Source: Nitrososphaera sp. AFS (GTDB taxonomy: Archaea > Thermoproteota > Nitrososphaeria > Nitrososphaerales > Nitrososphaeraceae). Taken from it: a stretch of 37,007 nt of DNA. Location of the stretch: assembly GCF_009898475.1 (NCBI RefSeq), contig NZ_QURE01000009.1, forward strand, positions 1 through 37,007, read 5' to 3'. The notes below the pieces were generated by a model, which saw only the letters and a program-made list of their open reading frames with translations, had not been told where the DNA came from and searched no databases. A program made the translations under genes and the position numbers. How positions within the stretch are numbered: position 1 is the first letter of the stretch; each line of letters opens with the position of its first letter. Of this stretch, positions 1-37,007 are shown in pieces.

Positions 1-676
1 ACCTGTAGGGCTTGAACCGGTTAGGGTAATAACCACAGGTTTATTTTCACTAGTACTAGAGGTAAAGTTGTTGGCAGTGGGTTTCTGAGTTGGTGGTGGA
101 GGTGGGGGTGCTGCCTTGACTGTTATAAATACGGTGGCAATAGTACTATTTACTCCTAACCGGTCTGTAGCTCTATACGTGAAGACATCATGGCCTATAA
201 ATTGTCCATTTAGATCTGGTTGATATATTACAGTGTCTGGAATCTTGCCCTTAAATAGAATACCATTGATAGGTTGGTCCACCACACTAAATTTTAGCTT
301 GTCATTTGGAATTGGATCGGTGCCAGTCAGGGTTATGGTAACATTAGCGTTTGAAGTCGTTTGAACACTTAGGTTCTTTGCAGTAGGTGGAGGAGGTGGT
401 GGTGCAACTACTGTTATAGACACGGTTGCAACATTGCTCACTTCTCCTCGGCCGTCAGTCACTTTATAAGTAAAGCGATCATGGCCTAAGAATCCGTGAT
501 TTGGAGTATAAACTACAGTATCGAAGGAGTTACCGTCGGATAAATTGCCATTGAGGGGAAGATCTACTATACTGAACTTTAGAATATCATTTGGTATTGG
601 ATCCGTACCGGTTAGGGTAATAAGCGTATTATTATTTGAAGTAGTTTGAATCTTTAGGTTATTAGCAGTAGGAAGG
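1..676 (-). repeat. Tandem Ig-like coding repeats, period about 290-300 bp
   Basis: Three in-frame repeat units begin (reading the minus strand) near 673, 386 and 82, each with a P-T-A-N/K-N start and a T-L-T-G core. DNA similarity is visible directly: the stretches near 582-620, 301-345 and 1-34 are close copies. Units are separated by runs of proline codons (GGAGGTGG-type on the plus strand). Such arrays change length by recombination and can mis-assemble. Confidence 0.8.
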
Positions 677-1293
677 TTATTCTTGGGCACAGTAGTAAAT
701 CCATCCACACTCAGTTCAGTTATGCTTGCCCAATTATTCTCAGTATTTCCGTTAACGGTTACTCTTACATATCTAGCTTCAATACTAGTAGGTAAATTGT
801 ACTTTTCGGCAAATAGAGTTGTTCCACTACTTTTTCCTCTAAACACTTGAGTGAAACTAGTGCCGTCGGTTGAAACTGAAATTACAAAATTATTTTGCCG
901 CAGATTCCCTCTATACCATGCTATATCTACACTGCAAATTGTTTTCTTACTGCCCAAATCTGCTTGAATGAATGAACCAATGCCTAGGTTTGACCACCTA
1001 GTATTAAGATTATTGTCTTGCACATTTGTGGGTATATGTCCATCATTTCCCTTGGCTGCCACTCCGAGAATAGGTAGCTTCTTACAGTCTGTAGTGGAAG
1101 GTGCAAAGATCTGGGTTGCCTTCTGAAACATGCTTAGCTGAGCACTAGCCTTCTGAGTAAAATTAAGGTGTAATGCCCCGCCGCTCACCATGCTAAATAA
1201 GAGAGCAGTCATCAAAAACAGAGTCGCCACCCTCTTTAACCGAATACTCGTAATGTTTGGTATTATCGCTCCTAGCTCCGAAATTAGTTTCAA
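1..1293 (-). CDS. Secreted discoidin (F5/8 type C) protein with tandem Ig/cadherin-like repeats, partial
   Basis: The minus-strand frame is open from 1293 to the left edge (at least 431 codons, no stop), so the C-terminus is outside the window. A hydrophobic segment (around V-A-T-L-F-L-M-T-A-L-L-F) preceded by Arg/Lys looks like a signal peptide. Next comes a discoidin/F5-8C-type domain (roughly bases 1090-700; motifs TRWSNLG, FIQADLG, ARYVRVTVNG), then two full Ig/cadherin-like repeats of about 95 residues with the shared core ITLTGTDPIPND, joined by poly-proline linkers, and the start of a third. No ATG fits well: TTG at 1293 is the first possible start, while ATG at 1212 would cut into the signal peptide. 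Inferred role: exported surface or matrix protein binding glycans or other cells. The same discoidin type recurs in the gene at 4336-5334. Confidence 0.85.
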   Translation of the reverse strand, partial: MKLISELGAIIPNITSIRLKRVATLFLMTALLFSMVSGGALHLNFTQKASAQLSMFQKATQIFAPSTTDCKKLPILGVAAKGNDGHIPTNVQDNNLNTRWSNLGIGSFIQADLGSKKTICSVDIAWYRGNLRQNNFVISVSTDGTSFTQVFRGKSSGTTLFAEKYNLPTSIEARYVRVTVNGNTENNWASITELSVDGFTTVPKNNLPTANNLKIQTTSNNNTLITLTGTDPIPNDILKFSIVDLPLNGNLSDGNSFDTVVYTPNHGFLGHDRFTYKVTDGRGEVSNVATVSITVVAPPPPPPTAKNLSVQTTSNANVTITLTGTDPIPNDKLKFSVVDQPINGILFKGKIPDTVIYQPDLNGQFIGHDVFTYRATDRLGVNSTIATVFITVKAAPPPPPPTQKPTANNFTSSTSENKPVVITLTGSSPTG

Positions 1294-1874
1294 TTGATGG
1301 AAGCAAAGACAACTAAGTATTTACACAGATTCGTTACTTGTACTACAAATAGGTATCATTAGTTTTGGCTATTATTATTTATTTGAAATAACACTCTTAA
1401 CTATATACTTGAATAAGTGATCGTTATTCTATGTCCTTTCTTCATATCATAATACCTATCATCTTCTGTAGAAGCTTGAGATATTAGATCATTATCCTTA
1501 ATACGAAGAGAAGAATCGATTAATCTCGATCAAAGATGGTTCACTCCACCTTCATGAACTAGCGGTTGTCATTAATCGCATTCAATCATATCGGAGTTTA
1601 AACGTTGACAATGCTCAATCACGGAATTTAACCCAATTAGATTATCAATACAGATATAATTATCTGGTAATCATGTCTACTTCTATCATAATGAACAATA
1701 ATTGATACCAAATGATTTGATAGCAGATGGCTCATTTTGAGATCCGATAAATGGGTCACTTATGGTGAGTCCCCCTATAAAATGCCGATACAAAGCCTTC
1801 GCTTAGGAAAATGACGGGGTACCCAGTCAAAAGTATAGAAATTTAACTAGTTATGTACTATATCTAAGTGGTAC
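1294..1874. other. Intergenic, 581 bp
   Basis: AT-rich spacer between the divergent discoidin gene and the cupredoxin gene. No convincing ORF, tRNA or long repeat was seen. It must hold both promoters, but no single TATA box stands out. Confidence 0.6.
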
Positions 1875-2258
1875 TTGCTCAATAACATAATTGCAATAAT
1901 TGCCATTTCCTTTATTACCGTTGGCGTTATCTGGGCCATAGGCAATTTCACTCATCCCTCAAAGGGATCTTCAAGCGCTCACAAGGGAATTTTATTGATT
2001 GCGCAAGATAATCTCTTTAATGGTACCAATCCAAAAATATTCGCGAGCGTGAACAAGCCTGAAAAGATCGATGTCTTGAATAAGGACTTTGTCAGGCACG
2101 ATTTCATTGTAGATAAGTTGAATATTAATTCAGCTTACTTATCCTCTGATCAGGACTTCCCTACTGCAATCGCTTCGACCAAACCTGGAACCTTTGAATA
2201 TTATTGCTCACTTCACCCCATGACAATGCGCGGAGAAATTATTATTAGACCCAGTTGA
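1875..2258 (+). CDS. Membrane-anchored cupredoxin (plastocyanin-like blue copper protein)
   Basis: 127 residues. Residues 4-22 form one hydrophobic helix, placing the copper domain outside the cell. Type 1 copper ligands are readable: His75 (VRHDF), Cys111 and His114 (YYCSLHP) and Met118 (MTMRG), the usual H...C-x2-H-x(3-4)-M order. Small cupredoxins of this kind are abundant in ammonia-oxidising archaea, where they are thought to carry electrons in place of cytochrome c; a specific partner cannot be assigned here. The start is TTG at 1875; there is no in-frame ATG between it and an upstream stop. It stands alone, with its own spacer on both sides. Confidence 0.88.
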   Translation: MLNNIIAIIAISFITVGVIWAIGNFTHPSKGSSSAHKGILLIAQDNLFNGTNPKIFASVNKPEKIDVLNKDFVRHDFIVDKLNINSAYLSSDQDFPTAIASTKPGTFEYYCSLHPMTMRGEIIIRPS

Positions 2259-2274
2259 AATGTTTAAAATGTTA

Positions 2275-2313
2275 AGTCTAGATGACACTAGAAAGCGAGT
2301 GTACGTCATATAA
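2275..2313 (+). pseudogene. Remnant of the 3' end of a winged-helix (ComA-wHTH-like) gene
   Basis: Just after the cupredoxin stop, 2275-2307 matches 3929-3961 (the wing of the ComA-winged-helix gene) at 28 of 33 bases, including a 13-base identical run, and keeps the same frame: S-L-D-D-T-R-K-R-V-Y-V, then Ile and a TAA stop. The five differences encode the same residues or a conservative change (A to T). Nothing recognisable of the gene precedes it. It reads as the last scrap of a duplicated or deleted gene. Confidence 0.5.
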
Positions 2314-2628
2314 TAGCAGGGATTTCTGATATCCATTTGTGCTATAAGCCAGATTTTTCGAGTAATCATGAAAGTAACGATTGGATGGATATTCTTCTTG
2401 ATGACTTGATTTAGACCTATATCTAGGATGATCTGAAGCATCTGGTGTGGGATATTGGCCGGTTGTCGTTCCCATTAAATATTCCAAAAGTCTGACAACA
2501 CTTGCCTGACATGAATGAAATCTCACGTTAGGTCTGTCAGCAGTGTACTTTCGTGTAAAGTTTTGTGTGCAGCCTGTGCAGACATAGTTAATCTTGCTCT
2601 GGGCTTTTATTTGGTTTCTTGTGCTCAT
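2278..2628 (-). CDS. Small Cys/His (zinc-finger-like) protein, function unknown
   Basis: 116 residues from ATG 2628. A Cys-x2-Cys pair (C17, C20: YVCTGC) is followed by a basic segment and H38-x-C40 (RFHSC), giving four plausible zinc ligands; a short helical stretch (VVRLLEYLMG) and a polar, Tyr/Ser-rich tail follow. I do not recognise a named family. An in-frame ATG at 2652 would add 8 residues, but a TATA-like box at 2657-2664 predicts transcription start near 2634, so 2628 is preferred. Its last codons run antisense through the winged-helix remnant at 2275-2313, so the C-terminus may be recently acquired. Confidence 0.55.
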   Translation of the reverse strand: MSTRNQIKAQSKINYVCTGCTQNFTRKYTADRPNVRFHSCQASVVRLLEYLMGTTTGQYPTPDASDHPRYRSKSSHQEEYPSNRYFHDYSKNLAYSTNGYQKSLLLYDVHSLSSVI

Positions 2629-2656
2629 TAAGGGTGCGACACTGTGTTGCATTCGA

Positions 2657-2664
2657 ATATAAAA
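2657..2664 (-). promoter_or_regulatory. TATA box of the small Cys/His gene
   Basis: TTTTATAT on the minus strand, centred about 33 bp upstream of ATG 2628; expected start near 2634 gives a leader of only a few bases. Confidence 0.45.
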
Positions 2665-2960
2665 TTCGCTTAGAACAAAGAGTTTATTCGTTCAAAAAAT
2701 TAATCGCATATACTACTTGGCGTCATTTGATATAGTAGTAATAAGACAATACTAAGGTAATGGTCTAGAATATTTGTTGAGTGGCTAATTAGGGCACGTT
2801 ATATCAGAAATGGTCACTTCAGTGTCCTATATACATCATTATACTACTCTCCAAATGTTTTCTTTGAGAATAAACGTACGCTTTCCATATTCATACAATT
2901 ATTCACAAACATTACAAAGAGATTACCGAAATAGACCCAACACGCCTTTAATCTATGTCA
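2665..2960. other. Intergenic spacer without gene
   Basis: About 300 bp of AT-rich sequence between divergent promoters. No ORF with coding character and no RNA-like structure was found. Confidence 0.5.
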
Positions 2961-2972
2961 TTTATATATAAA
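2961..2972 (+). promoter_or_regulatory. TATA box of the ComA-winged-helix gene
   Basis: TTTATATATAAA, centred near 2966. The predicted start near 2993 lies 6 bases before the TTG at 2999, which supports that TTG as the real start. Confidence 0.65.
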
Positions 2973-2998
2973 GCTCAAACAAATTCATCTAGCCGAAA

Positions 2999-3985
2999 TT
3001 GCTAGATGATTTAGCTAAGAACCGTGTAGATTTCCAAAAGCCCAGAAAAGAAGGGCTCACATACATTGTAGACAGGTTTCAAGCTATTGACAGAGACAAT
3101 TTCAAAATACTTGCTCCATTCGTAGACATGGTCAAAATTCATGGCGCACTGCCTCTCCTCACGCCAGATAGTCTTCTGAAAGATAAGATCAAAATGTACC
3201 ACGATTTTGAGATAAGGGTATCTACAGGTAGTACGCTCACCGAATTTGCAATTCTGAATCATTCTGTTGATAGTCTTGCAAAACAGGCTTATTCCATAGG
3301 CATAGATGTCATAGAGATTGGTGAAAACAATTTGGACTTGAGTTTGGAAAATAAAAGAAAGATTGTAGAGGTCATAAGGTCAGTCAGTATTGATGTACAA
3401 TGGAAAATAGGTAGGAAAGATCCTAGGCATCAATTAGATGCTGATGAGACGGTTGCCAAAATTCAGGATGCCCTTAAGCTAGGATCACAGAAAGTGATTC
3501 TAGAGGCCAATGATGGTTTCAACGTTGGGATATACGATGAAAGAGGTTCAATAAAATGGAATCTTGTAGGAGCAATAACTGCAAAGTTTCCACCAAACAC
3601 TTTCATTTTCGAATCTCCGCAAGAATCTCAACAATCTGCCTTGATTGCAGAATTTGGACAGCGAGTGAATCTAGCGGAAGTTCATCCTGATTCTCTAGCT
3701 TCTGTTGAATCCCAGCGACGAGGGTTTCTTTCGAAGGCAGTCTTTAATGTATCATATTTGCGGAAAGATCCGGAGGGCGGACCAGCTGCCAAATTCATCT
3801 ATTATATCATAAAGACTAAACACCCTATTGAACAAAGCGATTTAATAAGTCTCAGCCATCTACCAAGAAGGACAGTACAGGGAGCAATAGACGAACTGAA
3901 ATTACAAGGATTGATAATATCAAGAAATAGTCTGGACGACGCTCGAAAGCGAGTGTATGTCCCGGTACATTCGGACTGGCTTTAA
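2999..3985 (+). CDS. Phosphosulfolactate synthase (ComA)-like protein fused to a winged-helix domain
   Basis: 328 residues. Residues about 15-245 follow the ComA (PF02679) TIM barrel in order: GLTYIVD, VDMVKIHGA, STGSTLTEFA, VIEIGENNLDL, KIGRKDP, VILEANDGF, FIFESPQESQQ and RVNLAEVHP. ComA joins sulfite to phosphoenolpyruvate in coenzyme M synthesis; archaea of this type are not methanogens, so the substrate is uncertain. Residues about 262-328 form a MarR-like winged helix (HLPRRTVQGAIDELKLQGLI, then the wing SLDDARKRVYV). ComA proteins are usually about 250 residues, so the winged helix is an addition. Inference: either a metabolite-sensing regulator built on an enzyme fold or a DNA-binding enzyme. 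Start is TTG, supported by the TATA box at 2961-2972. No comB, comC or other CoM gene is nearby. Confidence 0.8.
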   Translation: MLDDLAKNRVDFQKPRKEGLTYIVDRFQAIDRDNFKILAPFVDMVKIHGALPLLTPDSLLKDKIKMYHDFEIRVSTGSTLTEFAILNHSVDSLAKQAYSIGIDVIEIGENNLDLSLENKRKIVEVIRSVSIDVQWKIGRKDPRHQLDADETVAKIQDALKLGSQKVILEANDGFNVGIYDERGSIKWNLVGAITAKFPPNTFIFESPQESQQSALIAEFGQRVNLAEVHPDSLASVESQRRGFLSKAVFNVSYLRKDPEGGPAAKFIYYIIKTKHPIEQSDLISLSHLPRRTVQGAIDELKLQGLIISRNSLDDARKRVYVPVHSDWL

Positions 3986-4335
3986 TGTTTGGTTGATAAA
4001 TTAGACGGGCGTATAATCTTGGACTTCTTGAAGGCAGTTAATTGACAATGGAATTATACTAAAATTCAGCATGAGAAAGTGAACCGTCGTGATTCACGTC
4101 TTATGAAATACTAATATACAGTTTCAAACATTATTCACTCACGTAAGTGTAAGGGCAAAAGGAAGGTTAATGAAGATATGCTGATCGTTCGCTCCCACAC
4201 TGACTAATAAATTTCTCGTCTCCCTTTACGGAATACGACATTATGGAGATTACTATAAGCTGGCTATTGGATGAGCTGGACGAAGCACATAAGACAAGGG
4301 TAAAAGGTGATTGGTTAAGTAATTAAGAATGGTAG
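3986..4335. other. Convergent intergenic, 350 bp
   Basis: Spacer between the 3' ends of the ComA-wHTH gene and the discoidin gene at 4336. In frame after the ComA stop there is a short open stretch reading KLDGRIILDFLKAVN and then TGA, which resembles the first helix of an HTH protein; a 27-codon ATG ORF lies at 4243-4326. Neither has a promoter or enough length to be called a gene. Confidence 0.5.
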
Positions 4336-5334
4336 TTAACTCCCATTCACTGTCAATTGTTTTATGTTGTAAGTATCTCCTTGCATATTTCCTTGAAATA
4401 CCAGCTTTACAAATCTTGCCGTAATAGGAGAGTTTTGTAGGTTAAATTGTTCCCTGCCTGATACCATACCAGTATTCTGAGCAGTGCCTTGGGGAACGTA
4501 ATGAACCCCATCCGTTGATGTCTGGATGGTGAAAAAGTTAATTACCTTATCTCCATTGGCAAATGAAATATCCAAATTGCAAATTGCTTTCTGCTGCCCC
4601 AAATCTACTTGGATCCAAGACCCTTTTCCTGTGGCCGACCATGTTGGAGTTTGACTTACGTTAGTATCATTTCCATTGTTCAAAGCAGTTGTAAGTATGT
4701 TCGAGTTGTTAGTATTGCTGTCCGTAACTCCTGCTATTTTCAGCTTATCCTGGGTACAAGATGGATTTGAGCCCAAAGACTGGGTGCCAAACGAGTTGCC
4801 TTTGACATTTGCCAGGGTAGTAAATGACATATATTGATTTTTCGGAAATATAGCATGTACCTCAATCTCCCATAATCCTATTGGTCCAGACACCTGGAAT
4901 GTGTTCGGACTTGTCTGTGTAAGAGGGTGTAACGATGGCACGTCCCCATCATAATCAATAATAAATGCATCTACCTTTGTAGGACGCTTATTGAAATGAA
5001 AGCTGATAGGTTTGCCTGTTTGTAATGTCAGACTAGCATTGTTATCTCCGGGTAGAGTCGGCAATTGCACTTTGTTTAGCTGTCCACCTTGGACTGAAAT
5101 AAATGGAGACATTATAAATTCACGATTGTTATACACTAATCTTGCCGTCGGCGTTGTTGACACCTGATTTGGGTCTTGCATGTGAGAAACATGAAGGGCA
5201 TTTACTGGGTGGAACAACAAAGAAGTACTTGGTGCCGAGATAGCGAAAACGATTACTACAGATAGTACGATAACTTTAATACTTTTTGCAGCTTTGACCT
5301 CTTTCAAATAAGAGATCTCCACTCCTTTTCTCAT
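4336..5334 (-). CDS. Exported protein with C-terminal discoidin (F5/8 type C) domain
   Basis: 332 residues. A hydrophobic stretch at about 20-40 (VIVLSVVIVFAISAP) is a signal peptide or anchor after a Lys-rich start. Residues about 60-185 are a beta-rich region I cannot assign (contains PTKVDAFIIDYDGD and GPIGLWEIEVHAIF). Residues about 195-332 are a discoidin domain: SWIQVDLGQQKAICNLDI, then FFTIQTSTDGVHY and ARFVKLVFQG. The fold binds glycans or phospholipids in other proteins; here the ligand is unknown. It shares the domain with the edge gene at 1-1293, suggesting a surface-adhesion cluster. ATG 5334 is likely leaderless (TATA-like GTAAATACT near 5367). Confidence 0.78.
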   Translation of the reverse strand: MRKGVEISYLKEVKAAKSIKVIVLSVVIVFAISAPSTSLLFHPVNALHVSHMQDPNQVSTTPTARLVYNNREFIMSPFISVQGGQLNKVQLPTLPGDNNASLTLQTGKPISFHFNKRPTKVDAFIIDYDGDVPSLHPLTQTSPNTFQVSGPIGLWEIEVHAIFPKNQYMSFTTLANVKGNSFGTQSLGSNPSCTQDKLKIAGVTDSNTNNSNILTTALNNGNDTNVSQTPTWSATGKGSWIQVDLGQQKAICNLDISFANGDKVINFFTIQTSTDGVHYVPQGTAQNTGMVSGREQFNLQNSPITARFVKLVFQGNMQGDTYNIKQLTVNGS

Positions 5335-5551
5335 AGTAATATTTTGTTGTGCGAGTATTTACGTCATATTGAACTAACTACCAAAATAATAATAAGTATG
5401 AAAGATATCTACGTTAGCCGCTTTTTATATCCGATAAACGAAAGAAATGGAAGGCTGAATACAAAGTTGCCTAGCCCATCACTGTTTTGCATTTCTCAGG
5501 TATAATGGATATAATTTTTATCTAACTACCAATTAATTTAATTGGAAAATA

Positions 5552-5905
5552 ATGAAGGCTCTAGCCAATCAACCGATTGTAAAGCGTACTTTTAGGAGAG
5601 TCACAGCTATCAGAAGCGGGCGAGGGTTCTCAAAGACTGAACTAAGAGAGGTAGGTTTGTCAAACATAAAATTTGCAAGGAATCAAGGCATAAGAATTGA
5701 TGTGCTGAGAAAAACGAGCCATCAAGAAAATATCGAACAACTGAGGGGGCTTATAAGTTCGTTAAGTCGCTCCACTAAATCAGTTAGTGGAAAGCATACA
5801 GGTAAGAAGAGAACGGAGGGCAAAGAGGTCCCTAGTACCAAAAAGAAGAGAAGGGAGGGGGCAAAAAGAAGGGGGAGCAAAGAGGTCCCTAGTACCACAA
5901 AGTGA
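5552..5905 (+). CDS. rpl13e: Large ribosomal subunit protein L13e (eL13)
   Basis: 117 residues. The L13e core is clear at about 23-70: GRGFSKTELREVGL, then ARNQGIRIDVLRKTSHQENIEQL. L13e is a eukaryote-type large-subunit protein kept in Thaumarchaeota and Crenarchaeota and missing in many Euryarchaeota. The C-terminal 40 residues are a Lys/Arg-rich tail built from two copies of the peptide KEVPST(K/T), encoded by an exact 21-bp repeat. ATG at 5552; a TATA-like ATAATTTTTATC near 5510-5521 lies about 35 bp upstream. It is a single-gene unit. Confidence 0.85.
   Translation: MKALANQPIVKRTFRRVTAIRSGRGFSKTELREVGLSNIKFARNQGIRIDVLRKTSHQENIEQLRGLISSLSRSTKSVSGKHTGKKRTEGKEVPSTKKKRREGAKRRGSKEVPSTTK
5820..5897 (+). 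repeat. Direct repeat in the L13e tail (21 bp, two copies)
   Basis: Bases 5820-5840 and 5877-5897 are identical and 57 bp (19 codons) apart, so the copies are in frame and duplicate the basic KEVPST tail motif. This looks like internal duplication or slippage. Confidence 0.8.
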
Positions 5906-6022
5906 CATTGGCTGACATTAGTTGAATATAAGTACCCATTTACCTATCAACCCAGGGTTATAGAATAGCCAAAAGAAATCACCGAAGCCATATTGTCTGT
6001 GTTAGCCTATCCTTAGCCACAT

Positions 6023-6032
6023 TATTATAATA
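6023..6032 (+). promoter_or_regulatory. TATA box for the gene at 6054
   Basis: ATTATAATAC, centred 26 bp upstream of ATG 6054, the spacing of a leaderless archaeal gene. Confidence 0.5.
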
Positions 6033-6053
6033 CGAATCTGCTAAAATAATTTT

Positions 6054-6515
6054 ATGCGCTTAAGATATTGGAAAATGGCTGCGGATGAACTTATTGACGC
6101 AAATTACCCCGTTGAAAAGGCCAACCATTGGGAAATCAAATGTACAGTAGAGGAGCACCGGCATTTTGGTGTATTTTGGTATAGATATGGGACTCCTTAC
6201 GACAAGGAGCCGATTCATGGATTATCCCTTTATCATAACGAGATCCCTTTGAATATGGTCCAAGAGATCACAGAGTTCCTCCAGTCTAAAGCTGGGGGAA
6301 AGATTCTTTATAGAAAGAATAGAGCATTTCTACAGGGATCAAATGAATTCTCAGATCCAAGGGCAATAGCCAATCTTGCCAAGGAATTGAGCTCAAAGTT
6401 CAATGTACCCGTTGAGATCACGATCGAATTTGAAAAGGTGACACAAGAAGAACAAGAAAAGAATATTTTTAGACTACCATCTAATAAGATGCTGCCCATA
6501 GTAGGGCCCGATTAA
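6054..6515 (+). CDS. Conserved-looking protein of unknown function
   Basis: 153 residues, soluble, no signal peptide or membrane segment. The N-terminal half is rich in Trp, His and Tyr (HWEIKCTVEEHRHFGVFWYRYG); the C-terminal half has an alpha/beta look (LAKELSSKFNVPVEITIEFEKV) and ends with an acidic-to-basic tail. I recognise no catalytic motif. Good codon structure, a leaderless start at ATG 6054 (TATA at 6023-6032) and the lack of competing frames make it a real gene. It sits downstream of L13e but has its own promoter. Confidence 0.75.
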   Translation: MRLRYWKMAADELIDANYPVEKANHWEIKCTVEEHRHFGVFWYRYGTPYDKEPIHGLSLYHNEIPLNMVQEITEFLQSKAGGKILYRKNRAFLQGSNEFSDPRAIANLAKELSSKFNVPVEITIEFEKVTQEEQEKNIFRLPSNKMLPIVGPD

Positions 6516-7186
6516 TTCCCGGGGCATACGATATTGATATTGTTTTATGCTAGTTATCGAAAGTTACTATAGAGCGAGCAACAACAAGCAGCACCAAACA
6601 TGCATAGCTTTACTCTTAAACGCCCAAGGTTCCTCCTAAATATCTAAAATAATTAATCTTCATGAGAGCCTGTTATTAATAATATAATATTTTTGTGGAA
6701 TTAATCTTTGGTAATGCCTAAGGTATATTCATTAAGGAAGGCTATGCTGCTGTACCGAACCCTAATTTTAGTACGATGATGTGAGATGGACACTGCTTTG
6801 ATAGCGATTTCAATTTAGACATGCATCGATTACTTTACTTTACAATAATTAAAGACAATATTAAAGCCTATCAATACTTCAAACGAGATCGCACGGCCAT
6901 ACTTGTTAGCACCCGTAACTAAATAACGAACTGATAGATGCACAAGCGAAGTAGATAGGATAATCCAGAAACCCACTGATGAAGATGGAAAACCTACGGA
7001 GGAAGAAAATGAAAATGGTGGATATCCCTAACATCCTTTTTGTTCTTTTCCTTTGGAGTTGTTTTTGTGTGAGAAGGAATGAAGTTATTGTTTCTAGCAA
7101 TCTCTGTACCGGACTAACTAATTATAAAAAAGAAAAAAGGTTTGTCGTACGAGTCCTTAGCTTTAAACGTTTATTTGTTTTAGGCT
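6516..7186. other. Intergenic, 671 bp
   Basis: Low-complexity AT-rich spacer. Overlapping short ORFs at 6906-7100 (minus) and 6979-7200 (plus) have no coding character. A startless open stretch around 6944-7030 reads as an acidic peptide (KPTDEDGKPTEEENENGGYP), possibly the tail of a decayed gene. No RNA gene was recognised. Confidence 0.5.
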
Positions 7187-8260
7187 TTAAAGCTCACTGA
7201 ATTCCGGTTTATGCTGGCTAATCATTTTACGCAGTCCTCTCATATAGTTCCGGGCAAATGTAGTTATTGGCTGCGAAGAGTACCATATGCAGCCAAGTAC
7301 CTGACAGTCATGACAAGTACGTGCAATTTCCCATTGTGGCGCATCCCAAATCTCCTCGACATTTTTCTCAAGAAGATTATAAGTGTTATCCGGCGAATTA
7401 AATTTCCAGCATGGAACCATAACTGTTCCATTACTATTGACAAAGACGCTTTTCCAAACACCACATTCCTCAAAGATGCCTCGCCCATGTTCTAATATTT
7501 GTTCGAAATATTGTGCGGGAATCATTATTTGAGGTGAGCTGTGGTGTTTCATATATTCAAGGATACTTTCGCACACCTTTTCCATCCTTTGCCTATCAGG
7601 AAGGAGGGAAAAATCGACATCAGATCTGTCTTCGACAAACGTAAGTGAAACTGCGTTTGATCCCAATTCCTTGGCCTTGTCAAAATAAGTTTGATTAATG
7701 AACTCTTCGGTATTGTATTTTGTTATTACACTATTAAAGTAATGTGGCACTTGATGCTCTTCAAGAAGATCAAGGTTTTTCATTACTCTCTGAAATGTCT
7801 CATGTGATACACCACGAACTTTACAGTAAGATTCTTCAAACAACGAGTCTATGCTGCATGTAATGAATTGGACATAATTCCGAAGCTCAGCTAGGTCTAT
7901 ATTATGTATGAGGGAGCAATTGGTTATCAGCGTTATTGGTAGCTGGAGATCATGTAGATAACGAATAAGATTCATGAAGTCAGGTCGGCTGGTTGGTTCA
8001 CCGCCCTCTACGATTGACCAAATGCAATACTTGGAAACCTTATCAAAAATTCCTTTCCATTGGTTAGTAGTCAGATCGTATTTTCTAGCAACGTTCAGTT
8101 GGCCCGCTTTATCAGACACACCAAATGGACACATGGGACAGAAGAAATTACAATAATGGGTTAGACTAAATACCGCTATTAACGGTCGTCTTCTTCCCAT
8201 AATTCTATTCCCGGACCACTTTCCTAATAGTTTGAGTGTACGGATAGTGTCAACAACCAT
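7187..8260 (-). CDS. Radical SAM/SPASM-type protein, substrate unknown
   Basis: 357 residues. The radical SAM cluster motif C-x3-C-x2-C is at C37, C41, C44 (HYCNFFCPMC); the glycine-rich SAM-binding strand follows (IVEGGEPTSRPD). The C-terminal part has five further cysteines, C266, C284, C316, C319 and C324 (GVWKSVFVNSNG, VPCWKF, TCHDCQVLGC), the layout of a SPASM-like auxiliary Fe-S domain. Such proteins modify peptides, cofactors or lipids. It lies 80 bp downstream of the dihydropteroate synthase-like gene, which hints at a pterin-cofactor role, but a TATA-like TTAATATG about 27 bp before ATG 8260 suggests separate transcription. The specific reaction cannot be read from sequence. Confidence 0.85.
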   Translation of the reverse strand: MVVDTIRTLKLLGKWSGNRIMGRRRPLIAVFSLTHYCNFFCPMCPFGVSDKAGQLNVARKYDLTTNQWKGIFDKVSKYCIWSIVEGGEPTSRPDFMNLIRYLHDLQLPITLITNCSLIHNIDLAELRNYVQFITCSIDSLFEESYCKVRGVSHETFQRVMKNLDLLEEHQVPHYFNSVITKYNTEEFINQTYFDKAKELGSNAVSLTFVEDRSDVDFSLLPDRQRMEKVCESILEYMKHHSSPQIMIPAQYFEQILEHGRGIFEECGVWKSVFVNSNGTVMVPCWKFNSPDNTYNLLEKNVEEIWDAPQWEIARTCHDCQVLGCIWYSSQPITTFARNYMRGLRKMISQHKPEFSEL

Positions 8261-8340
8261 ACATCGACCTTGGTGAAGACATACATATTAAGCGTTTACG
8301 GTGCTGGGAAGGTTTGATTGCCAGAACCGAAATTGTGAAA

Positions 8341-9195
8341 CTAGGTAAAGAGATCTGAAACCATTTTGGCGTACGAAGTTTCGACTACATCGTGTGTTCT
8401 AATTATATTTGCACCGTTCAATATGCAGGTCAATTCCATTAAGGCTGAAGGTATCAAAAGATCCTCTGATGCTAAATTGAATATATTTCCTAAGAACGAT
8501 TTTCTTGAAACAGAAATACAAATCGGCATTGAAAATACTTGGAGTCTCTTTAAGTTTGAGATGACTTCAATATCTCTGACGTACCATGGGAGGTCTGTCA
8601 TTTTTGTAAAGAATGGGTTTTTTCCTGAGGCCCTGAAGAAGCCAATAGCTGGATCAATAATAATATCATCGGTGCATATACCGGCTTTTCTTGCAATGTT
8701 AATGCTTTCATTTAGGGTATTCATGGTTCCAGCAAAATGTCCGGAAACCGCCCCACTTTGGCCGCCGTATGCACTCACTATAACGTACGAGCCTGAGCGG
8801 GATATAACATCGGCCATTTTCTTGTCGTATTTTAGACCTGAAATGTCGTTGATGACATCAATACCCATGCTAATTGCCTCCTCTGCTACCTCGGATCTGA
8901 GAGTGTCTACCGAAATAGGTAGACTACAATCCCTCCTTACTGCTTCAATAGCCAATCTCAGCCTTTTAATTTCCTGTTCTACTGTGATCACAGTTTCAAG
9001 ATAGGGTGCTGTTGACATTGCACCAATATCCACCATTTCCGCACCTCGGTCTTGCATTTCAGAAGCTGTTAAGGCGATTTCTTGTACTGTAGTTCTTATT
9101 GACTTTTTGTAAAATGACTCTGGGCTAACATTGATAACTCCCATAATCCTTGCTGGGACTCCCATCCGTATTTCGAGTTTGCCGATAGAGACCAA
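8341..9195 (-). CDS. folP: Dihydropteroate synthase-like protein
   Basis: 284 residues covering the whole pterin-binding TIM barrel. Family motifs in order: GVINVSPESFY (usual GILNVTPDSF), VDIGAMSTAPY (usual DIGGESTRPG), PISVDT, INDISG, IIDPAIGFF, SRKSFLG and IIRTHDV. It would join a hydroxymethyl-dihydropterin diphosphate to an aminobenzoyl acceptor. In archaea using tetrahydromethanopterin-type C1 carriers the acceptor is a ribofuranosyl-aminobenzene phosphate rather than pABA; the loss of Arg in STRP (here STAP) fits a changed acceptor, as inference. Start is TTG 9195; TATA-like TATATAATTA near 9240. Confidence 0.85.
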   Translation of the reverse strand: MVSIGKLEIRMGVPARIMGVINVSPESFYKKSIRTTVQEIALTASEMQDRGAEMVDIGAMSTAPYLETVITVEQEIKRLRLAIEAVRRDCSLPISVDTLRSEVAEEAISMGIDVINDISGLKYDKKMADVISRSGSYVIVSAYGGQSGAVSGHFAGTMNTLNESINIARKAGICTDDIIIDPAIGFFRASGKNPFFTKMTDLPWYVRDIEVISNLKRLQVFSMPICISVSRKSFLGNIFNLASEDLLIPSALMELTCILNGANIIRTHDVVETSYAKMVSDLFT

Positions 9196-9291
9196 AGGAT
9201 ATGCTAATTGCCCGGAATATGAAAAGTTCGGGTTTTAATTATATATTGTTGAGAAATTGAAGCTTTGAACCCAACATCCTCACATTTGGAA

Positions 9292-10293
9292 TTAGAGCCA
9301 GTGATGAATTTTAAATAAATCTTCAATTGGTTCATTTTTTATGAGTTTTATCAAGCCAAATGCTTGAGGCACGGAAAGCATAGGTTTATCAAAATGGTTA
9401 TCAGTAGCAATCCGAGGACAGGCAACTTCTACAAATGCGTCAATACCTTTGAAGTTTTGAATTCCTTCATTGTCGAGATTAGTCATTGCAATCAACTGAA
9501 CATTCCTTCCCAGATCTTCAAATAGCTTTTTAAGCTTAAGTGCCTCAATTTTTGCAAATTGGCCGTCCTTTAGACCAATAATAATACCAATGCGTCTAGC
9601 GTCTAATGCATTGTATATTGATAATATTGCCCTCTTCTTGACAATCTCAGCCTCTTTGTTGATTTGAAAATATTCTTCAAAATAAGGATCTAGCATATAT
9701 GTGGGTTTTTCAGTTGACATCGCAATACTTATCGTATGAAATCTACTCTGACCAAGGAAAATATGTGCGTCGACAATTTCACGGATACCAAATGCAGGAT
9801 AGAATTCACATCCAAAGACTTGACCATCGTTAAGTTGACCTTTGCCTTTGCCAATGATTACCTTGTACCCATATTGTTCAAAAATATTTTTCACGTTATG
9901 AAGCTGATTAAGGTGCTGACTGTCTGTCAACAGGGATAATGTTTTGTAGTGCTCCTTTTGAAGGGATGATGCACATTTTCTTGCGACTCTGTCAAAACTT
10001 ATGTCATCGTAGGCATTAATCATAATTACCTTCTCCCCAAAGGCTTCTCTAGAAATAGTATGTCCTATGTTAAACAAAATGTCTACACCTAACATGTCAG
10101 CTGCATGGGTATTTAGATCACATGAACCCCAGCAAGTATCTCCTACTATGTAAGCTGGGATACCGAACTTTTCGGAAATATTATATGCGGTATCCTGGAT
10201 TTTTGCGATAAGACCTACAGGCCCATTAAGCGCTACCGAATTGGGCCTTCGCGCCTTGATTATCTCACAGATTCTATTTTCATCAATTAGCAT
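9292..10293 (-). CDS. dph2: Diphthamide synthase, archaeal Dph2 (non-canonical radical SAM)
   Basis: 333 residues. Dph2 cleaves SAM on a [4Fe-4S] cluster to give a 3-amino-3-carboxypropyl radical that is attached to the diphthamide histidine of elongation factor 2. The three cluster cysteines lie in the expected domains: GDTCWGSCD (C58 the likely ligand), QVFGCEFYP (C162) and EVACPRIATDN (C292), matching the spacing of the archaeal homodimeric enzyme. Length is normal. ATG 10293 is preferred to the TTG one codon upstream because a TATA-like element lies about 25 bp before it. Its neighbours are translation-unrelated pterin genes on the same strand. Confidence 0.92.
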   Translation of the reverse strand: MLIDENRICEIIKARRPNSVALNGPVGLIAKIQDTAYNISEKFGIPAYIVGDTCWGSCDLNTHAADMLGVDILFNIGHTISREAFGEKVIMINAYDDISFDRVARKCASSLQKEHYKTLSLLTDSQHLNQLHNVKNIFEQYGYKVIIGKGKGQLNDGQVFGCEFYPAFGIREIVDAHIFLGQSRFHTISIAMSTEKPTYMLDPYFEEYFQINKEAEIVKKRAILSIYNALDARRIGIIIGLKDGQFAKIEALKLKKLFEDLGRNVQLIAMTNLDNEGIQNFKGIDAFVEVACPRIATDNHFDKPMLSVPQAFGLIKLIKNEPIEDLFKIHHWL

Positions 10294-10462
10294 CAATTTC
10301 GTTCATTCCATTTTAGTAAAATCTTAACGATGAGCATACCTCATTTTAAGGCTTTGATTTGAGAGTTAACAATGCAATACTAGGATGGACTAAACGCTGA
10401 GAATAATGGCAGTCGCACACTGAACTTTAAAAGAGTTCATTCAAATAGTATCAACCAGTGGG

Positions 10463-10493
10463 GTAATCAAGAGGCAGAGGTTCTTTGGATTAC
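10463..10493. terminator. Hairpin between the debranching enzyme and dph2
   Basis: Inverted repeat GTAATC...GATTAC enclosing a second AAGA...TCTT pairing. It lies 62 bp beyond the stop of the minus-strand glucosidase gene and 170 bp before dph2. It could end the glucosidase transcript, but there is no clear T-run. Confidence 0.3.
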
Positions 10494-10554
10494 AGTTACT
10501 TCTCATAAAGAGAAAGTCTAGAACACAGATTGCAGATGGTTAAAGGTCTTTGCA

Positions 10555-13242
10555 TCATGTCTGATCTAAATTGATAGAATAGGAATTACTTAAAATCTCT
10601 GGCCTCTTTTCAATTCGTTTGTCCATTGGTAAAGAAACCGTTATTCTTTCGCGATTTAGGTCAACTATGAATTTGTATCTTTGTTCTTGGTTGATCGTAC
10701 GAACTGTATGCTCAAATTCAATAGGACAAGATTGGTTCCTAAGTGATTCAGGTATTCGTGGCTCTAGATATATCCGATTTTTGACCATATCCAATCTCAT
10801 TCCCAACATCATCTGCTGCATCGCATAGGTATACATACCTACAGACCATGCCTGAAGGATGCAGGAGTTAAAAGGTTCGGGCCGGTCGCCTCTGTATGTT
10901 TCAGCAAACATGGCGTTCTCAGCGTGTATCCGTTGTGCCATGCTATCAAGATAATATAGTGCCTGTTCTAGCCGATTCATCTTAAGTTCGCTAACAGCTG
11001 CCCAACCAGTAACAAGCGGCCAAACCGCGCCATCATGGTAAAGACTAGGGTGATATTTTGGATCTAGGTTACTCAGTGTCCTCACCCCCCAGCTTGTCGT
11101 CAGGTCACTTTTTTCGATCCTCGAAAGAACTGATTGGGCTTTAACTTTATCCCCAATCAAGCCGGTAAGGAGCATTACAAGTACATTTGGTCTTATGCTG
11201 GGATCCTTAGTACCGTCCCGTCTTATAGTGTCATAATAAAAACAGTCTTCACTATTCCAATATTCTCTCTCTACTTTGACCAGCAGACGATCTGCTGTTC
11301 GATTCCACTTCTCCTGATTATCATTATCTCCCACCATACTTGCCAGCTTGCTTCCAACCCTCAGGCTCTCATAGAATAAGGCTTGGACATCATTTGCGCT
11401 TTTTCGCCTGTCTATGTGATCCATCCATGTTGAATCTTGCAAGGGTAACTTTTCAGCAATGCCTGTAAAGCCATTTTCGACTAATCCATCTCCATCTATG
11501 TCCTTCAATAGTCCCCAATTCACGAGGTCTACAATTCGTTTCCACCTATTTCGTAGGTAAGAGATGTCGCCAGTTGCCAGCACGTATTCATATAACGCCC
11601 AGGGAAACAGAAATGTAGAATCAGCCGATCCGAATGTGCTGTTGTGCAAGAATGATTTACCACTAATTATCATAGGTAGTTCTCCTTTCATCGCGTATTT
11701 TGTTGTCTTCTTTGCCTGGTGAAGAAGAAAATTCTCAATTACTGCAATAGCGAAGGCATAATCTCCAATAGCAAGGTAACCTCTCAAAGACCACCCTGTA
11801 TCTCTGGCCCAATAGTTTGGGAATCTAGGTAAACCCGCACATATTCCAGGCCCGAGCCCATCGTACTCTGCCTTTAGGTATTCCATGCTCATCTTTGCCT
11901 TTTCGAATGCTTTAAGAAGTTTCACTATTGTGGAATGTTGTTGATGACTTTGACTAGAGGGAGTGACGCTAAGAGTGGATGTGGGAATAGATTTAAAATG
12001 GTTCTGCGTATCCTCAAGAAGTTGCTTATAGTTATCCCTTACATGTGTGTATTCTCTTAGACAGTCTTCGGAGCTGGTAAACCCGCCGGTGGCTATCAAG
12101 GCAAGCTCGCACATATTGCCTGCTTCAACATCCACATCATATGAAATTTCCAAATCGTTATCAAAAGAATCCATTAAAACCCTAGACGGTCGCAGCTCCT
12201 TTGGCGCAACGCCAATCGTTCCGTAGAAATGTGCAAGATTTCTTTTTGCTGCAGTTTGGATTTGTAGACAATTTTCCTTCGTAAGGAGCTTAGAGGAGTT
12301 ACTCTGAGAGATTGCTGCTAAACCATAGCTAGTAATGTTCCCATCAACGACAAAATGTATTCTAATTTTTCGCCTCGGTCTTTCTATTTTCTTTCTTGGA
12401 CTTAGCCTGGTGTAATCTCCCCGATCCAACAATTCTAAGCCCATAACGAATCCCTTTGTATCTGGCGGAACGAATAATGTTCTTTTTACTTGCAGACCGG
12501 CCAGTTCATGTCTGGTATACAGGGCTCCATTTTCGTGCTTGGAAGATACCACAAAATTTGGTAACCTTTTCCGCACTCCATCGTCCATCGATATTTCCAT
12601 CAGGATTCTACCAAAAGCTCTTGCTGGTGGAACGTACAGCCCCCCATTGTCGTATCTTGTTCCCATCCATGTCCAGTTAGCAGAAACATTGGCATTTGAC
12701 GATCCTACAATATAGGCTTTTTTGCCGGAAAGAATCAAGGGGCTTGTGAAGTTTTTAAAGATAGTATCTTCGCTAGACATGTCAGATTCGGAATCGTCTA
12801 CCATGTTAGAGGGAATGAAAATTTTTTCTCTATGGCTGCTGACATAGTCATTAAAATTAAAGGGAATTATAATTTGTTCAAAACCTTCTAGTTTACTCAA
12901 TATTACAATTTTGTGCTTAGTACGTTCGTCCAAATCTTCATCTCTCATAATAAGAAACCTTGCGCTTTGAAACGGTTTGAACGGAATAGGACGATCCTCA
13001 GATAGCAAGGCTGCGTTGACAACATCTTCCGAAGTTGCGATGAAGATTGATTTTTTAGGAATTGGAATCTCATCGACATATATATCAAGTGACACAATGT
13101 TGCCTCCTAAGGGGACAGGAGGGTTTAGTAGCGAGAAAATAAACCCTTTAGATCTGTTATCTCCATTTACTATTGTGGCATTCTTTAAGCTACCATCGAT
13201 ATACGAAAGAACCGTGTGTGTTTTATCTAAAGTCCTAACCAT
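10555..13242 (-). CDS. Amylo-alpha-1,6-glucosidase / glycogen debranching enzyme family (six-hairpin glycosidase)
   Basis: 895 residues. Residues about 190-400 form a beta-sandwich with MGTRYDNGGLYVPPARAFGR, the usual N-terminal domain of this family. From about 450 an (alpha/alpha)6 barrel follows: GICAGLPRFPNYWARDTGWS, then STFGSADSTFLFPWALYEY, DSTWMDHIDRRKSANDVQAL, DPSIRPNVLVMLL, HDGAVWPLVTGW and MFAETYRGDRPEPF. The acidic residues around DSTWMD and AETYRGD are the likely catalytic area. Role: cleaving alpha-1,6 branches of glycogen or a related glucan in the cytoplasm (no signal peptide). Archaeal relatives are usually about 650-700 residues, so roughly 180 N-terminal residues are extra. 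Downstream of it are dph2 and pterin genes; no glycogen synthase is in the window. Start ATG 13242, TATA-like CTATATTTT near 13302. Confidence 0.82.
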   Translation of the reverse strand: MVRTLDKTHTVLSYIDGSLKNATIVNGDNRSKGFIFSLLNPPVPLGGNIVSLDIYVDEIPIPKKSIFIATSEDVVNAALLSEDRPIPFKPFQSARFLIMRDEDLDERTKHKIVILSKLEGFEQIIIPFNFNDYVSSHREKIFIPSNMVDDSESDMSSEDTIFKNFTSPLILSGKKAYIVGSSNANVSANWTWMGTRYDNGGLYVPPARAFGRILMEISMDDGVRKRLPNFVVSSKHENGALYTRHELAGLQVKRTLFVPPDTKGFVMGLELLDRGDYTRLSPRKKIERPRRKIRIHFVVDGNITSYGLAAISQSNSSKLLTKENCLQIQTAAKRNLAHFYGTIGVAPKELRPSRVLMDSFDNDLEISYDVDVEAGNMCELALIATGGFTSSEDCLREYTHVRDNYKQLLEDTQNHFKSIPTSTLSVTPSSQSHQQHSTIVKLLKAFEKAKMSMEYLKAEYDGLGPGICAGLPRFPNYWARDTGWSLRGYLAIGDYAFAIAVIENFLLHQAKKTTKYAMKGELPMIISGKSFLHNSTFGSADSTFLFPWALYEYVLATGDISYLRNRWKRIVDLVNWGLLKDIDGDGLVENGFTGIAEKLPLQDSTWMDHIDRRKSANDVQALFYESLRVGSKLASMVGDNDNQEKWNRTADRLLVKVEREYWNSEDCFYYDTIRRDGTKDPSIRPNVLVMLLTGLIGDKVKAQSVLSRIEKSDLTTSWGVRTLSNLDPKYHPSLYHDGAVWPLVTGWAAVSELKMNRLEQALYYLDSMAQRIHAENAMFAETYRGDRPEPFNSCILQAWSVGMYTYAMQQMMLGMRLDMVKNRIYLEPRIPESLRNQSCPIEFEHTVRTINQEQRYKFIVDLNRERITVSLPMDKRIEKRPEILSNSYSINLDQT

Positions 13243-13617
13243 TTAGCGCACCCTGGTTAACATCCTAGAAAAATCCTCTCGAAATACCTTAACCCGTCAA
13301 AATATAGAAGCAAGTATCGAAATTTTTTTGGTAAGCTAAAATATGCCGGAAGATTTTTCGACTCAGCTACCACAGTTTACCGTTTCAAACTAGGGTATTT
13401 TAATATTAATCTTACATAGCTTGACATGACTTAATAGCCTATGACATTAATTTCAAATTGATGGCCAGTAGCGTTGAGTGATTGCGTTATCTCACTAGAG
13501 ACAGTCTTTGAACAGGTTTATTTTTAATTATGGTTTTAATTATGGATAAATATCCTAACTAGGATATTTAAATTGATTAATTAATTTTTCAAAAGCTTGA
13601 ATTATGAGCTATAATAC
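13243..13617. other. Intergenic, 375 bp, with operator-like repeats
   Basis: Lies between the SRP RNA 3' end and the glucosidase start (both minus strand). It has no ORF but carries a 24-bp inverted repeat (13547-13570), a tandem 12-bp repeat TTTTAATTATGG (13522-13533 and 13534-13545) and a second AACTAGGGTATTT copy (13388-13400). Confidence 0.6.
13547..13570. repeat. Perfect inverted repeat, 11-bp arms
   Basis: Arms TAAATATCCTA and TAGGATATTTA are separated by AC. A nested repeat GGATA-AA-TATCC (13544-13555) overlaps the left arm. The half AACTAGGATATTT (13557-13569) recurs with one change at 13388-13400. It could be an operator of the glucosidase gene (about 245 bp upstream of its TATA box) or an end-of-transcript structure for the SRP RNA. 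Confidence 0.6.
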
Positions 13618-13933
13618 GGGGGCAGCCTGCCAGTACCACCACAAGTCCAAGACCCAGTCTCAAGCCTTACAAGATCCACCACGTAGACGTGCCAGCATGG
13701 CTACCCCGCCTTAGGGTTGCTCCCTCCCGGACCTCACCCATTTCAACGATTCACAGTCACGACCACGCCTTCACGTAGTGTGCTGCTCATAACCATCCGA
13801 CACGGCATGATTTCATTTCCGCAATGCAAGCAGGCATCTCACACCTATGGATTTACCCGGCAGTTACTGATCCCAGCATAAAGCCGATTTCTGATATGGG
13901 GTACGGCTAGCACCCCGATCCTTCCTGCCTCCG
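13618..13933 (-). ncRNA. ffs: Archaeal signal recognition particle 7S RNA
   Basis: The SRP54-binding helix 8 is unmistakable on the minus strand at 13738-13715: stem GGU/ACC, asymmetric-loop bases GAGG and AGCA, inner stem UCC/GGG and a GNRA-type GGGA tetraloop. The ends pair as helix 1: GGAGGCAG (13932-13925) with CUGCCCCC (13625-13618), one mismatch. The 5' part has the AGUAAC and GGGUAAAUCC elements expected of the Alu domain. Length of about 316 nt fits archaeal SRP RNA. It targets ribosomes making membrane and secreted proteins to the membrane with SRP54 and SRP19. The region is much more GC-rich than its surroundings, as usual for structural RNA in an AT-rich archaeon. Confidence 0.92.
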
Positions 13934-13952
13934 CAGATACTATAAACAAGAT

Positions 13953-13963
13953 ACATTATATTT
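13953..13963 (-). promoter_or_regulatory. TATA box of the SRP RNA
   Basis: AAATATAATG on the minus strand, centred about 26 bp upstream of the inferred 5' end at 13933. Confidence 0.65.
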
Positions 13964-14067
13964 GCTTATCATTTATAGTTTCAACCGTCTTGAGTTTGGA
14001 CAAATGTGATAGATTATTGTTGTAGATTGCATTATTTCTTTTAAGGAAATTTCATGTCACTTTAACG

Positions 14068-15009
14068 TCATTGTGGATTTATCAGAACTTTAAGAGTGCC
14101 GCAAACAGAACAAATCGGCTGTGTTGATTTTCTTCTACATATTTGACATTCATTAGAATTAGTTAATGAACCCATAGTAGACTCCTTTAGGGCTTTTGAG
14201 ATTTTTGTGACCGTGTTGAAGGCATTATATTTAACGCCAGCATGCCTAGATTCGAGATTATTCAGAAACTCACGGATGTCTGACCTAATACTTTCCTTCA
14301 TATATGGACACTGATCAGACTGAAATGGTATATCCCTCAGTAGCGCATAAAATGCTATTTCATGTTCATAAATTTCTACAAATGGCTTGACCTTCTTTAT
14401 ACCATTGGGCCCATACTGAACTGGCTCTGGGTACATCCAGCCGATCCTCTCAACGTCTCCAGATAGTAGGTTAATCAAGAAGGTTTGGAGATGGTCATCG
14501 AGATTATGAGCTGTTGCAACTACGGTGGCACCTGCTTCTTCTGCCATGATATCCATTAATCTCCTACGGAAGGTGCCGCACATGGAGCAGGATGTCATTT
14601 TATCAGAAGGTCTGTTTTCCGTAGCATCATCCATGTTTGTACCAAAAATTTGACTATAGCTAGAAATTTTATATTCTACTTTAATATGGGAACAAAAGTC
14701 CCGTACTATCTGTAAGGATTCCTCTCGATAGCCTGCTATCCCTTCATCTATGGTGATGGCTATTAGGTTTGTGCGGTTATGTTCCTCAAAGAACTTCTTT
14801 AGAACATACAAGAGAGCTAAACTATCTTTTCCGCCGGAAACAGCAATAGCCACCTTATCACTGTGGCCAAGCATGGAGAACTTTTGCATCGTCTTAGCAG
14901 TTTTATGTTCTATTGAGAACAAAAAGCACCCTTTACATAGGTACTCTCCAGAGTATGTCCTGTAATATACACTTGGACACTCGTGGCATTTAGTGCAGGT
15001 CTTTGACAG
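14068..15009 (-). CDS. tRNA 2-thiolation PP-loop enzyme (TtuA/Ncs6/CTU1 family), start codon unusual
   Basis: Activates a tRNA uridine with ATP and replaces oxygen with sulfur from a carrier protein. Motifs: PP-loop SGGKDS (residues 58-63), CSMCG (C141, C144) and C234 (DQCPYM) as the three Fe-S ligands, ATAHNLDD, and a C-terminal zinc ribbon (CQICRRKSTQPICSVC). The nearest ordinary start is TTG 14922, but the same frame stays open upstream to a TAG at 15024-15022 and encodes the N-terminal zinc finger typical of the family: TCTKCHEC, then YLCKGCF. No ATG, GTG or TTG precedes these cysteines; CTG 15009 or ATC 15015 are the only near-cognate starts, and a TATA-like TAAATAAA at 15040-15047 predicts transcription start near 15016. 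I therefore extend the gene. Divergent from the Lrp gene. Confidence 0.85.
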   Translation of the reverse strand: MSKTCTKCHECPSVYYRTYSGEYLCKGCFLFSIEHKTAKTMQKFSMLGHSDKVAIAVSGGKDSLALLYVLKKFFEEHNRTNLIAITIDEGIAGYREESLQIVRDFCSHIKVEYKISSYSQIFGTNMDDATENRPSDKMTSCSMCGTFRRRLMDIMAEEAGATVVATAHNLDDHLQTFLINLLSGDVERIGWMYPEPVQYGPNGIKKVKPFVEIYEHEIAFYALLRDIPFQSDQCPYMKESIRSDIREFLNNLESRHAGVKYNAFNTVTKISKALKESTMGSLTNSNECQICRRKSTQPICSVCGTLKVLINPQ

Positions 15010-15088
15010 ATTGATTGCAGACTATTATTTCTTTATTTCTTTATTTAGACACGATTCATCACAATGTTCATAACTTTATGGCTTCAAA

Positions 15089-15637
15089 TTGGAACAAAAA
15101 GCATTTATGTATCGGTGTCGACATGATTTGAGTGTGCAACTCAACGATGAGCTTTTAGATGAAATTAACCTCAAAATTATAGACATTTTGAGCAAAGATT
15201 CCTCAACCACATTTGTTGAAATTGCTAGGAAGATCGGGATCTCTGACGCAACTGTCCATCTCAGAGTTAGAAGGTTGATTGCGGGCCGAATTATTAGTAA
15301 GTTCACAATTTCAGTGAATAACGGCCGATTAGGTTATGACCACCTGGCATTCTTGGGCATCAATGTAGAACCTGGTTTTGCAGAACCGGTTGTGTTAGGT
15401 TTATCAAATGTGGAAGCAGTTTTGGAAATTCATGAAATGCACGGTAGGTTTGATCTCATGCTGAAAATTCGATCGAAAGATTTGGAGGAAATGAGGGATA
15501 CTGTGGTACACAAGATACGTACGTTACCACACATTTTGGAGATAGAGTTAATGGCTGTTTTAAAATCAAGGAAGGAAGAACAAATGGTTCCTTTAAAGAG
15601 TGATATAGCACAGAAAACCGAATCTGCGTTTGCCTAA
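15089..15637 (+). CDS. Lrp/AsnC family transcription regulator
   Basis: 182 residues from TTG 15089. An N-terminal winged-helix HTH (about 25-72: INLKIIDILSKDSSTTFVEIARKIGISDATVHLRVRRL) is followed by a RAM effector-binding domain (about 80-160: YDHLAFLGINVEPGF, then LEIHEMHGRFDLMLKI and EIELMAVL). Lrp-type proteins form dimers and octamers and sense amino acids; they often regulate themselves. ATG at 15107 (six codons in) is an alternative start, favoured if the AACTTTATGG box near 15071-15080 is the TATA element. It is divergent from the tRNA thiolation gene, with about 80 bp shared promoter space. The 17-residue tail after the RAM domain is polar and unassigned. Confidence 0.88.
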   Translation: MEQKAFMYRCRHDLSVQLNDELLDEINLKIIDILSKDSSTTFVEIARKIGISDATVHLRVRRLIAGRIISKFTISVNNGRLGYDHLAFLGINVEPGFAEPVVLGLSNVEAVLEIHEMHGRFDLMLKIRSKDLEEMRDTVVHKIRTLPHILEIELMAVLKSRKEEQMVPLKSDIAQKTESAFA

Positions 15638-15655
15638 AGCTTGTCAGAAAGAATT

Positions 15656-15889
15656 TCAGTGTTTTTGCTTCTCTTTCTTCGAAGCCTGCCACCAGTCAAG
15701 ATAATCATCATGTAATTGGCTTCTTCTATTGACAGACTCTCTTTCTGCCTTATCTCGTAGTTCATCAATCTTTTCTCTTGAAGCAAATATCCCGCAACTC
15801 TTGCAGAAGAAATTCTTACTAACTGGATCAAATTTTAGCTCACCGCCGCACTCAGGACAGAAACTCGCCAACCACTTTATAGCGATCAA
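15656..15889 (-). CDS. Small zinc-ribbon protein, unknown function
   Basis: 77 residues. C11-x2-C14 (FCPECGG) and C29-x2-C32 (FFCKSCG) make a classic zinc ribbon of the kind found in archaeal translation and transcription factors; the remainder is a charged helix (REKIDELRDKAERESVNRRSQ) ending in a Trp-Trp-containing, Lys/Gln-rich tail. No named family is recognised. The start is TTG 15889. It is convergent with the Lrp gene (18 bp between stops). Confidence 0.75.
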   Translation of the reverse strand: MIAIKWLASFCPECGGELKFDPVSKNFFCKSCGIFASREKIDELRDKAERESVNRRSQLHDDYLDWWQASKKEKQKH

Positions 15890-15940
15890 ATTCCTAATAA
15901 AAGCATTTTGTAGATAGACTACCGGCCATTTGCAAACAAG

Positions 15941-15950
15941 ATATTTAATT
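15941..15950 (+). promoter_or_regulatory. TATA-like box upstream of the stem-closed element
   Basis: ATATTTAATT; predicted plus-strand start near 15973, 14 bases before the element at 15987-16058. AT-rich context makes chance occurrence possible. Confidence 0.3.
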
Positions 15951-15986
15951 AATTTTGTCCATTGCTAGGCTCATTAGGATATTAAG

Positions 15987-16058
15987 CCTGGTGCATGGAC
16001 TTGCATCGTCATCCTACATTGTAGCAGTCAGTTCGCCCGTCGATTGCCACGCACCAGG
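15987..16058. ncRNA. Possible structured RNA closed by an 8-bp stem, family unknown
   Basis: CCTGGTGC (15987-15994) pairs perfectly with GCACCAGG (16051-16058), enclosing 56 nt with inner pairings ATCG/CGAT and CTAC-ATT-GTAG. The overall length of 72 is tRNA-like, but there is no D-arm, T-loop or five-pair anticodon stem on either strand. Read on the minus strand it contains CUGA and GAUGA near the inner hairpin, as in kink-turns of box C/D or H/ACA guide RNAs. It lies between two minus-strand genes with no other function evident. It could instead be a terminator for the dehydratase operon, though no T-run follows. Confidence 0.4.
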
Positions 16059-16082
16059 GAAGAAAGGTTAATGAGCCAGAAA

Positions 16083-16502
16083 TTAAACTGTTGGGCTTCT
16101 TATGGACACAAGACTCTGATCCGCATCCACATTTACCTGCATTCCCGGCTTAATGACAATAAATGAAGTATTGTCAAGCTTATCTACTAGAGGGATGTTT
16201 GAAATTGCACAACCTGAGGCGGTGACAATGTCAGCCTTGCCCATACATATTATTGCTGCTGGTGCACACAGATTCATTTTCAATGAAAATATAGAATATG
16301 CACCTACACTGCTCCCAATGGAGCCTGGAAAAATCAATACAGTGTTTTTGACAGGCGATCCAAACAGCTCATGCTGATTATCCTCTACAATGCCATTCTC
16401 CTGGTTAATCATAGAAAGAAAATTGATTCGCTCATTTGTGATTAATGCAGCTCCGGTAGCATGGCCACCAACTATTTTTCTACAATTAGTACCTGCAATC
16501 AA
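16083..16502 (-). CDS. Phosphomevalonate dehydratase small subunit (aconitase X swivel domain)
   Basis: 139 residues. Swivel-domain motifs of the aconitase X small subunit are in order: GGHATGAALITNERINFLS, HELFGSPVKNTVLIFPGSIG, SSVGAYSIFSLKMN and GKADIVTASGCAISNIPLVD. With the large subunit it forms the enzyme that dehydrates 5-phosphomevalonate to trans-anhydromevalonate phosphate in the archaeal mevalonate pathway for isoprenoid lipids. Its TTG start lies 2 bp after the large-subunit stop, so the two genes are one operon and probably translationally coupled. Confidence 0.9.
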   Translation of the reverse strand: MIAGTNCRKIVGGHATGAALITNERINFLSMINQENGIVEDNQHELFGSPVKNTVLIFPGSIGSSVGAYSIFSLKMNLCAPAAIICMGKADIVTASGCAISNIPLVDKLDNTSFIVIKPGMQVNVDADQSLVSIRSPTV

Positions 16503-16504
16503 TT

Positions 16505-17662
16505 TTAATCAGCGTACTCCTTAACTATATTTTTCAAATCCTTTAACGATACTCCCAACTTATTTGATTTATTGAGGTAGTACGCTGCCTTAACACTATT
16601 TGTAACTACTGAATCAAAGTCGGCTCGAGTAATTAGTGGTGTTAGGCAAGCACACGAATCACACATGAACTCCCCACCTGCGCGCTCAATTTGATCAGTT
16701 ACACCAAGCTGTTTGGCTTGATCATGAATCGCCCTTGCGCAGAATATTATACAACGTTTTTTTAGCTTTTTTCCCTGTATTAATTTTGTAAACAACTTCA
16801 GCTCATTTAATCCAAGCTGAGGGCTTCCTAAGACTATCAAGTCACCTGCATCTGCGGTATTAAGTTGTTCTTTAATCCCCAATAACTCCTCTTTCCCGCA
16901 AGAGATGATTTCTTGCTGTGTCCCGTCAACTTTAGTGAACATTCCACATGAACCAGATGTGCCCATCCCTGCAGAAAGAGCCTTTGCGTTTACTAGACTA
17001 ATATTTTCTTTACCCTCGCTGAATGCTACACAATTATCTTCGACCGAGTTTCCCACAAAAAAACCCAATAAGCCATAGTCTAATTCTGAAGTAAGATCGA
17101 AGTCTGTTTTGATTGCCACTTTCGCATGTCTGAAACTTTCGATTTGGAGGTTTGAGTATGGAGTTTTCCCCGTTATCGCACTTGCAAGAGAGCTTAAACC
17201 GCTCTCTCTATTAGAGAATAATCCCAAGATCGAGTTTGCAAAGATTGCTGCGCTACTCTCACCAAAGCTCACCGGGCTTCCGTTGTTAGGAATATCAAAA
17301 ATTTCGTATGGGATGCATGTAAATGAAGGGACTGCACCAAGCATCTCATATGATCTCATTATATCCATCTGCTTACTAATGAAACTATCAGGAATGTTGC
17401 CTAGCTTGTTCCTGTCAAAGCCTACAGGATTTACAGTGGTTCTTATTTTTACATGTGCGTTCTTGCTAAAACCTTCTAGGAAATTCATTCCACTATCTCC
17501 AATAGTGTTATAGTTCGCACCCGAAATATGAGCCCATTGCACCGGAACCAGCTTCTCTGCGTCTGTGGCTTCACCAATTGCGAGCAGGATTCGATATGCT
17601 GTAGATAATGATTCTCCACTTTCACCTCTTAACATATTTTCTTCCTCTCTAGTGAGTTCCAT
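16505..17662 (-). CDS. Phosphomevalonate dehydratase large subunit (aconitase X catalytic subunit)
   Basis: 385 residues, matching aconitase X catalytic subunits. Visible markers: HISGANYNTIGDSGMNFLE near residue 45, VNPVGFDR, CIPYEIFDIP, SFGESSAAIFANSILG, GTSGSCGMF and the Cys-rich MCDSCACLTPLI near 335-346, which supplies Fe-S and active-site cysteines. Acts in the cytoplasm with the small subunit downstream. ATG 17662 has a TATA-like AGTTATTAGAC about 27 bp upstream, so the operon starts here. It is divergent from hel308 (195 bp apart). Confidence 0.9.
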   Translation of the reverse strand: MELTREEENMLRGESGESLSTAYRILLAIGEATDAEKLVPVQWAHISGANYNTIGDSGMNFLEGFSKNAHVKIRTTVNPVGFDRNKLGNIPDSFISKQMDIMRSYEMLGAVPSFTCIPYEIFDIPNNGSPVSFGESSAAIFANSILGLFSNRESGLSSLASAITGKTPYSNLQIESFRHAKVAIKTDFDLTSELDYGLLGFFVGNSVEDNCVAFSEGKENISLVNAKALSAGMGTSGSCGMFTKVDGTQQEIISCGKEELLGIKEQLNTADAGDLIVLGSPQLGLNELKLFTKLIQGKKLKKRCIIFCARAIHDQAKQLGVTDQIERAGGEFMCDSCACLTPLITRADFDSVVTNSVKAAYYLNKSNKLGVSLKDLKNIVKEYAD

Positions 17663-17857
17663 TTGAGCACATTAGAGAGCAAGGTCTAATAACTATTTCA
17701 GAACACTACCTCTCACTTTAAAGGGCCACATATAACACGATTATCAATAAATCAATAAATCAACTAGCCGCAGAAAGAGTAAAGGTACCATTTAGTTGTT
17801 GGCCGCATTCTAGATGCATACAAATAAGTCTGTCAATCTAGTCAAAAGAGTTATGGG

Positions 17858-20014
17858 ATGAAGACAAGTGACTCTGTAAAAAACCTATTAGAGATATTGG
17901 GATATCCGTCTCTTTACCCGCCACAGCAACAAGCAATTGCTCATGGCTTGTTAGATGGAAAAAACTTGCTTATTACTACTCCAACTGCGAGTGGAAAGAC
18001 CCTGATTGCGATAATAGCATCCATCAAAGCATTTGAGGAAGGAAAGAAAGCGATTTACCTAACACCTCTACGCGCCTTGGCTGCAGAAAAGTACCATGAT
18101 TTCAGTATAATTAAGCAGTTAAATGGTCATGTCACGAATATCAATATTAAAATTGCTTCAAGCGATTTTAACTCTAGCCCCAAGAGATTAGGTGAGGCTG
18201 ACGTTCTAATTTTAACCAACGAAAAAATGGATTCACTCATCAGGCGTGATATAAGTTGGATATCTAACGTCGGCCTCTTCATAGTTGACGAAATTCATTT
18301 AATTGGTGACCAAGATCGCGGTCCAACACTCGAAATGCTGTTAGCAATCATCAGAAAAATCAGTCCAAGGGCTCAAATTCTTGCACTAAGCGCAACTGTA
18401 TCAAATTCTGAAGAAATCGCAGATTGGCTACGCTGCGATCTGGTACATACTAACTGGAGACCAACGCAGCTATTGGAGGGAGTTTATGAAGGAGGCACTA
18501 CTGTGCGAATGAACGGTGGGAATAAGATCAAAATTCCGGGCTATTCCAATGCTGCTTTAGAAATCGCAGTGGACTCCATCCAGAATGGCGGTCAGTCATT
18601 GATCTTTGCGTCGACCCGGAAACGAGCCTATTCGCTGGCACTCAAAGCTACTGAAATAGTGTATAAATTCCTCAATAAAATGGAAAAGGAGAAGGCTATC
18701 AGGGCTGGTAGACAAATAAGGGCTAAAGGCGAGGACGTTGAACTAACCGCTAATCTTTCTGAAGTAGTTTTCAAAGGGGTAGCATTCCATCACGCTGGCC
18801 TAGGTACATCCGCTAGAGAGATAGTAGAACAAGCCTTTAAACAGGGGATTGTCAAGTTATTGGTTGCTACACCCACGCTGGCTGCGGGAGTCAATCTACC
18901 TGCTAGAAGAGTAGTCATTTCAGGCATCTTGCGATATAATTCAGATGCTGGAACAAATTTACCAATTAGCATTTTAGAATACAAACAATTGTGCGGTAGA
19001 GCAGGGAGACCAAAGTACGACGATATTGGAGAAGCAATAATTGTTGGGGAAAATGGACTGAGCCCAACAGAGCTTTACGAGCACTATATACTAGGTGAGC
19101 CAGAACCAGTTCAGTCTCAGTTAATGAACGAAAGGGCTTTGAGGATATACACCTTGAGTATTATCTCTACAATTCCCGGATTGAAGCTAGAAGAAATTTA
19201 CACCATATTTGGTAAAACCCTTTCTGGCCAACAACATAATAAAACAATCATGAAAAGAAAAATTGATTCTACTCTACACTACCTTGAGGTTGAGGATTTA
19301 GTCAAATCAAAGAATGACAGGTATATTCCTACTAATTTCGGGAGGCAATCATCACTATTATACATTGATCCGCTTACGGCAGTAGAGTTCAAAAAAGCGA
19401 TTGCCATGAGCACCCAATTCAAGCCAATTTCAGAAGATGGAGTTAGAATCCATACTCTGGCCTTCCTACAGCTAATATCGAGTTGTACTGATTTCTATCC
19501 TAAACTTCCTATGCGAAAGAGGGACTATGAGCTAATCACAACCTATGAAAACCAAATGAATGGATTATCCTGTGAGATTGGAGATTTTGAATATACCAGG
19601 AGCCTACTTGCACTATACGAATGGATCCACGAGGCCAGTGACCGTAACTTGAGTAATAGATTATCAATTGAGCCTGGCGACATGCATCGAATTGTAGAAA
19701 ATGCGGGTTGGCTGGCAAGAGCGTTATATCAAGTTTCGAAGTTACTTAGGCGTGGAGACCTATTGAAAGAACTGAGTGAGCTTCAAATTAGGATAAAATT
19801 CGGTATAAAAAATGAACTGATCCCACTCGTGAGGTTAAAAGGAATTGGGCGGGTAAGGGCCCGCGCGTTATATGATGCAGGATTCTTAGACTTGAAGATG
19901 GTTGCTGAGGCGCCTGAGGCAAAGTTATCCAGCGTCTCAAAAATTGGGCCTAATTTGGCAAAGAGGTTGAAGGAACAGCTTAAGAAAGAGCCATTTTTAA
20001 CCTCTTCCGCTTAG
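17858..20014 (+). CDS. hel308: ATP-dependent DNA helicase Hel308
   Basis: 718 residues, the normal size. Superfamily 2 motifs: Q-motif (YPPQQQAIAHG), Walker A TPTASGKT (41-48), TPLRALAAEK, DEIH (VDEIHLIGD), LSATVSN, HHAGL, LVATPTLAAGVNLPARRV and QLCGRAGRP. A winged helix and ratchet domain follow, and the C-terminus has a helix-hairpin-helix pair (RLKGIGRVRARALYDAGF, SVSKIGPNLAKRL). Hel308 unwinds lagging strands at stalled replication forks (3' to 5'). No clear PCNA-binding box ends the protein (last residues LTSSA). Single-gene promoter; the GlcNAc-1-P transferase follows 49 bp later with its own TATA box. Confidence 0.93.
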   Translation: MKTSDSVKNLLEILGYPSLYPPQQQAIAHGLLDGKNLLITTPTASGKTLIAIIASIKAFEEGKKAIYLTPLRALAAEKYHDFSIIKQLNGHVTNINIKIASSDFNSSPKRLGEADVLILTNEKMDSLIRRDISWISNVGLFIVDEIHLIGDQDRGPTLEMLLAIIRKISPRAQILALSATVSNSEEIADWLRCDLVHTNWRPTQLLEGVYEGGTTVRMNGGNKIKIPGYSNAALEIAVDSIQNGGQSLIFASTRKRAYSLALKATEIVYKFLNKMEKEKAIRAGRQIRAKGEDVELTANLSEVVFKGVAFHHAGLGTSAREIVEQAFKQGIVKLLVATPTLAAGVNLPARRVVISGILRYNSDAGTNLPISILEYKQLCGRAGRPKYDDIGEAIIVGENGLSPTELYEHYILGEPEPVQSQLMNERALRIYTLSIISTIPGLKLEEIYTIFGKTLSGQQHNKTIMKRKIDSTLHYLEVEDLVKSKNDRYIPTNFGRQSSLLYIDPLTAVEFKKAIAMSTQFKPISEDGVRIHTLAFLQLISSCTDFYPKLPMRKRDYELITTYENQMNGLSCEIGDFEYTRSLLALYEWIHEASDRNLSNRLSIEPGDMHRIVENAGWLARALYQVSKLLRRGDLLKELSELQIRIKFGIKNELIPLVRLKGIGRVRARALYDAGFLDLKMVAEAPEAKLSSVSKIGPNLAKRLKEQLKKEPFLTSSA

Positions 20015-20033
20015 GCCCCCGTTCAGAAATTGT

Positions 20034-20044
20034 AATTTTATAAG
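20034..20044 (+). promoter_or_regulatory. TATA box of the GlcNAc-1-phosphate transferase gene
   Basis: AATTTTATAAG, centred 25 bp before ATG 20064: leaderless spacing, showing the gene is not just a read-through partner of hel308. Confidence 0.6.
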
Positions 20045-20063
20045 CAAGTAGATCCACGATTTT

Positions 20064-21107
20064 ATGGGATTAATGATAGATCTTTCATTTGGGAACTATT
20101 TTTTCTATGGAGTAGTGGTAACTCTCATTTCGTTTCTCTCTGTGTACTTACTGACACCTAGGTTAATCACCTTGCTGGTCTCGAAAGGATTTGTAGTACA
20201 AGACTACCATAAGCCTGGCAAGCCTCGGATCCCAAGACCTGCTGGTCCAGTTTTGCTCCTTGGCCTAGTGGGTGCTGAAGTTTTTCTTTACTTGTTCACT
20301 CTAAATGCCCAAATTCTAGCTATTTTGCTTACTTCGGTTATTGCATTTTTAGTTGGGTGGATCGACGATAGGAAGGTTATGCCAGGTTTTTTCAAGCCCG
20401 TAGCCCTCATTCTTGCAGCTATTCCATTGGTTGTTCTTGGGGCTCATGGGACACATTTGAATCTTATATTCGGAGATGCGTCAATCCCTCTCTTGTATAT
20501 ACCCCTTATATTCATCATAATTCCAGTTGCAGGTAACACCATCAATTCTATCGACGTTTTGAATGGAGTTGCTAGCGAGGCAGTTATTACGGCTACCATA
20601 CCGCTTTTGGTGTCTATTGCTGTTTTCGGTAATACCATCGTCTTTATTGGTGGGCTTTCTCTTTTTTTTGGAATGATAGCATTTTATAAATACCATAGGT
20701 TTCCTAGTAAAATTTTTCCAGGAGATTCTGGGACATTATTGATTGGAGCCATGTACGGTGCGCTTGCAATCGCGGGTAGTTCTGAAATAATTGGAGTTAT
20801 AGCATTGCTCCCTTCAGTTATGAATTCATTTTTGTTTCTTAATAGCGTGAAGAAGATAGTTGAGCATAGGGAAATCAAATCTCGCCCTACCATACTGATG
20901 GAAGATTTCAGACTAATGGCTTCAAGAGATAAACATGCACCTACAACTTTATTGAGGCTAATCCTAGCGGATGGTCCTCTATCCGAGGAAGGAGTTGGCA
21001 AGAGGATATTGCAATTAGCAATTTACAGCTCATTGTTAGCACTTTTAACGATAGGCATACAATATTATTTTCTGTCAGGTGTCAAACATACGATCCTATT
21101 TCCTTGA
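20064..21107 (+). CDS. UDP-GlcNAc (sugar) 1-phosphate transferase, Alg7/MraY/WecA superfamily
   Basis: 347 residues with about ten hydrophobic membrane segments. Superfamily motifs are present: the DDR triad (101-103, GWIDDRK), NTINSIDVLNG (158-168) and PGDSGT (219-224), which bind Mg2+ and the lipid phosphate. A cytoplasmic loop HREIKSRPT...SRDKHAPTTLLR near the C-terminus resembles that of eukaryotic/archaeal GPT rather than bacterial MraY. Role: moving sugar-1-phosphate (most likely GlcNAc-1-P) from UDP to a dolichyl phosphate, the first step of N-glycan precursor assembly. ATG 20064 is chosen over ATG 20073 from the TATA spacing. Confidence 0.88.
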   Translation: MGLMIDLSFGNYFFYGVVVTLISFLSVYLLTPRLITLLVSKGFVVQDYHKPGKPRIPRPAGPVLLLGLVGAEVFLYLFTLNAQILAILLTSVIAFLVGWIDDRKVMPGFFKPVALILAAIPLVVLGAHGTHLNLIFGDASIPLLYIPLIFIIIPVAGNTINSIDVLNGVASEAVITATIPLLVSIAVFGNTIVFIGGLSLFFGMIAFYKYHRFPSKIFPGDSGTLLIGAMYGALAIAGSSEIIGVIALLPSVMNSFLFLNSVKKIVEHREIKSRPTILMEDFRLMASRDKHAPTTLLRLILADGPLSEEGVGKRILQLAIYSSLLALLTIGIQYYFLSGVKHTILFP

Positions 21108-21294
21108 ATGGAACGTTGTCAAGGCTTATTATTGCTGTGTACCTCAAGGAATTGCCCCGTCTTTGCGTACTTGCGTCTATTCTACCTTACAACCGGTTTA
21201 GACGTCCCAATCACTAGCAGACTTTTTTTCTAGATGAGTAGCTTTATGCTACATGACTGCAGGATAAATTCATTCACAGACCATATCACACCAA

Positions 21295-21519
21295 CTAATC
21301 CTTATCAGCTCTGTAAACATATCGAATATCAGAAATGCCTCGAGTTTCAAGGAATGACCAAACTTTTCCACATATCGTACAGCATATAGATCTTTCCTTT
21401 ATGGAATACTGAAGCTCAAAGTGACTACAACGGATTTGATGATTTCGCTTCAGCGCCTCCATTTCTCTTAGGAAGCTGATATTTCTTGTTGGGTTTTCAG
21501 CCACTACAAACACATACAT
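21295..21519 (-). CDS. Possible small Cys/His protein, unknown function
   Basis: 74 residues from ATG 21519. C31-x-H33 (RCSHFE) and C46/C47-x2-C50 (ICCTICGKVW) could bind one zinc. A TATA-like TTTTTTATCC at 21524-21533 would start transcription near 21501, inside this frame, so the true start may be GTG 21504 or ATG 21462, giving about 55-69 residues with all the cysteines. Not a known family; no neighbour suggests a role. Confidence 0.45.
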   Translation of the reverse strand: MYVFVVAENPTRNISFLREMEALKRNHQIRCSHFELQYSIKERSICCTICGKVWSFLETRGISDIRYVYRADKD

Positions 21520-21917
21520 TGAAGGATAAAAAACCCTTGCTTGTAATTTCTATCATCAAGTGAATCTGTAATTCAAGTAGTCATAACGTAATCATGAATT
21601 TTGTTGACACTAAGTACACTTACAGGTTGTTGTACTGGACTCGCCGACATAGGAACTAGTGTCAGGCAGTAATGAAAGGATTGGTAAGTTGCGTAACTGA
21701 GAGTATAACTTCTAGAAGTTCTTGTCTGATCTTCGATTGATACAATTATACTCCTCTTCTGTAAGACGCTGTTATTGAAACTAGTCGAAGACAGCATACC
21801 CACCTCAACGAATTTAAATTGGTAAAACAGGAGGGGATGTAAACTTATCTAAAATATATTCAATGCCAATATATTATTATATGATGTAACAAATTATAGA
21901 GAGCTGGTTAGCAATAA
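21520..21917. other. Intergenic, 398 bp
   Basis: AT-rich spacer holding the divergent promoters. A 76-codon minus-strand ORF (21573-21803) is Ser/Thr/Val-rich with no motif, and I do not call it. TATA-like runs occur at 21868-21884 before the genes at 21918 and 22113. Confidence 0.45.
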
Positions 21918-22100
21918 ATGGGCCGCATCCGACAAATGGAAATTTCAGCATTTAAGTATCTCAGTACTAATATTCCTATGAATGATTTTATGGATATAAC
22001 TTTTCAGCATTTTCCATTATACAATGAACATCAATATTCGGTTGCTCTTGCTGTGATGTCCAACGATATGACGATATCGAACCGTTTGGACAAAAGGTAG
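21918..22100 (+). CDS. Possible short leader ORF before an HTH gene
   Basis: 60 codons, ATG 21918, ending 12 bp before the HTH gene at 22113. A TATA-like TATATTATTATAT at about 21870-21884 would start transcription near 21905, just before this ATG. The peptide has no recognised motif. It may be a small protein or a leader that sets translation of the HTH gene, or chance. Confidence 0.35.
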   Translation: MGRIRQMEISAFKYLSTNIPMNDFMDITFQHFPLYNEHQYSVALAVMSNDMTISNRLDKR

Positions 22101-22112
22101 AGATGTGAGAGC

Positions 22113-22658
22113 ATGCTTAATACGAATCCTGATTCCAATAATATTGCTAATGTTAGTGTATCTGTATCGATCTCAGACATAAATGTACAATTTAGTGGTA
22201 GCCCTGAGTCTGTCCTAACATCGGTTATTGGGTTTATAACAAAGCAGGTTCCCTCTATTGACCTTGCCAGAAAGATCTCGCTGAATTACTCTGTCACAGA
22301 GCTCATCGATTTATTTTCTAACTTTATAAAAATAACTCCGGAGGGACCGAGAGTAATTATGGGACAACAAGAAACTGGAAATAAGAAACTATCAGACAAA
22401 GAAGTTGTTGCCCTACAATTAGTAGCTACAAAAATAGCCAAGGACCTCGGCAAATTGTCGTACGAAGGGTTGCCTTTATCTGAAATTCAAGCAGCAACAG
22501 CCTTAAATCCAAAGTCTGTTAGTTCAAGGCTTTCAGAGCTAGTAAAGATTGGACATGTGATGCGGGATGACGTTTCTGATGCAAATGAATCTGTAATTTA
22601 TAAAATAACCACGACTGGCAGTCACTGGTTAAAATCTGTGCTGGCAAAGAGAAAGTGA
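22113..22658 (+). CDS. HTH transcription regulator with N-terminal sensor-like domain
   Basis: 181 residues. Residues about 14-75 alternate beta strands and helix (VSVSVSISDINVQFSGSPES, then VIGFITKQVP), followed by a segment to about 95. The C-terminal half is a winged helix (LPLSEIQAATALNPKSVSSR, LSELVKIGHV, IYKITTTGSHWL). Family not named. The neighbour at 22671-23177, convergent, has the same general plan (short beta-beta-alpha N-terminus, linker, winged helix). ATG 22113 is preceded by a purine-rich GGTAGAGATGTGAGAG that may serve as ribosome binding site. Its relation to nurA-herA downstream is by position only. Confidence 0.75.
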   Translation: MLNTNPDSNNIANVSVSVSISDINVQFSGSPESVLTSVIGFITKQVPSIDLARKISLNYSVTELIDLFSNFIKITPEGPRVIMGQQETGNKKLSDKEVVALQLVATKIAKDLGKLSYEGLPLSEIQAATALNPKSVSSRLSELVKIGHVMRDDVSDANESVIYKITTTGSHWLKSVLAKRK

Positions 22659-22670
22659 AATCGAACCTAT

Positions 22671-23177
22671 CTAAGAAGAATCATGTGGGGGTCTTTTTTG
22701 TATGTATTGGTAATTTCTCATAGTGCCGTTTCTAGCAAGGATATTTTCTCTCACCATATCTGTTAGAGAATGAGAAACTGCTGTCCTATCGTAGTTAAAG
22801 CCGCGCCTGGACATCTCTAGATGGACCTCACCTAGATGTTTTTCAGTGCCGAAGTAACCTTCAGACCAAAGATCTTCCAGAAGAGCCCTACAGGTCATCC
22901 CTGCCTTTTGTGTCATCCTAGTACGAAGAACTGCTGAATTTGTAGATGCTTTTACAGTATCGCGAGTTGAATTAACCTCATTGGCCAACGTATTGACTCT
23001 TTCTTTTAGTTCTTCAATCTTAGTATTCAGATCTGAGTTAATGATAATCGAGGTATCCATGCCTGAGAGCACATTTTCTACTACCTCCTTCACTTTTTGT
23101 TCGGTACATGTGATTTCTACTTCCCAATCGTGATATTTTAGCCTAATTTTTGCTTCGGGATGCAAGGATTCATTCAT
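22671..23177 (-). CDS. Coiled-coil winged-helix DNA-binding protein
   Basis: 168 residues. An N-terminal strand-strand-helix unit (AKIRLKYHDWEVEITCTEQK, then VKEVVENVLSG), a coiled coil at about 45-80 (LNTKIEELKERVNTLANEVN) and a C-terminal winged helix (CRALLEDLWSEGYFGTEKHL, RRGFNYDRTAVSHSLTDMVR, ENILARNG) are visible. The C-terminal part resembles archaeal HTH domains that bind inverted repeats as dimers; the coiled coil would supply the dimer. It is transcribed divergently from nurA-herA, and the space between (23178-23278) carries repeated inverted motifs, so it is the best candidate repressor of both sides. ATG 23177; TATA-like GTTTATG near 23214. Confidence 0.75.
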   Translation of the reverse strand: MNESLHPEAKIRLKYHDWEVEITCTEQKVKEVVENVLSGMDTSIIINSDLNTKIEELKERVNTLANEVNSTRDTVKASTNSAVLRTRMTQKAGMTCRALLEDLWSEGYFGTEKHLGEVHLEMSRRGFNYDRTAVSHSLTDMVRENILARNGTMRNYQYIQKRPPHDSS

Positions 23178-23220
23178 TCACGGTTACTTTAACGAAGAAA
23201 TTTTCTGTCACATAAACTTG

Positions 23221-23231
23221 TTGCTGAGCAA
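23221..23231. promoter_or_regulatory. Inverted repeat TTGCTGAGCAA in the nurA/HTH promoter
   Basis: TTGCT and AGCAA around a central G, 24 bp left of the first TGTTG repeat. It is weaker support than the two TGTTG-type sites, and is adjacent to the TATA-like GTTTATG of the HTH gene. Confidence 0.3.
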
Positions 23232-23244
23232 GCCCATCATGGCC

Positions 23245-23258
23245 ATGTTGCACAACAT
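23245..23258. promoter_or_regulatory. Operator-like inverted repeat, copy 1 (TGTTGNNCAACA)
   Basis: ATGTTG-CA-CAACAT, a perfect inverted repeat with a 2-bp centre. The same core recurs 34 bp downstream. Likely binding site for a dimeric regulator. Confidence 0.55.
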
Positions 23259-23278
23259 TAATAACTAAGCATGTTATA

Positions 23279-24310
23279 TTGTTGAACAACATGAATATGC
23301 AATTAAATTCAGAATTCAACTGGACAGATATCAGTTGTGGACTTGGTGAATCTATTGGTAGGAGCCAATTTGCCGATCTGCATAATGTTCTTAATGGAAA
23401 AAAAATCATTTTTACTTGTTTTAAAAAGAATCACGTTCCAGTTGGTGGGTGGGGGCTTGATTCGAATCAAAAACAATCAATAAGAACGATTACACCTGTC
23501 AGAGAGATTTCCCCCGTAGCTGCAGTCGACTCTAGCAGTATCACCTTAGCTGAAACTGAAGATGGTGTAATTTATGCGGCCAAATGTGGAATTGCATTCG
23601 CTCTAAACGGTGAATCTACTATGCATCTCAAAGTTGGTCCAATTTTATTTTATTTAAATGATCAAACTCTTAAAGAATCCACACTTGATTATAGGCTTGC
23701 AAGGTTAATCCTATCCGATCAAGAATCAGCTAACAGGATGATTAGATTACGAGTTGAAAGATCAGTACAAATTAAAATATCAAACCAACTTGCAAGATCC
23801 ATAATTTTAATCGACGGAGCATTGAGAACTTCGCCATATGAGACTACGAATCAAAACATTGCAGCCTTGACAGAAATGTGCTTGATTAGAAATAATACCT
23901 TGATCGGAATAAGCAAGAATACATCATTTAAAGCTCTAAGCAGAATATCGATGCCACTAGCCAAAACCAAAGGAACGGTCTATTCAGATGTTGGAATGAT
24001 AATTCAAAGCTTAAGTAGAAATTCAATGGGTAAAAACCTACTAGTGAAACTGGGAGATGGGCCAGGGCCTGTTCTGAGGGCTGACATAGTTTGTGCTAGT
24101 GGGAATTTAGAAGCTTCATTTGGCAAATTCATAGCCAACGATTCAATGGCTGGAGGTTACCCCGAGACCTTAAGACTTGCACATCATATTTCTACTTTTA
24201 CGAACACAGAGATTTCATGCTTAAGAAGCTATCTCATGAACAATTATAATCTGGAAGAGCTACATACAGAAGATATTCGTAAGACTTTATTGGGCTCGAT
24301 ACCGGCATGA
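23279..24310 (+). CDS. nurA: NurA 5'-3' nuclease
   Basis: 343 residues from TTG 23279; ATG 23291 or 23297 (protein start MQLNSEFNWTD) are plausible alternatives. NurA-domain motifs: AAVDSSSI with its metal-binding Asp near residue 82, a central strand SIILIDGAL with a second Asp near 176, and RADIVCA near the C-terminus. NurA digests 5' strands at double-strand breaks in a complex with the HerA hexamer, giving 3' overhangs for RadA. Its last bases overlap herA by ATGA (24307-24310), so the two are co-translated. Mre11-Rad50, the usual partners, are not in this window. Confidence 0.88.
   Translation: MLNNMNMQLNSEFNWTDISCGLGESIGRSQFADLHNVLNGKKIIFTCFKKNHVPVGGWGLDSNQKQSIRTITPVREISPVAAVDSSSITLAETEDGVIYAAKCGIAFALNGESTMHLKVGPILFYLNDQTLKESTLDYRLARLILSDQESANRMIRLRVERSVQIKISNQLARSIILIDGALRTSPYETTNQNIAALTEMCLIRNNTLIGISKNTSFKALSRISMPLAKTKGTVYSDVGMIIQSLSRNSMGKNLLVKLGDGPGPVLRADIVCASGNLEASFGKFIANDSMAGGYPETLRLAHHISTFTNTEISCLRSYLMNNYNLEELHTEDIRKTLLGSIPA
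23280..23291. promoter_or_regulatory. Operator-like inverted repeat, copy 2 (TGTTGNNCAACA)
   Basis: TGTTG-AA-CAACA overlaps the nurA start region and lies just after a TATA-like TTATAT (23274-23279), where a bound protein would block transcription or translation of nurA-herA. Confidence 0.55.
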
Positions 24311-25776
24311 AAGTCTTAACAAAAAATAGCAACGAACTAGTAATATTGGCTATGAAAAGTGATAGTATTCACAAAGGCGATTACTTGTTAATTGAAGACA
24401 ACTATCTAAACAAAAAAATGATTGCACAGATCTATGATGAAGAATATCTTTCATCTCAATCACTCGTCGAAGACATTGTTAGGGACGAAATTATAACTTC
24501 TTTAAGCACTGAAAGCTTGCACGATCCTCTTAATATCGCAAAAATGTCAAATATGATCAGGGACGCCAGAATATTCCTCACTAAAATGCGAGGAAGTATA
24601 GATGGAAACGGCAAAATATCTGCAGACATAAGATGGATACCATCGAGAGTCAATTCCAGTCTAAGACGCCTAACCAGCATTGAATTGAGCGGTTATTTAG
24701 GTAGAGACGGCCTCTTGCCAATTAAGATGGGTTGCACAAGAGGAGACAAAGAAAGTTTTGAGATCTACGCAGAGGACCTCGATGGTAAGCTGAATATACT
24801 TACTGGTAAGAAAGAGTCAGGTAAATCCCATCTTACCAAAATCCTAATTAGTAATCTCATACAGTACGGGGCGTTCGTGATCGTTTTTGATTTAAACGAT
24901 GAGTATGGAGGCATTTCCAAGAACTGCGATGGGTCTCCGTCCTCCCTCGAAAAACGAGTAAAAATTTTAAGATCTGATAGCGGTTTAAATTTCTCTCTTA
25001 AATACTGTGGAAAAGCAGCGATATCAAATATGCTAAGAAATGCTCTTGAGACCCCGAATGCGTCTATGCGTGAATTTTTTAGGATCTGGGATTGGCTGGA
25101 GAATAGAAATAATTTAAAAATGGAAGCTTTTGGAAAAGCCGTTAACACATGGAACGCTAACGAGTTAGTGCGAGATGCACTAGTTTCTAGGTTCCATGTC
25201 ATGCAAGCATCTCATTTATTTCTCGAAAATGACTACGGAGGATTTAGGTTCGAAGATATTTTCTCAAATCAAAATGATGGTTCTGCGATCGTGATTAGTA
25301 TGGGCAAAATGATTCCAATTGTGAGACGAATGGTCGTAGAACTAATCTTGAATAAACTTGTAGACCTATTAGAAAATGACATAATCCCTCCAATTTTCCT
25401 TTTTGCTGAAGAAGCACACATGTATATTCGCGAAACATATTGGGAGGACATAATAACTAGAATGAGACATTTTGGAATCTATCCTACTTTTATAACCAAC
25501 CAGCCGGACGCTATAGGTGATGGGATTTATCGACAGGCGGACAACATATTTCTATTCAATTTTACTAACGACTCGGACTTGGAAAAAATTTCAAAAGTAT
25601 CTCTAGCTGATAGTGATACCGTAAAATCACTAGTCAAGACATTGCCTCATCGTTCCTGCCTTATAATAGGTAAGGTGGTTTCTGACCTGCCTATCGTCTT
25701 AGAAGTTGCACCACTAGATACAATCGCGTTGGGGGAAACAAAGAAGTTTTTCAAAATTCAGGAGTTAAAGTTCTAA
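24307..25776 (+). CDS. herA: HerA bipolar DNA translocase ATPase
   Basis: 489 residues. N-terminal HAS-type beta barrel (about 1-130), then Walker A GKKESGKS (167-174) after KLNILT, a DLNDEY strand, and Walker B PIFLFAEEAH near 361-371 with the usual acidic pair, then ITRMRHFGIYPTFITNQPD and an arginine-bearing C-terminal segment. HerA forms a hexameric ring that drives DNA into NurA. The start overlaps nurA by 4 bp. It ends 10 bp before the convergent PII gene. The Walker A has Lys-Lys-Glu-Ser in place of the more usual small residues but keeps the essential GKS. Confidence 0.9.
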   Translation: MKVLTKNSNELVILAMKSDSIHKGDYLLIEDNYLNKKMIAQIYDEEYLSSQSLVEDIVRDEIITSLSTESLHDPLNIAKMSNMIRDARIFLTKMRGSIDGNGKISADIRWIPSRVNSSLRRLTSIELSGYLGRDGLLPIKMGCTRGDKESFEIYAEDLDGKLNILTGKKESGKSHLTKILISNLIQYGAFVIVFDLNDEYGGISKNCDGSPSSLEKRVKILRSDSGLNFSLKYCGKAAISNMLRNALETPNASMREFFRIWDWLENRNNLKMEAFGKAVNTWNANELVRDALVSRFHVMQASHLFLENDYGGFRFEDIFSNQNDGSAIVISMGKMIPIVRRMVVELILNKLVDLLENDIIPPIFLFAEEAHMYIRETYWEDIITRMRHFGIYPTFITNQPDAIGDGIYRQADNIFLFNFTNDSDLEKISKVSLADSDTVKSLVKTLPHRSCLIIGKVVSDLPIVLEVAPLDTIALGETKKFFKIQELKF

Positions 25777-25786
25777 AGTAGAAATT

Positions 25787-26134
25787 CTATGTGATAGCTC
25801 CCTCGCCATGTTTTTTTGTGCCTATATCCACAGCATCGGCTACTGGAGAAATGAAAATCTTGCCGTCTCCTGCTGAACCAGTGCTCACAGTATTTAATAT
25901 CGTATTTACCACTTTCTCGACATCAGAATCTTCAACTACGGTGAGTACGTTCGCTCTAACCGAAAATTCGGAGACGTATCTTGCTGTTCCTCTGCTACTT
26001 TCCACCATTGGCTTGGGACCTTTTCCACGGCCTCTTGATTCGAAAATTGTACATCCGCCTACCCCTGCTTTTTTAAGGGCATCGTTTAATTCTAAGACTT
26101 TTTCATTACTTATAATGGCTTCTACCCGTTTCAT
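25787..26134 (-). CDS. PII-like nitrogen signal protein (GlnB/GlnK), divergent
   Basis: 115 residues from ATG 26134 (protein begins MKRVEAII, as PII proteins do; the TTG three codons upstream is discounted by the TATA box at 26155-26163). PII features: T-loop at 36-56 (GRGKGPKPMVESSRGTARYV), B-loop TGSAGDGKIF (85-94), and a C-terminal GEGAI. The T-loop lacks the Tyr modified in bacterial PII, and the C-loop has VDIGT where PII usually has RIRTG, so both ATP-phosphate arginines are missing. PII proteins sense ATP/ADP and 2-oxoglutarate and control ammonium transporters; no amt gene is adjacent here. Confidence 0.88.
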   Translation of the reverse strand: MKRVEAIISNEKVLELNDALKKAGVGGCTIFESRGRGKGPKPMVESSRGTARYVSEFSVRANVLTVVEDSDVEKVVNTILNTVSTGSAGDGKIFISPVADAVDIGTKKHGEGAIT

Positions 26135-26154
26135 ATTTTGCAATGAATGACGTA

Positions 26155-26163
26155 ATAATAAAA
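26155..26163 (-). promoter_or_regulatory. TATA box of the PII gene
   Basis: TTTTATTAT on the minus strand, centred 25 bp upstream of ATG 26134; supports that start as leaderless. Confidence 0.55.
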
Positions 26164-26258
26164 GGTTTTGTTCAAATTACAACCAATTAACTTTCTACAT
26201 GTAACATTCCAGGACAAAAATTAGATATTCCTAGCTATTGGTCTTTCCGAAAATGGTG

Positions 26259-26281
26259 TTGAGAGAGGCTGGCGCTCTCAA
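26259..26281. promoter_or_regulatory. Inverted repeat upstream of the DnaJ-ferredoxin gene
   Basis: TTGAGAG and CTCTCAA, 7-bp perfect arms around AGGCTGGCG, ending 37 bp before the TTG start. Placed just upstream of the likely TATA position, so it may be an operator or a hairpin; on the minus strand it is preceded by CTTTT. Confidence 0.4.
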
Positions 26282-26317
26282 AAAGAGATAAGTAATCCAG
26301 CTACATTCATAATTATC

Positions 26318-26932
26318 TTGGACAGTTCAGGCTATTACGCGATTTTAGGTGTTTCTGAACAGGCAACATATCCTGAGCTAAAAAGAGCGTACAGACGCCT
26401 GGCTAGAAAATATCACCCAGACAGAAACAGATCATCTCAAGCCGAGACTATGATAAAGAAAATCAATGCTGCTTTCGAAGTTCTTTCAGATAAGGATAAG
26501 AGAGATGAATATGATAAGGGAGACTTATTTAAGGCTGTGTCCAATGACAGATCTCATTATAGTGAGGACGAAGGGATGGACGAAAACCATGACTATAATC
26601 AGGAGCATAGTAACAAGTTTAACCAATATAGGCCTAGGCAGGAGCACAAAACAAAGGCTCCTGAGATGCATGTGACGGCATCAGGCCTCGATCTTCCGAA
26701 AGGTCGCTTTCAAATTACAATTGAACCTTCACTTTGTCTAGCCTTTGGGAGTTGTGAAATACTAGCTCCGAAGGTTTTCGTTGTAGAAAAAAATAAGAGA
26801 ATTAATCCAAAGGCAAGAATAGAATCAGAGGTAGGGGCAAAATTTGAATCAATTTTGGCTGCTGCTCAGACCTGCCCTACAAAGGCGATCAAGATTGTGG
26901 ATAGATATACTGGGGAGCAGATCTATCCGTAG
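26318..26932 (+). CDS. DnaJ J-domain fused to a ferredoxin domain
   Basis: 204 residues. J-domain at 1-70 with HPD at 33-35 (YHPDRN), the contact that stimulates DnaK ATPase. A polar linker (70-115) follows, then a ferredoxin domain at about 118-204: C140 and C146 (SLCLAFGSCEI) and C186 (AAQTCPTKAI). The usual ferredoxin box is C-x2-C-x2-C; here the middle position is Phe143, so only three cysteines remain, as in [3Fe-4S] ferredoxins. DnaJ-ferredoxin fusions are known from Thaumarchaeota and from plastids and have been explained by gene transfer. Start TTG 26318. Other possibility: the cluster is lost and the domain is structural. Confidence 0.88.
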   Translation: MDSSGYYAILGVSEQATYPELKRAYRRLARKYHPDRNRSSQAETMIKKINAAFEVLSDKDKRDEYDKGDLFKAVSNDRSHYSEDEGMDENHDYNQEHSNKFNQYRPRQEHKTKAPEMHVTASGLDLPKGRFQITIEPSLCLAFGSCEILAPKVFVVEKNKRINPKARIESEVGAKFESILAAAQTCPTKAIKIVDRYTGEQIYP

Positions 26933-27605
26933 GTAATGTCAGGAAACTAAGGATATCATGTGCCGCCTAAATAGTATGAATGTAAAACGTCGAGCATTTT
27001 GTAGTAACTCTAGTTTAATGAACAAAATTTTGTTATTTTCCTTTATGAGTCTTCAATAGGGACTCTAGTGACAAATTGGTTGTGCTTTTGCAAAATGAGT
27101 TGAGTTCTTAGCATAGGTCGTTGTTGACCACTGTCCAGTATTTAAAAATCGACTTCATATAGAATAGAATTCGTCAAAATAAGAGACTTAGTTTGTCGCC
27201 CTTATACTGAAGAAAAATCAAATATGCTAAAATTCACGATATTGAATAGCAATCAAAACACTTACTAAAGTGTTGAGAAGGCTCCAACGGTATTTCTTTG
27301 CCCACACCAAAATTGCAACTGTACTTTTCATTAAGGGCCCATAGATAATACAAACCTCTTGGTTGAGCTGCAAGTCATCCTTCTTATTAATTCAACACGT
27401 CTTCTCAATAAGAACTTAAAAAATGAGATTCATTAAACTATACTTAACTAAATAATTTAGATTGACGAATTCATCCAGAGTCGTTGTCTCCCTTGTTTTT
27501 AGTCTAAACCTTCAGGTAAGTATCTATGGGCTAATGCTAGCTCTATAGCGCCCAGAATGGGATCAAAGCCGAGATACGAAAACACTGACAAAAATAATTA
27601 GGAGC
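26933..27605. other. Large intergenic region, 673 bp
   Basis: No ORF with coding character. It contains a perfect hairpin (27257-27274), a 13-bp palindrome CTAAATAATTTAG (27448-27460) and a loosely paired AGTGTTGAGAAG / CTTCTCAA set (27268-27281 with 27400-27410). It is long for this compact genome segment and could hold an unrecognised RNA or promoter. Confidence 0.5.
27257..27274. repeat. Hairpin with 7-bp stem and ACTA loop
   Basis: AACACTT and AAGTGTT separated by ACTA. No T-run follows on either strand, so a terminator is uncertain. Confidence 0.4.
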
Positions 27606-27749
27606 ATGCCAAACAACTCGAACAAGAAATCCCCAAAGAAGCTAAACATACAAAGAAATGATAGCCTGCAAGAATATCATATAAATCTCATCATTACAAT
27701 GTGGCCCAGGTTAAATTTTAGGCTGAAACACAGATGCAATAGTGTCTAG
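27606..27749 (+). CDS. Possible 47-residue basic small protein
   Basis: ATG 27606 is preceded by AATTAGGAGC, an SD-like AGGAG 5-6 bases upstream. The peptide starts MPNNSNKKSPKKL and is Lys/Asn/Arg-rich with a hydrophobic centre (HINLIITMW). It ends 20 bp before the HD-type gene. No family recognised; could be chance. Confidence 0.3.
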   Translation: MPNNSNKKSPKKLNIQRNDSLQEYHINLIITMWPRLNFRLKHRCNSV

Positions 27750-27769
27750 TAAATATGCTCTGACCTCAA

Positions 27770-28414
27770 ATGCAGAATCGCGCACTAGCAACTGTAAAAT
27801 TGGGTGTACATCCACTACTTCTCTTGCTTACAATGAGATCTAGGATGCCTGAATCCACGAAAACAGGATTTCTTCGATTAATTAAACCATTTGAAAGGTC
27901 GACTGAAGACATTATCAAAATAACAAGGGCCTTTGGGATCGCCCTTAAAGTTCATGACAGAGAGTTCGGAAAAGAGAATACCGTTGATCCATTCATAAAT
28001 CATCATCTAAAGGTGGCTTTGCTGATTACAGAGGAACTGAGAATATTTGATGCAGACCTGGTATGTGCAGCTCTTCTTCTAGATACACTAAATTCTACTG
28101 TGGATGTGCTAAACGAATTTGAGCATCCAATACGCGAAATACTTGCAGTATCGAGGATGCCCTCATTTAATAAGAACGAACGTGAAAAAATGCTCAATGA
28201 ATATTTTACCAATCTTTCAAATAGCCCTTTGTTCGCGCGCTATCTAGTCCTCGCAGACAGGCTGGAGAACATCCGAGCCTTAAAGAAGGCCTCCCACAAA
28301 CATAAGATTTCGCGGTATAGAGAAGAGACTGAGAAATATATAATTCCTCTTGCCCAAAAAACTGATGAAAATATTGCTTTTAAATTGTCAATTGCACTAT
28401 ATGAGCTGAAATAA
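27770..28414 (+). CDS. RelA/SpoT-type HD-domain protein with degenerate active site
   Basis: 214 residues from ATG 27770; ATG 27833 (MRSRMPEST) would drop a hydrophobic N-terminus. The layout follows the hydrolase domain of Rel/SpoT proteins: HDREFGKENTVDPFINHHLK (usual H-x-GQ-x-R-x-SGEPYI-x-HP), ITEELRIFDADLVCAALLLD (usual AALLHD), then YLVLADRLENIRALKK (usual KLADRLHNMRTL). The signature HD is Leu104-Asp105, so a manganese ligand is missing, and the following ED is Leu-Asn. A stand-alone protein without a synthetase domain; it may bind but not hydrolyse (p)ppGpp-like nucleotides, or act otherwise. Convergent with the next gene. Confidence 0.7.
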   Translation: MQNRALATVKLGVHPLLLLLTMRSRMPESTKTGFLRLIKPFERSTEDIIKITRAFGIALKVHDREFGKENTVDPFINHHLKVALLITEELRIFDADLVCAALLLDTLNSTVDVLNEFEHPIREILAVSRMPSFNKNEREKMLNEYFTNLSNSPLFARYLVLADRLENIRALKKASHKHKISRYREETEKYIIPLAQKTDENIAFKLSIALYELK

Positions 28415-28521
28415 AGATTTGCGAGTCCCATTTCGCCTTCGCATGGTCAACCGGGAAGATTGGTCAAATCAGTGTGTGATATCATGTGCACATTTTAACA
28501 CTCGGGGCTTTATAGCGGATT

Positions 28522-28532
28522 CTCCTTCGGAG
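28522..28532. terminator. Small hairpin in convergent 3' region
   Basis: CTCC-TTC-GGAG in the 160 bp between two convergent genes, with outer GGCT/AGCC (28506-28509 and 28531-28534) as an alternative pairing. Plausible bidirectional transcription end, weakly supported. Confidence 0.3.
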
Positions 28533-28574
28533 CCATTCACCATATATCTATATATCTTTATATCATCTTATTCA

Positions 28575-29378
28575 TTATATTTTTCCTAGTTTCTTGACAT
28601 ACTTTTTATAAGCGTCTAGATAGGATTTCTTGTCTCCAATGTCGACAAACCCTGATTCTATTCGAAAGCCTCTTACAAGTCTATTTTGCTCGAGAGCTTT
28701 TTTCACAGCATCATCCATACCGAATGCGCTAGACTTAGGTATGAGTTTTAGGAATTCCGGTTCCATGATATAGCACCCAGTGTTGATTAATCCATTCACT
28801 TCTGGCTTTTCCCTCCAGCTAATTACTTGATTTTTCTGTTTACGTCCTTGTATCCTACCTTGTCCGTCCGGTTTTGAGTTCTGTGTTCCATCTTTTCCAT
28901 CTTCAATGTCAATAAATCCATAGCGGAGTTTCGTTTTATATTCGAGAAGTGCCATGGATATAAAAGCTCTGGATTCTTTATGTTCACGGATCATTTTGTC
29001 GAGTTCAAATGCATAGACTGCATCCCCGTATAGGCAAACGAAGGTGTCATCCAGAAATTTCTCTGCCGTCTTCAATTGACCTGCAGTAGCGAGTGGCCTC
29101 TCTGACCTTGCATATTCTATTGTAACTCCAAATCTTCCACCATCTTCGAAATAGTCTTCGATTGTTCTATGCAAATAGCTCACGCACATAATGATATGGT
29201 CTACCTTATTCTTTCTATCACCAATGTACTTTTTGTTGTTGTGGTTGGTACCTGTTACCCACTCGATGATATGCTCCAGCAATGGCTTATTGCCCAAAGG
29301 CAACATAGGTTTTGGGATGAAAAACGTGTATGGTTGCAGCCTCGTTCCTAGACCCCCTGCTAAAATAACAGCTTTCAT
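28575..29378 (-). CDS. Sugar-1-phosphate nucleotidyltransferase
   Basis: 267 residues. N-terminal nucleotide-binding signature LAGGLGTRLQPYTFFIPKPM (7-26), then LPLGNKPLLEHIIEW, VCLYGDAVY with the metal-binding Asp, ISWREKPEVNGLINTGCYIM and FVDIGDKKSYLDAYKK. It makes an NDP-sugar from a hexose-1-phosphate and NTP (glucose-1-P thymidylyl/uridylyl or mannose-1-P guanylyl type; the sugar cannot be fixed). Two hydrophilic insertions (about 43-58, NHNNKKYIGDRKNK; about 165-185, GKDGTQNSKPDGQGRIQGRK) break the core. Supplies envelope polysaccharide or N-glycan building blocks. Divergent from the gene at 29564. Confidence 0.87.
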   Translation of the reverse strand: MKAVILAGGLGTRLQPYTFFIPKPMLPLGNKPLLEHIIEWVTGTNHNNKKYIGDRKNKVDHIIMCVSYLHRTIEDYFEDGGRFGVTIEYARSERPLATAGQLKTAEKFLDDTFVCLYGDAVYAFELDKMIREHKESRAFISMALLEYKTKLRYGFIDIEDGKDGTQNSKPDGQGRIQGRKQKNQVISWREKPEVNGLINTGCYIMEPEFLKLIPKSSAFGMDDAVKKALEQNRLVRGFRIESGFVDIGDKKSYLDAYKKYVKKLGKI

Positions 29379-29477
29379 CTAAGCCCTACTCACAAGTAGC
29401 TGACATTGATGGGACATATAAATAGAATCTGGTACTAGAAGGCTGAATTAGCAGACAGGTGTTTCCTGACCTCTTGA

Positions 29478-29514
29478 CTCCCGTTGTAAGGAAATATCTA
29501 CGGGAGGTCTTTCT
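29478..29514. promoter_or_regulatory. Mutually exclusive hairpins in a divergent promoter region
   Basis: CTCCCGT (29478-29484) pairs with ACGGGAG (29500-29506); the same right arm GGGAG can also pair with TCTCC (29510-29514). It lies upstream of the TATA box for 29564, so it is outside that transcript but within the reach of the minus-strand promoter region. Confidence 0.35.
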
Positions 29515-29532
29515 CCTAGTATGTATCAGTAT

Positions 29533-29555
29533 GTATTTATGTCCTATTTTGGAGG
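29533..29555 (+). promoter_or_regulatory. TATA box and SD-like GGAGG before the gene at 29564
   Basis: GTATTTATG (29533-29541) is 27 bp upstream of ATG 29564 and GGAGG (29551-29555) lies 8 bp before it. Both point to 29564 as the start rather than the longer frame open from 29459. Confidence 0.5.
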
Positions 29556-29563
29556 CCAATCCT

Positions 29564-29953
29564 ATGATCAGCGGGACAAGGGAAGAAGCCAAAAAGAACA
29601 AAGAAAAATGTCTTAGAATACTTGCAATATCTTCAAATATACGATTTGTGGGCAAAATAAACGATTTTGGAAGAACGCTTGCTGGGCAGCTTCGTAAAGA
29701 TGTAGTGCCATTGTTTAAACCTGACGAAGCTCGAAATGAGAATTTTGTTGAGGCTACTCGGAATCACCTACGGAAGGCCTTTGAGTCATCAATCGGCAAA
29801 ACTACCTACACTCTGACTGAGAATGAAAAAGTAAAAGTCCTTAGCGTCCCTCGTGAGACCTTTTTCTACTATATTACTCTGGATAAGAATACAGAAGTGG
29901 ATGAGCTTTACGAAATTATTAATTCAGTGTTGGACATAACGAAGGAAGAATGA
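29564..29953 (+). CDS. DUF6659-like thaumarchaeal protein
   Basis: 129 residues from ATG 29564. It matches, by memory, the pattern of a family common in ammonia-oxidising archaea: CLRILAISSNIRFVGKINDF, GRTLAGQLRKDVVPLFKPDE, HLRKAFESSIGKTTYTLTEN, EKVKVLSVPRETFFYYITLD and ELYEIINSVLDI. The alternating helix-strand layout resembles a roadblock/PAS-like sensor fold, but function is unknown. The frame is open back to 29459, yet the TATA box and GGAGG choose 29564. Divergent from the nucleotidyltransferase gene. Confidence 0.7.
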   Translation: MISGTREEAKKNKEKCLRILAISSNIRFVGKINDFGRTLAGQLRKDVVPLFKPDEARNENFVEATRNHLRKAFESSIGKTTYTLTENEKVKVLSVPRETFFYYITLDKNTEVDELYEIINSVLDITKEE

Positions 29954-30056
29954 AGGAAATCAGTCTATCAAAAATTTTTGGGTTTAGGATTATCTCTAAG
30001 TTTAGAGACGAGATCCGTTCGAATAATTCGAAAGCAATGATTCACTTATGTTATGA

Positions 30057-30518
30057 TTAATTTTTCCGAGACACACCTAGTCTTTGCCGGAATTCCTTAT
30101 CGGCTGCAATAGACGGGTGATTAGGATCGGCTAGTATCACCTCATACCATAGAAATCGGCCATCCTTATGTAAGTAATAAGAACCAAGACTTTCCATGTT
30201 TGGAAAGCGTTTCAGAACTCTTCGTTCAGCAACGTGTCGCATACTCACTCCTTGCTTAATGTGAACAACGCCAAGATGTTTTGGCCTTCTGCCCGCAACA
30301 GGTCTCTGCTTTCTCATGCCACCTCTTCCCACCCTTGCTCTGACCATTATAATGCCTTGTTTAGCTTTATAGCCTAACCTGCGTGCTTTATCCAATCTAG
30401 ATGGCCTCTCTATCCTATGTATTGCCTGTTCGCTCCTCCAAAGTATCGCTTTGGACTTTAACTCATGGCTATTAAGTTTCCACAAGTTATTCCATGCTAA
30501 AGCCATGTAGCCACGCAT
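30057..30518 (-). CDS. rpl15e: Large ribosomal subunit protein L15e (eL15)
   Basis: 153 residues. The L15e signature is clear: AIHRIERPSRLDKARRLGYK, AKQGIIMVRARVGRGGMRKQ, RPVAGRRPKHLGV, AERRVLKRFPNMESLGSYYL, KDGRFLWYEVILADPNHPSI. Compared with L15e of many other archaea (about 190 residues) it stops soon after DPNHP and lacks the C-terminal GRAFRGLTSAGKK-type part. ATG 30518 is leaderless by its TATA box at 30541-30549; ATG at codon 5 is an alternative. Stand-alone ribosomal gene. Confidence 0.9.
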   Translation of the reverse strand: MRGYMALAWNNLWKLNSHELKSKAILWRSEQAIHRIERPSRLDKARRLGYKAKQGIIMVRARVGRGGMRKQRPVAGRRPKHLGVVHIKQGVSMRHVAERRVLKRFPNMESLGSYYLHKDGRFLWYEVILADPNHPSIAADKEFRQRLGVSRKN

Positions 30519-30540
30519 AGAGATTTCATGTCAATAACCC

Positions 30541-30549
30541 TTAATATCT
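30541..30549 (-). promoter_or_regulatory. TATA box of L15e
   Basis: AGATATTAA on the minus strand, centred 27 bp before ATG 30518. Confidence 0.55.
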
Positions 30550-30688
30550 GTATACCGAGGACAAGGGAATTAATTTACAATTGCCTCCATTTCAGGACTC
30601 TAAGACAGTTAGATTTTAATTCCAGTTCAAGCTAATTTAATAAGCAAGATATTTAAGTGGGAAGACATGGGGTCTAACACTAGGCATT

Positions 30689-31630
30689 TTACGAATCTAA
30701 TTGCAGTTCGTGCATGATTTGGATTACCTTTTCCGCGATGACAGTTGCGGCAAGTTCCTGCGACTCTTTGGTCTGAGAACCAATATGTGGAGTACATATC
30801 AAGTTAGGTAAGTCTATAAGTTTCTTGTTAACTGGAGGTTCGATTTCAAACACATCTAATGCTGCCCCAGCTATCTTGTTTGTCCTCAAAGCATCATATA
30901 GCGCGTTTTCGTCGATTACTGCTCCACGAGAGGTGTTTACTATATACGCGGTAGGTTTCATTTTTGCGAAGAGCTCTGCGCCGAGCATGTGCTTGGTTTC
31001 AGAAGTCAGAGGCACGTGGCAGGAAATAAAATCTGCACTTTCTACTAATGTATTGAGATCGGTCTTTATTAGACCTATTTCTCTAACATAATCTGCATCT
31101 ATGGGATAAATATCATATCCTATGACGTTCATACGCAATCCTCGTGCGAGACGACCTAAATTCCTGCCTATATTACCTACACCTATGAGCCCGATGTATT
31201 TACCCCTCAATTCTGTACCAATCAAGTCCTTTTTTATCCAATTACCATTCTTAATTTCCTTATCTGCACGTGTAATACTTCTAGCAAGACATATCATACA
31301 GCCTAAAGCGAGTTCAGCTACAGCATTGATAGCAGCCTCAGAAGAGTTGATTACTCTAATACCTTTATCTTCTGCACTTTTAACATCTATATTATCTAGA
31401 CCTACTCCTACCCTAGCAATTATTTTCGCTTTGACTGCCGCTTCTATAACTTCTCTATTAATTCTAGTTCTACTTCTGACTATAATGACATCATAATCTT
31501 TAACTTTGGAAAATAATTCGTTTGAATCAATTTCTGGATAATAGTCTACCGTCAATCCTGCCCTCTCCAAAATAGCCACGCCAGCAGGATCAATAGGGTC
31601 AGATACAATGACTTTGCCGGTTGCCCTCAT
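30689..31630 (-). CDS. serA: D-3-phosphoglycerate dehydrogenase family protein (SerA type, no ACT domain)
   Basis: 313 residues. D-2-hydroxyacid dehydrogenase motifs: the Rossmann fingerprint GLIGVGNIG (148-155), SCHVPLTSET, the catalytic Arg in VNTSRGAVIDE, Glu in ALDVFEIEPP and His in CTPHIGSQT. Most similar in layout to 3-phosphoglycerate dehydrogenase, the first step of serine synthesis. It stops after the catalytic core, without the ACT regulatory domain. A related hydroxyacid (for example glyoxylate) is not ruled out. ATG 31630 is leaderless (TATA 31652-31660). Divergent from the ABC ATPase. Confidence 0.85.
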   Translation of the reverse strand: MRATGKVIVSDPIDPAGVAILERAGLTVDYYPEIDSNELFSKVKDYDVIIVRSRTRINREVIEAAVKAKIIARVGVGLDNIDVKSAEDKGIRVINSSEAAINAVAELALGCMICLARSITRADKEIKNGNWIKKDLIGTELRGKYIGLIGVGNIGRNLGRLARGLRMNVIGYDIYPIDADYVREIGLIKTDLNTLVESADFISCHVPLTSETKHMLGAELFAKMKPTAYIVNTSRGAVIDENALYDALRTNKIAGAALDVFEIEPPVNKKLIDLPNLICTPHIGSQTKESQELAATVIAEKVIQIMHELQLDS

Positions 31631-31651
31631 AGGCTTCGAAAATTTCAGTTA

Positions 31652-31660
31652 CTTATATAA
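31652..31660 (-). promoter_or_regulatory. TATA box of serA
   Basis: TTATATAAG on the minus strand, centred 26 bp before ATG 31630. Confidence 0.65.
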
Positions 31661-31689
31661 CTATTACTTCTGGCCGTTCAATACCAACA

Positions 31690-31700
31690 AAATATTATAC
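31690..31700 (+). promoter_or_regulatory. TATA box of the ABC ATPase gene
   Basis: AAATATTATAC, centred near 31695; predicted start about 31722, 11 bases before TTG 31733. Confidence 0.5.
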
Positions 31701-31732
31701 CTGCTGCATAGATATGATGACGGCGACAACGG

Positions 31733-32722
31733 TTGGATGAATTACTTAAGCTGATCAGTATTAAAAAGTATTTTCCTGTAAGAAGGAGCCTTAAGGAAAT
31801 ATTTGCCAAGAATAGTCAGGCTTACATTAGAGCAGTGGATGATGTAAGCTTGACTCTAAAACAAGGTAAGGCACTTGTAATTGCCGGAGAATCGGGGTCA
31901 GGTAAAAGTACTCTTGCGCGGATTGTTCTGCGAGCTATCAATCCTGATTCAGGGTCAATAGTATTCAATCAAGAGGAAGTTACCAAATATTCAGGTAAAG
32001 AGTTGAAGACATTTCGCACTGATGTGCAAATGATTCATCAAGATCCCTATACGTCATTAGATCCTAGGATGAGAGTATTAGATATAGTAATGGAGCCTTT
32101 GAATATTCATGCCAAAGATAAGACAAAGAGAGAGAAGATCGAGGAAGCCTACAAGTCCATAGAAGAAGTCCGACTAGAACCTGTGGCAGATGTAGCTGAA
32201 AAGTTCCCAAGCATGCTATCAGGTGGGCAGAGGCAGAGGGTTTCCATAGCCAGGTCGCTAGTACTTAAGCCCAAATTAATCGTAGCCGATGAGCCTGTGT
32301 CAATGCTTGATGTTTCTGTAAGAGCTGAGATTCTGCAGCTGATGAATAATTTGAAAAATAGACTCGGACTTTCATATCTGTATATCACACATGATCTATC
32401 TACTGCTAGATATATTGGCGATGAAATAGGTATCATGTATTCGGGGAAGATAATTGAAGATGGATCCATAGAACAGGTTTTGTTAAATCCATTACATCCA
32501 TATACACAGGCATTACTTGATGCTATTTCAGAGCCCGATGCAAAAAATTTGGAAAAAGAAAAAATAATTCGCATCAAGAATATTGAAAAAAAAGATAGAC
32601 CCGAGACAGGTTGTAGGTTTATTCATAGATGCCTTTATTCAATGGACATATGCAAAAGTGATCCGCAAAAAGGCGGTGAGGAGGAGAACCATTATGTTTC
32701 TTGCTTCATTTACCCGTCCTAG
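31733..32722 (+). CDS. Oligopeptide/nickel-type ABC transporter ATPase (OppF/DppF-like)
   Basis: 329 residues. Walker A GESGSGKST, Q-loop MIHQDPYTSLDPRM, signature LSGGQRQR, Walker B LIVADEP and H-loop ITHDLSTA are intact. The C-terminal extension has the oligopeptide-transporter tail (NPLHPYTQALLDAI) and a cysteine cluster GCRFIHRCLYSMDIC plus a late Cys, of the kind reported to bind Fe-S in OppD/F tails. No permease, binding protein or partner OppD is in the window, so it is an orphan or works with a distant locus. Start TTG 31733: the ATGs at 31714 and 31717 are in another frame. Confidence 0.87.
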   Translation: MDELLKLISIKKYFPVRRSLKEIFAKNSQAYIRAVDDVSLTLKQGKALVIAGESGSGKSTLARIVLRAINPDSGSIVFNQEEVTKYSGKELKTFRTDVQMIHQDPYTSLDPRMRVLDIVMEPLNIHAKDKTKREKIEEAYKSIEEVRLEPVADVAEKFPSMLSGGQRQRVSIARSLVLKPKLIVADEPVSMLDVSVRAEILQLMNNLKNRLGLSYLYITHDLSTARYIGDEIGIMYSGKIIEDGSIEQVLLNPLHPYTQALLDAISEPDAKNLEKEKIIRIKNIEKKDRPETGCRFIHRCLYSMDICKSDPQKGGEEENHYVSCFIYPS

Positions 32723-32812
32723 TGGATACTCGTCATAGTTCGTATTCGACCGATTTGATTGTCATCATTGGAAAATTGAGAAATAAGGTGTATTATTCAA
32801 CTAGTATCTGCT

Positions 32813-35800
32813 TTACACGCTAATTTCGTTGTGAGGAATTTTGTTTGAAGGTTTGTACCGTATGACTTGTGATACTCCGCTGTGGGAGTATACCCCGTAT
32901 ATCAACCCTGCCTCTGCAACCGTTGCATCCTTTAAGGTTACCATTATCATCTGATTTTCCTTAGATCTCTGCAATAATACTTTAGAAAGCCTCTCTGTAT
33001 TCTGAGCGTCAAGGTGAGCATCAACTTCATCCATTAAATAGAACGGGGATGGTTTGAGTGACTGGAGTGCCAGAAGAAAAACTATGGCAGCCATTGTCTT
33101 TTCCCCCCCAGAAGACTCTCGTCCTGGCTTGCCTTGAAACTGAACCATTAACATTATGCCTTCAGGAAATTCGTCATGTTTATACTCTGGCTCAAGCCAC
33201 GCAGATCCACCAGTTACCTCAGAGAAAGTTTGTCTTAAATTATTATCAACCCTTTCCAGGGCTTCAGTGAATACTGTATTCTTTTCTGTAGCGATTTCTT
33301 CAATAAACCTGACTATCGTATGTCGTTCCGCTTCCAACAGATTTCGCTTTTCTGACATTCCCCTATAACCTTCAATTAATTCTATGTAGGCGTGGTCAGC
33401 GCGCTGATTAATCCGAGACTTAAGATCATCCAGCTCGACAGTAAGCATATCCACTATTTCGTTGACATCAAAAGAATCCAGCAAATCTTCATATCCTGAT
33501 AGCCGTAGATCATTAAGTAGAGTAAATTCCTCTGACTCTAGAGTAGCAATATCCTTCTTTATTAAAGCAATTTCCCTTTCTTTAGAACTATGTTCCTTCG
33601 ATAATTTTTTTTCAGTTTCCTGTAATGTTCTTATTTTCTCGTCATATGATCGTAACTCACGGACCGAGGATCCAGCGGAAATTATAATCTGCTGTTCACG
33701 ATCCCTTTCGATTTGAAGACTACTTTCCATTGAAACCAAATCAGATTTTAAGCTTTCAACATATAGGACACTTTCTTTCTGTTCAGATTCGAGGTGATGA
33801 ATATTCTCTTCAAGGCTTTTTATTCGAGCCAAACAAAGATCGATTTCACTTCTCAAAACTCGTGATGCAGTAAGAGCTTCTTGCAGAACAAGATTGGAAT
33901 CGTCTATCGAAGATAATATCTGACCTCTCTTAGCGTTTATCCTTTCCAACTGACTTTTCACAGTTACATCGCCAATGGCATCTACCTTTTTGGAAACGTA
34001 CTCTATAGGAAGTTCGATGATAGCTAAACGTCTATGCAATTTCTCTAATCCTGCTATCAACGAATTGTGTACTGACTGAGTGTAGGCGCCTTCTTTTAAA
34101 GACGATTCAAGAGCTTGCTCATTCTCATGAATCACATTGGAAAGGCTTGAGAATTGCATATTCAAACTATTTACCGTTTTCTCCAATTCGAATTTTTCGT
34201 GCTCTAGTCGCTCTGCTGTTTGTGCAATTTGTTTCAGCTCATTACCTTTCTTTTCAATTAATTTCTTCAACGTGGATAGCGAATTTCTCAGAATAATAAT
34301 AGAATCACTTAGTAGGAGTGTATGAGTAAGATCAGATATTTTGGATCCAAAATCAGCTGACATAGATGATCCCAGTGGTTCGAAAAGCTCCCCTTCAAAC
34401 GTGACAGCTTTATAGCCCTTTCTAGATAGAAAGTATGCAGTAGTGGGAGTCTTTACGAGAAGCGTATTCCCAAAAAGAAAATCAGACAATTCCTTGTGAT
34501 CACAGTTCGCAAAGTCGGCTAGCCTGCCTACAACTGTAGAACTACAATAAGGAACATACGATCTTTTAACTTTTCGAATTAAGTCTAATGGAATGACTTT
34601 AAGGCGGGGAAATTTATTCTTCTTAGCGTAGGCTGCGAGAAGTATCATCGATTTGACGTCATTAACAACAAATGCTTTCGTCCATTCAAAAGCTGCTGCG
34701 AGAATTGGCCTCTCATATATTTTGTCCCAAGTTACCAATTGGTAGACTAGGCCCTCAATTCCAAACTTTGTTGGCGTTTTCATCAACTCTGCTATTGCGA
34801 CATCTTCAGACATTGAATTTTTTATCGTGGCAGCTTTTATTTCGTAGTCGCTTGTAAAGCCATCAGCTGTCGACAAAAGATTGTTCGCACTCTCCAGATT
34901 AACCTGTAACGTAGATTTTAATGCCTTGAGTTTATCCATTCTTTCCTTCTCAGTTTTTAATTTAATCTTCATAGAGTCCATTGTGGCAGACAAGCTGTCC
35001 AGGCGTTGCTTGTTTCTTGCAATACTCGATTTCAGTTCAAAGTTTGCTGAATCACTCGACCTAATTTTATCGGCCGCTATTGCAACTTTCTCATCCACTC
35101 GTGCCGACGAAACATCCAGAAAATTTTTCACATGGTTCAGGCTTTTCAGCTGGCACTCAAACTTTTCTCGCACAATAGTATAACTCGCAGCGCTAGCGGA
35201 CAATTTGTCAATTTGGGAATCTGTTTCTGTAAGTTCGGATTTTAATATTGATTGATCCTCATATAGATTCTTAATAGATTTTTCCTTTTCAGAGAGCTCG
35301 TGCTGAATCGCTTTTAGTTTACTGTTGATACTTTGTTTTTCAGTTTCAATTGAAACATAACGTAACTGAATTTGATCCAATTTTTGATTTGTTTCTTTGA
35401 TGAGTGCCCTCTTTCTCTCAACATCATAAACTAGACGAGAGACGGCACTGCCTATTCCAGTTTTGGTAGTCGAAGCGGCGTCTGCATCTTGGATAAGTTT
35501 TAGCTTTTGCGATCCTAGCTTTTCAAGTTCCGAATTAACTTCTTCGAGCTTGACATCTAACTCCTCTAAACCTATCATAATTGAATTTAAAAGATTAAAC
35601 CTTGATTGCAAGTTACTTCGAACTGCCCTTGTGTTATTGGAGATCTTCACTGCTCTGAACCTTTGTAGGTCAGATTCCACTTGTTTGTACCTTAGCTGAT
35701 CATTTCGTTCCTCCTCCAAACTATCAATTTGTTTTCGGATTTCATCAATTCTAGCCATAGCAATGTCCAAACGGCGGTCAGACTCTTCGAGCTGTTTCAT

Positions 35801-36334
35801 CGCCTCATTTTTCTTCTCATCAAAATAAGATAGCCCTATTATGTCCTCAATTATTTTTCTCCTATCTTCAGAATCTAGCTCAGAAATGCGAGTTATCATT
35901 CCCTGTTGGATGATATTTAGTTTGTGTGAAGTTGCAAGAACAATTTCCAACAACTCGGTGAGCGTGCCTTTTGTGACTCTTTTCTTATTAAGGTAATATT
36001 GACTCTCACCCGTTTGTCCTTCCATTTCTCTTGTTACAACAACAGAGTCAGAATCTACCGGAATTCCTCTATCAGCATTATCAAAGTATAAACTAGTTCG
36101 AATTAGTCTTGTTGAATTCTGTTGACTATCATGAAATAATGATTGAAACTTATCCACTCGCAACACTTTTGGACTTGTCTCACCGATGGCGAACATTATC
36201 GCATCCAGGATGTTGCTCTTTCCAGAACCATTGGGACCAGTTATGGCTACAAGTCCCTTTTCGAAATTTATTACCGTATTTTTAAATCCAAATGATTTGA
36301 AACCGAATACCTCGAGTTTTTTAATATGTACCAA
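32813..36334 (-). CDS. smc: Chromosome segregation protein SMC
   Basis: 1173 residues, full SMC length. N-terminal Walker A GPNGSGKS (33-40), first coiled coil, a hinge at about 515-665 (KFGIEGLVYQLVTWDKIYER, AFVVNDVKSMILLAAYAK, VTFEGELFEPLGSSMSADFG), a second coiled coil, then the C-terminal head with SSGGEKTMAAIVF signature and YLMDEVDAHLD Walker B. It forms rings that organise and segregate the chromosome. Kleisin partners (scpA, scpB) are not seen. Start TTG 36334, upstream TATA-like TTATAACATATAATTAG. The gene at 36435 lies 100 bp upstream on the same strand. Confidence 0.95.
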   Translation of the reverse strand: MVHIKKLEVFGFKSFGFKNTVINFEKGLVAITGPNGSGKSNILDAIMFAIGETSPKVLRVDKFQSLFHDSQQNSTRLIRTSLYFDNADRGIPVDSDSVVVTREMEGQTGESQYYLNKKRVTKGTLTELLEIVLATSHKLNIIQQGMITRISELDSEDRRKIIEDIIGLSYFDEKKNEAMKQLEESDRRLDIAMARIDEIRKQIDSLEEERNDQLRYKQVESDLQRFRAVKISNNTRAVRSNLQSRFNLLNSIMIGLEELDVKLEEVNSELEKLGSQKLKLIQDADAASTTKTGIGSAVSRLVYDVERKRALIKETNQKLDQIQLRYVSIETEKQSINSKLKAIQHELSEKEKSIKNLYEDQSILKSELTETDSQIDKLSASAASYTIVREKFECQLKSLNHVKNFLDVSSARVDEKVAIAADKIRSSDSANFELKSSIARNKQRLDSLSATMDSMKIKLKTEKERMDKLKALKSTLQVNLESANNLLSTADGFTSDYEIKAATIKNSMSEDVAIAELMKTPTKFGIEGLVYQLVTWDKIYERPILAAAFEWTKAFVVNDVKSMILLAAYAKKNKFPRLKVIPLDLIRKVKRSYVPYCSSTVVGRLADFANCDHKELSDFLFGNTLLVKTPTTAYFLSRKGYKAVTFEGELFEPLGSSMSADFGSKISDLTHTLLLSDSIIILRNSLSTLKKLIEKKGNELKQIAQTAERLEHEKFELEKTVNSLNMQFSSLSNVIHENEQALESSLKEGAYTQSVHNSLIAGLEKLHRRLAIIELPIEYVSKKVDAIGDVTVKSQLERINAKRGQILSSIDDSNLVLQEALTASRVLRSEIDLCLARIKSLEENIHHLESEQKESVLYVESLKSDLVSMESSLQIERDREQQIIISAGSSVRELRSYDEKIRTLQETEKKLSKEHSSKEREIALIKKDIATLESEEFTLLNDLRLSGYEDLLDSFDVNEIVDMLTVELDDLKSRINQRADHAYIELIEGYRGMSEKRNLLEAERHTIVRFIEEIATEKNTVFTEALERVDNNLRQTFSEVTGGSAWLEPEYKHDEFPEGIMLMVQFQGKPGRESSGGEKTMAAIVFLLALQSLKPSPFYLMDEVDAHLDAQNTERLSKVLLQRSKENQMIMVTLKDATVAEAGLIYGVYSHSGVSQVIRYKPSNKIPHNEISV

Positions 36335-36434
36335 CTGCTGACAGGTATTGAGAATGTTCTTCTAATTATATGTTATAATGAGAATCCTCGCGTTTTCAAA
36401 ACCCTTTTTCTTACTGAAAAAACATCATTTTCAT

Positions 36435-36950
36435 TTATTGAACTGCACTATCCGTCCTATCCTCTGCTTTTCTTTTGAATACAAATACAAGTAGCTTCTC
36501 TTGTATTACCTCAGGATGATAACGATCTGGTTTGAAATAGACCTTAGAATTGTTTGAATCGATCACAAATCCACTTTGAAATGCTAATTGCTTTAGTTCG
36601 CTACAATAATTCGCACTCCCTTCCGTGCCAATAAGGACCTGTAAAGTACCTGATTTGGTCAATTTTGATGAAAGTAGTACAAACATATTTTTTAGAGAGA
36701 GCTTCTCTTCATCACTACCTATTGGATCAAGGGTCTGGGATAATGTCAGCAGAAAATTATCAATTGACTTGTCGGGGATATATGGTAAAAGTTTTTGTGA
36801 ATCTCCCCAGAAAGGACGGGCGTTTGGGGGATCCAAATCTGAGAACTTTGATTTTGCCTTTAGCACTTCGAGCTGATCTTTGCCGATCGCGATAAAGTAT
36901 TCTGCCCAATTGGCAATCGCGATATCCCTCAATACATCACTGTTCCTCAT
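36435..36950 (-). CDS. Unknown protein with methyltransferase-like C-terminal half
   Basis: 171 residues. From about residue 48 the order of elements, PFWGDSQKLLPYIPDKSIDN, FLLTLSQTLD, MFVLLSSKLTKSGTLQVLIG, CSELKQLAFQSGFVI and KLLVFVFKR, resembles the second half of a Rossmann methyltransferase (motif IV onward), but the glycine-rich SAM motif I is absent from the N-terminal 45 residues. It may be a shortened or non-catalytic relative; I am not sure of the family. ATG 36950 is supported by a TATA-like TACATAAAAG near 36974. It precedes smc on the same strand with a 100-bp gap. Confidence 0.7.
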   Translation of the reverse strand: MRNSDVLRDIAIANWAEYFIAIGKDQLEVLKAKSKFSDLDPPNARPFWGDSQKLLPYIPDKSIDNFLLTLSQTLDPIGSDEEKLSLKNMFVLLSSKLTKSGTLQVLIGTEGSANYCSELKQLAFQSGFVIDSNNSKVYFKPDRYHPEVIQEKLLVFVFKRKAEDRTDSAVQ

Positions 36951-37007
36951 TCGTACTTCAACATTAACTTTTATGTAAGATTTTCGTGCTACATTAACTG
37001 CTCTTAC

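Follow-up and report, generated by a model that had tools for sequence, protein, structure and literature searches.

The phosphosulfolactate synthases (ComA) of M. jannaschii (1qwg) and B. subtilis (1u83) are TIM-barrel proteins of family PF02679, and the barrel is a trimer in ComA. MarR/SlyA regulators (4mnu, 3bpv, and 1s3j) are winged-helix proteins with a D-x-R wing and a palindromic site over their own promoter, and the helices around the winged helix form the dimer and the ligand site. BirA, NadR, PutA, and BzdR are regulators from enzyme folds, or trigger enzymes, that couple an enzyme fold to a DNA-binding domain and are autoregulated. To our knowledge, none of these four uses the ComA barrel. 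Bacterial sulfonate-uptake regulators of the CysB/Cbl type are LysR-type proteins and control ssu/tau-type transport genes.

The gene described here comes from Nitrososphaera sp. AFS and has something in common with each of these systems. It shares with ComA the TIM-barrel fold, the PF02679 assignment, and many residues, including the K137 position, but it has an extra C-terminal winged helix. Like BirA, NadR, PutA, and BzdR, it couples an enzyme fold to a domain of DNA-binding type, and a likely autoregulatory site is found in related genera. The likeness to CysB/Cbl-type proteins would lie in the control of ssu/tau-type transport, with a different fold. Searches of the literature on a ComA-winged-helix fusion, including papers on soil ammonia-oxidizing archaea, found no report of it.

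The window is the whole stretch of DNA that was analyzed, 37,007 nucleotides of contig NZ_QURE01000009.1. The features of the locus are as follows.

2999..3985, + strand: ComA-winged-helix fusion gene (328 aa, TTG start, single open frame)
3035..3730, + strand: ComA/phosphosulfolactate-synthase-type TIM barrel (residues 13-244; PF02679, Foldseek 1qwg)
3731..3781, + strand: linker (residues 245-261; low model confidence at 244-255)
3782..3964, + strand: MarR-type winged helix (residues 262-322; profile and fold evidence, dN/dS)
3866..3907, + strand: predicted recognition helix (residues 290-303; invariant R290, R291, T292, Q294, L300, and Q303)
3914..3964, + strand: wing (residues 306-322; invariant D314, R316, and Y320)
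2961..2971, + strand: archaeal TATA-box-like element TTTATATATAA, ~33 nt before the TTG, read from the sequence
2985..3009, no strand assigned: perfect 9-bp inverted repeat TCATCTAGC-N7-GCTAGATGA, spanning the TTG start codon

The initial annotation described a ComA barrel and a winged helix in one frame, and both domains are borne out. Residues 13-244 match PF02679 with an E-value of 1.8e-61 and 208 bits (Pfam cutoff 25.2 bits). The AlphaFold2 model of the whole protein (pLDDT 86, pTM 0.72) finds the M. jannaschii synthase 1qwg in a Foldseek search with an E-value of 3.4e-21 and a TM-score of 0.85 on the target. The winged helix scores below the Pfam MarR cutoff as a single sequence (PF01047, 18.4 bits for the whole protein and 21.6 for the C-terminal piece; cutoff 24.6 bits) and is clear with a profile of 39 sequences, which matches the MarR/SlyA structure 4mnu with an E-value of 3.6e-6. 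Predicted separately, this domain has the order H-H-H-E-E (pLDDT 85), and its structural neighbors are almost exclusively MarR-family regulators. The MarR dimerization helices were not found on either side of it; the model shows the barrel and a short linker there, so that the TIM barrel stands in the place of the MarR sensor. The C-terminus is not an ordinary ComA extension, since it folds as a MarR winged helix and the standalone ComA-like proteins of families f4 and f18 end without one.

The fusion is conserved. PF02679 matches occur in 49 of 300 genomes of the class. Of 397 genomes from the whole phylum, 15 have a match, and the matching frames from outside the class are no longer than a standalone protein. 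Nitrososphaeraceae carry the fusion, frequently as two copies, and so do a few genomes of f2 and f7 in the same order; it is kept in two paralog groups and in families f1, f2, and f7. The f4 and f18 homologs that were examined are standalone. Absence of the pair from relatives, which would have spoken against the annotation, is thus contradicted in close and distant relatives, and conservation in dozens of genomes rules out a chance fusion or an assembly artifact. The nearest relatives of the window gene form one clade that includes Ca. Nitrosopolaris wilkensis, whose genus is described as putative ammonia oxidizers (PMC10117904). The TTG start is common to the genus relatives (L032-L036).

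No part of the fusion is more conserved, or evolves more slowly, than the winged helix. Invariant residues concentrate in the recognition helix (R290, R291, T292, and Q294) and in the wing (D314, R316, and Y320), which resembles the D-x-R wing motif of MarR proteins. Purifying selection acts on the window gene: dN/dS against L032 is 0.098 over the whole gene and 0.035 over residues 256-328, the winged-helix end. The domain could instead serve an enzyme in oligomerization or protein contact, since winged helices can lose DNA binding and the NAD kinase of the same genome carries a similar domain for which the same role could hold. The invariance of the recognition-helix and wing residues, together with the ssu linkage and the palindrome at the gene's own promoter in related genera, makes this very improbable.

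The pocket of the barrel is remodeled. Positions at which the M. jannaschii and B. subtilis synthases agree were followed across 48 fusions (M. jannaschii numbering). D20, D40, K43, E79, E103, E168, E205, Q212, N224, and R240 are kept, and K137 is retained in 44 of the 48. E133 is replaced by K (47/48), R170 by N (48/48), N227 by E (45/48), and S49 by P (48/48), and W46 is lost. A check of the ComA catalytic residues therefore gives a divided answer, with most shared residues kept and the E133, R170, N227, W46, and S49 positions replaced. According to the secondary structure of the model, the replaced positions fall at the C-terminal ends of the strands, which is the active-site side of a TIM barrel. 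Because the replacement residues are themselves held constant, the pattern indicates a pocket that has been re-specialized and has not decayed. A ComA substrate site that was simply kept is hard to reconcile with this remodeling. The f7 fusions (L002 and L003) keep E133, R170, N227, W46, and S49 together with the winged helix; the fusion event may for this reason predate the remodeling.

These residues also bear on whether the protein is a trigger enzyme, in which the barrel would still catalyze phosphosulfolactate synthesis or a related PEP/sulfite reaction and would repress according to substrate level. Retention of D20 through R240, K137 included, and the coexistence of canonical E133, R170, and N227 with a winged helix in f7 would suit such a protein. 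The replacement of these three residues in nearly all 48 non-f7 fusions argues the other way, as does the score against the phosphosulfolactate synthase equivalog TIGR03849, which at 161 bits is below the cutoff of 280. ComB (PF04029), which comes directly after ComA in the sulfolactate/coenzyme M route, was found in 0 of 15 genomes, with M. jannaschii and B. subtilis as positive controls. A trigger enzyme is unlikely on this evidence, and membership in the coenzyme M pathway is rejected on the absence of ComB from the 15 genomes. Where the fusion gene is labeled "phosphosulfolactate synthase", a genome would be taken, wrongly, to make coenzyme M or sulfolactate.

Outside the window's genus, most relatives have the fusion inside, or divergent from, an operon for a three-gene ABC transporter of the SsuA (aliphatic sulfonate) family. 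Binding proteins beside the fusion pass the TIGR01728 SsuA_fam cutoff of 163.5 with 219, 188, and 203 bits; membership in the SsuA family does not fix the substrate transported. The only two ssuA genes of the complete genome G109 adjoin its two fusion genes, the one ssuA and one fusion gene of G166 adjoin each other, and both ssuA genes of G070 flank one of its two fusions. Both fusion copies are ssu-linked in the complete genomes G109, G132, and G136, and one of two is linked in G070, G093, and G100. The f2 and f7 copies are also ssu-linked, and unlinked second copies occur in genus g2. Rhodanese genes are close to the fusion in several loci.

The transporter is general in the class, and Nitrosopumilaceae carry it without any fusion, which makes the regulator optional. 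The gene order is ATP-PERM-SBP in L197 and L198 and ATP-PERM-fusion-SBP in L096; L198 and L096 belong to one genus. In the Nitrosopumilaceae loci L196-L199, L204, and L205, the SsuABC-like operon lies between arginine-biosynthesis-like genes, and methionine-synthase-like genes are alongside in several loci (gene names assigned by eye). Apparent standalone winged-helix versions beside ssuA were rejected, G190 being a contig end and G184 and G222 remnants. In G301, the gene directly before an ssuA is a second ComA-winged-helix fusion (L137:10181-11137), whose product is highly divergent, with 37% identity to the window protein.

The divergent fusion/ssu intergenic regions have in common the palindrome ATRYGCA-N5-TGCRYAT at about -31 to -12, and in linked loci its center is 18-25 bp before the fusion start codon. 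An exact search of seven whole genomes of genus g5 finds nine palindromes, eight of them directly upstream of fusion or ssu genes, and the reversed pattern used as a control gives 0 sites. An exact site in G121 (contig C24) is within an ORF and is probably due to chance. With one mismatch allowed, 14 of the 47 sites in six complete genomes fall within ~10 kb of a fusion gene, a zone that covers about 1% of the sequence. Trained on the g5 sites alone, a weight matrix places a site 18-24 bp before the fusion in the ssu-linked loci L084, L124, L090, L091, L100, L130, L044, and L206, with window P values of 0.002-0.011 for linked copies of other genera. The same matrix finds no site in the unlinked g2 copies or in the window clade, nor in the promoters of the f2 and f7 fusions, which are ssu-linked; the operator is thus not family-wide. 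In several promoters, the palindrome overlaps a TATA-like element, which suggests repression.

The palindrome could be bound by another factor that controls the fusion together with the ssu genes. The identity of the site-binding protein is beyond the reach of computation, and genes for a zinc-ribbon protein (site at L083:7580) and for a Cys-rich protein (sites at L091:13150 and 13202) have sites upstream as well. Across genera, however, the DNA-binding-type gene that recurs beside ssu is the fusion (small genes were annotated non-exhaustively), and its own promoter has the best-placed site, as is typical of autoregulation. We regard another factor as rather improbable.

The zinc-ribbon gene encodes a small protein beside the fusion (L083:7234-7521 and L120:6071-6400, both - strand) and has an operator-like site upstream. 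In the window's genome, a similar small zinc-ribbon protein is encoded divergently to an orphan ssuA. The Cys-rich small protein (L091:12737-13087, - strand, G100) has two exact palindromes just upstream.

The reading that best fits these observations, with a probability of roughly 0.7 on sequence and model evidence, is that the fusion derives from an enzyme and acts in related genera as an autoregulated one-component regulator of sulfonate-type uptake. The phosphosulfolactate-synthase barrel would be the ligand-sensing part and the MarR-type winged helix the DNA-binding part. In related genera, the regulator most likely binds the 19-bp palindrome both at ssu promoters and over its own, and a sulfonate- or sulfite-related ligand in the remodeled pocket would set the expression of the SsuABC-type transporter and of the regulator itself. 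Control of ssu and of its own gene is probably by repression. DNA binding, repression, and the ligand class are steps that we infer. The initial annotation had left a choice between a sensing regulator and a moonlighting enzyme; the ssu linkage and the shared operator-like palindrome make the sensing regulator the better half of it. Sulfolactate or phosphoenolpyruvate, the ligand proposed there, may be sensed, although the remodeled pocket speaks against a substrate site simply carried over from ComA. The protein may still moonlight as an enzyme, most of all in f7 with its canonical residues.

The chances are about even that these proteins form a new class of archaeal one-component regulators, in which a former phosphosulfolactate synthase acts as a sulfonate- or sulfite-type sensor that governs organosulfur uptake in soil ammonia oxidizers, and f7 preserves an intermediate with catalytic residues. 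The same fusion with a canonical pocket in one family and a remodeled, constrained pocket in another points to a likely route from enzyme to sensor. Few transcription regulators of ammonia-oxidizing archaea have an assigned signal or target, and here a candidate regulator comes with both an operator sequence and a target operon, all of them testable.

The locus differs in the window's own genus, Ca. Nitrosopolaris, where the fusion is not linked to ssu genes. In the window, it is flanked by a cupredoxin-like gene, a small zinc-ribbon-like ORF, and an F5/8C-domain gene. The suggestion of an operator in the promoter (2653-2998) failed for the relatives' palindrome, which neither the matrix nor a window-wide mismatch search found there; across the window it is absent, and matches with up to three mismatches number 11, no more than chance would give (13.3 expected). 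The TATATA block is conserved in the genus alignment of the fusion promoter, and the position of the TATA-box-like element would fit a leaderless transcript. The inverted repeat at 2985-3009 is kept partly in L032 and not in L034. As the only local candidate, weakly conserved, it is a possible operator or hairpin.

The ssu permease locus is decaying in this genus (L169:7189-7990, L170:245-2695, and L171:5808-8399). The permease of G000 is split in two frames, and G185 and G300 have broken binding-protein genes beside the permease and truncated ATPase matches. Metagenome assemblies can contain erroneous frameshifts, but the lesions differ among the three genomes. Orphan ssuA genes persist, and weak operator-like sites upstream of them (L172, L173, and L176) are too degenerate to claim. 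Since the regulator is conserved despite the lost linkage and palindrome and the decaying ssu locus, the fusion probably serves a target other than ssu in the window's genus.

A second enzyme of these archaea has a similar architecture. An NAD kinase of the window's own genome (L051:1486-2490, - strand; contig C30, ~20737-20922) has a C-terminal, related MarR-like winged helix (NAD_kinase_C, E-value 3.4e-20; MarR_2, E-value 1.2e-4). Most Nitrososphaeraceae genomes have matches to it in frames of comparable length, so fusions of enzymes to winged helices may be a theme in these archaea.
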